Shown in pieces: positions 1-48,358 of a stretch of DNA of 48,358 bases (position 1 is the stretch's first letter; each line of letters starts with the position of its first letter). The stretch covers positions 1 to 48,358 of the forward strand of contig CAUJIO010000073.1 of NCBI GenBank assembly GCA_963205315.1, read 5' to 3'. The notes below the pieces were generated by a model. The model saw nothing but the letters and a program-made list of their open reading frames with translations, was not told the origin of the DNA and did no database searches. The position numbers and the translations under genes were made by a program. Source of the DNA: Pseudomonadota bacterium (GTDB lineage: Bacteria; Pseudomonadota; Alphaproteobacteria; Rhizobiales; Aestuariivirgaceae).

Positions 1-83
1 CGGGCGACGAGCTTGCGCGCCTCCTCGAAAGGCCAGGCCTTGCTGGTCTGTGCGGCTTCGCGAAGGGCGTGATCGGCGGTCAT
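1..83 (-). CDS. lysK: Lysyl-tRNA synthetase class I, N-terminal fragment
   Basis: The reverse strand opens with ATG at 83 and runs off the left edge of the window, giving 27 codons. The readable start (MTADHALREAAQTSKAWPF, then EEARKLVAR) resembles the N-terminus of alphaproteobacterial class I lysyl-tRNA synthetases, in which a SKAWPFEEARK-like stretch precedes the Rossmann catalytic core. The enzyme charges tRNA-Lys in the cytoplasm. No HIGH or KMSKS motif is inside the window, so the call rests on this short stretch only. It lies head-to-tail with the APC permease, 62 nt downstream of that gene's stop. Confidence 0.6.
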   Translation of the reverse strand, partial: MTADHALREAAQTSKAWPFEEARKLVA

Positions 84-145
84 GTGCGGGCTTCCGGATG
101 AAATGGGACGGGCCTGTTTAGGGAGGAGCCCGCCCAAGGTCAATG

Positions 146-1360
146 TCAGGCGGCGAGTTCCGATACCGCGAGCGCCAATGACACGATCGCCCCGCCAAGC
201 CCCCAATAGCGCCAGCGGGCCAGCCGGGCCGGAGCATCGGCCCGCCGCCCGATCAGGAACAGGCTGAGGTTTACGGCGGTGAAGATCAGCAGCATCACGA
301 AGCTGGTCAATTCCGCCAATCGCAACAGCGGCACAAACAGGCCGAGTGCCGCGATGGCAAGGCTGAGCATGGCGATCGCCCGCACCGGCGTCTGCCGCGT
401 TGCATGCAGGGTCCCGGCTGATTCCGGCAGCATGCCCTCGCGCGACATGCCGTAGATCACCCGGCTTGCCATGACGATCTGCACCAGAATGCCATTGACC
501 ATGGCCACCGAGGCCATCACCGCGATCGGAGCGCCAGGCCATCCGGTGACGGAGGCAAACAGGTCGGAGAGGGGCGCCTTGCTGGCAACCAGTGCCGCAC
601 GCTCCGGGTAGGCAGCGGCCACAATCGCCACCAGGGCATAGATCGCCACCGAGATCACCAGCGTCAGGACGATGGCCAGCGGGATGGTGCGCGAAGGCTC
701 ACGGGTTTCCTCCGCCATGTTCTCGATGTCTTCAAAGCCGATGAAGGCAAAGAAGGCGACGAAGGCGCCGCCGAACACCGCACTCCACATCGGCCAGTCC
801 GCCGGTACCGAGAACATCCGCGGCAGGGCGTCAGACGACAGCGCCATGGGGGCCCCTGCCGCGATGATGACGATCAGCGTGCCGGCTTCCAGCAAGGTGA
901 TGAGCGCGGCGAAGGCGACACTTTCCCGCACCCCCGCCATGGCGACACCCGACAGCAGCGCCAGAACCACCACCAGGCTCAACGGTTCCGGCAAGCCGGA
1001 GAAGCTGCCCACATAGCGCGCGAAAGCAAGAGCGATGACCGCACTGGAGGTGATCGCAACCGCAATGACGCCATAGCCGGTCACGCGGCCGGCCATTTCG
1101 CCAATGCCCGTCTTGACGAAAATCGCCTCTCCCGCCGCGCGCGGAAAAGCGCTCGACAGCACCGCATAGGAAAAGCCGGTAAACCCCGCCACCGCACCCG
1201 CAACGAGAAACGCCAGCGGCGCGTGATCGCCGGCCACGCCAACGATCTCGGCGATCAGCGCGAAGATGCCGGCGCCGATCGTCACGCCGACGCCATAAAA
1301 CACCAGCCACGGCAGGCTCAGGACCCGCCGCAGGCTGACCGGCTGTGTTTCCTTCGTCAT
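146..1360 (-). CDS. APC-family amino acid/polyamine permease
   Basis: This 404-residue integral membrane protein has about 12 hydrophobic segments. The first contains GVGVTIGAGIFAL, the helix-1 signature of the amino acid-polyamine-organocation superfamily; a GFEDIENMAEETREPSRTIP loop follows helix 6, as in APC permeases, where it contacts substrate and conserved charged residues. The length is short for the family (usually 430-500), mainly because the C-terminal tail is clipped. The substrate cannot be read from sequence. Start ATG at 1360 follows a short purine-rich stretch. It lies between the dienelactone hydrolase gene and lysK on the same strand, but nothing ties it functionally to either. 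Confidence 0.85.
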   Translation of the reverse strand: MTKETQPVSLRRVLSLPWLVFYGVGVTIGAGIFALIAEIVGVAGDHAPLAFLVAGAVAGFTGFSYAVLSSAFPRAAGEAIFVKTGIGEMAGRVTGYGVIAVAITSSAVIALAFARYVGSFSGLPEPLSLVVVLALLSGVAMAGVRESVAFAALITLLEAGTLIVIIAAGAPMALSSDALPRMFSVPADWPMWSAVFGGAFVAFFAFIGFEDIENMAEETREPSRTIPLAIVLTLVISVAIYALVAIVAAAYPERAALVASKAPLSDLFASVTGWPGAPIAVMASVAMVNGILVQIVMASRVIYGMSREGMLPESAGTLHATRQTPVRAIAMLSLAIAALGLFVPLLRLAELTSFVMLLIFTAVNLSLFLIGRRADAPARLARWRYWGLGGAIVSLALAVSELAA

Positions 1361-1410
1361 GCCTCTGCAATCGCCTCAATCACCGGCAAGCGCAAGCTGC
1401 ATGATGGACC

Positions 1411-2277
1411 TCAGGCCAGATGCGCCTTCAGAAATGCAACCGTCCGGCCCCAGGCAAGGTCGGATGCCTCCTTGCTGTAGCGCGCCGCATTGGTGTCGTT
1501 GTTGAAGGCGTGGTTGGCACCCTTGTACATGTGCAACTCATAGGCCTTGCCATTCGCCTTCAGCGCCGCTTCGTAATCTGCGATCCCGGCATTGATGCGC
1601 TCGTCAAGCTCGGCATAATGCAGCATCAAGGGCGCCGCAATCTTTGCCACCTCGTCCGCTTTGGGCTGGCCGCCGTAATAGGCCACCCCGGCCTTGAGGG
1701 TGACATCGCCTGTCACCGCCAGCGCATTGACCTGTCCGCCGCCCCAGCAGAAACCGACTGCCCCCACCTTGCCGTTCGAACCCGGCAACGTCGAGAGTGC
1801 CGCCACCGCCTGCTGGCTGAACGCCACCACGTCTGGCCGCTTCAGCGCGCCGATCATCTCGCGCGCCTTCTCCGCATCTTCAAGCGTCCCGCCCACAGGT
1901 GTCAGGTAATCCGCACCAAACGCGATGAATCCTTCCTTGGCCATGCGGCGCGTCACGTCCTTGATATGCGGGTTGAGGCCGCGGTTCTCGTGGATCACCA
2001 GTACGGCAGGATAGGTTCCTTCCACCGCCGGCCTGACCAGGTAGCCCTTGATGCCGGGTGCGATCTCGGCCATTTCCGCCTTGATCGCCGGATCGGTCTC
2101 GGGCACCACTTCGGCCTGCGCGTAATTGTTTTCCAGCACCGGCAACAGGGCCACGGCGGCCGCGCTGCTGCCCGCCATTAGCGACAGCTTGTCGAGAAAT
2201 TCCCGCCGGTTCATGCCGCCATGCGTATAGCGGTCAAACAACGTGATGAATTTCTGGTCCACAGATCGATGCACCAT
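1411..2277 (-). CDS. Exported dienelactone hydrolase family protein
   Basis: A 288-residue alpha/beta hydrolase of the dienelactone hydrolase (DLH/YghX) group. The catalytic triad is visible as Cys177 in GFCWGG, Asp225 in ELDERIN and His256 in GANHAF; Glu97 in HENRG matches the Glu that pairs with the nucleophile in DLH. The N-terminus carries a twin-arginine-like motif at about residue 24 (NRREFLDKLSL) followed by an Ala-rich hydrophobic stretch, suggesting Tat export. The start at 2277 keeps the segment LFDRYTHGG before the RR motif, a layout I know from other members; a start at Met22 (2214) is the alternative. The physiological substrate is unknown. It is divergent from the helicase, with a 60 nt gap. 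Confidence 0.85.
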   Translation of the reverse strand: MVHRSVDQKFITLFDRYTHGGMNRREFLDKLSLMAGSSAAAVALLPVLENNYAQAEVVPETDPAIKAEMAEIAPGIKGYLVRPAVEGTYPAVLVIHENRGLNPHIKDVTRRMAKEGFIAFGADYLTPVGGTLEDAEKAREMIGALKRPDVVAFSQQAVAALSTLPGSNGKVGAVGFCWGGGQVNALAVTGDVTLKAGVAYYGGQPKADEVAKIAAPLMLHYAELDERINAGIADYEAALKANGKAYELHMYKGANHAFNNDTNAARYSKEASDLAWGRTVAFLKAHLA

Positions 2278-2337
2278 GCGCTTGTTCCTCTTCCGTTCAG
2301 CTGAATGTGTCTTTAAACGGAAGACCATGGCCAAGGA

Positions 2338-5130
2338 ATGACATTGGATTCGACTTTTCAAACCGCCGTCGCAGCCGGCATGGATGCCGTGATCGGCGGC
2401 AAGCGGCTCGACCCCGCGCAGGCTCTCGAACGCCTCAGCGCGGCCCCGCATCTGATCTGCCATTCCGCCTTCTTCATCGAGCGGCTGGGCGTTGCCGCCC
2501 AGGCTCCGAAAGCTGTCACCCGCGCTGCGCGCGACCAGCGCCATTACGACGTCGCCGAACTCTTCGCCTTCACCTGCCCCGCCCGCTTCGCCACGCCGAC
2601 TCCGACGGGCCTCGCCCGTTCGCTGGCCCTCGAGCCGGCCGAGAATGACGAAGACACCCTCCGCCTTATTGCCGATGACCTGCTGCACCGTCTCGCCAAC
2701 CGCCACTACCCGCTGCTGCGCGAGACCGCCGAGAACGCCACGTTCCTCGCCCGCGCCAATTGGCCCTGGGCGAAGCTGGTGATGCAAGCGATCATGAAGG
2801 CCAATCCGAAGCTCGATGTCGGCAGCTTCGCCACCGGCCTCAATGCCTGGGACCGTGTCGAGGAATGGGAGGACGACGGCGGCCGCGCCCCGGGCCGTCA
2901 GGATGCCATCAGCCCGCAGGAGGCTCAGTCGTTCCTGCGCGAGGTGCTGGGCAGCGATTCCGAGCAGCGCGCCGCCCAGAGCTCCTATGCGGGTGCGGCC
3001 ACCTATGCCTTCCAGCCGCGGCAGAGGAAGGAGATCAACAACATCCTGCTGGCCGAAGCCGGCACCGGCCTTGGCAAGACGTTGGGCTATCTCTCGCCCG
3101 CCTATCTCTGGGCGAAGAAGAACAACGCACCCGTCTGGATCTCGACCTACACCAAGAACCTGCAGCGCCAGCTCGATCAGGAATCGGCCCGGCTGATCGG
3201 CGATCCCGACGAGCGCCGCACCCGCATTGTCATTCGCAAGGGCCGCGAGAACTATGTCTGCCTGCTCAACATGCAGGAGGTGTTCGGCCGTCTCACCTCC
3301 GCCAACCCGCGCACGGCCTTGCTCGCCGCGCTGATCTCGCGCTGGGCCAGATTCACCCGCGACGGCGACATGGTGGGCGGCGATTTCCCTTCCTGGATCC
3401 TGTCGCTGTTCAACGACATCAGCCTCGATGGCGAGGGCCGCGGCGTCACCGCGCAATCGCTGGGCCTCACTGACAAACGCGGCGAATGCATCTATTCCGC
3501 TTGCCCGCATTACAAGCGCTGTTTCATCGAGCGCTCGGTGCGCGCCGGCAGGAATGCGTCAATCGTCATCGCCAATCATGCCCTCGTGCTGCATCAGGCC
3601 GCCGTCGACCATGCACTGGGCGTGGCGGAGACCGAGGAAGAGGAAGCAGCGCCGGGCGGCATCCGCCGCATCGTCTTCGACGAAGGCCACCACCTGTTCG
3701 ACGCCGCCGACAGTGCCTTCTCCGGCCACCTCACCGCGCTTGAGACCGCCGAACTCCGCCGTTGGCTGCGCGGCCCCGAAACCGAGCGCCGCCGCGGCCG
3801 TGGTCTTGCCGACCGCATCGGCGACCTGCTGGGCGAAGACGAGAACGGCGAGAAGCTTCTGCAACAGGTGCTGCGCGCATCGACGGCACTTCCAGCCCCC
3901 GGCTGGACCAGACGCGTGCAGGCCGGCCAGCCCGATGGCCCGGCGGAGACTTTCCTGAGCCTTGTCCGCCAGCAGGTGCTCGCCCGCTCCGACCAGAACG
4001 GTGGCAGCAACACCATCGAGACCGATTGCCAGCCGCTCGTCGATGGATTGGCACAGGCCGCAGGCGACCTCGCCGCCGCATTGATTGACCTGAAGCGCCC
4101 GATGACCGCGCTCTCCAACGCGCTGGCGAAAAAGCTCGACACCGAGGCCGAGGACCTTTCGACAAACGACCGTGGCCGCATCGAGGCGCTGGCCCGCTCC
4201 CTGAAGCGGCGCGGCGAGTTGATGGTGGGCTCCTGGATCGACATGCTGTCGCGCCTGCTGGAGGAGAAGAACCCGCTCTTCGTCGAATGGTTCGACATCG
4301 CCCAGGCTTTTGGCCGCGAGCATGATGTCGGCCTGCATTCGCACTGGATCGATCCGACTGAACCGATGGCGCTGGCCGTGCTGAAACCGGCCGACGGCAT
4401 CGTCATCACCAGCGCCACGCTGAAGGATCGCCCGCCCGATGTGCCCGACGATTGGGCCAATGCCGAGATGCGCACCGGTGCCGTGCACCTGCCCTATCCG
4501 GTGAAGCGCGAGAGCTATGACTCGCCTTTCGACTACAAGTCGGCGGCACGCATCATCGTCGTCACCGACGTCAACCGCGAGGACATGGATCAGGTCGCCG
4601 CCGCCTATCGCGAATTGTTTCTCGCCAGTGGTGGCGGTGCCTTGGGCCTCTTCACCGCCATTTCCAGGTTGCGCGCCGTCCACAAGCGCCTGCTGCGCCC
4701 GCTCGCCGAAGCGGGCCTGCCGCTCTATGCCCAGCACGTGGATCCGATGGACACCGGCACGCTGGTCGACATGTTCCGCGCCGAGCGCGATGCCTGTTTG
4801 CTGGGAACGGATGCGGTGCGCGATGGCGTTGACGTGCCGGGCGACTCGCTGAGGCTGATCGTCCTCGACCGCGTCCCGTGGGGCACGCCGACGATCCTCG
4901 AGCGCGCGCGGAAGGAAATGTTCGGCGGCAACGCCTATGGCGACATGGTCGTCCGCCTCCGCCTGCGCCAGGCCTTCGGTCGATTGATCCGGCGAGCGGG
5001 AGACACCGGCACCTTCGTCATCCTCGATCCGCGCCTCGCCACACGCTTCACCACAGCCTTCCCGCCCGGCATGGCCATCGCGCGTGTGGGATTGGTGGAG
5101 GCGATTGAGATGGTGAAGAAGAGGAGCTAG
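2338..5130 (+). CDS. DinG/XPD-type superfamily 2 ATP-dependent DNA helicase
   Basis: A 930-residue helicase of the DinG/Rad3/XPD group. Walker A is AGTGLGKT with Lys247, and motif II is DEGH at 448-451. Between them four cysteines (Cys308, Cys384, Cys389, Cys395) are spaced like the 4Fe-4S cluster ligands of XPD and DinG. The C-terminal half has the RDGVDVPGDSLR segment and motif VI as QAFGRLIRRAGDTG. These enzymes unwind DNA 5' to 3' and clear R-loops, D-loops or damaged structures. The start is uncertain: ATG 2338 overlaps the stop of a four-codon reading frame (ATG 2327), and the AAGGA immediately before it is too close to be an ideal ribosome site; ATG 2380 is the alternative. About 100 N-terminal residues before the helicase core show no domain I recognise. 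Confidence 0.9.
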   Translation: MTLDSTFQTAVAAGMDAVIGGKRLDPAQALERLSAAPHLICHSAFFIERLGVAAQAPKAVTRAARDQRHYDVAELFAFTCPARFATPTPTGLARSLALEPAENDEDTLRLIADDLLHRLANRHYPLLRETAENATFLARANWPWAKLVMQAIMKANPKLDVGSFATGLNAWDRVEEWEDDGGRAPGRQDAISPQEAQSFLREVLGSDSEQRAAQSSYAGAATYAFQPRQRKEINNILLAEAGTGLGKTLGYLSPAYLWAKKNNAPVWISTYTKNLQRQLDQESARLIGDPDERRTRIVIRKGRENYVCLLNMQEVFGRLTSANPRTALLAALISRWARFTRDGDMVGGDFPSWILSLFNDISLDGEGRGVTAQSLGLTDKRGECIYSACPHYKRCFIERSVRAGRNASIVIANHALVLHQAAVDHALGVAETEEEEAAPGGIRRIVFDEGHHLFDAADSAFSGHLTALETAELRRWLRGPETERRRGRGLADRIGDLLGEDENGEKLLQQVLRASTALPAPGWTRRVQAGQPDGPAETFLSLVRQQVLARSDQNGGSNTIETDCQPLVDGLAQAAGDLAAALIDLKRPMTALSNALAKKLDTEAEDLSTNDRGRIEALARSLKRRGELMVGSWIDMLSRLLEEKNPLFVEWFDIAQAFGREHDVGLHSHWIDPTEPMALAVLKPADGIVITSATLKDRPPDVPDDWANAEMRTGAVHLPYPVKRESYDSPFDYKSAARIIVVTDVNREDMDQVAAAYRELFLASGGGALGLFTAISRLRAVHKRLLRPLAEAGLPLYAQHVDPMDTGTLVDMFRAERDACLLGTDAVRDGVDVPGDSLRLIVLDRVPWGTPTILERARKEMFGGNAYGDMVVRLRLRQAFGRLIRRAGDTGTFVILDPRLATRFTTAFPPGMAIARVGLVEAIEMVKKRS

Positions 5131-5243
5131 ATTTCTTTCAAGCCAACACAGTCTGACATCTCACATTTCCGCCAGCGTCGCGCCGTCAACTGGACAATTG
5201 GGATGCCATCCCTTAACTCCTCCCGACAAAACGGGAGTTCCTC

Positions 5244-5657
5244 ATGTCCGGTACCATTTCCACTGAACAGGCACTGATCTACACCATGGTCACCATGTCG
5301 GGTGTCGAGGGCCGCATCAACACCGTCGAGCTGGCCGAGATCGGCAACATCGTCAAGCATCTCCCCGCCTTCCGCCATTTCGATGAGGCCCGCCTGACCA
5401 CCGTGGCGCAGGAAGTGGGCGAAATCCTCGCCGAGCCCGAGGGACTGAAGGCCGTGCTGGGATTGATCCGCGAAGCCCTGAGCCCCAAGCTGCGTGAAAC
5501 CGCCTATGCGCTGGCCGTCGAAGTCGCCGCCTCGGACATGGCGGTGGGCAAGGAAGAACTTCGCTTCCTCGCCATCCTCCGCGACACGCTCGACCTCGAC
5601 AAGCTCGTCACCGCCGCCATCGAACGCTCGGCCATCGCCCGCTATCAGACCGAGTAA
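5244..5657 (+). CDS. TerB-like protein (tellurite resistance TerB family)
   Basis: A 137-residue, all-helical acidic protein that fits the TerB/DjlA-N fold: an N-terminal ALIYTMVTMSGVEGRI helix, a DEARLTTVAQEVGEIL segment and a central AYALAVEVAASDMAVGKEEL helix pair with conserved acidic residues. TerB domains are calcium- or metal-binding helical modules found in stress and phage-defence loci. No other ter genes are present, so tellurite resistance is not implied. GGGAG sits about 9 nt before ATG. It follows the helicase by 113 nt on the same strand; co-transcription is possible but unproven. Confidence 0.75.
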   Translation: MSGTISTEQALIYTMVTMSGVEGRINTVELAEIGNIVKHLPAFRHFDEARLTTVAQEVGEILAEPEGLKAVLGLIREALSPKLRETAYALAVEVAASDMAVGKEELRFLAILRDTLDLDKLVTAAIERSAIARYQTE

Positions 5658-5659
5658 GA

Positions 5660-5815
5660 ACCCTCATCCGGCCTGTCGGCCACCTTCTCCCATTCTGCGA
5701 ACGGGAGAAGGCACATGCGGCAACGCGCCATTCTACTCCGCCATCGCCCTTGCGCTTCTATCGCCTTCTCCCGTGGCTTGGCCATGGGAGAAGGTGCCCA
5801 AAGGGCGGATGAGGG
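5660..5815. repeat. Palindromic mosaic intergenic element
   Basis: The outer arms are inverted repeats: ACCCTCATCCGGCC and CACCTTCTCCC on the left (5660-5691) answer GGGAGAAGGTGCCC and GGGCGGATGAGGG on the right (5786-5814). Two further hairpins sit inside: CTTCTCCC/GGGAGAAG at 5684-5710 and CCTTCTCCC/GGGAGAAGG at 5764-5794. This nested, modular layout matches the palindromic mosaic repeats scattered between genes in Rhizobiales genomes (RIME-like families). It begins almost at the stop codon of the TerB-like gene. No target-site duplication was identified. Confidence 0.75.
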
Positions 5816-5834
5816 CCCCTTCACCACATACGCC

Positions 5835-5862
5835 TTGACATTTTATTCCTAAAGCTTATATT
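5835..5862 (+). promoter_or_regulatory. Near-consensus sigma70 promoter
   Basis: A perfect -35 hexamer TTGACA (5835-5840) and a -10 hexamer TATATT (5857-5862) are separated by 16 nt of AT-rich sequence. The predicted start at about 5869-5870 coincides with the first base of a 9-bp stem. No coding region follows on this strand for more than 1.7 kb, so the product should be an RNA. Confidence 0.7.
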
Positions 5863-5869
5863 CCTATCC

Positions 5870-6150
5870 ATCCACCCCCTCTTGGGGTCCTGCTCATGAC
5901 GGTGAGCTCTGGACGGGGTGGATGGCAGGCCTGCGGGTGCAGTTCAACGTAAGCTGCATTCCCGGGGGCAGGCGGAGAACCCCGGGGACATTACGATCCT
6001 CGCGCCCTCTGGCAGTTAGGCAGCCTCACGGCGTGGCCGAAGTGTTCTCTACCCTGCGAAGAAGTCCTGCCGGTTCGCGGGCGCTGTCCAGCGCCACTCA
6101 GCCAGCCTCACCAGCTGGCACACTCGCGCCGGGCAGCGCCCGCGCCTCCC
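5870..6150 (+). ncRNA. Candidate structured non-coding RNA (3' end uncertain)
   Basis: This gene-free stretch between two convergent genes starts at a strong promoter and folds into successive hairpins. ATCCACCCC/GGGGTGGAT (5870-5878 with 5915-5923) encloses an inner GCTCA/TGAGC stem; GCCTGC/GCAGGC (5929-5934 with 5968-5973) encloses TGCAG/CTGCA. GAGAAC (5975-5980) can pair with GTTCTC (6044-6049). Then follow GGCGCT/AGCGCC (6080-6095), GCCAGC/GCTGGC (6101-6119) and GGGC/GCCC (6131-6141). I looked for landmarks of tmRNA (tag frame), RNase P RNA (GAGGAAAGUCC), SRP RNA (GGAAGGAAGCAGCC) and 6S RNA (pairing ends) and found none. No intrinsic terminator is obvious, so the 3' end is set only by the last clear hairpin. 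Confidence 0.5.
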
Positions 6151-6228
6151 ACCATTCGAGAGGGAAAAATGTCACCCTCGCAAAGGCGGAGCCGCGCCTG
6201 AACTCCCGCTGATTGATATCGTTGCCCG
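6151..6228. other. Rest of the gap before the MATE gene
   Basis: A weak GAGGG/CCCTC hairpin near 6160-6178 and a short GC-rich dyad near 6185-6200 are present. Neither has a T-tract on either strand. Nothing else is recognisable; the sequence may belong to the 3' part of the candidate RNA. Confidence 0.3.
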
Positions 6229-7554
6229 TCACGCAAACGCTCTTCGCTCGAGAGAGCCCATGCGGCTGAAAAAGGTCACACCGCGCGCCACGAAGAAGAT
6301 GTTGAGCGCCGCCCACAGCCCGTGATTGCCGAACGGCGCCTCCAGCAGCCACCATGCCAGCATGAAGATGCCCAGCGACACGATCATCATGTTGCGCATG
6401 TCCTTCGTCGCCATGGCACCGGTGAAGATGCCGTCGAACTGGAAGCAGATGACGCCCAGCAGCGGCGAGATCGCCGCCCACGGCAAATAGATACGCGCCG
6501 TCTCGCGTACGGCTTCACTCACCGTCATCATGTCGATGAGCATCGGCCCCGCGAACCAGATGACCAGCGAGCAGGAGAGCCCCACCACCATCGCCCAGAT
6601 GCTCGTCAGCCGGATGGCGGCGCGGAAGCGCGCGCGGTTCTTGGCGCCCACCGATTGCCCCACCAGCGCCTCGGAGGCATAGGCAAAGCCGTCGATCAAA
6701 TAGGCCGAGACTTCGAACAGGTTGATCAGCACCGCATTGGCGGCAATCACGACGTCGCCAGCCCTCGCACCGCGCGCCGTGAACCACGTGAAGGCGAAGA
6801 CCAGGCAGAGCGTGCGGATCATGACGTCGCCGTTCATGCCGAGCGTCTTCAGCAATCGTCCGCGGTCCAGGATGCGCGGCCAGGACACATGCGCGCCCAT
6901 GTTGCGTAGCACGCTCCAGGCCAGCACCAGCGCCAGCGTCACCGCCGACCATTCGGCAATGAGCGATGCCAGCCCGACGCCGTCCGACGTCATGCCGAGC
7001 TCCAGCACGAAGAGGGCGGAAAGCGCCATATTGGTGAGATTGAGAAACAGCTGCACCATGAAGGCCAGCCGCGCCTTCGACTGGCCGATGAACCAGCCCA
7101 TCACGCAATAGTTCGACAAGGCCGCCGGTGCGGCCCAGATGCGATAGTTGAAATAGGTTTCGCCATGCTCGAGGATATGCGCCGAGCCGCCGATCAGATC
7201 GAAGGCCACTTCGCGGATCAGCGGCGACAGCGCGATGAGGCCGAAGCCCGCCACCAGCCCGATCATCAGGGAGCGCGCAAGCACCGCCACCAGTTCCGGC
7301 GTGTCGCCCGCCCCTGTCGCCTGTGCCGACAGCCCCCCGGTCGACAGGCGCAGGAAGCCGAAGCCCCAGAAGATGAACGAGAAGATCAGAGCGCCGACGG
7401 CAATGGCGCCGATGTAATAAGGGTCCGGCAACTGCCCGATCACCGCCGTGTTGACGACGCCGATCAGTGGCTCGGAGACGTTGGACAGCATGATCGGCAC
7501 CGCCACGGTAAGGACCGAGCGATGCGTGACGGGCGATTTCGGATCGAATGACAT
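6229..7554 (-). CDS. MATE family efflux transporter
   Basis: A 441-residue membrane protein with twelve hydrophobic segments in two homologous halves. It has the MATE hallmarks: a first helix followed by PIMLSNVSEPLIGVVNTAVIG, then a GFLRLSTGGLSAQATGA loop, and in the second half ASEALVGQSVGAKN, the repeat of the GxxxAQxxGA-type loop. The group, which includes DinF, exports cationic drugs or metabolites using sodium or proton gradients. I chose ATG 7554 (MSFDPKSPVTHRS) over an upstream ATG at 7590 that would add twelve Arg-rich residues and overlap the divergent gene region. It is convergent with the candidate RNA and divergent from the Lhr-like helicase (47 nt). Confidence 0.9.
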   Translation of the reverse strand: MSFDPKSPVTHRSVLTVAVPIMLSNVSEPLIGVVNTAVIGQLPDPYYIGAIAVGALIFSFIFWGFGFLRLSTGGLSAQATGAGDTPELVAVLARSLMIGLVAGFGLIALSPLIREVAFDLIGGSAHILEHGETYFNYRIWAAPAALSNYCVMGWFIGQSKARLAFMVQLFLNLTNMALSALFVLELGMTSDGVGLASLIAEWSAVTLALVLAWSVLRNMGAHVSWPRILDRGRLLKTLGMNGDVMIRTLCLVFAFTWFTARGARAGDVVIAANAVLINLFEVSAYLIDGFAYASEALVGQSVGAKNRARFRAAIRLTSIWAMVVGLSCSLVIWFAGPMLIDMMTVSEAVRETARIYLPWAAISPLLGVICFQFDGIFTGAMATKDMRNMMIVSLGIFMLAWWLLEAPFGNHGLWAALNIFFVARGVTFFSRMGSLERRAFA

Positions 7555-7601
7555 GGGCCTTGAGTTGCGTCGGCGGCGCACCCAAGTCAAGCTGCGCCAT
7601 C

Positions 7602-10073
7602 ATGAGTCTGCCGCAACGCTTTTCCGACTGGTTTGCCGCGCGGGGCTGGAGCCCCCGCGCCCATCAACTTGCCGTGCTGGCGCATGCTGAAGCGCGCGAG
7701 AGCGTGCTGCTGATCTCCCCCACCGGCGGCGGCAAGACACTCGCAGGCTTTCTCCCCAGCCTCATCGAGATCAGCGGCCAGGCGGAGAGGACGGGCGGTA
7801 TCCACACACTCTACATTTCGCCGCTGAAGGCGCTGGCCGTCGACATCGCCCGCAATCTCGAGGCGCCCGTTGCCGAAATGGCGCTACCCGTCGCCATCGA
7901 GACCCGCACCGGCGACACGCCGCACTCCAAGCGCCAGCGGCAGCGCCAGAAGCCACCCGACATTCTGATCACCACGCCCGAGCAGGTCTCGCTCCTCGTC
8001 TCCGATCCGCATGCCGCCTTCATGCTCAAGAACCTGCGCACGGTGATCCTCGACGAGCTGCATTCCATCGTCACCTCGAAGCGCGGCGTGCTCTTGTCGC
8101 TGGCGCTGGCCCGCGTGCAGGCGCTGGCCCCGCAGGCCATCCGCATCGGCCTCTCCGCCACCGTCGCCGATCCGGACGCGTTGCGGGCCTGGCTCGTCCC
8201 CACGGGTGAAACGCCGGCCCCGCTCGTGCTGGGCCAGCCGGGCGCCCGGCCCAACATCCGCATCCTCTCCTCCGTCGAACGCGTGCCATGGTCCGGCCAC
8301 TCGGCCATGTACGCCATTCCGGAAATCTATGGCGAGATCCGCAAGGCGAAGATGACGCTGGTCTTCGTCAACACCCGCAGCCAAGCCGAGATGATCTTTC
8401 AGGCGCTCTGGGAAGCCAATGACGACAATCTTCCGATTGCCCTTCATCATGGCTCGCTCGATGTCGGCCAGCGCCGCAAAGTTGAAGCTGCCATGGGCGA
8501 AGGAAAACTCCGTGCCGTCGTCTGCACCTCGACCCTCGAACTCGGCATCGACTGGGGCGACGTCGATCTCGTCGTGCACGTCGGCGCCCCCAAGGGCTCG
8601 AGCCGTCTGCTGCAGCGCATTGGCCGCTCCAACCACAAGCTTGACCTGCCCTCCGAGGCGCTGCTTGTTCCCTCCAACCGCTTCGAAGTGCTTGAATGCC
8701 AGGCCGCCCTTCATGCCGCGCAAGAAAATGCTCAGGACACGGACTACCCGATGGTTTTGAAGCTCGACGTGCTGGCTCAGCATATCATGTGCCGCGCCTG
8801 CGCCGGCCCCTTCCATCCGGATGATCTCTATGCCGAAGTGACATCGGCCTGGACCTATCGCAACCTGACGCGCGAGGATTTCGACAAGTGTGTCGACTAT
8901 GTCTCGACCGGCGGCTACGCGCTCAGGGCCTACGAGCGTTATGCGAAGCTCAAACAGCAAGCCGATGGCACGTTGCGCCTCACCCACCCGCGCCTCATCA
9001 TGACCTACAAGCTCAACATGGGCACCATCATCGAGGATGAGATGCTGAAGGTGCGGCTGGCCAGCGTCAGGCGCCGCCTCGGCAAGCGCGTCGTCATGGG
9101 CGGCCGCGTGCTGGGCGAGGTCGAGGAATGGTTCCTCAGCCAGCTATCGGTCGGTGACACGTTTCTCTTCAGCGGCGAAATCCTCCGCTTCGAGGGACTC
9201 GACGAGTTCGGTGCATTGGCGACCCGCTCGAAAGACCGCGAACCGAAAATCCCATCCTATCAGGGGGGCAAGTTCCCCCTCTCCACCTATCTCGCCAAGC
9301 GGGTGCGCGAAATGCTGGCCGATCCAGCTGCGTGGGGCGGCCTCCCAGCGCAGGTGAAGGACTGGCTCAGCCTGCAGCGCTTCCGCTCGCTGGTGCCGAA
9401 GGCCAGCCAGATGCTGGTCGAAACCTTCCCGCGCGCCGACAAGCATTACATGGTCTGCTATCCCTTCGAGGGCCGCCTTGCCCACCAGACGCTCGGCATG
9501 CTCTTGACGCGGCGGCTGGAGCGCGCCGGCCTGCAGCCAATGGGCTTTGTCGCTTCGGAATATGCGCTGGTCATCTGGATGGTGCGTGATATCTCGCTTC
9601 ATATCGGCACCGGCCGGCTATCGCTCGGCCGGCTTTTCGACGAGGACATGATGGGCGACGATCTCGATGCCTGGCTGGCGGAATCAGCTCTGATGAAGCG
9701 CACCTTCCGCAATGCCGCCATCATCGCCGGACTGATCGAGCGGCGCCAGCCGGGCAAGGAGAAGACGACGCGGCAAATGACAGTGAATACCGATCTCATC
9801 TATGACGTGCTGCGTAGCCACCAGCCCGACCACATCCTGCTGCGTGCCGCCTGGGACGACGCCGCGGAAGGCCTGATCGACGCCCATCGCCTCGGAGCCC
9901 TGCTGAAGCGAATCCACGGCCAGATCGTGCATGTGGGGCTTGATACGGTATCGCCGCTGGCCGTGCCCGTGCTCTTGGATATTGGCCGCGAATCGGTCTA
10001 CGGCGAGGGTCGTGATGCCATGCTCGCTGAAGCCGCGAACGATCTCATCGACGAGGCCATGCGGCTTGTCTAG
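7602..10073 (+). CDS. Ligase-associated DNA damage response DEXH-box helicase (Lhr-like)
   Basis: An 823-residue superfamily 2 helicase of the Lhr group. Walker A is SPTGGGKT (39-46), motif II is DELH at 151-154, and motif VI is QRIGRSNH near residue 338. The winged-helix and Lhr-core regions follow. The length and the downstream partner match the family called 'ligase-associated DNA damage response DEXH box helicase', which normally travels with an ATP-dependent DNA ligase, an exonuclease and the phosphoesterase PdeM. I chose ATG 7602 (MSLPQRFSDWF) rather than ATG 7548, which would lie inside the divergent MATE gene. The next gene overlaps its end by 8 nt, so translational coupling is likely. 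No ligase or nuclease gene is adjacent here. Confidence 0.88.
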   Translation: MSLPQRFSDWFAARGWSPRAHQLAVLAHAEARESVLLISPTGGGKTLAGFLPSLIEISGQAERTGGIHTLYISPLKALAVDIARNLEAPVAEMALPVAIETRTGDTPHSKRQRQRQKPPDILITTPEQVSLLVSDPHAAFMLKNLRTVILDELHSIVTSKRGVLLSLALARVQALAPQAIRIGLSATVADPDALRAWLVPTGETPAPLVLGQPGARPNIRILSSVERVPWSGHSAMYAIPEIYGEIRKAKMTLVFVNTRSQAEMIFQALWEANDDNLPIALHHGSLDVGQRRKVEAAMGEGKLRAVVCTSTLELGIDWGDVDLVVHVGAPKGSSRLLQRIGRSNHKLDLPSEALLVPSNRFEVLECQAALHAAQENAQDTDYPMVLKLDVLAQHIMCRACAGPFHPDDLYAEVTSAWTYRNLTREDFDKCVDYVSTGGYALRAYERYAKLKQQADGTLRLTHPRLIMTYKLNMGTIIEDEMLKVRLASVRRRLGKRVVMGGRVLGEVEEWFLSQLSVGDTFLFSGEILRFEGLDEFGALATRSKDREPKIPSYQGGKFPLSTYLAKRVREMLADPAAWGGLPAQVKDWLSLQRFRSLVPKASQMLVETFPRADKHYMVCYPFEGRLAHQTLGMLLTRRLERAGLQPMGFVASEYALVIWMVRDISLHIGTGRLSLGRLFDEDMMGDDLDAWLAESALMKRTFRNAAIIAGLIERRQPGKEKTTRQMTVNTDLIYDVLRSHQPDHILLRAAWDDAAEGLIDAHRLGALLKRIHGQIVHVGLDTVSPLAVPVLLDIGRESVYGEGRDAMLAEAANDLIDEAMRLV

Positions 10074-10743
10074 GTCGCATCGCATCCGCCTGTCCGGACT
10101 TGACCTTATTCCGGACCTGTCCGGCGCGATCTATGTCCCCGACTTTCAGGCATTGCTGATCGCCGACATGCATCTGGAAAAGGGCTCAAGCCTGGCCCGG
10201 CGCGGAATACACTTGCCACCCTATGATACCAGAGAGACACTCACACAGCTGTCGTCTGTCATTGCGGACGTGAAGCCAAACCGGCTGATCTTTCTCGGCG
10301 ACAGTTTTCATGATGACGCCGCGCGTGATCGCATCGATGCTGCCGACCTCGCGGCCCTGCGCCGTATCAGCGCTGAGCGCGATACCATCTGGATCACCGG
10401 CAATCACGACGCTTCGCCACCGCAGGACATCGGCGGCCAGATCGCGCGCGAAGTTGCGCTGGGGCCGGTCACTTTGCGTCATGAACCAAAGTCACTGCCG
10501 CAAGGTGTCTTTGAAATTGCCGGCCATCTTCATCCCGCTGCGGCAGTTGAATCGCGCGGCCATCGCATCCGCTGCCGCTGCTTCATTGCCGATGACCGTC
10601 GCATGGTCCTGCCGGCGTTTGGCAGCTACACGGGTGCTCTCAGCGTGCGGTCGGATGCCTTTGACGGGCTGTTCGGCGATTATCATGTCTGGATGATCGG
10701 ATCGCGCGCGATCCACCGGTTTCCTGCCGCGAAGGTCAGGTGA
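10066..10743 (+). CDS. pdeM: Ligase-associated metallophosphoesterase PdeM
   Basis: A 225-residue calcineurin-like phosphoesterase. The two-metal site motifs are DMH (Asp34, His36), GDSFHD (78-83), GNHD (112-115) and GHLHP near residue 165. PdeM is the endonuclease/phosphoesterase partner of the preceding helicase family. I placed the start at TTG 10066, which overlaps the helicase stop and gives the usual length; an in-frame ATG at 10015 would add 17 unlikely residues inside the helicase gene. The 3' end overlaps the convergent DUF3429 gene by 8 nt. The biological DNA substrate is not established by sequence. Confidence 0.85.
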   Translation: MSRSHRIRLSGLDLIPDLSGAIYVPDFQALLIADMHLEKGSSLARRGIHLPPYDTRETLTQLSSVIADVKPNRLIFLGDSFHDDAARDRIDAADLAALRRISAERDTIWITGNHDASPPQDIGGQIAREVALGPVTLRHEPKSLPQGVFEIAGHLHPAAAVESRGHRIRCRCFIADDRRMVLPAFGSYTGALSVRSDAFDGLFGDYHVWMIGSRAIHRFPAAKVR

Positions 10744-11194
10744 TCGCCACCGCGATGAGGCCCAGAACCAAGGCCAGCACGGCACCGCTGGTGAGCAGCA
10801 TGCGGAGCTTTCCAAACCAGGCAGGCAACCGCCCCGCTTCGACACTGGTCACGTCCCACAAGGCCTGAAGCAGAAATCCCGCAATCAGGAGCGTGAGCCC
10901 GAGGATCGGCGGCAGGAAGAGCGCCGCAAGTCCTGCCAGGGAACCCAGCACGCTGCCCAATAGTTCTGCGGATTGACGCCGTCCATCGTAGGGACCGATC
11001 GCCGTTCCCCAACGGATGCCGCCAAGAAACGTCAGGATGATCGCGGCATAACCGATGAGAAGTCGCGACCCGACGCCGGGCGCAATGTCCGGGACCCACG
11101 GCACCAGCGCGCCGGCTGCAAACGGGATCAGCCCCGCAAGCCCGAGCGCCAGCGCCACCGGCGGAATACGGGCATGATCAACTGGACTGGTCAT
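10736..11194 (-). CDS. DUF3429 family membrane protein
   Basis: A 152-residue protein with four or five hydrophobic helices and the LTFLGGIRWG motif typical of DUF3429, a family of small inner-membrane proteins of unknown function common in Proteobacteria. Start ATG 11194 (MTSPVDHARIPP) is preferred to ATG 11215, which adds seven residues. It lies 45 nt downstream of the podJ-like gene on the same strand and could be read through from it. The 3' end overlaps pdeM by 8 nt in convergent orientation. Confidence 0.8.
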   Translation of the reverse strand: MTSPVDHARIPPVALALGLAGLIPFAAGALVPWVPDIAPGVGSRLLIGYAAIILTFLGGIRWGTAIGPYDGRRQSAELLGSVLGSLAGLAALFLPPILGLTLLIAGFLLQALWDVTSVEAGRLPAWFGKLRMLLTSGAVLALVLGLIAVAIT

Positions 11195-11239
11195 GCAACT
11201 ACTGTGGCCGCCCATGCCCAGGGAATCAAGCCCGAGGAA

Positions 11240-14200
11240 TCAGGCGCCGGCTTTCGTCCGCATCGCTTCCAGCAGATCGGGAGAGACATTGCCGGTGACG
11301 CGCATGCCCACTTGCAGCTGGAACAGCCTGATCGCATTCGCCGTGCGACTGCCCAACTTGCCGTCCGGCGTGCCGACGTTGTAGCCAAGTTTCATCAGGA
11401 GCTGCTGGGCTTCCGCAACCGGATCTGCGGATGCGGAATCGGCATTGTCGGCCAGCATCGGCATGGCGGCATCACTGCCGGCCAGTGCGGCGTCAACTGG
11501 TGTTGCAGCCGTCTGTTCCCCCCATGCTGGATCGGAAAGGGCAACCACATTGGCCTCATCTGTTCCGGGAACAGGTGACCAGTTTGCAATACGTCCGTTG
11601 ACAGCGTTGGCATCGGCAGTCGCCAGCGTCGCCACGAGCTTGTCGGCTCGCTTGCCCGCATCGGCATCACCTTGTTTCGCCGCTAACATATACCAGAAAT
11701 ATGCTTCCTTCGCGTCGACCCGCGTGCCGAGCCCGCGCTCGTACAGCACCGCAAGATTGAACTGGCTGTCATGGAGTCCCCGCTCTGCGGCCGACTTGAA
11801 CCAGCGGAAGGCCTTGTCATAGTTCGGCGTTCCCGCCTGATTGCCGGCCGCAATCACTGCCGCATTGTGCATGGACTTGATATTGCCGCCCTCGGCAGCG
11901 CGCTCGTACCACAGCAGTGCTGTGGCAGCGTCCTGCGGCACACCCTTGCCGCGCTCGAACAGCGTCGCGAGCCGGTACTGGGCCGGAGCCAGTCCGCGCT
12001 CAGCCGCGACCTGATACCAATACGCAGCTTTCGGCAGATCCTGCGCCACGCCTTGACCGTCGAGATAGCGGCTGGCGATGATGAATTGCGCCTTCGCGTC
12101 ACCGCGTGCCGCAGCAGCTCGAAGTGCTTCTGTGCCGACATCGGCAGGCGGCATTTCGGCCCGCGATTCTCCCGGTTGGGCGACGATCGACGCGAGTGTC
12201 GCGTCTGTCTTTTTTGCCGGTAGCGAACCGGTGATAAGCAGGTCGTTCTGTGGAGCGGGTGCAGACGAGATCTGCTGGCCGGTGGCGCGTGCCAGAAGTC
12301 CCGCAAGATCACCCGAAAGTTTGCCCGGTGCAGGGGTCTGGGTCGCGGTTGGAGCCAGGGGCATGACTTCGGCCGGCGCTTCAATCGACGAAGTTTGCTT
12401 CACCGGCTTGGGCTTGGCCAGAATGTTGAACGCAAACGCCGAGACGGCAGCAAGCAGGACAATGCCGGCAAGGACCAGCTTCTTGCGCTTGTTCTCATTG
12501 GCTGCAGCTGCCGGCTTTTCCACCACCGGCTGGCCGTTCACATAGGTCACGGGCTCAGGCTGGCGATTGCGCTTGAACAGTGAGAAGCGGGATGACTTCG
12601 GTGCATCCGCAATCACCGGGTGCCGAACGTCTGCCGGAGCTACGGCCGGCCGCGACGCCGCGGCCTGGGCAGCGCGCCGCGCCGCAGCAATGAAATCGTC
12701 GCCGCCAACATCCGCCCCGGGGCTGAAATCTGCTGCCGGGGACGGGACGGCTGTCTGTACCGATACTTGGAGTTCCGGTTCAACGCTGGCCGGATCTGGC
12801 GCCGCATGTGGCTCCGTTGCCTCGGTTTCTCCAGCTGCATCCTGGGGGGCCGGTTCGGCGGGGGACGTAAAGATGTGCGGATCGAATGTTCCGCTTGGAT
12901 CATAGAACTGCGGCGGGGCGGCAGGACGATACGAGGGTGCCGGCGCCTGCTCAGGGGGTGTCTGTTGCGCTGCCTGCTGCGCCATATTGACGGCCAGTTG
13001 ATGGCCGGCCGAGGCCGTTTCGAGCTCCGCCAGCTTGTTGACGATCTGCTCGAGTGTTTCGTGGACGGCTTCAAGTGTTTCCTGATTGCGCTGTTCCGCA
13101 CTGGCAGCGCTCTCGCGAACAGCCCTCAGTCCCTCTTCCATCGCCCTGAGTTCTGGTGAGGGACCGGACTGGGCTTGCGCCGCAAGCACCCGCTCCACCG
13201 CCCGGTTGGCGGCGTCCTCAGCCGTCTGGCTGACATGTGAGCGGCTCTGCTCCAGACTGTCGTAGAGTTGATGGATCGCCCGTTCCATCGTCTCCAGATG
13301 GCCGAGCTGGTTTTCGGTACGGCTGACGCGATCGTTGACAGCGGCGATATGTTGCTCGAGAGCCTTGACCGATTGCTGGTCGCCCTGCAGCCGCATGGCC
13401 TCGCCCAGTTTGTGATCCAGTTCGGCGACTCGGCGCTCAAGTTCGCCGAACTGCGGCAAGTTGCGCGTGGCGGCACTGTTCTGGTCGAGCTTCTGGGTCA
13501 GTTCGCCAAGCCGACGATCCATGTCGGCAATGGGACGCATGTCCGGCCCTTGCGCGACGCGGGTGGAAAGTTGTTCGACGGCCACGCGCAGTGCATGGAC
13601 GTCGCGCTCCGAAGCCGTCGCCTGCTTGACGTCGTCGATCCGCTTGTTGAGGCTACCAACCTCGCCTCTCAGCCGCTGCAGGTCGACGATCGTCGACTGC
13701 TGCGATCCGATGGTTGATTGGGCTTCCTTGAGCACGCCGAGTATGCGGCTTTCGATGTCGCGCAATTCATTGCGCGCCACACCGGCAGCCGAAGCCTGCG
13801 CCTGGGACGCCAGCATCTCGGAGGAGGACCGCACGTCTTCGATACGATCGGCAAGCTGACTTATTTCTTTGCGCACGACATCCGGCAGGCCCGAATGAAG
13901 CATATTTTCTGAACGCTGCAGTCGGCCGGACAATTCGGCGATCCGTGCTTCAAGGCTCGAGAAGGCAGGCGCGGCACGCACGAGCTCGTCTGGGCTGTTC
14001 GGCTGCGTTGCCCGCTCCGCCATATCGCCCAGCCGGTCCTGCATCGACTTCAGACTGTCGCGTGTCCGCTTCTCGCTGACCTCAATGTGCTCGACAACAT
14101 TTCGGATCGCCGTCTCCAACGCCGAATAGCCCGGCACGTCCTCAGGCTTTTCAATGGTCTGCGGCCTTGTCGCCATGGCAATCTGCCGACCAAGCACCGA

Positions 14201-14647
14201 CAGGCGTTCGTTGACGGCTGTGAAGGCCTCGACGGCCTGCCGCTCGTTGTTGTCGATCCGGCTGAAAATTCGATTCAGCGTCTCACGGTCCTCGCTGCGG
14301 TAGCGCGGTGCCTCATAGGGCATGATCGTTGCCGATTCACGCTCGCGCTGGGCCAGTTGCGACAGCTGATGCGCGATGTCTTCGAGCCGGATCGCAGCCT
14401 CTGGCTGTCTCGGCTGTGGCTCTGTCCGGCGCGGCGGCGGAGCGGGTTCCGGCTCGCAATCAAAATATTCTTCACGCTGGGCATCCTCGCTACCCTTTTC
14501 CAGCCCTTCCAGGGGCTCATTCTGATCAAGAATCACCGAATTGAGCCATTCTCCAAGCGTCATTCCGGCCCGCCGGGCAGCGTGTTTTGCCGCTTCCCGG
14601 ACCTCTGGTTCGATGCCTTTGACGCTCCAAGGAATGCCCGGTTTCAT
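11240..14647 (-). CDS. podJ: PodJ-like polar organelle development protein (coiled coil, Sel1 repeats, peptidoglycan-binding domain)
   Basis: An 1135-residue protein. The start (MKPGIPWSVKGIEPEVREAA, then RRAGMTLGEWLN) matches the N-terminus of PodJ homologues in Rhizobiales. A long heptad-rich coiled coil covers about 80-560, followed by a Pro/Ala-rich linker and one transmembrane segment at about 722-745 after an RKKL charge cluster. The periplasmic part has Sel1-type TPR repeats at about 836-1002 (AAARGDAKAQF, AAERGLAPAQYRLATLFERG and others) and a peptidoglycan-binding domain 1 at about 1072-1130. PodJ marks a cell pole and recruits division, pilus or stalk factors in Caulobacter and Agrobacterium. 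The tad pilus locus 16 kb away makes a pole-localising role attractive, but that link is inferred. Confidence 0.85.
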   Translation of the reverse strand: MKPGIPWSVKGIEPEVREAAKHAARRAGMTLGEWLNSVILDQNEPLEGLEKGSEDAQREEYFDCEPEPAPPPRRTEPQPRQPEAAIRLEDIAHQLSQLAQRERESATIMPYEAPRYRSEDRETLNRIFSRIDNNERQAVEAFTAVNERLSVLGRQIAMATRPQTIEKPEDVPGYSALETAIRNVVEHIEVSEKRTRDSLKSMQDRLGDMAERATQPNSPDELVRAAPAFSSLEARIAELSGRLQRSENMLHSGLPDVVRKEISQLADRIEDVRSSSEMLASQAQASAAGVARNELRDIESRILGVLKEAQSTIGSQQSTIVDLQRLRGEVGSLNKRIDDVKQATASERDVHALRVAVEQLSTRVAQGPDMRPIADMDRRLGELTQKLDQNSAATRNLPQFGELERRVAELDHKLGEAMRLQGDQQSVKALEQHIAAVNDRVSRTENQLGHLETMERAIHQLYDSLEQSRSHVSQTAEDAANRAVERVLAAQAQSGPSPELRAMEEGLRAVRESAASAEQRNQETLEAVHETLEQIVNKLAELETASAGHQLAVNMAQQAAQQTPPEQAPAPSYRPAAPPQFYDPSGTFDPHIFTSPAEPAPQDAAGETEATEPHAAPDPASVEPELQVSVQTAVPSPAADFSPGADVGGDDFIAAARRAAQAAASRPAVAPADVRHPVIADAPKSSRFSLFKRNRQPEPVTYVNGQPVVEKPAAAANENKRKKLVLAGIVLLAAVSAFAFNILAKPKPVKQTSSIEAPAEVMPLAPTATQTPAPGKLSGDLAGLLARATGQQISSAPAPQNDLLITGSLPAKKTDATLASIVAQPGESRAEMPPADVGTEALRAAAARGDAKAQFIIASRYLDGQGVAQDLPKAAYWYQVAAERGLAPAQYRLATLFERGKGVPQDAATALLWYERAAEGGNIKSMHNAAVIAAGNQAGTPNYDKAFRWFKSAAERGLHDSQFNLAVLYERGLGTRVDAKEAYFWYMLAAKQGDADAGKRADKLVATLATADANAVNGRIANWSPVPGTDEANVVALSDPAWGEQTAATPVDAALAGSDAAMPMLADNADSASADPVAEAQQLLMKLGYNVGTPDGKLGSRTANAIRLFQLQVGMRVTGNVSPDLLEAMRTKAGA

Positions 14648-14958
14648 TATGCTTTCTTCTCTCGGTTGCCGCCGTGCTCACAACCATCGACGTCGAGTGG
14701 CCATTGAACGGGTGCTTGATTTCACTGTCCAAAAGTTAACGTGTTTGGTAAATATTCAGTTAAGCGGTTGATCCTTTGGCGCGAATCGACAGTCTGGAGG
14801 GGGCAAATTGACCGCTGAGCCTGCGATCGATGTAACCATGAAAATTGAAATGACCGGGTCAATCCCGCTGACGTTGACGCAGGGGATACACACAGTGTCC
14901 CAAAGCGACTATATTAGTTGCTATAAGCGACACTCAATGCTTCCGGAGCCAAAGCAAA
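14648..14958. promoter_or_regulatory. Divergent control region between podJ and the MerR gene
   Basis: This 311-nt gap separates the divergent podJ-like and MerR genes and should contain both promoters. The part nearest the MerR gene holds a nested dyad (listed separately). The podJ-proximal half is AT-rich for this window (14715-14770). No reading frame in it looks coding. Confidence 0.5.
14894..14934. promoter_or_regulatory. Nested dyad, probable MerR operator
   Basis: Outer arms AGTGTC (14894-14899) and GACACT (14929-14934) enclose AGCGAC (14904-14909) facing GTTGCT (14917-14922), a near-perfect inner dyad around TATATTA. AGCGAC recurs at 14926-14931. The element ends 24 nt before the MerR start codon, where autoregulation by a MerR protein would be expected. 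Assignment to this regulator is inference from position. Confidence 0.5.
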
Positions 14959-15396
14959 ATGACTGCACATGAAACAAAAGACCGGTCCAACCGCGACCGC
15001 ACATATTCGATCACGGAACTCTGCCGTGAGTTCGATGTAACGCCCCGCACCTTGCGGTTTTACGAGCAGAAGGGCCTGCTGCATCCCGCACGCCGCGGCT
15101 GGACCCGTCTCTTCAGCTACCGCGACCGCGCCCGTTTGCAGCTGATCCTGCGCGGCAAGAAGGTCGGTTTTGCGCTGGAAGAAATCAAGGAGATGCTTGA
15201 TCTCTACAATCTGCGCGACGGCCAGTTGACCCAGCTGCGCATCGCCTCGACGAAGATGCGCGAGCGCCTTGAAGCTCTGCGCAAGCAGCGTGTCGAACTT
15301 GAAGACGCGATTGCCGACCTCGAACGCACGGTCGTCGTGGTCGACGGCATGCTGAAGGAGCGCGAGGCCGCTGCTCCTAAGGCTGTCAACAGCTGA
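14959..15396 (+). CDS. MerR family transcriptional regulator
   Basis: A 145-residue regulator. The winged helix-turn-helix is SITELCREFDVTPRTLRFYE at about residues 17-36, followed by a GLLHPARRGWTRLFSYRDRARL wing and second helix pair. A long dimerisation coiled coil with ALRKQRVELEDAIADLER ends the protein. It has no cysteine pair in the C-terminal part like those of metal-sensing MerR members. It resembles the MerR regulators that control acyl-CoA or branched-chain amino acid catabolism in alphaproteobacteria, but no such genes are near. CCGGAG precedes ATG by about 10 nt. A nested dyad lies just upstream, and a GC-rich hairpin follows. Confidence 0.85.
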   Translation: MTAHETKDRSNRDRTYSITELCREFDVTPRTLRFYEQKGLLHPARRGWTRLFSYRDRARLQLILRGKKVGFALEEIKEMLDLYNLRDGQLTQLRIASTKMRERLEALRKQRVELEDAIADLERTVVVVDGMLKEREAAAPKAVNS

Positions 15397-15420
15397 TCCA
15401 GCAAACCGCTTGCGGCAATG

Positions 15421-15458
15421 ACGCGTCCGGGTGAAAAGCCCCGACGCGTTATTGCTTT
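15421..15458 (+). terminator. Probable intrinsic terminator after the MerR gene
   Basis: ACGCGTCCGGG (15421-15431) pairs with CCCCGACGCGT (15439-15449) with one mismatch around a 7-nt loop. The following tract TATTGCTTTCC is only moderately T-rich, so termination may be partial. nudC starts 15 nt further on. Confidence 0.5.
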
Positions 15459-15473
15459 CCGGAGCCGCGTGCG

Positions 15474-16328
15474 ATGCAACTTGCCTATATCCACAATCCA
15501 CTCGACCGAAGCGCCAACCTGCGCCCGGACGATGATTGGATCTCGACACAGCGCGAAAACCGGAATGCGAAATTCGTACGCATCAACGGCGACCAGACTG
15601 TCATGCGCGACGGCCGCCTCGACACATCGTTTGCTCCCGATGCTACGGCGCCGATTTTCCTCGGTCTCGACCCGACCGGAGCACCCTGGTTTGCGATTGG
15701 AACGTCCGCCACTGAAGGTCTCAAGGATCTCCGCAGCCTCGCGATGGAGGAAGCGGTATCGCCGGAAGAGCTCGGAATCCTCGCCCAGGCCCGGTCGCTT
15801 GTGCAATGGCACCAGCGCCGCAGTTTCTGTTCAAACTGCGGCAACCGTCTGGAGATCCGGGACGGTGGATACCGGCGCCATTGCCCGTCGTGCAGCATGG
15901 ATCATTTTCCGCGTACCGATCCCGTCGTTATCATCGTCGTCCGGCATGAGGGCAGCATCTTGTTGGGCCGCCAGAGCCCCTGGAAGCCGGGCATGTATTC
16001 CGCGCTCGCCGGCTTCGTTGAGCCCGGAGAAACCATCGAGGATGCGGCCCGCCGCGAGGTGTTTGAAGAGGCGGGAATCCGTGTGGGCGCAGTGCGCTAT
16101 GTCAGCAGTCAGCCCTGGCCATTTCTGTCGAACTTAATGATTGGCCTCATCGGCGATGCCGTGTCATCGACAATCACTCTCGATCACAAGGAACTGGAGG
16201 ACGCCCGCTGGTTTTCAGCCGCCGAGGCGACCATGATGGTCGAGCGGACGCATCCCGACGGCCTTTACGCCGCCAACCCAATGGCGATTGCACACCAGCT
16301 TGTGAAAGCTGCGCTTCAGTTGCCCTGA
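15474..16328 (+). CDS. nudC: NADH pyrophosphatase / NAD-capped RNA hydrolase NudC
   Basis: A 284-residue Nudix hydrolase. A four-cysteine zinc site is formed by Cys119, Cys122, Cys137 and Cys140. The Nudix box runs from Gly180 to Ile202 with the REVFEEAG core (Glu198 and Glu199 bind the metal). The downstream SQPWPF motif at about 212-217 is diagnostic of NudC, which splits NADH into NMNH and AMP and removes NAD caps from RNA. The N-terminal domain is present, giving normal family length. GGAG precedes the ATG. Its last 13 nt overlap the convergent pheA gene. Confidence 0.93.
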   Translation: MQLAYIHNPLDRSANLRPDDDWISTQRENRNAKFVRINGDQTVMRDGRLDTSFAPDATAPIFLGLDPTGAPWFAIGTSATEGLKDLRSLAMEEAVSPEELGILAQARSLVQWHQRRSFCSNCGNRLEIRDGGYRRHCPSCSMDHFPRTDPVVIIVVRHEGSILLGRQSPWKPGMYSALAGFVEPGETIEDAARREVFEEAGIRVGAVRYVSSQPWPFLSNLMIGLIGDAVSSTITLDHKELEDARWFSAAEATMMVERTHPDGLYAANPMAIAHQLVKAALQLP

Positions 16329-17185
16329 AGCTCCTTCACCCGCCGGGCGATCTCGGCCCGGTGGGGCGAGGATTTGTAGATACCGAGGACGCGCAAATAG
16401 CTTGTGAAGAACTCCAGTTCCTCCATCGCCAGTCTGACATTCCGCTCGGATGGATGACCTTCAATGTCGGCATAGAATTGCGTCGCCGAGAACTGTCCTT
16501 CGATCTGGTAGGATTCCAGCTTGGTCATGTTGACGCCATTGGTCGCGAACCCACCCATGGCCTTGTAGAGTGCTGCCGGAACGTTCCGGACACGGAAAAC
16601 AAAGGTCGTCATCACCGGCAAGTCTTCCGGCTCGGCATCCTGAGGTGACGCGGAGAGCACGACAAACCGCGTGGTATTGTGGCTCTCGTCCTCGATGTTC
16701 TCACGCACCACTTTCAAGCCATAGATCTCAGCTGCCAGACGGGTTGCGATGGCTGCGCGCAAGGGATCGCGGCTTTCGGAAAGCTCACGTGCCGCCCCCG
16801 CCGTATCTGCCGCCACAACCGGCTTGATCTTCAGTTCACGGATCACCTTGCGGCACTGGCCCAAGGCGTGGACATGGCTGTGTACGGTTTGTACGGCGGC
16901 AAGTTCCGCGTCCGGCGAAATCATCAACTGGTGATGCACTGGCAGGAAATGCTCACCTACAATGTAGAGGTTCGAGCGTGGCAGCAGATGGTGGATATCG
17001 GCAACCCGGCCTGCCACCGAATTGTCGATGGGAATCATTGCCAGCGCCGCTTCGCCGTCAGTGACCGCCTGAAAAGCATCTTCGAAGGTACCGCACGGCA
17101 GGGGTTCATACGTTGGATAGGCTTCGATGCAGGCAATATGCGAATTGGCACCGGGTTCGCCCTGATAGGCGATCTTGGGAGACAT
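16316..17185 (-). CDS. pheA: Prephenate dehydratase
   Basis: A 289-residue monofunctional prephenate dehydratase, converting prephenate to phenylpyruvate in phenylalanine synthesis. The catalytic domain starts KIAYQGEPGANSH and includes the IPIDNSVAGRV segment and the NTTRFVVLS motif whose Thr-Arg-Phe lies at the active site. A C-terminal ACT domain has ALYKAMGGFATNGVNMTKLE with the ESYQ stretch, the expected phenylalanine feedback site. The start ATG overlaps the kdsB stop by one base (TAATG), so translation is coupled to kdsB. Its 3' end overlaps nudC by 13 nt. Confidence 0.95.
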   Translation of the reverse strand: MSPKIAYQGEPGANSHIACIEAYPTYEPLPCGTFEDAFQAVTDGEAALAMIPIDNSVAGRVADIHHLLPRSNLYIVGEHFLPVHHQLMISPDAELAAVQTVHSHVHALGQCRKVIRELKIKPVVAADTAGAARELSESRDPLRAAIATRLAAEIYGLKVVRENIEDESHNTTRFVVLSASPQDAEPEDLPVMTTFVFRVRNVPAALYKAMGGFATNGVNMTKLESYQIEGQFSATQFYADIEGHPSERNVRLAMEELEFFTSYLRVLGIYKSSPHRAEIARRVKELQGN

Positions 17186-17931
17186 TAGGATTTCCTCAAC
17201 ATGCGCCGGGCAGTTTCAAGGTCGTGAGGTGTGTCCACCCCGAGCGGCACCGCGTCGACCCGGACGACGACGATCCTCATGTGATTGTCGAGAGCCCGCA
17301 TCTGCTCGAGTTTGCGATCGGCTTCGCGCGCGCTGACGGGCAGCGAGACGAACCGTTCGAGCACGGGGCGGCGGTAAGCGTAGACTCCGATGTGATGCCA
17401 GTAGGGTGGAGCGAGTTCAGGAGAAATGCGGCGGACGAAGTCACGCGCAAATGCCACTTCGCGCTCGTCGCTCAGTGGCGTGATCGCCTTGACGATATTC
17501 GGATTGGCGATGTCCTCATCCGACTCAATCCGCGCGGCGATGGTTGAAATGTCGGCAGCCTCATTGACCAACCCCGCAAGGCAACGTTGTATCGACAGCG
17601 AGTCGATTGTGGGCAAATCTCCCTGCAGATTGACCACGAAGTTGAACCGCCCATGCGGGTCGCGCAGGGACAAGGCTTCCGCAATACGGTCGGAACCCGA
17701 TGGATGGGCCGGATTGGTCATGATGGCGTCGCCGCCATGGGCGCGGATCACATCGGCGATTTCGACCTCGGCGGCCGCGACAAGAACTTGTCCGACATTG
17801 GCTTCGACGGCGCGCTTCCAGCAATGCACAATCATCGGCAAGCCGTGAATATCGGCAAGTGGCTTGCCCGGCAGCCTGGTGGAGGCCATCCGGGCGGGTA
17901 TGACGACGATTGTATTCTGGTTTTCTATCAT
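17185..17931 (-). CDS. kdsB: 3-deoxy-manno-octulosonate cytidylyltransferase
   Basis: A 248-residue CMP-KDO synthetase that activates KDO with CTP for lipid A inner-core assembly. The N-terminal nucleotide-binding motif is IPARMASTRLPGKPL, followed by the GLPMIVH segment. NLQGDLPTID, with the catalytic Asp, lies at about 110, and the HIGVYAYRR stretch is typical of KdsB. I chose ATG 17931 (MIENQNTIVV) over an upstream start at 17964, giving standard length. It is first in a kdsB-pheA pair and divergent from cycM. Confidence 0.95.
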   Translation of the reverse strand: MIENQNTIVVIPARMASTRLPGKPLADIHGLPMIVHCWKRAVEANVGQVLVAAAEVEIADVIRAHGGDAIMTNPAHPSGSDRIAEALSLRDPHGRFNFVVNLQGDLPTIDSLSIQRCLAGLVNEAADISTIAARIESDEDIANPNIVKAITPLSDEREVAFARDFVRRISPELAPPYWHHIGVYAYRRPVLERFVSLPVSAREADRKLEQMRALDNHMRIVVVRVDAVPLGVDTPHDLETARRMLRKS

Positions 17932-18043
17932 AAGGTTAGACGGAGGCGCGGCAAATTGGTACAAGCGTCCTTATACGTATTGCAGCGGCGATGAGAAACA
18001 ATTAGTTTCCGCGCCGTCGACGGCTCAAGGGGTCCATATCTTC

Positions 18044-18595
18044 ATGTCAATGAATGAGAATTACAAGATTTACGGCGCGATTCTCGGCACGGCCCTGATG
18101 GCCTTCGGCATCAAGGAGTTGGCAGGCGAGATCTACCACGCCGAAACCCCCGAAAAGCCGGGCTATCTGATCGAAGTTGCCGAAGCCGGTACTGGCGGCG
18201 AAGCGGCCGCGGGTGGCGAAGAAGCGCCGGCCGTCTCGCTGGGCACTCTCCTGGCCTCGGCTGATGCCACCAAGGGTCAGGCAGTGGCAAAGAATTGCGC
18301 CTCATGCCACGATTTCACCAAGGGCGGCCCGAACAAGACCGGACCGAATTTGTATGGCGTTGTGATGCGCAAGCATGGAACGCACGAAGGTTTCACCTAT
18401 TCCGAGGCCATGGCTGCCAAATCTGCGGATGACTGGAGCTACGAGGCGCTAAACGAGTTCATCAAGTCGCCCAAGACGGCGGTGCCTGGTACCAAGATGG
18501 CCTATGGTGGCCTCAAGAAGGATGCGGATCGCGCCAACCTACTGGCCTATCTGGCGACATTGTCGGATGCACCGGTGGCGTTCCCCGCCCCGTAA
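18044..18595 (+). CDS. cycM: Membrane-anchored c-type cytochrome (CycM-like)
   Basis: A 183-residue cytochrome c. An uncleaved N-terminal membrane anchor (residues about 8-28) is followed by an Ala/Gly/Glu-rich linker and a class I cytochrome c domain. Heme attaches at CASCH (Cys85, Cys88, His89), and Met152 in PGTKMAYGG is the probable sixth ligand. Length, anchor sequence and layout match CycM (cytochrome c552) of Bradyrhizobium, which carries electrons from the bc1 complex to an aa3-type terminal oxidase. ATG 18044 is followed by a second ATG at 18050; either is possible. A strong terminator follows. Confidence 0.9.
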   Translation: MSMNENYKIYGAILGTALMAFGIKELAGEIYHAETPEKPGYLIEVAEAGTGGEAAAGGEEAPAVSLGTLLASADATKGQAVAKNCASCHDFTKGGPNKTGPNLYGVVMRKHGTHEGFTYSEAMAAKSADDWSYEALNEFIKSPKTAVPGTKMAYGGLKKDADRANLLAYLATLSDAPVAFPAP

Positions 18596-18619
18596 ACGCC
18601 GCAAAGCTCATCGAAATTT

Positions 18620-18653
18620 AACACCGGCAAGTTCCTTGCCGGTGTTTTCTTTT
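18620..18653 (+). terminator. Intrinsic terminator after cycM
   Basis: AACACCGGCAAG and CTTGCCGGTGTT form a perfect 12-bp stem with a TTC loop, followed by TTTCTTTT. It lies 25 nt after the cycM stop codon and isolates cycM from the downstream ABC importer operon. Confidence 0.9.
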
Positions 18654-18709
18654 GTCCGTCCTTGCGCTTAACTCCTTCGAGACACACCTTCCGCGGAGAC
18701 TCGTTTTCC

Positions 18710-20572
18710 ATGCCGTTGACCCGTCGTTCGCTGCTCAGGCTTGCGGGGCTTGCCCCTGCCGTCAAACTCGTCGGCATTCAAATCGCAGCAGCCGAAGACC
18801 GCCAGTTCCGCCATGCACTGACCCTCTTCGACGACATCAAGTACGGCCCGGATTTCAAGCATTTCGACTACGTCAATCCGCAGGCGCCCAAGGGCGGCCG
18901 GGTGCGCTTTGGCGTCGTTGGTTCCTTCGACAGCCTGAATCCATATACCTACAAGGGTGAACCCGGTCTCGCCGTCAGCAACGAAACGTTGCTGACATCC
19001 TCGATGGACGAGCCATCGACCGAATACGGACTTGTTGCGAGCGCCGTCTGGCACCCGGAGAACCGCTCCATGGTGGTCTACCGGCTGCGGCCCGAGGCGC
19101 GCTTTCACGATGGCCAGCCGATGACACCCGATGACGTCATCTGGTCGATGCAGTCGCTGCGCGAAGCAAACCCCTTCTACAACGCCTACTACAAGAATAT
19201 CACCAAGGCCGAGCAGACGGGCGATCATGAAGTTACCTTCACCTTCGCGATGAAAGGCAATCGAGAACTGCCATTGATCACTGGCCAGTTGCCTGTTCTT
19301 CCGAAGCATTGGTGGACTGGAACCGACGCCAAGGGCAGGCAGCGCAATATTCAAGACACTACACTGGAGGTGCCGCTCGGTTCCGGCGCATATGTCGCCT
19401 CTGAAATCAAACCCGGCGTGTCCATACGCATGACGCGCGTACAGGACCACTGGGCAAAGGATCTTCCGGTCAGCCTCGGCCAGAACAACTTCGACGAAAT
19501 GGAAACCATCTATTTCCGCGATGCCAATGTCGCCTTCGAGGCCATGAAGGGTGACCAATATGACTGGCGCATTGAGAACTCCTCCAAGATGTGGGCTACG
19601 GGCTATGACTTCCCGGCGGTGAAGGACGGCCGTGTCGTCAAGGAAGAGATTCATCTGAAACAGGTTGAAGGCATGCAGTGCTGGGCGATGAATCTACGCC
19701 GCGCCAAGTTTCAGGACGTGCGGGTACGTCAGGCCCTGAATTTCGCCTTCGATTTCGAATGGTCGAATGCCAATCTGTTTTTCGGCCAGTACACGCGTTC
19801 GCGCAGCTTCTTCAACAATTCCGAAATGGAAGCCAAGGGCCTCCCATCGCCAGAGGAACTGGCCATCCTTGAACCATTGAAGGACCAGTTGCCGCCGGAA
19901 GTCTTCACTACAGAATTCACCAACCCGCTGAACGACACACCGCAGAACCGCCGCAAGAATCTCCGGCAGGCTTCAAAGCTCTTGAGCGACGCAGGGTGGA
20001 ATGTCACGCAGGACGGCAACAAATCCGTCCTTGAGAATGCCAAGGGCGAGCGGCTGAGTATTGAATTCTTGCTCGACTCGCCCTTGTTCGAACGCATCGC
20101 ACTGCCCTACCAGCAGCAACTCGAACTGCTCGGCGTCGAGGTGAAGATCACCACCCTTCTCGACAGCGCGCAGTATCAGCGGCGCACCCAGACATTTGAC
20201 TACGACATCGTTGTCGGCAACTTCGGGCAGTCGCTGTCGCCGGGTAACGAGCAGCGTGATTTCTGGGGCAGCGAAGCCGCCAGGCGCGATGGCAGCCGCA
20301 ATGTTGTTGGCATCCAGAATCCGGCCGTGGACAAGCTGATCGAGACCATTGTCTTCTCCTCCGACCGCAAGAGCCTGATCACCGCCTGCAGAGCGCTTGA
20401 CCGGGCCTTGATCTGGAATCACTACGTCGTTCCCATGTGGTTTATCGCTTATGAACGTACCGCCCGCTGGGACCGATTTAGCCGGCCGGAGAAGCTGCCG
20501 GACTATCAGAATGGATTTCCAGCGATCTGGTGGTGGGACGAGTTCAAGGCGAAGAAAGTGTCTGCAACTTGA
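18710..20572 (+). CDS. yejA: ABC importer periplasmic solute-binding protein, YejA-like (first copy)
   Basis: A 620-residue family 5 extracellular solute-binding protein of the YejA/OppA type. The N-terminus has a twin-arginine-type signal (TRRSLLRLAGLAP) ending near AAAEDRQF. The mature start, FKHFDYVNPQAPKGGRVRFG, and the later RQALNFAFDFEWSNANLFFG are characteristic of YejA, which binds peptides and microcin C-like compounds for the YejBEF importer. ATG 18710 has GGAG about 12 nt upstream. It is the first gene of a five-gene ABC run and ends in TGA overlapping the TTG of the second binding protein. The two copies share motif order and length but clearly diverge. Confidence 0.88.
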   Translation: MPLTRRSLLRLAGLAPAVKLVGIQIAAAEDRQFRHALTLFDDIKYGPDFKHFDYVNPQAPKGGRVRFGVVGSFDSLNPYTYKGEPGLAVSNETLLTSSMDEPSTEYGLVASAVWHPENRSMVVYRLRPEARFHDGQPMTPDDVIWSMQSLREANPFYNAYYKNITKAEQTGDHEVTFTFAMKGNRELPLITGQLPVLPKHWWTGTDAKGRQRNIQDTTLEVPLGSGAYVASEIKPGVSIRMTRVQDHWAKDLPVSLGQNNFDEMETIYFRDANVAFEAMKGDQYDWRIENSSKMWATGYDFPAVKDGRVVKEEIHLKQVEGMQCWAMNLRRAKFQDVRVRQALNFAFDFEWSNANLFFGQYTRSRSFFNNSEMEAKGLPSPEELAILEPLKDQLPPEVFTTEFTNPLNDTPQNRRKNLRQASKLLSDAGWNVTQDGNKSVLENAKGERLSIEFLLDSPLFERIALPYQQQLELLGVEVKITTLLDSAQYQRRTQTFDYDIVVGNFGQSLSPGNEQRDFWGSEAARRDGSRNVVGIQNPAVDKLIETIVFSSDRKSLITACRALDRALIWNHYVVPMWFIAYERTARWDRFSRPEKLPDYQNGFPAIWWWDEFKAKKVSAT

Positions 20573-22383
20573 GGCGACTGCCTGCCGCATTTCTGGTGCT
20601 CTGTCTGGGATCCGCGCTAGCCGTGGCAGAGCCGCAGCATGGAATCTCCGTCTTCGGCGACCTGAAGTATCCAGCGGATTTCTCGCATTTCGACTATGTG
20701 AACCCGGATGCACCCAAGGGCGGCAAGCTCTCCCTCATCGGGCCGGTGCCGCGCGATACCTTCGATAGCTTCAACGGCTACATACTGAAGGGAGATCCGG
20801 TGCAGGGCTACGACCTGATGTTCGACAGCCTGATGGCGCGCGCCAATGACGAGCCCGATGCACTTTATGGGTTGGTTGCAAGCAGCGCCGACATCGCCGC
20901 CGACCGCAAGAGCGTGACCTTCAGCCTTCGCAGCGAGGCAAAATTCGCCGACGGCACGGCGCTCACAGCGGAAGACGTCTGCGACAGCTATCGCCTGCTG
21001 TCCACCTTGGGCGACGAGCGCATCAAGATCACCATCAAGGATGTCGAAGCATGCGACGTGCTCGGTCCGCACCAACTGCGCTATCGCTTCAAAGGCGGGC
21101 GGACGCGAGATCTGCCGCTCACTCTGGCGGAATTGCCGATCTTCTCCAAGGCCTACTACGCCAAGGTCGACTTCTCCAGGACCACGCTTGATCCGCCTCT
21201 GGGCTCTGGCCCTTACACGGTGAAGTCCTTCAAGCCCGGCGAATACGTGAGCTACGGGCGTCGTATCGATTATTGGGCGAAGGACTTGCCCGTCAATCGC
21301 GGCCGCTACAATTTCGACGAGGTGCGCTTTGATTATTTCCGCGAACGTACGGCGGCACTCGAGGCACTGAAATCCGGCGTCATCGACCTGCGCGAGGAAT
21401 ACACGTCGCGTGACTGGGCCACGGCTTATGACTTTCCGGCCGTGAAAGATGGCCGCGTCAAGCAGGTGGTCCTGCCGGATGAAACGCCATCTGGCGCGCA
21501 AGGCTTTTTCATCAATTTACGGCGCGAGAAATTCCATGACATCCGCGTGCGCAAGGCCCTGAACCTGGCCTTTGATTTCGAGTGGTCGAACCAGAACCTG
21601 TTCTTTGGCCTCTATAACCGCACCGCAAGCTTCTTCGAATTGTCGCCGCTGAAGGCCGAGGGCCTGCCTTCGCCCGAAGAACTTGCATTGCTCGAACCGC
21701 TTCGCACCAGCCTCCGCCCGGAAGTCTTCGCCGCTCCCCCTGTGCCACCCGTATCCGATGGATCGGGTCAGGATCGCAAACTGCTGCGTCAGGCCTCGCA
21801 ATTGCTCGATGAGGCCGGCTGGAAGACCGATGGTGGCACGCGCCGCAATGCCAGCGGTGAGCCGCTGAGCCTCGAGTTTCTCATTGAAAGCCCGATCTTT
21901 GAACGCATCCTAGGGCCATACGTGAAGAACCTGCACCTCATCGGCATCGACGCATCGATCCGCACCGTCGATGATGCGCAATACCAGCGCAAGCAGGAAG
22001 ACTATGACTTCGACGTGATCTCAAGCCGCTTCATGGCCGGCCTGACACCCGGCGACGGGCTCCGCGTTTTCTTCGGGTCGGAATCTGCCAAACGGCCGGG
22101 TACCTACAACATGTCCGGCGTCGCCTCGGCCGCCATCGACGCGCTGATCGACAAGATCGTCGAGGCCGAAACAAGGGCCAACCTCGACATCGCCGGCCGT
22201 GCCCTTGACCGCGTACTCCGCGCCGAACACTTCTGGGTCCCCAACTGGCACAAGGGCAGTTACTGGATAGCCCATTGGGACAAGTTCGGTCGGCCTACCA
22301 TCAAGCCGAAATACGACCGTGGCATCGTCGATACCTGGTGGTATGACGAAGCCAAGGCCGCGCGAATCGCCAACGGAAACTGA
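20569..22383 (+). CDS. yejA: ABC importer periplasmic solute-binding protein, YejA-like (second copy)
   Basis: A 604-residue family 5 solute-binding protein paralogous to the preceding gene: FSHFDYVNPDAPKGGKLSL, RKALNLAFDFEWSNQNLFFG and LPSPEELALLEPL all have close counterparts there. The signal peptide is a Sec type (RRLPAAFLVLCLGSALAVAE) rather than twin-arginine. I chose TTG 20569, which overlaps the upstream TGA stop and gives a proper signal peptide directly; the only upstream alternative in frame, GTG 20530, would add 13 charged residues. yejB begins 10 nt after its stop. Confidence 0.87.
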   Translation: MRRLPAAFLVLCLGSALAVAEPQHGISVFGDLKYPADFSHFDYVNPDAPKGGKLSLIGPVPRDTFDSFNGYILKGDPVQGYDLMFDSLMARANDEPDALYGLVASSADIAADRKSVTFSLRSEAKFADGTALTAEDVCDSYRLLSTLGDERIKITIKDVEACDVLGPHQLRYRFKGGRTRDLPLTLAELPIFSKAYYAKVDFSRTTLDPPLGSGPYTVKSFKPGEYVSYGRRIDYWAKDLPVNRGRYNFDEVRFDYFRERTAALEALKSGVIDLREEYTSRDWATAYDFPAVKDGRVKQVVLPDETPSGAQGFFINLRREKFHDIRVRKALNLAFDFEWSNQNLFFGLYNRTASFFELSPLKAEGLPSPEELALLEPLRTSLRPEVFAAPPVPPVSDGSGQDRKLLRQASQLLDEAGWKTDGGTRRNASGEPLSLEFLIESPIFERILGPYVKNLHLIGIDASIRTVDDAQYQRKQEDYDFDVISSRFMAGLTPGDGLRVFFGSESAKRPGTYNMSGVASAAIDALIDKIVEAETRANLDIAGRALDRVLRAEHFWVPNWHKGSYWIAHWDKFGRPTIKPKYDRGIVDTWWYDEAKAARIANGN

Positions 22384-22393
22384 TTTCTCTCCC

Positions 22394-23506
22394 ATGGGCG
22401 CCTATATCCTCAAACGTATCCTGCTGATGATCCCGACGTTGCTCGGCATCATGCTGATGACCTTTGCCGTTATCCAGTTCGTGCCTGGCGGACCGGTGGA
22501 ACAGGTCATCGCCAAGATGCAGGGCACCGACTCGGATTCGACCGGGCGCATAAGTGGCAACACCGGCAACGAGGCAGGCGGCAATCAGCAGACCCAGGCC
22601 GGCAGCCAGGATGCGACGGCTTTCAAGTATCGCGGCGCGCAAGGCCTTGATCCGGAATTCATCAAGTCGCTGGAAAAGCAATTCGGCTTCGACAAGCCGG
22701 CGCATGAACGCTTCCTGATGATGATCGGAAACTATCTCACCTTCAATTTCGGCGAGAGCTATTTCCGCGACCGGTCGGTTCTGAGCCTGATGGTCGAAAA
22801 GATGCCGGTGTCGATTTCGCTCGGCCTTTGGCTGACGCTGATTCAATACATGGTTTCAATTCCGCTCGGCATCCGCAAGGCCGTTCATGATGGCACGACA
22901 TTCGATGTCTGGACGTCCGGCGTGATCATCATCGGCTATGCCATTCCAAGCTTCATCCTCGCCATCATGCTCATCGTTGTCTTCGCAGGCGGCAGTTATT
23001 TCAGCTGGTTCCCGCTGCGCGGATTGACCTCTGACAACTTCAGCCAGCTCAGCGTCCTCGGCAAGGCCATGGACTATGCCTGGCATCTCATCTTGCCGCT
23101 CTTTGCCATGGGCATCGGCGGCTTCGCGACGATGACCTTGCTGACCAAGAATTCCTTCCTTGATGAAATCCGCAAACAATACGTCACGACCGCCAAAGCC
23201 AAGGGCCTCACCGACTCGCAGGTGCTCTACGGTCATGTGTTCCGTAACGCCATGCTGCTGGTCATCTCCGGTTTTCCCGGCGCCTTCCTTGGCGCCTTCT
23301 TCACCGGCGCTCTTTTGATCGAGACCGTGTTTTCGCTCGATGGCCTGGGCTATCTCACCTACAAGGCAGCGCTTGACCGTGACTATCCGATCGTCTTCGC
23401 CAATCTCTACATCTTCACGCTGCTCGGACTGGTTGTCGGCTTGATCTCCGACCTGACCTATACCTGGATCGATCCTCGCATTGATTTCGAACGGCGGGAC
23501 GTTTAG
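22394..23506 (+). CDS. yejB: Peptide ABC importer permease YejB
   Basis: A 370-residue inner-membrane permease of the DppB/OppB group. Helix 1 (YILKRILLMIPTLLGIMLMTF) is followed by a long periplasmic Gly/Gln-rich insert at about residues 45-85, seen in YejB proteins. The C-terminal half has six helices and the cytoplasmic EAA-like loop (TAKAKGLTDSQVLYGHVFRN) that docks to the ATPase. I used ATG 22394, giving the family length. Three bases separate it from yejE. Confidence 0.92.
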   Translation: MGAYILKRILLMIPTLLGIMLMTFAVIQFVPGGPVEQVIAKMQGTDSDSTGRISGNTGNEAGGNQQTQAGSQDATAFKYRGAQGLDPEFIKSLEKQFGFDKPAHERFLMMIGNYLTFNFGESYFRDRSVLSLMVEKMPVSISLGLWLTLIQYMVSIPLGIRKAVHDGTTFDVWTSGVIIIGYAIPSFILAIMLIVVFAGGSYFSWFPLRGLTSDNFSQLSVLGKAMDYAWHLILPLFAMGIGGFATMTLLTKNSFLDEIRKQYVTTAKAKGLTDSQVLYGHVFRNAMLLVISGFPGAFLGAFFTGALLIETVFSLDGLGYLTYKAALDRDYPIVFANLYIFTLLGLVVGLISDLTYTWIDPRIDFERRDV

Positions 23507-23509
23507 CCG

Positions 23510-24613
23510 ATGGCACTGTTCAAGTTGTCCGGCCTCAATCAACGCCGCTGGGAGCTGTTCACGCAAAACCGCCGCGGCTACTGGTCGTTGTGGATTTTCA
23601 CCGTGCTGTTTCTGATCTCGGTCTTCGCGCCCTTTATCGCCAATGACCGGCCAATCCTCGTGTCCTACAAGAGCGAACTGCTCTTTCCCACGTTTGTCGA
23701 TTACCCGGAATCAAAGTTCGGCGGATTTCTCGCGCGCACGGATTTCCGCGATCCGGTCAATCAGGATGAGATCGCCGCCAATGGCTGGATGATCTGGCCG
23801 GTGATCCGCTACTCCTACAACACCGTCAACAACGAGCTGCCGCAACCTGCGCCCTCCCCGCCGGCCTACAGGCTGACCCGTGAGCAAGCCTGCGCCAAGT
23901 TCCAGGCCGGCGTTGATGATCCGAACTGCACCTTCGGCAATCTCAACTGGCTTGGTACTGACGATCAGGGCCGTGATGTCGTTGCACGCCTGATCTATGG
24001 GTTCCGGATTTCGGTCGCCTTTGGCCTCATCTTGACCCTGTTTTCCTCCGCGATCGGCATGGCGGCCGGAGCTGTTCAAGGCTACTTCGGCGGGTGGACG
24101 GACCTGTTGTTCCAGCGTTTTATCGACATCTGGACGTCGATGCCCACGCTCTACCTGCTGATCATTCTGGCCGCCTTCATCACCCCGACATTCTGGATCC
24201 TGCTCTTCATTCTGGTCCTTTTTTCATGGACTGGGCTGGTGGGCCTGGTACGCGCAGAATTCCTCCGCGCACGGAACTTTGAATATGTCCGCGCTGCACG
24301 CGCCCTTGGCCTTTCCGATGCAAGAATCATGTTCAAGCATCTCTTGCCCAACGCCGTCGTCTCGACCATCACCTTCATGCCGTTCATTCTATCTGGTTCC
24401 GTGACGACTCTCACATCGCTCGATTTTCTCGGCTTTGGCCTGCCCCCTGGCTCGCCATCGCTCGGAGAGCTGATTGCGCAGGGCAAGAACAATCTGCAAG
24501 CTCCCTGGCTGGGCATTACTGGATTCTTTGTCGTATCGGTGATGCTGTCGCTGCTCGTGTTTATTGGTGAAGCCGTACGCGACGCGCTCGATCCGCGGAA
24601 GACATTCTCATGA
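23510..24613 (+). CDS. yejE: Peptide ABC importer permease YejE
   Basis: A 367-residue permease of the DppC/OppC group. An N-terminal segment (RRWELFTQNRRGYWSLW) precedes helix 1. A large periplasmic domain of about 110 residues includes WLGTDDQGRDVVARLIYGFR, the typical OppC start of the permease fold. The docking loop is YVRAARALGLSDARIMFKH. Its stop overlaps the yejF ATG (ATGA), supporting coupled translation. Confidence 0.92.
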   Translation: MALFKLSGLNQRRWELFTQNRRGYWSLWIFTVLFLISVFAPFIANDRPILVSYKSELLFPTFVDYPESKFGGFLARTDFRDPVNQDEIAANGWMIWPVIRYSYNTVNNELPQPAPSPPAYRLTREQACAKFQAGVDDPNCTFGNLNWLGTDDQGRDVVARLIYGFRISVAFGLILTLFSSAIGMAAGAVQGYFGGWTDLLFQRFIDIWTSMPTLYLLIILAAFITPTFWILLFILVLFSWTGLVGLVRAEFLRARNFEYVRAARALGLSDARIMFKHLLPNAVVSTITFMPFILSGSVTTLTSLDFLGFGLPPGSPSLGELIAQGKNNLQAPWLGITGFFVVSVMLSLLVFIGEAVRDALDPRKTFS

Positions 24614-26238
24614 GTCCGCCGCTTCTCGAGGTCAAGGACCTGTCGGTTGCTTTCCGTCAGGGTGGCAAGTCCAGTCTCGCCGTAGACAAGGTATCGTTCT
24701 CCATCAACAAGGGGGAAACGCTGGCGCTGGTGGGGGAATCGGGGTCCGGAAAATCCGTCTCGGCCCTCTCGATCCTCAAACTGCTCCCCTATCCGGCCGC
24801 CTCACACCCGTCAGGCTCCGTGCGCTTCAACGGAGAAGAACTTCTGGATGCCGATGACCGCGACCTCAGGCGCGTGCGCGGCAATGATATCACCATGATC
24901 TTCCAGGAACCGATGACGTCGCTCAATCCGCTGCACTCGGTGGAACGGCAGATCGGCGAAATCCTCGAGCTTCATCAGGGACTGAAGGGCGAAAAAGCCC
25001 GTGCCCGTATCGTCGATCTTCTGACGAAGGTCGGCATCCGGGACGCTGAAACTCGTCTGCTGGACTACCCTCATCAGCTCTCCGGCGGTCAGCGGCAGCG
25101 TGTCATGATCGCCATGGCGCTCGCCAACAATCCGGATCTGCTGATCGCCGACGAGCCGACGACGGCGCTCGATGTCACGGTGCAGGCGCAGATTCTCAAG
25201 CTGCTGAAGGAACTGCAGCAGGAGTTCGGAATGGCGCTACTGCTGATTACGCATGACCTGGGCATCGTGCGCCACATGGCCGACACGGTCGTGGTCATGC
25301 AGCGTGGCAAGGTCGTGGAGCAAGGCGGCGCCAAGACCGTCTTCACCAATCCGCAGCATGAGTACACGAGAATGCTGCTTACGGCAGAACCCAAGGGTTC
25401 GCCGCCACCTTCGGATCTCAATGCACCGGTTGTGTTGACGACCAAAGGCCTGAAGGTCTGGTTCCCGATCCGCCGCGGCTTCTTCCGCAAGACGATCGGG
25501 CATATCAAGGCTGTCGATGGAATTGATCTCACCGTGCGCCAGGGGCAGACCTTGGGCGTCGTTGGCGAGTCTGGCTCCGGCAAGACGACGCTTGGCCTGG
25601 CCCTCCTCCGGCTGATCCGCTCTGAAGGCCCGATTGTCTACTTGGGTCACGCTATCGACGGCTATAATTCGAAAATGATGCGGCCCCTGCGGAAGGAGAT
25701 GCAGATCGTCTTCCAGGATCCTTTCGGCTCGCTGTCACCGCGCCTGTCGATCCAGCAGATCGTCGAGGAAGGTCTTCTCGTGCAGGGAAAGTCCATGAAC
25801 CTTGGCGAGCGCCGCACCATCGTTGCCAAGGCCTTGACAGAGGTCGGCCTCGATCCCGAGACCATGGACCGCTACCCGCATGAATTCTCCGGTGGCCAGC
25901 GCCAGCGCATCGCCATCGCTCGCGCGCTCGCGCTAGAACCGAAATTCATCATGCTCGACGAGCCGACTTCCGCGCTCGACATGTCGGTGCAGGCCCAGAT
26001 CGTCGATCTGCTTCGTGGCCTGCAGCAGAGGCACAATCTTGCTTTTCTCTTCATCAGCCATGACCTGAAGGTGGTGCGGGCGCTCGCCAACGAGGTGATC
26101 GTCATGCGGAACGGCAAGATGGTCGAGCAGGGTCCGACCGCCGAGGTTTTCTCGAACCCGAAGACCGACTATACCAAGGCCCTGATCGCGGCCGCACTCA
26201 ACCTCAAGGCCGCTCCTGAAGGCGTAGTGAGTCAATAA
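24610..26238 (+). CDS. yejF: Peptide ABC importer dual ATPase YejF
   Basis: A 542-residue protein with two fused ABC ATPase domains. Domain 1: Walker A GESGSGKS near residues 40-47, signature LSGGQRQRV, Walker [13 protein letters not shown]. Domain 2: Walker A GESGSGKT near 320, signature FSGGQRQRI, Walker [12 protein letters not shown]. Each domain ends in the oligopeptide-transporter extension. YejF energises import through YejBE. It overlaps yejE by 4 nt, and its TAA stop overlaps the ATG of ghrA by one base. Confidence 0.95.
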
Positions 26239-27185
26239 TGGCATTTCTGTTTATTCTTCCGACCTGGCCCATCGATGTCTGGACTGCGGCGATGCGCAAA
26301 GTGGCGCCTGATCTTGATGTGCGCGTCTGGCCGGACCAGATGGGAAATGTCGCCGACATCGAATATTGTGCGGCCTGGTTGCCTCCGCCCGGCGTGGTGA
26401 AGAGCCTGCCCAATCTCAAGGTCATCATGTCGCTTGGCGCCGGTGTCGACGCGATTCTGAAGGACCCGACCCTTCCGGAAGGTATTCCGATCGTCCGCGT
26501 CAACGATCCGGATCTCACCGGGCGCATGACCGAGTACATCGTGCTGCACGTACTGATGCATCACCGCCAGCAGCGACGATTGGATTTGAACCAGTCGAAG
26601 AAAATCTGGGACTCCTTCCCCACTCACGCCGCCAAGGACTTGAGTGTTGGCATCATGGGCATGGGCGTCATGGGAACGGACTCGGCCGAGAAGCTGCGCG
26701 ACCTGGGCTTTCGCGTTGCTGGCTGGAGCCGCAGCCGCAAGGTGATCGCGGGAGTCGAGAGTTTTGCCGGTGCGGTCGAGTTCGACGCCTTTCTTGCCCG
26801 GACTGACGTGTTGGTGTCGCTGCTACCTGCGACACCCGACACCGACGGCATCATCAACCGCGCGACCATTCGCAAGCTGTCGCGCAAGGGTCCCTTTGGC
26901 GCGCCCATCGTCATCAATGCCGGGCGTGGCCGCCAGCAGGTGGCCGATGACATCCTTGCTGCCCTCGACGCCGGCGAACTTCATGCCGCCACCCTTGACG
27001 TCTTCACGCCCGAACCACTGCCGCCAGACAGCCCCCTGTGGACTCATCCGCGCGTCACGGTGACACCGCATTGCGCCGCCGATAGCGACCCCGAAACGAT
27101 CTGCGCTTATGTCGCCGGCAACATCGAGAAACATCGCCGCGGCGTGCCGCTGGCCAATCTGGTTGATCGGGCGAGAGGCTATTAG
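26238..27185 (+). CDS. ghrA: Glyoxylate/hydroxypyruvate reductase A-type 2-hydroxyacid dehydrogenase
   Basis: A 315-residue D-2-hydroxyacid dehydrogenase of the GhrA subgroup. The nucleotide-binding turn is GIMGMGVMGTDSAEKL at about 139-154. Catalytic residues are Arg in NAGRGRQ, Glu in FTPEPLP and His in TPHCAAD. The enzyme should reduce glyoxylate and hydroxypyruvate with NADPH. Its ATG shares the last base of the yejF stop (TAATG), so it is translated with the peptide importer, an unusual but apparently genuine operon end. It overlaps the convergent peptidase gene by 4 nt. Confidence 0.88.
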   Translation: MAFLFILPTWPIDVWTAAMRKVAPDLDVRVWPDQMGNVADIEYCAAWLPPPGVVKSLPNLKVIMSLGAGVDAILKDPTLPEGIPIVRVNDPDLTGRMTEYIVLHVLMHHRQQRRLDLNQSKKIWDSFPTHAAKDLSVGIMGMGVMGTDSAEKLRDLGFRVAGWSRSRKVIAGVESFAGAVEFDAFLARTDVLVSLLPATPDTDGIINRATIRKLSRKGPFGAPIVINAGRGRQQVADDILAALDAGELHAATLDVFTPEPLPPDSPLWTHPRVTVTPHCAADSDPETICAYVAGNIEKHRRGVPLANLVDRARGY

Positions 27186-28027
27186 AACCGCTTTATGCTG
27201 GTGATCTGTCCGTAGCGCTGGGCAATGCGATCCACCGCGGCCATCAGAGGTTCGGCGACGACCATCATATGATGGCCATTGGCATGCAGCAATGTCGCGC
27301 TGTCACACATGATGCCGACATGCCCATCCCAGAAGACCAGGTCGCCGCGTTTGAGGCTGTCGAGATCATTGGCGAGAACGGGCTGTCCAAGCGAGGTTTC
27401 CTGCATGTCGCTGTCGCGCAGGCATGGCGAGCCGCAAGCCTCCAGCGCCAGTTGAACGAGGCCGGAACAGTCCAGCCCATGGACGGACTTGCCTCCCCAG
27501 TAATAGGGTGCGTGCCGGAACATTTCGGCCACGGCAACAAAGTCGGCCTCCGGGCTCTCCACTGGCTTCAGATGCGCGGTGAAAATAAACCAGCCATTTG
27601 AAAGCCGGGCAAATTTTTCGTCATGCTCTGTCACCGCCACGCGGGCATTCAATGTCAGAATGATCGCGGGCTGGGATTTGAGATTGGGCCCGGAATAGAG
27701 AAAAGTCGACGGCACCGCAACGCGGTGCGTCGGCACCAGGATCTCCGCACTGAGCGCGTTGGCGTTGACATAACCGACATAGCCATCCCGCTCGAGCTGA
27801 ACCCAGGCCCAACCCTCCTCCTCGGCGTAGACTTTCACTGTTTCGCCCATCAATCCTTGTGTGAGCTGCATTGCATCGAACCGCGGCGCCTTGTGAACGG
27901 CAACAACAGGCTCAATGATCTGCATGCGGTGCGGCGAGACAAGCGCCCGCCCCTCGATCTGGCCCGCAAGGGCGATGTCGGCAAGGTCTGGTCGAATGGC
28001 GTGAAGGCGCGGATCAAGTGTGGTCAT
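27182..28027 (-). CDS. NlpC/P60 (C40) family peptidase with SH3 domains
   Basis: A 281-residue cell-wall-type cysteine peptidase. Two bacterial SH3-like domains (about 30-140; GWAWVQLERDGYVGYV is one) precede an NlpC/P60 domain. The nucleophile is in HGLDCSGLVQLAL and the catalytic His in WDGHVGIM, with HANGHHMM near the end. The family cleaves gamma-D-glutamyl-diamino acid bonds in peptidoglycan fragments. There is no signal peptide, so a cytoplasmic muropeptide recycling role is likely, fitting the upstream M17 aminopeptidase. It lies 11 nt after the MarR stop on the same strand. Confidence 0.88.
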   Translation of the reverse strand: MTTLDPRLHAIRPDLADIALAGQIEGRALVSPHRMQIIEPVVAVHKAPRFDAMQLTQGLMGETVKVYAEEEGWAWVQLERDGYVGYVNANALSAEILVPTHRVAVPSTFLYSGPNLKSQPAIILTLNARVAVTEHDEKFARLSNGWFIFTAHLKPVESPEADFVAVAEMFRHAPYYWGGKSVHGLDCSGLVQLALEACGSPCLRDSDMQETSLGQPVLANDLDSLKRGDLVFWDGHVGIMCDSATLLHANGHHMMVVAEPLMAAVDRIAQRYGQITSIKRF

Positions 28028-28038
28028 GGCAAGCGCTG

Positions 28039-28383
28039 TTAGATGTTTCGCGAGAAATTTCCAATCGTGTCGGCGAGCCGTTCGAGATAGAGGGCTCCCT
28101 TCACGGTCCGCTGGATCAGCACATTGCGCCTGTCCTTCTCGTCGCGGCGACGGCTTACCAGCTCCAGCTTGCCCATGCTGTCCAGTGCCCGGGTAATCAC
28201 CGGCTTCGACACGCCAAGTTTTTTCGCCAGGTCGCGCACCGTATGCGGCGGCGCCTCGAGATAGATTGTGAGCAGGATGCTGATCTGCCGGACCGACAGA
28301 TCAGGCTCATCGTCCTTCACCATGGAAAGAGCGACATCGTGCCAAAGCCTCAAGGCCTGGGACGTGGTCAACGCAACGGACAT
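28039..28383 (-). CDS. MarR family transcriptional regulator
   Basis: A 114-residue winged-helix protein. The recognition region is TVRDLAKKLGVSKPVITRALDSMGKLELVSRRRD, followed by the DRRNVLIQ wing typical of MarR. It is short for the family (about 140) because the terminal dimerisation helices are brief. I used ATG 28383; GTG 28407 would add eight residues. It lies between the M17 aminopeptidase and NlpC/P60 genes on one strand and may control that run. The ligand is unknown. Confidence 0.85.
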   Translation of the reverse strand: MSVALTTSQALRLWHDVALSMVKDDEPDLSVRQISILLTIYLEAPPHTVRDLAKKLGVSKPVITRALDSMGKLELVSRRRDEKDRRNVLIQRTVKGALYLERLADTIGNFSRNI

Positions 28384-28457
28384 ACGGTCTTCCCCGGCAG
28401 TCGGCACAGTCGTTTCGGACCCGTATCATTCTGGCCTGAATCCAGGGGCCGTGCAAG

Positions 28458-29831
28458 CTACTTCGCATACCGGCTGGAGATCATCGCGAACAGCGCCCGA
28501 ATCGCCTGTGCCTCGCCTCCCTTGGGCCGGCCCGGCCTCGCTGCGGGCGTCCAGGCAAAGACATCGAAATGCAAATAGGCTTTCGCATGTTCAACAAAAC
28601 GCTTGAGGAACAGAGCTGCCGTGATCGAACCGGCAAACCAGGAATCGCCGCTGTTGTTCATATCGGCAATCGAAGATTCAAACAGGCGCGTGTAGGGTTG
28701 CCAGAACGGCAGGCGCCAGACAGGGTCATGCTCCCGCCGCCCTGAGGCCTCGAGCTCTGCACTTAGTGAGTCATCATCGGTGTAGAAGGGCGGCAGATCC
28801 GGGCCCAATGCCACGCGCGCCGCCCCCGTCAGCGTCGCCATATCGATGATCAAGTCAGGCTTGTCTTCATCGGCCAACGCCAGCGCATCGCCAAGTACCA
28901 GCCGTCCTTCCGCATCTGTATTGCCGATCTCGATGGTGAGGCCCTTGCGGCTTTGCAGCACATCGCCCGGCCGGAAGGCATTGCCTGATATTGAATTTTC
29001 GACGGCGGGAATGAGCACGCGCAAGCGGACTGGCAGCTTCGCGTCCATGATCATCTGCGCCAGTCCCAGAACGTTGGCAGCACCCCCCATGTCCTTTTTC
29101 ATCAGCAGCATTCCGGAAGCAGGCTTGATGTCGAGTCCACCCGTGTCGAAGCAGACGCCCTTGCCGACCAACGTCAACTTTGGCCCCTTGGCTGGGCCCC
29201 AGCTAAAATCGATCAAGCGCGGCGCCCGGGGGCTCGCCTTGCCGACGGCGTGGATCATCGGGAATTCGCGCTCCAGCTGCTTGCCGGATATCACCTTGAT
29301 CAACGCCTTGTGCGCCTTGGCGACTGCTCGCGCCGTTGCCTCAAGCTCATCCGGTCCCATATCTGAGGCTGGAGTGTTGACCAAGTCGCGCACCAGATAG
29401 GACGCCCGGGCAGAGCGCAACACACCATCCCGATCTACGCCTTTCGGGCACGCCAGCTGCACCAGTTTCCCGGCAGCCTTCCGATAGCTATCAAACCCGT
29501 AGGCTTCCAGGCACCAGCCAAGTGCGAACAGGTCCAGGCTGGCGGGTTTGCCATGCAGCACATAAGCTCCCTCGGGCAGTTGCCGACTGATCTGCCCGGA
29601 CACGAACGGTTCTGTATCGGATAGGCCTGCGAGGACTTGACCGACTGCACCATTGCTGTCGGGAACCATCAAAGCTCGGCCGGCCTCGGCCTTGAAACCA
29701 TTGGCCTTGGCCCAGGCTCTGGTGGCGGCAGGCAGCGCCGTCTCCGCCTTTTTCCAATCCGCAGCGCGCAGCAGCAATATGGGCGTGCCTCGCGCGGTGG
29801 CGGGCAATAGGATTTTGGCGGGATCAATCAT
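28458..29831 (-). CDS. Leucyl aminopeptidase family protein (M17)
   Basis: A 457-residue zinc/manganese aminopeptidase. The catalytic domain has VGKGVCFDTGGLDIKP (metal-binding Lys and Asp), MKKDMGGAAN and NTDAEGRLVLGDAL, the M17 signature with metal ligands Asp and Glu and the catalytic Arg. The N-terminal macro-like domain is present but diverged from PepA. I chose ATG 29831 (MIDPAKILL) over an upstream in-frame start at 29891. It removes N-terminal residues from peptides in the cytoplasm. It is first in a run with MarR and an NlpC/P60 peptidase. Confidence 0.9.
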   Translation of the reverse strand: MIDPAKILLPATARGTPILLLRAADWKKAETALPAATRAWAKANGFKAEAGRALMVPDSNGAVGQVLAGLSDTEPFVSGQISRQLPEGAYVLHGKPASLDLFALGWCLEAYGFDSYRKAAGKLVQLACPKGVDRDGVLRSARASYLVRDLVNTPASDMGPDELEATARAVAKAHKALIKVISGKQLEREFPMIHAVGKASPRAPRLIDFSWGPAKGPKLTLVGKGVCFDTGGLDIKPASGMLLMKKDMGGAANVLGLAQMIMDAKLPVRLRVLIPAVENSISGNAFRPGDVLQSRKGLTIEIGNTDAEGRLVLGDALALADEDKPDLIIDMATLTGAARVALGPDLPPFYTDDDSLSAELEASGRREHDPVWRLPFWQPYTRLFESSIADMNNSGDSWFAGSITAALFLKRFVEHAKAYLHFDVFAWTPAARPGRPKGGEAQAIRALFAMISSRYAK

Positions 29832-29958
29832 GGTGTCGCTCCAAAGTTTTCCAAGTCTTAGTATCCAAATCTTAACGCCAGCCTCCCTCATGGTTAATCA
29901 ATTGTTGACCACTCGGCTTCAATGATCTGGGAGATAATTCGTTTCCGGAGATCGTGAC

Positions 29959-30735
29959 ATGACAGGCGGCAGATACATGGCGATGGTCCTGGCGATTGCT
30001 TCGGCGACTGCGCTCGCCGGATGTCAGCAGAAGACTGCTACTCTCGACGCCACGGGCAATCTCAACACCGCCTCGACGGCCCCGGCATCTTTTGAAGCAA
30101 CGGCCGAACTTGGCAAGAAGTGGCAGGCGGATCCCACCAATGTCGCTCATGGCCTTGCCTACGCAGGTGCGCTTGAATCCACGGGGCAATACGACAAACA
30201 GTTCGAAGTCTATGCCAGGCTCTACGCAGCCCATCCGGAAGATGGAAAACTGGCTGCCATCTATGGCAAGAAGCTTATCAACGGTGGACGCAGCAATGAG
30301 GCGATCCCAATTCTCGAAGCAGCGGTGGCAGCACCCGGCGCCGATTGGCGCGTGCGCTCTGCCCTTGGCTCTGCCTATGACCAGCAAGGTCTCTATGACA
30401 AGGCCCGAGCCAATTACTCGCAAGTTCTCGCTGCCGACCCTGGCAACCTGACAGTCATCAATAACATGGGCATGTCCTTTGCGCTCGAGGGCAACCTCAA
30501 GCAGGCCGAAGCCACCTTCCGTCAGGCTGATGCGTTGCCGCGCTCGCGCAGCGAGCCGCGCATCCGTCAGAATCTCGCGCTCGTCGTAGGCTTGCAGGGA
30601 CGCTTCGACGAAGCCAGCAAGCTGGCCAGCGAGGACCTGCCGCCTGATCAGGTCGAAGCCAATATGGCCTATCTGCAGAAGATGCTGTCTCAGCCCAACA
30701 CCTGGCAACAGCTCTCGGACGACAAGCAGGGCTGA
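29959..30735 (+). CDS. tadD: Tad pilus assembly lipoprotein TadD (TPR protein)
   Basis: A 258-residue protein with a lipoprotein signal (lipobox LAGC, Cys at about residue 21) and at least four tetratricopeptide motifs, such as ALGSAYDQQGLYDKARANY and GMSFALEGNLKQAEATF. TadD lipoproteins help assemble the Tad secretin or platform. CCGGAG lies about 9 nt before ATG. It is on the strand opposite the main tad cluster and tail-to-tail with tadC, separated by two terminator-like hairpins. Confidence 0.85.
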   Translation: MTGGRYMAMVLAIASATALAGCQQKTATLDATGNLNTASTAPASFEATAELGKKWQADPTNVAHGLAYAGALESTGQYDKQFEVYARLYAAHPEDGKLAAIYGKKLINGGRSNEAIPILEAAVAAPGADWRVRSALGSAYDQQGLYDKARANYSQVLAADPGNLTVINNMGMSFALEGNLKQAEATFRQADALPRSRSEPRIRQNLALVVGLQGRFDEASKLASEDLPPDQVEANMAYLQKMLSQPNTWQQLSDDKQG

Positions 30736-30763
30736 GGGCCCCGTATTCCGTTGAAAGACTTTA

Positions 30764-30800
30764 CGGCCCGCCTGAAATCAGGCGGGCCTTTCTCGTTCCT
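30764..30800 (+). terminator. Intrinsic terminator after tadD
   Basis: GGCCCGCCTGA and TCAGGCGGGCC form an 11-bp stem with an AA loop, followed by TTTCTCGTT. It sits about 30 nt after the tadD stop. Confidence 0.85.
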
Positions 30801-30810
30801 CTAAAGGCCA

Positions 30811-30846
30811 AAGAAAAGGCGCGAGCCGATAAGCAGCCCGCGCCAA
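30811..30846 (-). terminator. Intrinsic terminator of the tad/cpa operon
   Basis: Read on the reverse strand, GGCGCGGGC and GCTCGCGCC form a stem (one imperfect position) followed by TTTTCTTT. It is about 27 nt beyond the tadC stop and is the likely end of the long minus-strand tad transcript. Confidence 0.75.
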
Positions 30847-30872
30847 AACGCAAATCACCTGTGATGGAAACC

Positions 30873-31844
30873 CTACTCCAGCTTCATCACCATGATGATC
30901 GAGGGCCCGAGGATGATGACGAAGATCACGGGCAGGAAGAACAGGATCATCGGCACTGTCAACTTGGGCGGCAGCGCGGCAGCCTTCTTCTCGGCATCAG
31001 CCATGCGGCTGTCGCGATTTTCCTGCGCAAGAACACGCAATGCCGTGCCCAACGGCGTGCCGTAGCGTTCAGACTGGATCAAGCTCGTCACGACGGATCG
31101 CACAGTCGGAAGTCCCGTGCGCTTGCCGAGATTCTCATAGGCCTTCCGGCGGTCCTGAAGATATGACAGTTCGGCAACCGTCAGCGACAGCTCCTCTGCC
31201 AGCGGCACGGAGGCGCTGCCGATTTCGCGCGCCACACGCTGCATTGCAGGCTCGATTGCCATGCCGGATTCGACGCAGATCAGCAACAAGTCGAGCGCGT
31301 CGGACCACGCCTTCCTGATTGAGTCCTGACGGCGCTTGGCCATATTCTTCACGAAGATCGACGGGAGATAATAACCGAAGATAGCGCCCACGCCTGTCGC
31401 CGCGAGCCGCATCGGCGGGGCAACCTTGTCGGCATAGAGCGTCGATGAATAGACAAACACCAGAACGGCCAACACCAGCGGCACGGCGAACCGCGCAGCC
31501 AGGAATGACACGAGATGCCGCTCGCTGCGAAGTCCTGCCTGACGCAAAAGATCGCGCGCACCTTCCGCTTCGAAGACGCGCCTGAGATTGAGCGCTTCCA
31601 CGAGTTGCTGCGCCAGTCCCGTCTGCTTCTTGTCGCGGAGCCTGCTTTCGTTTCCGACCAGCTGCACGCGCTGCTGTGCGCGCAGCTTGTCGCGCTCCTG
31701 ACCAACGGATTTCATGCGCGTTTTAAGCTGGTCCGATTCCATCATCGGGGCGGCGACGGTCAACACCGTTGCAAATGCCGCCATTCCAATGAGGATGGTG
31801 ATCATCGTTTCGATCTGCAGCAAGCTGGCGAGAAAATTGAGCAT
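30873..31844 (-). CDS. tadC: Tad inner-membrane platform protein TadC (T2SS F family)
   Basis: A 323-residue membrane protein with the T2SSF domain at about 165-300, including the SDALDLLLICVESGMAIEPAMQRVA helix pair and SLIQSERYGTPLGTALRVLA. It has one or two N-terminal and two C-terminal transmembrane helices. With TadB it forms the inner-membrane platform driven by the CpaF ATPase. It is the last gene of the minus-strand operon, 15 nt after tadB. Confidence 0.92.
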   Translation of the reverse strand: MLNFLASLLQIETMITILIGMAAFATVLTVAAPMMESDQLKTRMKSVGQERDKLRAQQRVQLVGNESRLRDKKQTGLAQQLVEALNLRRVFEAEGARDLLRQAGLRSERHLVSFLAARFAVPLVLAVLVFVYSSTLYADKVAPPMRLAATGVGAIFGYYLPSIFVKNMAKRRQDSIRKAWSDALDLLLICVESGMAIEPAMQRVAREIGSASVPLAEELSLTVAELSYLQDRRKAYENLGKRTGLPTVRSVVTSLIQSERYGTPLGTALRVLAQENRDSRMADAEKKAAALPPKLTVPMILFFLPVIFVIILGPSIIMVMKLE

Positions 31845-31859
31845 ATGAGACGACCCGCC

Positions 31860-32879
31860 TTAGATTTCGAAATTGATCATTTTGCGCATGACCAGAACAC
31901 CGGTCAGCATCCACAGTCCGCAACCCGCAAGCATGATGTTACCGGTACTCGTATTGAACAGTGGGTTGAGATATTCCGGATTGAGAACCGTCAAGGCACC
32001 CATAATGACGAAGGGCAAGGCGCCGATGATGGCGGCAGAAGACTTGGCTTCCTGGCTGACGGCTCTGATCTTGTTCTTCATCTTCTTGCGGTCGCGCAAG
32101 ACCTTCGAAAGGTTGTTCAGCGCTTCCGACAGGTTGCCGCCCGTCTTGGCCTGGATTGCCATGACGATGCCAAGGAAGTTCACCTCCGACAGTGGCATGC
32201 GCTCAAACATGCGCTCGATACCCTGATCGATCGTGATACCGACGCGCTGGCCCTCCACCACCTCCATGAACTCAGGCCCAACCGGCGGACCTGACTCGGC
32301 CGCGATCACTTTCATGGCGTCGGACACCGGCAAGCCGGCCTTCAGACCGCGCACCATGACGTCGATTGCATCAGCGAAATCGTTGATGAACACGTTCTGC
32401 CGGCGCTTGCGCAGGAAGTTGAGGAACCAGCGGGGGAAGCCGAGCAAGCCGACGATTCCGCCGAGCACCGAGACATACCATGGAATGCCAAACACCAGCG
32501 GCGGCACGGCAAATATCAAGCCGGAGATGAGCGAGAACGCCCAGAATGCGTTGACCGAGATCTCGAGACCCGATTGCATGATCAGCATACGGAGCGTCAA
32601 CCGCTTCTTGCGCTGCTTCTCGCGCTCCTCGATCTGCTTCAGTGTCTCCTGAATCTGTTTGCGGCGCCCATCCTTCTGTCCATCGACCATGCGGCTGAAA
32701 GCAGACGACTTCTGGACGGAAGGCGCTCCACCCTTCTTGCTCTCGGCAATCGCCTTCATGCGCGCCTGAACGTTGCCACCCGTCAGCAACGGGAAGAGCA
32801 AGGCCAGGGCAACACCTCCGACGGCCACGGCTACCATGGCAATGAATGCAAGCTGAGTGAGATTTTCGCCGAAAAACAT
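31860..32879 (-). CDS. tadB: Tad inner-membrane platform protein TadB (T2SS F family)
   Basis: A 339-residue membrane protein. An N-terminal helix is followed by a highly charged linker (QIEEREKQRKKRLTLRM), paired helices and a T2SSF domain with FADAIDVMVRGLKAGLPVSDAM and AIQAKTGGNLSEALNNLSKVLRDR. Two C-terminal helices end in MLTGVLVMRKM. It partners TadC. It lies 27 nt after cpaF on the same strand. Confidence 0.93.
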   Translation of the reverse strand: MFFGENLTQLAFIAMVAVAVGGVALALLFPLLTGGNVQARMKAIAESKKGGAPSVQKSSAFSRMVDGQKDGRRKQIQETLKQIEEREKQRKKRLTLRMLIMQSGLEISVNAFWAFSLISGLIFAVPPLVFGIPWYVSVLGGIVGLLGFPRWFLNFLRKRRQNVFINDFADAIDVMVRGLKAGLPVSDAMKVIAAESGPPVGPEFMEVVEGQRVGITIDQGIERMFERMPLSEVNFLGIVMAIQAKTGGNLSEALNNLSKVLRDRKKMKNKIRAVSQEAKSSAAIIGALPFVIMGALTVLNPEYLNPLFNTSTGNIMLAGCGLWMLTGVLVMRKMINFEI

Positions 32880-32906
32880 CGATTATCCTGCCTTGCTAGC
32901 CGCCCG

Positions 32907-34442
32907 TCAGTCCATTTCGTTGCGCGACTCGGCCTTTTCGAGGGCGTCCGCGAGACGGCGTTCTTCATTGTAGTATCGCGCCCGGTCCCAGAAATGAGGA
33001 CGTGCGATACCTGTCGAGCGGTGCCGGCCAATGATCTTGCCATTCGCGTCTTCGCCGACGATTTCATAAACGAAGAGATCCTGGGTGATGATCACATCGC
33101 CTTCCATACCGACCACTTCGGTAATGTGAGTGATGCGGCGCGAACCGTCGCGCAGGCGCGAGGCTTGGACGATGACGTCAATCGAGCCGCAGATCATCTC
33201 CTTGATGGTCTTCGATGGCAGTGAGAAGCCACCCATCGTGATCATCGATTCGAGACGCGAAATGCCTTCGCGCGGACTGTTGGCGTGCAACGTTCCCATC
33301 GATCCGTCGTGGCCCGTGTTCATCGCCTGCAGAAGGTCGAAGGCTTCAGGACCACGGACTTCGCCGACGATGATCCGTTCGGGGCGCATACGGAGGCAGT
33401 TCTTGACCAGGTCGCGCATGTTGATCTCACCTTCGCCCTCCAGGTTGGGCGGGCGGGTTTCAAGGCGCACGACATGCGGCTGCTGCAGCTGCAGTTCCGC
33501 AGCGTCTTCGCAGGTAATGACGCGCTCATCGTGGTCGATGTAACCCGTCAGGCAATTCAGAAGTGTTGTTTTGCCGGAACCTGTACCGCCGGAAATCAGG
33601 ACATTGCACCGCACCCGTCCGATGATTTCGAGAATTGTGGCGCCCTCCGGCGTAATCGAACCGAATTTCACCAGATCCGGAAGCTTGAGGCGATCCTTCT
33701 TGAACTTACGGATTGTCAGGGTCGGACCATCGATCGCCAGCGGCGGTACGATGACGTTGACACGGGAGCCGTCCATGAGGCGGGCATCGCAGATCGGACT
33801 TGCTTCATCGACACGGCGGCCGATCTGACTGACGATACGCTGGCAGATGTTCAGAAGCTGGGCATTGTCGCGAAAGCGCACGCCCGTCTTCTGCATCTTG
33901 CCGCCGACTTCAATGAAAGTTGTGTTGGCACCGTTCACCATGATGTCCGCGATATCATCTCGCGCCAGCAAAGGCTCGAGCGGACCATAGCCGAGAACGT
34001 CATTGCAGATGTCTTCAAGCAGGTCTTCCTGCTCGGCAATCGACATCACAACGTCTTTGAGCGTGATGATCTCGTTGACGATATCTCGGATTTCGTCGCG
34101 CGCGGCGTCCCGGTCGAGCTGACCGAGTTGTGTCAGATCGATTGCATCGATCAGCGCATTGAAGATTGTGCTTTTGATGTCGTAATAGTTTTCGGACTTG
34201 CGCTGCGCGGCGCCGGACTCGCTCTTCTTCGCTTGCTGCTGGGCGATGCTTGCGGCCTGGGCCGGGCTCGGCGCCGGAGCTGCAGCGCGTTGCGATTGCG
34301 CACCAAAGCCACCGCCGCCTGGCATTGGAAGATCGGGGATCGCGGCCGCTGGTGCCGAAAGCGCCGCAGGCGGCGCTGCAGGCTGTCCGGCTGGCGGCAG
34401 GCCCGGTGTCGTCCTGTTTTCGTCTGTGCGCTTCCCGAACAT
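32907..34442 (-). CDS. cpaF: Tad pilus motor ATPase CpaF/TadA
   Basis: A 511-residue type II/IV secretion ATPase. About 80 N-terminal residues are Pro/Ala/Gln-rich and probably disordered. The ATPase core has Walker A GGTGSGKTTL near residue 285, Asp box MVNGANTTFIEV, Walker B RIIVGEVRGPEAFDLLQAM and the His box TGHDGSMGTLHANSP. It powers Flp pilus extension, and in Caulobacter retraction as well. Its start ATG overlaps the end of cpaE by one base. Confidence 0.95.
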   Translation of the reverse strand: MFGKRTDENRTTPGLPPAGQPAAPPAALSAPAAAIPDLPMPGGGGFGAQSQRAAAPAPSPAQAASIAQQQAKKSESGAAQRKSENYYDIKSTIFNALIDAIDLTQLGQLDRDAARDEIRDIVNEIITLKDVVMSIAEQEDLLEDICNDVLGYGPLEPLLARDDIADIMVNGANTTFIEVGGKMQKTGVRFRDNAQLLNICQRIVSQIGRRVDEASPICDARLMDGSRVNVIVPPLAIDGPTLTIRKFKKDRLKLPDLVKFGSITPEGATILEIIGRVRCNVLISGGTGSGKTTLLNCLTGYIDHDERVITCEDAAELQLQQPHVVRLETRPPNLEGEGEINMRDLVKNCLRMRPERIIVGEVRGPEAFDLLQAMNTGHDGSMGTLHANSPREGISRLESMITMGGFSLPSKTIKEMICGSIDVIVQASRLRDGSRRITHITEVVGMEGDVIITQDLFVYEIVGEDANGKIIGRHRSTGIARPHFWDRARYYNEERRLADALEKAESRNEMD

Positions 34443-35710
34443 TACTTCTTCCTCAGCATCGGCAATTTGGCAAACAACGACTGCGACATCTTGCTGGCTT
34501 TCTTGGCGGGCTTGTCAGTGCCTGCCAGAATCTGCACAAAGCCGTTCAGGGCCTCGGCGGCCTTCGACTTCGCCGAAACCTCGGAGATCATCTGGCCGTT
34601 ACTCTGCGCAGTTCCGAATGTCTGTGCGTCATAGGGAATGACACAAGACACGTCGACACCCACTGCCTTGCCAAAATCCGCCGCCGGAATTTCGGGGCGC
34701 TTGGGCACGCCGACCTGATTGAGGATGAGCTTCGGCGGCACATCATTCGGACGCGCCTGCTTGAGCATGTCGCACAGATTCTTGGCATTCCGCAGGCTCG
34801 CCAGTTCCGGTGTAGCGGTAATGATCACCTGGTCGGCGTGCATCAGTGTATACTTGATCCAGGGCGCCCACATGTTCGGTACATCGACGACAATACACGG
34901 GACACTGTTCCGCATGGCGCTGAGGATAGTCTCGACGGCGTGTGCCTCGACGTTGAAGTCCCGATCAACTCCCCCCGGACCACTGAGCAGGCTCAGCTTG
35001 TCGCCAAGTTTGGTCAGAAGGCGCTCAATCAGTGTTGCATCGAGGCGGTCGGGCTGGCCAAGCGCATCATAGATGCCATTCGAGACATCCTGGTTGAAGT
35101 TGAGTCCGGCCGTCCCAAACGCCAGGTCGAGATCGGTGATGACGGTCTCGGTCGCGTAGCGCTTCGACATCATCCACGCTGTGTTGTGAGCTATCGTGCT
35201 GGAGCCGACGCCACCCTTGGCGCCAACAAAAGCGAGTACCTTGCCAAGCGGCGCGGACTTCGGATTCTGGAAAAGGCTGGCGATCGTCTCGATCACCTGC
35301 ATCTGGTGCAGCGGTGCCACGAGATATTCACTGACGCCTTGGCGGATCAGTTCGCGATACAGCACTACGTCATTGAGGTGCCCGATGACGATGACCTTGG
35401 TATCCGGCTGGCAGACATTGGCCAATGCTCCGAGTTCGGACAGGATCACATCGCGCGAGCCATGCGATTCGACCAACAAGACATTGGGTGTCGATTGCGC
35501 TTGGAAGACCTGCACTGCGGCCATGATGCCGCCCAGCTGGATTGTCGTGTGGGCCCTGGCCATGCGGCGGTCTGCAGCGGCCATCTGCATGGTCTCTGCC
35601 GTCTGCTGATTGTCGCAGAAGGCGTGGATATTAATGCGGGGGACCATGGCGACAAGACTCTGATCGCCACCAAGAGGTGCGGCATTGGTCTGCGCGGTCT
35701 GGGTCATCAT
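34442..35710 (-). CDS. cpaE: Tad pilus localisation ATPase CpaE/TadZ
   Basis: A 422-residue protein with an N-terminal atypical receiver-like domain (about 40-150) and a MinD/ParA-type ATPase domain. The deviant Walker A is KGGVGSSTIAHN near 165-176, and a DLDLAFGT switch follows. CpaE/TadZ marks the pilus assembly site, commonly a pole. It ends at the cpaF start and lies 36 nt downstream of cpaD. Confidence 0.93.
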   Translation of the reverse strand: MMTQTAQTNAAPLGGDQSLVAMVPRINIHAFCDNQQTAETMQMAAADRRMARAHTTIQLGGIMAAVQVFQAQSTPNVLLVESHGSRDVILSELGALANVCQPDTKVIVIGHLNDVVLYRELIRQGVSEYLVAPLHQMQVIETIASLFQNPKSAPLGKVLAFVGAKGGVGSSTIAHNTAWMMSKRYATETVITDLDLAFGTAGLNFNQDVSNGIYDALGQPDRLDATLIERLLTKLGDKLSLLSGPGGVDRDFNVEAHAVETILSAMRNSVPCIVVDVPNMWAPWIKYTLMHADQVIITATPELASLRNAKNLCDMLKQARPNDVPPKLILNQVGVPKRPEIPAADFGKAVGVDVSCVIPYDAQTFGTAQSNGQMISEVSAKSKAAEALNGFVQILAGTDKPAKKASKMSQSLFAKLPMLRKK

Positions 35711-35746
35711 CTGGTTTGTCCTAAGTATTTCAAGCAGTTTTGCCGA

Positions 35747-36463
35747 TTAATTGCTGGTTCCGGAAGACGACGATCCGGTGCTCGAGGATGAACTCGAGCC
35801 AGATGACGAGCCCGATGACGAACTCGACTCACCTGTATTGTATTTCTTGAGGGCGACAGAGCGCGATACGCCGGTCGCCGACGACATGGCCCTGGGAGTT
35901 TCGAAGTCCTCGGGATTGGCAACCATGGCAGCAATATTTTGCTGAATTGCGCAGCCCTGGTTAGGATAAGTCTCGTTCGTCATGCTGGTGCCAAGGTTCT
36001 GGGACCAGTCGCCACATTCCTTGGTAACGGCCACCTTTCGATGGAACGACAGCGTGACCATGGAGCTGGAGCCGCTGTAGCTGCCAGTTGCGATCATCGA
36101 ACGCGGCACGCCCTGGTCGGCAAGCACTTGCACCGTCTGTTGAGCGACCGCTCGGGCCGCAGAACTCCGCGATGCGTAGCGGACGGTGATGCGTGACGTC
36201 GCGTTGTTGCGTGCATCCTGCGCAAAGCCGATGACGCTGTTCAACTGGTCTGCACGCAGGGTGCCGGACCGGGCATTGACGTTCATCTTCACTGGGGCTT
36301 CCGCAACCGTGATCGGATAACGCTCCGAGACGCTGTCGGCCACGTAGTTATCTTCCAGCTCGGCGCCATCCATTGTGCACCCCGCCAGCATCAAACCCGA
36401 CATCAGCACCAGCCCTTTGGCCGAGACTCGTGCAGCGATGGAAGTCTTTTTCATAAGGATCAT
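35747..36463 (-). CDS. cpaD: Tad pilus outer-membrane lipoprotein CpaD
   Basis: A 238-residue lipoprotein (lipobox LAGC, with Cys at about residue 29) of the CpaD family. The domain includes the Tyr/Pro-rich LEDNYVADSVSERYPITV start and the VTKECGDWSQNLG segment with a conserved Cys. It is thought to pilot or stabilise the CpaC secretin. The last 25 or so residues are almost only Ser and Gly, an unusual low-complexity tail. I chose ATG 36463 because GGAGAGAGAG lies at correct spacing; ATG 36454 is the alternative. The start of cpaD is 15 nt past the cpaC stop. Confidence 0.88.
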   Translation of the reverse strand: MILMKKTSIAARVSAKGLVLMSGLMLAGCTMDGAELEDNYVADSVSERYPITVAEAPVKMNVNARSGTLRADQLNSVIGFAQDARNNATSRITVRYASRSSAARAVAQQTVQVLADQGVPRSMIATGSYSGSSSMVTLSFHRKVAVTKECGDWSQNLGTSMTNETYPNQGCAIQQNIAAMVANPEDFETPRAMSSATGVSRSVALKKYNTGESSSSSGSSSGSSSSSSTGSSSSGTSN

Positions 36464-36478
36464 CTCTCTCTCCACTCG

Positions 36479-37912
36479 CTACTCGATAATGTAACCGACT
36501 TTGCCGTGGTACACGCCGTTCGGGTGTTTTCCAGGCGTGCCGTAGACCTTGTTGAGGCGGCCAAACAGGATACCCTGCCGGTCGGTTGGTGCGTTGAGGC
36601 CGTCGGTCGGCGTTGCCAGTTCGGCTTCGCTGGTCGGATTGACGATATAGGGGGTCACGATGACCACCATCTCGGTCTGGTTCCTCTGGTAGGAACGGCT
36701 ATTGAAAAGGGCGCCGAGGATCGGGAGTTTCCTCAATCCTGGGGTACCGGCAAGATCTTGCGCGGAAACATCCTTGATCAGACCCGCCAGCATCATCGAT
36801 CCACCACTGGGAATCTCCACCGCGGTCTGGGCATTTCGCGTGTCGATTGACGGCACGCCGTCCAAGACCTGGCCCAATTCGCTCACCTCAGTACGGATTG
36901 CGAGATTGATACGGCCCTCGGTCAGGACGGTGGGTGTGAAGTCCAGAGAAACACCATAGGCCTTGAACTGAACTTCGCAGTCGGTTCCATTGTCGTCACG
37001 CGTACAAATGCGATAGGGGAATTCACCGCCAGCATGGAAACGCGCAGGCGATCCGGACACGGCCGTGAGAGTGGGTTCGGCAAGCGTCGAGGCCAGTCCC
37101 TCTGATTCCAGCGCGTCGAGGCTGATGTTCGTGGAGAAGCTGTCGGCACCTCCGCCACCGGCGTTCGAGTAGTTGCCGTTCCCCGAATAGCCCCTGCCGC
37201 CAGTCTTGAAGTTGAACCCGAAGTTGCCAACGCTGATATTCGTGGAGGTCCTGATACCGAAGTCCTTGAGCAATGAACGCTTCAGCTCAACCACCCGGAC
37301 CTTCAGCATGACCTGATCGCCCTCTGCGATCTTCATGGCATTGACGACCTTGCAGTCGCATTGCCCGTTGAGTGACTGCTCGACAAGATCTTCGGCCAGC
37401 TTCGAGTCCTGGCCATTGGCCACTGTGCCTTTCAGCACAATATTCTTTCCGGTGCTGTCGACAACGATCGCATTACCAGGGATCGTGCGGTCAATCAGCT
37501 TCTTGACCGCTTTCGAGTCAACTGACACTTCAAGATCGAGATTGAGGATCTGGTTTCCGTTTGCATCAAAGAAGAACACGTTCGTCTGTGCCGGCTGTCG
37601 GGCAAAGAAATAGGCTGTGTTCCGGTTGCGCAGGACAACGTCTACGACAGTGGGATCGCCCACGATCACATCCTTGGCTGCAGCCGGGAGTTTGATCACC
37701 GCGCTCTTGCCAATTGCAATTCGCAGGAAATTGCCATCGTCCTGCTGGCCGCCGATCGACTGTGTATAGTCAAGATCGGTTGCTTGCGCAGTTGCGCTCA
37801 TCTGCGGGAGCGATCCGGTCGCCGCGAGAGCCGCCGCGATTGACAATCTCGCGAACGATGTGGCGGGACGGCGCTTTGCAGAAAGTGAAGTCAGAAATCT
37901 GGACAAGTTCAT
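36479..37912 (-). CDS. cpaC: Tad outer-membrane secretin CpaC/RcpA
   Basis: A 477-residue secretin. A signal peptide ends near residue 40 (TAQATDLDY). The N-terminal pilus-assembly/secretin N domain at about 55-130 includes KSAVIKLPAAAKDVIVGDPT, followed by a BON-like linker and the secretin barrel domain at about 250-420 with LAEPTLTAVSGSPARFHAGG and VEIPSGGSMMLAGLIKD. It forms the outer-membrane ring for the pilus. A stand-alone homologue of its N domain is encoded at 40230. Confidence 0.94.
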   Translation of the reverse strand: MNLSRFLTSLSAKRRPATSFARLSIAAALAATGSLPQMSATAQATDLDYTQSIGGQQDDGNFLRIAIGKSAVIKLPAAAKDVIVGDPTVVDVVLRNRNTAYFFARQPAQTNVFFFDANGNQILNLDLEVSVDSKAVKKLIDRTIPGNAIVVDSTGKNIVLKGTVANGQDSKLAEDLVEQSLNGQCDCKVVNAMKIAEGDQVMLKVRVVELKRSLLKDFGIRTSTNISVGNFGFNFKTGGRGYSGNGNYSNAGGGGADSFSTNISLDALESEGLASTLAEPTLTAVSGSPARFHAGGEFPYRICTRDDNGTDCEVQFKAYGVSLDFTPTVLTEGRINLAIRTEVSELGQVLDGVPSIDTRNAQTAVEIPSGGSMMLAGLIKDVSAQDLAGTPGLRKLPILGALFNSRSYQRNQTEMVVIVTPYIVNPTSEAELATPTDGLNAPTDRQGILFGRLNKVYGTPGKHPNGVYHGKVGYIIE

Positions 37913-37922
37913 GTTCTATGCC

Positions 37923-38753
37923 TCAACGGCTGGTGATGACGGTTTCGATGCCGTAGCGGACGAGAACGCGCTCGCCTCCAGCCGGCTTCTTCTTGTTGCT
38001 GAATTTGTCGGACAGGATCGGCCGAGTATCTTGCAGGCCGCTGTCACCACCTTCTGCGATGGAGCGGAGCGCCAGTGAAAGTTCGCCCGCTGACTCGACC
38101 ATGGTGATGACTTCCGACTGCACCGGATCGAGCTCGAGCACGGCGGTCTTGCCCTCGGTCACGGTTACCTTGTCTTCGGCTGGCTCCTGACGGAAGGTCT
38201 GATTGATTGCCAGAACGCGCACGTTGCTGAGAACGGTCTCGCTTCGCACGATCTTGTTGCCCCCATCCGGACCATCCAGCTTGCGGGTCAGGATCACGTC
38301 GACACGGTCGTTCGGCAAAATGAAGCCGCTCACCGCCGAGCGTTCTGAAATGGCAACCGAGATGGCGCGCATGCCCTGCGGCAGGATGGCGCTCATGAAG
38401 CCGGCCTGATTCGGCATGACCAACTTGCGGTCGACAATCGGTTCGCCCGAAAAGATCGGCAAGCGGGCGCGCGCCAGTTTCATCGTTTCAAGCGCTTCCG
38501 GATTGCCATCCTTGGTGATCATCGCTTCACCAACGTTGTCCTTCGGCCAGTCGCGCCAATTGATCGTGCTGTCACCCAAGCGTTCGCCGAGCGCCAGATC
38601 CTTGGCGGCCACAAGCACTTGAACCATCGGAACGCGATTGACTTCGACCACTTCCTTGGTCGGTTTCTTGCCGATGACGCCCTTGGCGAGAATTCCAGCC
38701 ATTGCTGCAGAACCGAGCGCCAGCCCGAGAATCAGAAGACGTGCCTTATTCAT
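37923..38753 (-). CDS. cpaB: Tad pilus assembly protein CpaB/RcpC
   Basis: A 276-residue periplasmic protein anchored by an N-terminal helix (ARLLILGLALGSAAMAGILA). A SAF domain at about 45-115 (VLVAAKDLALGERLGDSTINWRDWP) is followed by the RcpC/CpaB domain with VIPNDRVDV-like ILPNDRVDVILTRK. It is believed to link the secretin to peptidoglycan. It lies 10 nt upstream of cpaC on the same strand. Confidence 0.92.
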   Translation of the reverse strand: MNKARLLILGLALGSAAMAGILAKGVIGKKPTKEVVEVNRVPMVQVLVAAKDLALGERLGDSTINWRDWPKDNVGEAMITKDGNPEALETMKLARARLPIFSGEPIVDRKLVMPNQAGFMSAILPQGMRAISVAISERSAVSGFILPNDRVDVILTRKLDGPDGGNKIVRSETVLSNVRVLAINQTFRQEPAEDKVTVTEGKTAVLELDPVQSEVITMVESAGELSLALRSIAEGGDSGLQDTRPILSDKFSNKKKPAGGERVLVRYGIETVITSR

Positions 38754-38856
38754 CGATCAAACCCTTGTCCTGGACGCAAACACTGTTCCGCTTCGGCCAC
38801 TTTCGGTCGCAATGGTCAAATTTGCGTTAACTCTGTTCATGATTCATGCTTGCCGT

Positions 38857-39360
38857 TCACACTTGGGCCATCGGCATCCACCAGCTTTGGGGGAATGCCA
38901 GGATGGCGCCGATGGCAAATGCATAGCCGTAGGGAACATTCGGCTTGATCGAGCCGAGATGCTTGAAGATCGAGCCGTCCTTGATTTCCGACGAGACATT
39001 GATGGCCGACCAAATGCCGACACAGAGGGCCAGCACGCCGCCGGCAAAGGCCGTCATAACGAGGAATGGCATCAGATCAGCCCAGCCCAGCCACAAGCCG
39101 GCAGCGGCGAGAAGCTTGGAGTCACCACCGCCGAACAGACCGAGTGCAAAAAGTGCAAACCCAACGACAAAAAGCCCGAAGCCAACCCCCAGGTGAATGC
39201 CGATCAAACTCCACGGCATCCCGGTCAGCAGTGCCATGGGAATGAACAGAAGCGCGATCAGCAGCGTAAGCCAGTTTGGAATGCGCATGGAGAGAGCGTC
39301 GCCGGTGCCGGCAATGATCATCAGAAGCGGGAATAAGGTCACGGAGAGAAACGCGGTCAT
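38857..39360 (-). CDS. cpaA: Prepilin peptidase CpaA/TadV
   Basis: A 167-residue A24-family aspartyl prepilin peptidase with five or six membrane helices. Catalytic aspartates are expected in GTGDALSMRIPNWLT and in GGGDSKLLAAAG (the GxGD motif). Like other CpaA/TadV proteins it lacks the N-methylating domain. It should cleave the Flp pilin after Gly13 and the two TadE-like proteins. It is first in the main cpa run, 103 nt before cpaB, and follows the flp gene and its terminator. Confidence 0.93.
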   Translation of the reverse strand: MTAFLSVTLFPLLMIIAGTGDALSMRIPNWLTLLIALLFIPMALLTGMPWSLIGIHLGVGFGLFVVGFALFALGLFGGGDSKLLAAAGLWLGWADLMPFLVMTAFAGGVLALCVGIWSAINVSSEIKDGSIFKHLGSIKPNVPYGYAFAIGAILAFPQSWWMPMAQV

Positions 39361-39442
39361 CTTGGCCCCGGAAGAATTGCTCTGTCACAACGTCCCACGC
39401 TGGCGTTTAAGGCCGGGTTAACCGTTACAGCCCTGCATCAAA

Positions 39443-39475
39443 CAAAAAATCCACCGGCCAGTGGCCGGTGGATTT
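39443..39475 (-). terminator. Intrinsic terminator after the flp pilin gene
   Basis: On the reverse strand AAATCCACCGGCC and GGCCGGTGGATTT form a near-perfect stem with a 3-4 nt loop, then TTTTGTTT. It separates highly expressed pilin mRNA from the downstream cpa genes; some read-through could feed cpaA. A second small hairpin (TTCCTCT/AGAGGAA) lies at about 39491-39509. Confidence 0.88.
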
Positions 39476-39518
39476 AAGTCGTGAAATCGGCTTCCTCTCA
39501 ACGAGAGGAACCCAGATA

Positions 39519-39689
39519 TTACTGGCCAGACGAGATATGGCCGGCGAGCGACGAGAACTTGCCGGTGACGGCCGAAGCCAGGATCGGCATGGCGGTCACG
39601 AGGGCGAGGCCCATGGCAGCGGCGATCAGACCGTATTCGATGGCGGTCGCGCCCGATTCATCCTTCACGAAACGCAGGAACTTGTTCAT
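39519..39689 (-). CDS. flp: Flp family type IVb pilin
   Basis: A 56-residue pilin. The short basic leader MNKFLRFVKDESG is followed by the processing site Gly13-Ala14, mature Glu5-Tyr6 (IEYG) and a 20-residue hydrophobic helix, all diagnostic of Flp/PilA pilins. GTGGAG lies 6-11 nt before ATG 39689; the ATG at 39701 would add four residues without a better ribosome site. It is the main subunit of the Tad pilus encoded around it. Confidence 0.95.
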   Translation of the reverse strand: MNKFLRFVKDESGATAIEYGLIAAAMGLALVTAMPILASAVTGKFSSLAGHISSGQ

Positions 39690-40229
39690 TTTAAACTCCA
39701 CTAGATTACAGCACCTGGTTCATACTCAACCGCGCTCTCTGCGCCGTCTTCCGTGAACCATGACCCGACATTAGGAGCGACAATTTAATGGCAAGTAAAT
39801 CCCGCCGTTAAAGGTCTTAATTGGCTATCCGCTTGAAATTCTTGGTTTATGGATTGCTTATTCGAAGGATAAAATTGCAAGTTCCAGAGTAAATACTGGT
39901 GAATTTTTCGTTTATAACATTGTGTATACTTGGTGTTCCGAAGAGGGAGAGATCAAATCATCGAAGTAGTCAGCACTGAACCCAATTTCAAAATCAGCGT
40001 TTGTAATTGTATTTCTTCACATATCTCGGATTGCTGCACATCAATATTCACCTCCACGCTGCAAACCCTTGAACATCTTTCGGGCACCGACCGCCGATCG
40101 AACGTCCATCCGATTGCTTTCTCACTCCGGTCCGCAGTTTAAGAGAACATTCACCATTGATGTTTCAAATTGAATCTGGATCAAGCAAGGTGGCAGTCTT
40201 CGGCTGCCCCTACCCGGAGTCGAATTTCC
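39690..40229. promoter_or_regulatory. AT-rich control region between flp and the plus-strand pilus genes
   Basis: This 540-nt gap is markedly AT-rich between about 39780 and 39960, unlike the rest of the window, and separates divergent pilus transcripts. A TATACT hexamer at 39926-39931 could be a -10 box for a plus-strand transcript with a leader of roughly 290 nt. Short reading frames here (for example 39930-40142) have no homologue I recognise and no good ribosome site. The AT-rich block is where silencing proteins such as MucR/Ros or CtrA-type regulators might bind, but no clear site was found. Confidence 0.45.
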
Positions 40230-40751
40230 ATGACCGTCATGAAGAAACTGCAAGGTCTGGCCGCGTCGTCGTTCCTCGCCATACTCGCGTTCAATGTTCC
40301 GGCCAGCGCGTCAGAACAGTTGACGGTTACGACGGATCAGTCGCAGATCATTACTGTAAATCGTGCGCCCGGCACGGTGGTTGTCGGCAATCCGACAATC
40401 GCCGACGTCACCATTCAAGGCAATCAGCTCTTCGTTCATGGCAGGGTGTTCGGAAAGACCAACATCATCGTTCTTGACGAGAACGGCAGCCAACTGGCCG
40501 AGTATATGGTCAATGTTGTGCTTGAAGACGACTACAATGTCGTTGTGTTCAAGGCCGGTGTCGGTGCTGGTATCCAGAAGGAGTCCTACACCTGCAAGAC
40601 TGATTGCGAGTCGGTCTTCCACATTGGCGACAGCCTTGACTACTACAAGCTCATAAACGAGCAGCAGAAGAACAAGCTTGGCCTTGCACAAGGTCAGAAG
40701 CCGGGTGAAAGCGGCGACGGCGGCGGTGGCCAAACGCCCCCGGCTCAATAA
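40230..40751 (+). CDS. Stand-alone secretin N-terminal domain protein (pilus assembly)
   Basis: A 173-residue exported protein. The signal peptide MTVMKKLQGLAASSFLAILA ends near SASEQ. Residues about 32-105 match the pilus-assembly/secretin N domain: SQIITVNRAPGTVVVGNPTI, ADVTIQGNQLFVHG and GKTNIIVLDENG correspond to the same domain in CpaC. There is no secretin barrel. The remainder has two cysteines (CKTDC) and a Gly/Pro-rich tail. It may add a periplasmic ring or adaptor to the pilus secretin; this role is inferred. CCGGAG lies 10 nt before ATG 40230. A terminator follows. Confidence 0.85.
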   Translation: MTVMKKLQGLAASSFLAILAFNVPASASEQLTVTTDQSQIITVNRAPGTVVVGNPTIADVTIQGNQLFVHGRVFGKTNIIVLDENGSQLAEYMVNVVLEDDYNVVVFKAGVGAGIQKESYTCKTDCESVFHIGDSLDYYKLINEQQKNKLGLAQGQKPGESGDGGGGQTPPAQ

Positions 40752-40777
40752 CTTCTCTCAGCGGTTGCACAATCCCG

Positions 40778-40804
40778 GGGCTCCACAACGATGGGGCCCT
40801 TTTT
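40778..40804 (+). terminator. Intrinsic terminator after the secretin-N-domain gene
   Basis: GGGCTCC (40778-40784) pairs with GGGGCCC (40793-40799), including one G-T pair, and is followed by TTTTT. Confidence 0.75.
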
Positions 40805-40938
40805 CCTTCAAAATGTCCGGCTGGATCCGTAAAATTTTATTTGCATCTTTCATCTATCCGAAATCCCGATTTGATAAGTTTGGAAGGAATCGGGAGTCGC
40901 CTCTATTCAGGCACAGCTTTCGAGTTTGGGAGATGTCA

Positions 40939-41511
40939 ATGTCGGCTTCACGGCAATCCTGGTTCGCCCGCAAACTGGCGCGGCTCAGAAAATCGGACTC
41001 AGGCGCCACGGCAGTGGAATTCGCCCTTGTGGCCGGACCGTTTTTCTATGTGCTAGGCTGCATCTGCGAAACCGGCCTCATGCTGTTCACCGAATATGTC
41101 ATTCAGAACTCCGTCCAGGAAGCCGCGCGCATGGTGCGCACAGGGCAGGTCTCCGCAGCCGACGGCAGCGTGACGATGACGTCAACGGATTTCAAGAAGA
41201 GGATTTGCGAAGAGGTAGGTGTCATCATCGATTGCACGGGCAAGGTGAACATCTATGTCAATAACTCTGACACTTTCGCGCATCTCACGACGACCATGGC
41301 CGACCCGCTGGCAGTTGGTCAGGGCGCAAACGGTTCTGCATATACGACAGTCTATTCGCCCGGTGGGCAATTGAGGGCGGCAACTGTCATTGCCACCTAC
41401 GACTGGGATTTCGCATTTCCCTTTATGAGCTTTCTGGGCAACTTCCGTAATGGCGAAATCCGACGCATTTACGGTCTCGCCATCTTCCGCAACGAACCAT
41501 TTGGCTCATGA
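40939..41511 (+). CDS. TadE-like pseudopilin (first)
   Basis: A 190-residue protein with a basic leader (RQSWFARKLARLRKSDSG), a processing site before ATAVEFALVAGPFF and a single N-terminal helix, the TadE/TadG signature. The remaining 130 residues are periplasmic and include two cysteines (about 98 and 105). TadE-like minor pilins are cut by the CpaA peptidase and needed for Flp pilus biogenesis. I placed the start at the second of two close ATGs (40939) because GGGAG is then 6 nt upstream; ATG 40933 would leave no spacer. The next gene overlaps by 4 nt (ATGA). Confidence 0.85.
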   Translation: MSASRQSWFARKLARLRKSDSGATAVEFALVAGPFFYVLGCICETGLMLFTEYVIQNSVQEAARMVRTGQVSAADGSVTMTSTDFKKRICEEVGVIIDCTGKVNIYVNNSDTFAHLTTTMADPLAVGQGANGSAYTTVYSPGGQLRAATVIATYDWDFAFPFMSFLGNFRNGEIRRIYGLAIFRNEPFGS

Positions 41512-42068
41512 TCATGAACAGGCTTTTCCTCCGTCATCTGAAAAACCAGTCTGGTGTTGCGGCACTGGAAACGGCATTCATCATGCCCTTTCTGCTCTTC
41601 CTCTATTTTGGACTGGTCGATCTGACCGCCATGATCTCGCTGAACCGCAAAGTGACATACGCCTCGAGCGTCGTGGCCGACCTTGTCACGCAGAACGACG
41701 CAACCGTCACCTCCGCGAACATAGACGACTATTTCAAGGCTGCGGCGCTGGTGATGAAGCCGACGCCCATGACCAACATCCGCGTCGAAATCTATCAGTA
41801 CCGCAAGGTTGCCGGTGTCGTCACCAATCAGTGGAGCCGAAAATCGGCAACAGGCGCCAATTGTGGTGCGCCCTCCACCACCGGAATGAGCAATCTCATG
41901 ACCGATGGCAACGATCTGATCGTCGCCGTACTCTGCACGCAGTATTCGCCTTATATCGCAACGTTCCTGGGGCAGAATATTCTGGGTGCCACCACGTTCA
42001 CCATGAGTGAGCAGATCGCACTCCGTCCACGCCAGTCTTCCACCCTCAACTGCACGGGCTGCTCTTAG
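41508..42068 (+). CDS. TadE-like pseudopilin (second)
   Basis: A 186-residue protein of the TadE/TadG family: leader RLFLRHLKNQSG, mature start VAALETAFIMPFLLFLYFG with Glu near position 5, and a periplasmic domain ending in a Cys pair (NCTGCS). It is coupled to the preceding pseudopilin by an ATGA overlap. Two paired TadE-like proteins probably replace the usual TadE and TadF/G subunits. No von Willebrand domain is present. Confidence 0.85.
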   Translation: MIMNRLFLRHLKNQSGVAALETAFIMPFLLFLYFGLVDLTAMISLNRKVTYASSVVADLVTQNDATVTSANIDDYFKAAALVMKPTPMTNIRVEIYQYRKVAGVVTNQWSRKSATGANCGAPSTTGMSNLMTDGNDLIVAVLCTQYSPYIATFLGQNILGATTFTMSEQIALRPRQSSTLNCTGCS

Positions 42069-42090
42069 AGATCCGACAGTTCAAGTCCAC

Positions 42091-42123
42091 AGCCGGCGTT
42101 CCTCGCGCCGGTTGTTCGCTTTT
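42091..42123 (+). terminator. Probable terminator after the pseudopilin pair
   Basis: CCGGCG and CGCCGG form a short GC stem around a TTCCTCG loop, followed by TTGTTCGCTTTT. The T-tract is interrupted, so strength is uncertain. Confidence 0.55.
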
Positions 42124-42197
42124 GAGGGCTCCCGTTCAATGGGGATGGTACAGCGAAGCCCGCTCAGCTATCCAGCCTGCGTTGGGAGTGCTTTTCC

Positions 42198-43040
42198 TTG
42201 GAACTGACCGTCTTTCTTGCTGTCCTTGCCGCCGCTGTCATGCACGCGGGCTGGAATGTTCTCGTCAAGCTGAAGCTTGACCGCTTCCTCTCGCTTTGCC
42301 TCATTCAGACCCTCATGGGCCTCATGGGACTTGCCATGCTGTTGGTGTTTCCCACGCCCGCAGCGTCCAGCATTCCCTATGCTGTGCTATCCGGCGTCCT
42401 GCATCTTGGCTACAATCTCTTTCTTGCCCGCAGCTACCGCACCGGCGACCTGAGCCAGGTCTATCCCATTGCGCGTGGCGCAGCTCCCCTCCTCACCTTG
42501 GCAACTACATGGCTCATTGCCCATGAGGACGTCACCCCGACTGCCGCCCTTGGAATTGCCGTTCTTGTGGCCGGCATTTGGTTCGTCAGCGTCGTCGGTC
42601 GCCGTGGCGTCAGGCTTGATGGCTATACGATTTTCTTCGCGCTCGGAACCTCGGTTTTCATTGCTGCCTATACAGTCGTCGATGGACTGGGAGGCCGGGT
42701 TTCCGGCACACCCTCATCTTACGCTGCCATGGTGTTTGTGTTCGACGCAGCCTTCCTCGCAGCGACCGCACTTTACCTGCGCGGCCCCGGCGTGATCCGC
42801 GAAGTCGCACCATTCTGGAAGTTCGGTCTCGCCGGAGCCCTCCTTTCGGCGGGCGCCTACTGGATTGCCATATGGGCGATGTCCAACGCGCCGATTGCCG
42901 CCGTTGCGGCACTGCGCGAGACCAGCATCCTCGTCGTGATGCTGCTGTCTATGCGGGTGCTGAAGGAAACCGTAACGCTATCCCGCCTCGCAGGTGCTGC
43001 CTTCATCGTGGCGGGTGCCATTCTCATCCGGCTGTCCTAA
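42198..43040 (+). CDS. EamA family (DMT) transporter
   Basis: A 280-residue membrane protein with ten hydrophobic helices in two EamA repeats. It has LDRFLSLCLIQTLMG after helix 1 and GDLSQVYPIARGAAPLL, the drug/metabolite transporter loop with conserved Pro, and its counterpart AAVAALRETSILVVML in the second half. It probably exports a small metabolite. The start is TTG 42198, with GGGAG 9 nt upstream; no ATG lies near. It is followed 41 nt later by an aldo/keto reductase. Confidence 0.85.
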   Translation: MELTVFLAVLAAAVMHAGWNVLVKLKLDRFLSLCLIQTLMGLMGLAMLLVFPTPAASSIPYAVLSGVLHLGYNLFLARSYRTGDLSQVYPIARGAAPLLTLATTWLIAHEDVTPTAALGIAVLVAGIWFVSVVGRRGVRLDGYTIFFALGTSVFIAAYTVVDGLGGRVSGTPSSYAAMVFVFDAAFLAATALYLRGPGVIREVAPFWKFGLAGALLSAGAYWIAIWAMSNAPIAAVAALRETSILVVMLLSMRVLKETVTLSRLAGAAFIVAGAILIRLS

Positions 43041-43081
43041 TATCTTCCGGTATCATCACCGCCACTATCTTGGAGGATATC

Positions 43082-44065
43082 ATGGACTACACAAAGCTTG
43101 GCGCAACCGGACTCGACATATCGCGCCTGTGCCTGGGGTGCATGAGCTATGGTGTGCCCGAGCGCGGAACGCACGCCTGGACGCTCGGCGAGGAGCAGTC
43201 CCGGCCCTTCATCCGGCGCGCCATCGATCTCGGCATCAATGTCTTTGATACCGCCAACATCTATTCGGACGGCACCAGCGAAGAGATCGTCGGCCGGGCG
43301 CTGAAGGATTTTGCCCGCCGCGACGAGGTGGTGATTGCCACGAAAGTGCACGGCCGCATGCGTCCGGGGCCGAATGGCGCCGGCCTGTCACGCCGCGCCA
43401 TCATGACGGAGATCGACAACAGCCTGCGGCGGCTTGGAACCGATCATGTCGACCTCTACCAGATTCATCGATGGGATCACGAAACTCCCATCGCCGAGAC
43501 CATGGAGGCGCTGCACGATGTGGTGAAATCCGGCAAGGCCCGCTACATCGGCGCGTCCTCGATGTTTGCCTGGCAATTCGCCAAGGCCCAGCACGTGGCA
43601 GACCTGAATGGCTGGACGCGCTTTGTCTCAATGCAGAACCACCTCAACCTCCTCTATCGCGAGGAGGAGCGCGAAATGCTGCCGCTCTGCGCCGATCAGG
43701 GCATCGGTGTCATACCATGGAGTCCGCTGGCGCGTGGCCGGCTGACGCGGCCTGCAGGTGCTGCAGCGACAAGCCGGGCCGGTCTCGACAAGTATCAGGC
43801 CACACTCTACGCCGCGACCGAGGCGTCCGACCGCGCCGTCATCGATGCCGTCGAGAAGCTGGCCACCGCCCGCGGCGTTCCCATGGCCCAGGTCGCTCTC
43901 GCCTGGCTGCTGTGCAAGCCCGGTATCACTGCACCAATCATCGGCGCGACGAAGCCCGAACACCTCGACGACGCGATCGCTGCGCTAAGCATCAGGCTGG
44001 ATTCGGCCGAGATCGCGGCGCTGGAAGCGCCTTACGTGCCCCATGCGGTCGCAGGCCACGACTGA
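43082..44065 (+). CDS. Aldo/keto reductase
   Basis: A 327-residue (alpha/beta)8 NADPH-dependent oxidoreductase. The catalytic tetrad is Asp in FDTANIYS, Tyr in the same segment, Lys in IATKVHG and His in YQIHRWD. The SPLARGRLTRP stretch and GATKPEHLDDAI bind the cofactor. The subgroup resembles YajO/Tas-type and auxin-induced-like reductases, which act on small aldehydes or ketones. GGAGG lies 6 nt before ATG 43082; longer in-frame starts run into the EamA gene. It is convergent with mbfA, with a 2-nt gap. Confidence 0.92.
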   Translation: MDYTKLGATGLDISRLCLGCMSYGVPERGTHAWTLGEEQSRPFIRRAIDLGINVFDTANIYSDGTSEEIVGRALKDFARRDEVVIATKVHGRMRPGPNGAGLSRRAIMTEIDNSLRRLGTDHVDLYQIHRWDHETPIAETMEALHDVVKSGKARYIGASSMFAWQFAKAQHVADLNGWTRFVSMQNHLNLLYREEEREMLPLCADQGIGVIPWSPLARGRLTRPAGAAATSRAGLDKYQATLYAATEASDRAVIDAVEKLATARGVPMAQVALAWLLCKPGITAPIIGATKPEHLDDAIAALSIRLDSAEIAALEAPYVPHAVAGHD

Positions 44066-44067
44066 GC

Positions 44068-45024
44068 TCAGGCAGATCCGATCATGATACCGGTCAGGAA
44101 CACCAGGAAGCCACCCACGGCAATCTGGAAGGCCGCTTTGAGAAATGGCGTGTCCATGTATTTGTAGCGAATCCACGAGATCGCCCAGAGTTCGAAGAAC
44201 ACCACGATTGCGGCAATGATCGTCGCCGTCTGAAAGTCCGGAATGAGATAGGGCAAGGCGTGGCCGAGGCCACCTACGGCCGTCATGATGCCTGCGGCAG
44301 CGCCGCGAATCAGCGGGTGGCCGCGGCCCGTAAGCTTGCCGTCATCCGACAAGCCTTCGGCCAGGCCCATTGAAATGCCGGCGCCGACCGAGGCTGCCGT
44401 GCCGACGAGGAACGTTTCCCAGGTGTTGCCGGTGGCGAAGGCCGCGGCAAACAGCGGCGCCAGCGTCGAAACCGATCCGTCCATGAGACCGACAAGGCCA
44501 GGCTGGATCACCTGCAAAAGAAACAGCCGGCGCTTGGCCTCGCCCTCTTCGATCTTTGCATCTGCTGTCAGGTGCTGAAATCCGAGTTTCACCGCCAGGG
44601 ATTCGTGGCCCTTCTCGGCTTCCGCCAACTCGTTGAGCAGTTTCTTGACCTGCGGATCCTGACTGCGCTCGGCCGCCTGCTTGTAGAAGCGATAGTTTTC
44701 GAGTTCGATGACCTCGGCGCGCTGCCGCATCTCCTCGATGTTCATCTTGCCGATCGTCCAGGCCGGCTTGTGCTTGACGAAGCCATTGATATCGCTGCGC
44801 CGGATCAGTGGAATGAAATCGCCGAACTTCTTCTGGTAGAGGTCGGTCAGCCAGCGGCGGTGATCGTGTTCCTCTTCCGCCATCTCCATGAACACCTTGG
44901 CGGAGGCCGGATAGGTATCCATCAGCGAATGCGCAAAACCGGCATAGGCGCGGGCATCATCATCTTCGCTGGAAATGGCCAGGGCGAGGATTTCCTGTTC
45001 GGTGAGCTCAGAAAAGGTTTTCAA
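44068..45024 (-). CDS. mbfA: Membrane-bound ferritin-like iron exporter MbfA
   Basis: A 318-residue fusion. An N-terminal ferritin/rubrerythrin-like diiron domain (about 1-150) contains ISSEDDDARAYAGF and MEMAEEEHDHRRW, supplying Glu and His iron ligands, plus a second EKGHESLAVKLG helix. A VIT1/CCC1-type membrane domain follows (about 165-318) with LVGLMDGSVSTLAPLFA. MbfA exports iron and protects against peroxide in Bradyrhizobium and Agrobacterium, where Irr represses it under low iron. The start appears to be TTG 45024, as no ATG gives the complete ferritin domain. An Irr-like box is centred 40 nt upstream. Confidence 0.92.
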   Translation of the reverse strand: MKTFSELTEQEILALAISSEDDDARAYAGFAHSLMDTYPASAKVFMEMAEEEHDHRRWLTDLYQKKFGDFIPLIRRSDINGFVKHKPAWTIGKMNIEEMRQRAEVIELENYRFYKQAAERSQDPQVKKLLNELAEAEKGHESLAVKLGFQHLTADAKIEEGEAKRRLFLLQVIQPGLVGLMDGSVSTLAPLFAAAFATGNTWETFLVGTAASVGAGISMGLAEGLSDDGKLTGRGHPLIRGAAAGIMTAVGGLGHALPYLIPDFQTATIIAAIVVFFELWAISWIRYKYMDTPFLKAAFQIAVGGFLVFLTGIMIGSA

Positions 45025-45055
45025 GTCGGTTGGCCTGCGTTTCTACACGATTGTT

Positions 45056-45072
45056 CTTAGAATCATTCCAAT
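45056..45072 (-). promoter_or_regulatory. Irr/ICE-like iron box upstream of mbfA
   Basis: TTAGAA (45057-45062), a 3-nt spacer and TTCCAA (45066-45071) match the Irr iron control element core TTAGAA-N3-TTCTAA at 11 of 12 positions. It begins 32 nt upstream of the mbfA start. The consensus is recalled from rhizobial Irr studies; binding is not shown by sequence alone. Confidence 0.7.
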
Positions 45073-45156
45073 CTACGGTCCAGTGTTCTTGCGGGATCTC
45101 CACAACCCCGCTTTAACCCGAATGTTGCAGAATGCCCGGCAATCGGCACCGGGGAC

Positions 45157-46257
45157 ATGATGAGCACCACCTATGACAGTCTGACGCAGCAGGTCGCAGC
45201 TGTGGCCGGCTTCCGGCTGAAGCGGACGGCCCAGGCGATTCTGGCCGGGTTCAGGTCACATGCTTCGCTCTACAGCCTCGTGCTCGCCACCTATGCCATC
45301 GCCCTGCTGCAGAGCATCTGGCTCGGCGTGCCCTTGTCACTAGGGCTGGTCGAGATCGTCAGCGGCACCACGTTCATCTTTCTGTTCCTGATCATCGGCC
45401 TCTGGCTGGCGGGCGACCTCGTCCGGATGTGGTGGACAGGTTACGCCGGTAGCCCGGCGCAAGCGCTGCGTGTCCGTCTTCTCGATGACATCCTGGCACC
45501 GTCACGCGTTGCCAACACGGTTCATGCCTTCATGGCCAATGGCGTATTCTTCGTTGGCTTCATGACCATCAAGAAGAACATCCCGATCGCGATCCCATTC
45601 GGCTGGGATGAAAGCCTCATGCAACTCGACAGAGCCATGCATTTCGGCCTGTTGCCGCATGAATTCCTGGCGCCGTTGTTCGGCAGCCCGCTGGCAATCT
45701 TTCTGGTGAACGTGAACTACAATGTGTGGTTCCTCGTGCTCACCGCCTTTTTCTTCTGGCAAGGCTTCCGCCGCCACGACACGGCACTGCGCCAGCAATA
45801 TCTGCTGGCCTACCTAATGACCTGGCTGGTGGGCACCTGCATCGCTGGCACCCTGCTCTCCTCCGCGGGCCCCTGCTTCTACGGCTTCATCGTCGATGGT
45901 CCGAATCCCTATTCCGCGCTGATGGAGCAACTCAAGCAGGCCAATGACATCTATCCGGTCTGGGCGGTGCCGACGCAGGCGACCCTCTGGCAGAGTCACC
46001 TTGCCGGCCATGGCGACATCGAAGGCGTCTCGGCCATGCCCTCCATGCACGTCGGCACGACCATCCTCTTCATTCTCTGCGCCATGCGTAGCGGCCATCG
46101 CTGGCTGGTGTGGTTCAGCGCGATTTTTGCATTCAGTATCTTCATTGGCTCGATCGTTCTCGGCTGGCACTATGCGGTAGATGGCTATGCAGGAGCGCTG
46201 ATTGCGCTGGCCTGCTGGAAACTCTCCGGCTGGTGGCTGAAGCGGGTGCCGGCATGA
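45157..46257 (+). CDS. PAP2-superfamily membrane phosphatase/transferase (first copy)
   Basis: A 366-residue protein with about six membrane helices. The phosphatase motifs are AMPSMHVGTTI near 292-302 (catalytic His) and GWHYAVDGYAGA near 335-346, with a basic KKNIPIAIPFGWD loop upstream. This pattern fits the PAP2_3 branch, related to inositolphosphotransferases such as Aur1, rather than the classical PAP2 lipid phosphatases. The substrate is probably a phospholipid or polyprenyl phosphate. Start ATG 45157 (or 45160) has GGGGA nearby. It overlaps the next paralogue by 4 nt. Confidence 0.88.
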   Translation: MMSTTYDSLTQQVAAVAGFRLKRTAQAILAGFRSHASLYSLVLATYAIALLQSIWLGVPLSLGLVEIVSGTTFIFLFLIIGLWLAGDLVRMWWTGYAGSPAQALRVRLLDDILAPSRVANTVHAFMANGVFFVGFMTIKKNIPIAIPFGWDESLMQLDRAMHFGLLPHEFLAPLFGSPLAIFLVNVNYNVWFLVLTAFFFWQGFRRHDTALRQQYLLAYLMTWLVGTCIAGTLLSSAGPCFYGFIVDGPNPYSALMEQLKQANDIYPVWAVPTQATLWQSHLAGHGDIEGVSAMPSMHVGTTILFILCAMRSGHRWLVWFSAIFAFSIFIGSIVLGWHYAVDGYAGALIALACWKLSGWWLKRVPA

Positions 46258-47354
46258 CCAGCATCGCATCTCGCCACAGCAGGATGACTCAGATCCGAGC
46301 CACACTCCGCGAAGGCCTGCGATCACACGCGCTGCTTTATGCCTTCGCGCTTTGCGTGCTAACGGCCGCGGTGCTGGAATCGCAACTGCTGGGCATCCCC
46401 CTCGACCTGCAGATGGTGATGATTTTCTCCGGCCCAGTGCTGCTGGTGCTGGTCATCATGATGATCATCGGTCTTGGCATGGAAACTGTGCGCCTCGCCC
46501 GCATCGGTCATCAGGGCAGTCTCACGGCAGCTCTCGGCCTCAAGCTGCGCGACGATTATTTCACCCCGATGCGCATTTCCAACGGCCTCCACGCCGTCGT
46601 CTTCATGACGCTCTACATGGTGGGATACACATTCATCAAGCGCGCCATCCCGCTCGCGATCCCCTTCCAATGGGACGGCCGCTTCATGGAACTCGACAAG
46701 GCGCTGCATTTCGGCACGCATCCTTATGAGCTTCTGGCGCCGCTGCTGAATCACTCGTGGATCACGTTTCTGCTCAACGTGAACTACAATGGCTGGTTTT
46801 TCGTCATGTTCACCTGCTGGTTCTGGCAAGGTTTCGCCAGCACTGACAACGCGTTACGCCAGCGCTTCCTGTTGGGCTTCACGCTCACCTGGTTCCTCGG
46901 CACCTGCGTGCTGGGAACGATATTCTCGTCCGTTGGCCCCTGCTTCTATGGGAGGTTGACGGGTGGTGCCGATCCGTACGTGCCGCTGATGGCCTGGTTG
47001 AATCACGCCAACACCGAGTACCCGATCTGGTCGCTCAATGTCATGGACGAGTTGTGGCGGAATTATCAGACCGGCACCGGCGTCGTGAACGGCATCTCGG
47101 CAATGCCGTCGATGCATGTCGGCACCTCCGTGCTCTTCGCATTGCTTGGCTTCGCCTCGGGCAAGCGCTGGGCAGGCTATCTGCTCTCGGCCTTCGCCTT
47201 CCTGATCTTCGTGGGCTCCATCCACCTCGGCTGGCACTACGCCATCGATGGCTATGCGGGCGCCGCCGTCGCCCTCTTCGGCTGGTGGGCGGCAGGGCGG
47301 CTGGTAACGTGGGATCGCAACGCGTGGGGCTTATCGGCCCACGCTCGCGCCTGA
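46254..47354 (+). CDS. PAP2-superfamily membrane phosphatase/transferase (second copy)
   Basis: A 366-residue paralogue of the previous gene, the same length and with the same motif order: KRAIPLAIPFQWDGRFMELD, FLLNVNYNGWFF, AMPSMHVGTSV near 282 and GWHYAIDGYAGA near 325. An N-terminal extension of about 20 residues differs. The start ATG overlaps the upstream TGA (ATGA), so the two are co-translated, suggesting a tandem duplication with divergent specificity or a heterodimer. It converges on the secreted hypothetical gene (2-nt gap). Confidence 0.88.
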   Translation: MTSIASRHSRMTQIRATLREGLRSHALLYAFALCVLTAAVLESQLLGIPLDLQMVMIFSGPVLLVLVIMMIIGLGMETVRLARIGHQGSLTAALGLKLRDDYFTPMRISNGLHAVVFMTLYMVGYTFIKRAIPLAIPFQWDGRFMELDKALHFGTHPYELLAPLLNHSWITFLLNVNYNGWFFVMFTCWFWQGFASTDNALRQRFLLGFTLTWFLGTCVLGTIFSSVGPCFYGRLTGGADPYVPLMAWLNHANTEYPIWSLNVMDELWRNYQTGTGVVNGISAMPSMHVGTSVLFALLGFASGKRWAGYLLSAFAFLIFVGSIHLGWHYAIDGYAGAAVALFGWWAAGRLVTWDRNAWGLSAHARA

Positions 47355-47356
47355 TC

Positions 47357-47905
47357 TCAGCGTTTCAGTCCGCAGGCCGTCTCGAAGGCGCGCAGTTCCT
47401 TGTCGTCAAATACGCTCACATACTCGCCATAGCCGCCTGAGAGGGCGAGGAGCATATCGTCGCCTGTCGCGATCAGCCCTTTCCACACCACATCGCCATG
47501 GGTGATGGTCGTGCTGGTCCCTTCGGCGAGGAGTGAGATCTTGTCGGTGATCGGCACGAAGGTCACGGCCTTGTCGATCTTCTTCTTTCCGGCCTTGAAC
47601 GTGAGGCGCCAGCCGCCATCGGACCGCCGCAGCGTGCTCCCATCCTGGCCTTCGGCATCGGCGCGCGTAATGGGCATCAGAACGTCAACCAGCTTGTCGG
47701 TCTTGCGGCAGGTCAGACGGGTGAGAATATAGGATTCGCTGACCAGAAGCCCGTCGACGCCGATCTTGAGATCGTAGACGGCACCTGTTTGCGTCGGCGT
47801 CACCGTGACGGAGACATCTTCCTGTTCCTGTGCGGCGAGCGATGGGCACAGCAACGAGAGCGCGAGCGCAACGGCCAGCGGTCTGGATGCAAAACCCACG
47901 ATCAC
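47357..47905 (-). CDS. Secreted protein of unknown function
   Basis: A 182-residue protein with a Sec signal peptide (PLAVALALSLLCPSLAAQEQ). The mature part is predicted mostly beta and includes two cysteines (TCRKTD and TACGLK) that could form a disulphide. I do not recognise the family. The start is GTG 47905, immediately next to the lepA stop; GTG 47899 is an alternative. It lies directly downstream of lepA on the same strand and may be translationally coupled. Confidence 0.6.
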   Translation of the reverse strand: MIVGFASRPLAVALALSLLCPSLAAQEQEDVSVTVTPTQTGAVYDLKIGVDGLLVSESYILTRLTCRKTDKLVDVLMPITRADAEGQDGSTLRRSDGGWRLTFKAGKKKIDKAVTFVPITDKISLLAEGTSTTITHGDVVWKGLIATGDDMLLALSGGYGEYVSVFDDKELRAFETACGLKR

Positions 47906-48358
47906 CTAGTTCTCGTCCATCTTCAGCGCCGAGATGAAGGCTTCCTGCGGGATTTCGACCTTGCCGAACTGCCGCATCTTCTTCTTGCCTTCCTTCTGCT
48001 TGTCCAGAAGCTTGCGCTTGCGGCTGATGTCGCCGCCGTAGCACTTGGCCGTCACGTCCTTGCGCATGGCCGAGAGCGTCTCGCGCGCCACGATCTTGCC
48101 GCCGATCGCCGCTTGGATCGGGATCTGGAACATGTGGCGCGGAATCAGCTCCTTCAGCTTCTCGCACATCACGCGGCCGCGCTGTTCGGCGCGGCCCTTG
48201 TGCACCACCATGGCCAGCGCATCGACCGGCTCGGCATTGACGAGAATCTGCAGGCGCACAAGATCGCCCTCCTCGTAGCCGATCATCTTGTAGTCGAACG
48301 AGGCATAGCCGCGCGACACCGACTTCAGCCGGTCGTAGAAATCGAACACCACCTCGTT
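47906..48358 (-). CDS. lepA: Elongation factor 4 (LepA), C-terminal part
   Basis: The reading frame enters from the right edge and runs 151 codons to the TAG stop. It contains [59 protein letters not shown] and [20 protein letters not shown], together the domain V and LepA-specific C-terminal domain. LepA is a ribosomal GTPase that promotes back-translocation or initiation-complex assembly. The GTPase domain lies outside the window. Confidence 0.97.

Follow-up and report, generated by a model that had tools for sequence, protein, structure and literature searches.

The RNA described here lies in a 48,358-nt stretch of DNA (the window, meaning the whole stretch analysed), between a TerB-like gene and a MATE gene that point towards each other, the convergent arrangement given in a preliminary description of the same sequence. 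That description proposed a TTGACA-16-TATATT promoter followed by a structured noncoding RNA opening with a 9-bp stem at about 5869. Both hexamers occupy the proposed positions and the stem begins where it was placed, with 10 bp rather than nine. Comparative data support a structured noncoding RNA behind the promoter, and transcription would start at about 5869, as predicted from sequence. The features of the locus are as follows.

5244–5657, + strand: TerB-like gene (PF05099, 26.8 bits, cut-off 24.4)
5835–5862, + strand: promoter predicted from sequence (−35 TTGACA 5835–5840, 16-nt spacer, −10 TATATT 5857–5862)
5846–5851, + strand: spacer motif TTCCTA, recurrent in the upstream regions of copies
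5869–6150, + strand: type 1 noncoding RNA, about 282 nt, both ends predicted; alignment of 21 copies
5869–5878/5915–5924, + strand: P1, 10/10 pairs changed on both sides
5887–5890/5911–5914, + strand: inner helix within P1, 4/4 pairs changed on both sides
5892–5896/5903–5907, + strand: P2 within P1, 5/5 pairs changed on both sides
5894–5899, + strand: self-complementary hexamer TCATGA at the P2 apex, predicted kissing-loop contact
5924–5929, + strand: PL 5′ strand GGCAGG, paired with the PL 3′ strand in the window's MFE fold
5937–5943/5953–5959, + strand: P3 hairpin, loop UCAACGUAA with recurrent ACGU, 7/7 pairs changed on both sides
5983–6002, + strand: P5 hairpin, 8-nt loop CAUUACGA, often CAYUAYGR or a close variant
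6066–6071, + strand: PL 3′ strand CCTGCC, partner of GGCAGG 5924–5929
6077–6143, + strand: GC-rich 3′ hairpin GCGGGCGCUG...CAGCGCCCGC, from the MFE fold, shared within the window's subgroup
6145–6150, + strand: C-rich tail CCUCCC, read by eye
6159–6192, + strand: REP-like palindrome GAGGG...CCCTCGCAAAGGCGGA, from alignment, common to many aligned copies
6208–6225, + strand: CGCTGATTGATATCGTTG, read as the decayed end of a short element from empty-site comparison and a pattern census
6229–7590, − strand: MATE gene (PF01554), convergent with the TerB-like gene

An uncatalogued RNA family

A search of the whole window against Rfam 15 (4227 models) returned no match at gathering score, nor did 16 related loci yield one at gathering threshold, in line with the earlier view that the RNA belongs to no recognised family. 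When 5700–6300 was searched up to an E value of 5, only three matches to miRNA models appeared (E 0.96–3.5), all far below threshold and on the GC-rich hairpin, and they were rejected. ARAGORN reported no tRNA or tmRNA genes in the window.

BLAST with 5820–6228 produced 14 matches in the window's own genome, six of them at least 244 nt long. Of 61 genomes searched, 22 had a match, counting the window's own, and all 22 belong to a single genus, Aestuariivirga. A pattern for the P2 region matched, among the matches listed, A. litoralis KCTC 52945 and an Aestuariivirga sp. MAG, together with further records labelled Alphaproteobacteria, Hyphomicrobiales, Rhizobiales, Rhodobiaceae, Proteobacteria or bacterium. 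Profile searching confirmed at least 19 of at least 135 pattern stretches (at least 117 genomic and 18 viral); none of the 18 viral stretches was confirmed, the best reaching 12.4 bits over 27 nt.

We built a covariance model (R1) of the 5′ 136 positions from a seed of 17, drawn from 41 distinct sequences. Left out of the seed were four own-genome rows, in which the P1 register differs by one, and G018C12; R1 later found all five. The window copy scores 127.6 bits against the covariance model over 5869–6006. Of 37 Aestuariivirga genomes, 31 carry R1 matches; the table sums to 157, with as many as 20 in a single genome. The six genomes of the genus with no match indicate that the RNA is dispensable. 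Seed sequences came from 12 of the 31 matching genomes; the other 19, the window's own among them, contributed none. Across the order, 12 of 297 genomes were matched by R1, and five of these, each with 1 to 8 matches, belong to other genera. A second model (R2), built from 99 matches, matched two of 385 genomes across the class: that of the window and another in which it found two matches. In all, genomes from other families with a match number six, at 1–8 apiece. The window's own genome holds the RNA in eight places: four are type 1, two are of a sister form (type 2, described below) and two are cut by contig ends. We found no paper describing this RNA in a literature search that largely passed over subscription journals and is accordingly weak evidence.

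Conservation of the fold and its strand

The RNA at 5869–6152 folds with −146.6 kcal/mol (z = −4.0), which none of 200 shuffles equalled. The reverse strand is as stable (z = −3.97), so fold energy cannot tell the strand, and we rejected it as strand evidence.

Comparison of the copies yields both the fold and the strand: aligned as sequences, they have in common a P1/P2 hairpin and a core with P3 and P5, closed by the long-range helix PL. In the seed of 17 sequences, whose structure was drawn by eye from those same sequences, 20 of 35 pairs are changed on both sides. Paired cells make up 89.2% in this seed, compared with 38–51% for slid versions. In the 99 matches, which were aligned by fitting to the model and have most seed sequences among them, 33 of 35 pairs are changed on both sides, 91.3% of cells are paired against 39–54% for slid versions, and 0 of 500 shuffles reach any of the measures. 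P5 has 6/6 pairs changed on both sides and 97.7% of its cells paired. The preliminary description had proposed aligning homologous regions and looking for covariation in the stems; compensatory changes in the aligned copies do exceed those in slid and shuffled controls, as in a structured RNA gene family. G-U cells outnumber A-C cells by 457 to 90 in the 99 matches and by 103 to 17 in the seed, an excess that identifies the + strand as the pairing strand; read on the opposite strand, 79.6% of cells pair in the 99 matches and 74.5% in the seed.

Helix PL, which lies outside the model, is fully paired in 62 of 78 copies in 10 combinations, compared with 831 of 4990 cross-pairings between copies, in a count that picks the best anchored partner and thereby favours pairing, and that leaves out 17 short and 4 unanchored copies. 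Its variants include GCAGCG/CGCTGC, GCGGCG/CGCCGC, GTGGCG/CGCCAC and GGCGGG/CCCGCC. The 3′ half of the RNA is subgroup-specific and likewise outside the covariance model. In type 2 the strand that joins P1 to P2, GGAGGGGA, has its complement in the tail UCCCCUCC, and in some copies a change in one is matched in the other; the window has a weak equivalent pairing partner for its C-rich tail in GGGG at 5884–5887 (both read by eye). We conclude that this is a real, uncatalogued family of structured RNAs, of which the window holds a noncoding member.

A palindromic loop at the P2 apex

Nine self-complementary hexamers occupy the P2 loop in different copies: TCATGA, TCGCGA, GTCGAC, CTGCAG, TGATCA, GTGCAC, TCTAGA, CCATGG and TGTACA. 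We counted 6-nt palindromes automatically at 13 offsets in 101 distinct 48-nt segments of the apex and found one in the expected interval in 86, where about 26 to 31 would be expected from the background of 2.3% per position (206 of 8794 in the rest of the model region). Because these segments are relatives of one another, the 86 are not independent cases. In L238, one of the 86, the palindrome lies outside the loop; in L231 the count stopped first at a palindrome other than the loop, which is TCGCGA. The 15 palindrome-free apices comprise six with no intact loop in the interval (L039, L047, L237, L279, L292, L298) and nine true exceptions (L043, L049, L053, L057, L061, L233, L276, L277, L302).

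Because neighbouring halves of such a hexamer cannot pair within one chain, a change from palindrome to palindrome points to intermolecular pairing. This change in an apical loop, read in OLE and GOLLD as a sign of homo-oligomerisation, is observed here by comparison of copies, with the nine exceptions, and such a conserved loop, complementary to itself, suggests pairing between two molecules of the RNA. The type 1 palindrome runs into the P2 stem, and kissing would need three stem pairs to be opened; in type 2 a tetraloop hairpin could explain part of the symmetry. By eye, a second palindrome (GAATTC, CATATG, GATATC or CGGCCG) is also common in the 3′ part of type 2 copies (L309–L312, L283–L292).

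A sister form with an open reading frame

Type 2 copies were picked with a pattern that combines a run of purines with a start codon (ATG, GTG or TTG) at the apex of P2, giving 30 copies; since the pattern demands a start codon, the presence of one is no test, and the open frame alone is. Frame 0 stays open for at least 89 codons in 30/30, and frames 1 and 2 do so in 3/30 and 4/30, among copies that are related and so do not amount to 30 independent cases. Substitution rates at the three codon positions are even in four groups (0.31, 0.27, 0.27; 0.18, 0.23, 0.20; 0.22, 0.16, 0.17; 0.30, 0.29, 0.30), and the register of the frame against the fold differs from one subgroup to another, which together argue that type 2 has no conserved protein sequence. 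We therefore rejected a conserved type 2 protein, the rates being flat despite the open frame.

Read from the equivalent triplet, type-1-like copies are open in frame 0 in 7/57, in frame 1 in 0/57 and in frame 2 in 10/57. The window's own RNA was first described as having no coding frame. A 96-aa ORF does exist at 5922–6212, and similar ORFs are open in two own-genome paralogues (L037, L038), but no frame is conserved: that of the ORF, frame 2 from the P2 anchor, reaches 89 codons, or the stretch's end, without a stop only in the ten copies just counted. A protein reading of type 1 failed for this lack of recurrence, and it is highly improbable that the ORF is a small protein gene.

Some type 2 copies are followed by a gene for a small Cys-rich protein with an invariant CPxxxCxRxxxC and a further C. 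It has 19 matches in 15 of the 37 genomes, compared with 31 genomes that have the RNA. In sixteen of the 19 cases a listed RNA match on the same strand immediately precedes the protein match, two more protein matches lie downstream of RNA found with R2 (51.4 and 28.1 bits), and the last case, 152 bases from a contig end, is truncated by that end. Such a gene stands directly behind the type 2 RNAs of L071, L265, L266, L282, L286, L313, L232, L234 and L239; judged by position, its start codon and the stop codon of the frame before it overlap in L266, L282 and L286. The protein had no Pfam match (four members) and no PHROGs match (two members), and its AlphaFold model (pLDDT 71, pTM 0.44) is too weak to be used for searching.

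The placement of this gene, seen by position in 16 of 19 cases and by model search in two, and the constant position that copies in front of it hold, would be expected of a cis-regulatory leader or riboswitch family, with the window copy a stray without its gene. We consider this improbable, however, since the window copy faces a convergent gene and has no such constant position, the protein has 19 matches against 157 for the RNA, and the sole clearly recurrent gene behind type 1, among the matches listed, is lepA (five loci). The comparative data agree with the first description that the RNA is not a leader of either neighbour.

Dispersal of promoter and RNA

Within a genome, copies have in common the RNA and, to a varying degree, its promoter, and nothing past −46. 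For 14 type 1 copies in G005 the mean identity is 0.89 in the RNA, 0.73 in the promoter and 0.50 in the flank; the corresponding values are 0.87, 0.85 and 0.58 for 11 copies in G020, and 0.74, 0.58 and 0.48 for nine type 2 copies in G028; a shuffled baseline, computed for G005 only, is 0.48 for the flank and 0.50 for the promoter. Judged by this comparison, promoter and RNA are linked, and the copies are dispersed units of the two. The preliminary description foresaw neither this dispersed multicopy family nor its ORF-carrying sister form, which can precede a protein gene. Among 120 distinct upstream regions of copies, TTGAC is present in 85, a TTCCTA-like motif (TTCCTA, TTCCTG, TCCTAT or TTATCC) in 85 and both together in 68; TTGAC is absent from 35, including those of the two copies, both type 1, in the A. 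litoralis type strain (L042, L046). Several copies, for example L254, L265 and L282, show by eye an operator-like inverted repeat, TTCCTA...TAGGA, in the −35/−10 region. Also by eye, the window has a CCTCATCCGGCC...GGATGAGGG repeat at 5658–5834, and the L037 copy has a similar repeat next to it.

In 15 other genomes of the genus the TerB-like and MATE genes are neighbours with no copy of the RNA between them, the gap being 2 to 206 nt against 574 in the window. Of 30 MATE loci put to the model, the window's is the one at which it finds the RNA. Among the matches listed, a copy adjoins the same gene, which by its sequence we take to be lepA, in five species (L045, L046, L050, L055, L057), the copy in L057 being internally deleted; judged from its flank, the own-genome type 2 copy L072 also appears to precede lepA.

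Dispersed units with unrelated flanks, 15 genomes in which the TerB–MATE pair has no copy, many fragments, copies at contig ends and a REP-like tail are all features that a non-autonomous, MITE-like mobile DNA element might leave, its structure and promoter serving its spread and its RNA having no cellular role. This seems rather unlikely to us, because the G-U-biased covariation and the palindrome switching act at the level of RNA, divergent copies repeatedly carry the TTGAC and TTCCTA-like motifs, some positions seem to be old (a lepA-adjacent copy in five species) and an unsystematic look identified no transposase or terminal repeat.

We favour, as the probable explanation, a gene for a free-standing, dimeric, trans-acting noncoding RNA. 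It is one copy from a dispersed family, which has its centre in Aestuariivirga and is found in scattered other Alphaproteobacteria. The RNA would be transcribed from about 5869 off its own promoter, two molecules would pair via the palindromic P2 loop, and the dimer would act in trans as a scaffold or binding partner, not as a leader; we propose that it partners a protein, and the small Cys-rich one whose gene follows some type 2 copies is a possible candidate. More speculatively, this might be a homodimerising RNA family with untranslated (type 1) and translated (type 2) forms, in which passage of the ribosome, and not the peptide, switches folding or dimerisation and couples it to a downstream partner protein. 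The type 2 start codon would then sit in the dimerisation loop, with the frame kept open through the fold under no amino-acid constraint.

Relation to known RNAs

In retroviruses, the palindromic hairpin loop of the HIV-1 DIS starts homodimerisation; the P2 loop is alike in being a palindromic hairpin loop, the RNA is unrelated, and dimerisation of the window RNA is a prediction. CsrB-type sRNAs are stand-alone structured protein-binding RNAs. The window RNA, too, is stand-alone and structured and might bind a small protein; unlike in CsrB, no GGA-loop array was seen in it, and its candidate partner is a different, Cys-rich protein.

Among large bacterial RNAs, the OLE L9.3 and GOLLD L21a loops switch between palindromes and are read as intermolecular kissing loops in PMC12286853. 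The same paper gives many GOLLD RNAs as over 800 nt and describes GOLLD and ROOL from phages and prophages, often near tRNA islands (PMC12286853). Like OLE, GOLLD and ROOL, the family described here combines a free-standing complex fold with a palindrome-switching loop. Unlike them, the window RNA has no Rfam match; it is also shorter than GOLLD and, unlike GOLLD and ROOL, its copies are chromosomal and dispersed, with no BLAST match in phage and plasmid collections.

If our reading is right, an uncatalogued structured RNA family is present in multiple copies across a genus that includes the cultured type strain A. litoralis KCTC 52945, and nine loop versions bear the evolutionary signature of RNA–RNA homodimerisation, which makes dimerisation testable through palindrome swaps. 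The small size of the RNA would make structure determination feasible, and its coding and noncoding forms, side by side, would be a natural experiment on translation through a structured RNA.

A second short element in the genus

Of the 15 genomes with an empty TerB–MATE site, six have in that place a short element with a similar promoter and GCTGATTGACATYGTGAA, and the window looks to have kept a decayed form of its end at 6208–6225. This second multicopy element has a TTGACTTT...TTCCTA...TGTGCTA-like promoter, about 35 nt and then GCTGATTGACATYGTGAA. Its pattern has no match within two mismatches in the window's genome; at up to two mismatches it has up to 15 matches per genome in 29 of 37 genomes, with one match overall in a reversed control. 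Besides the window, the element was noted in L329–L334, L355 and L377–L396, and it is possibly a family of short sRNAs.
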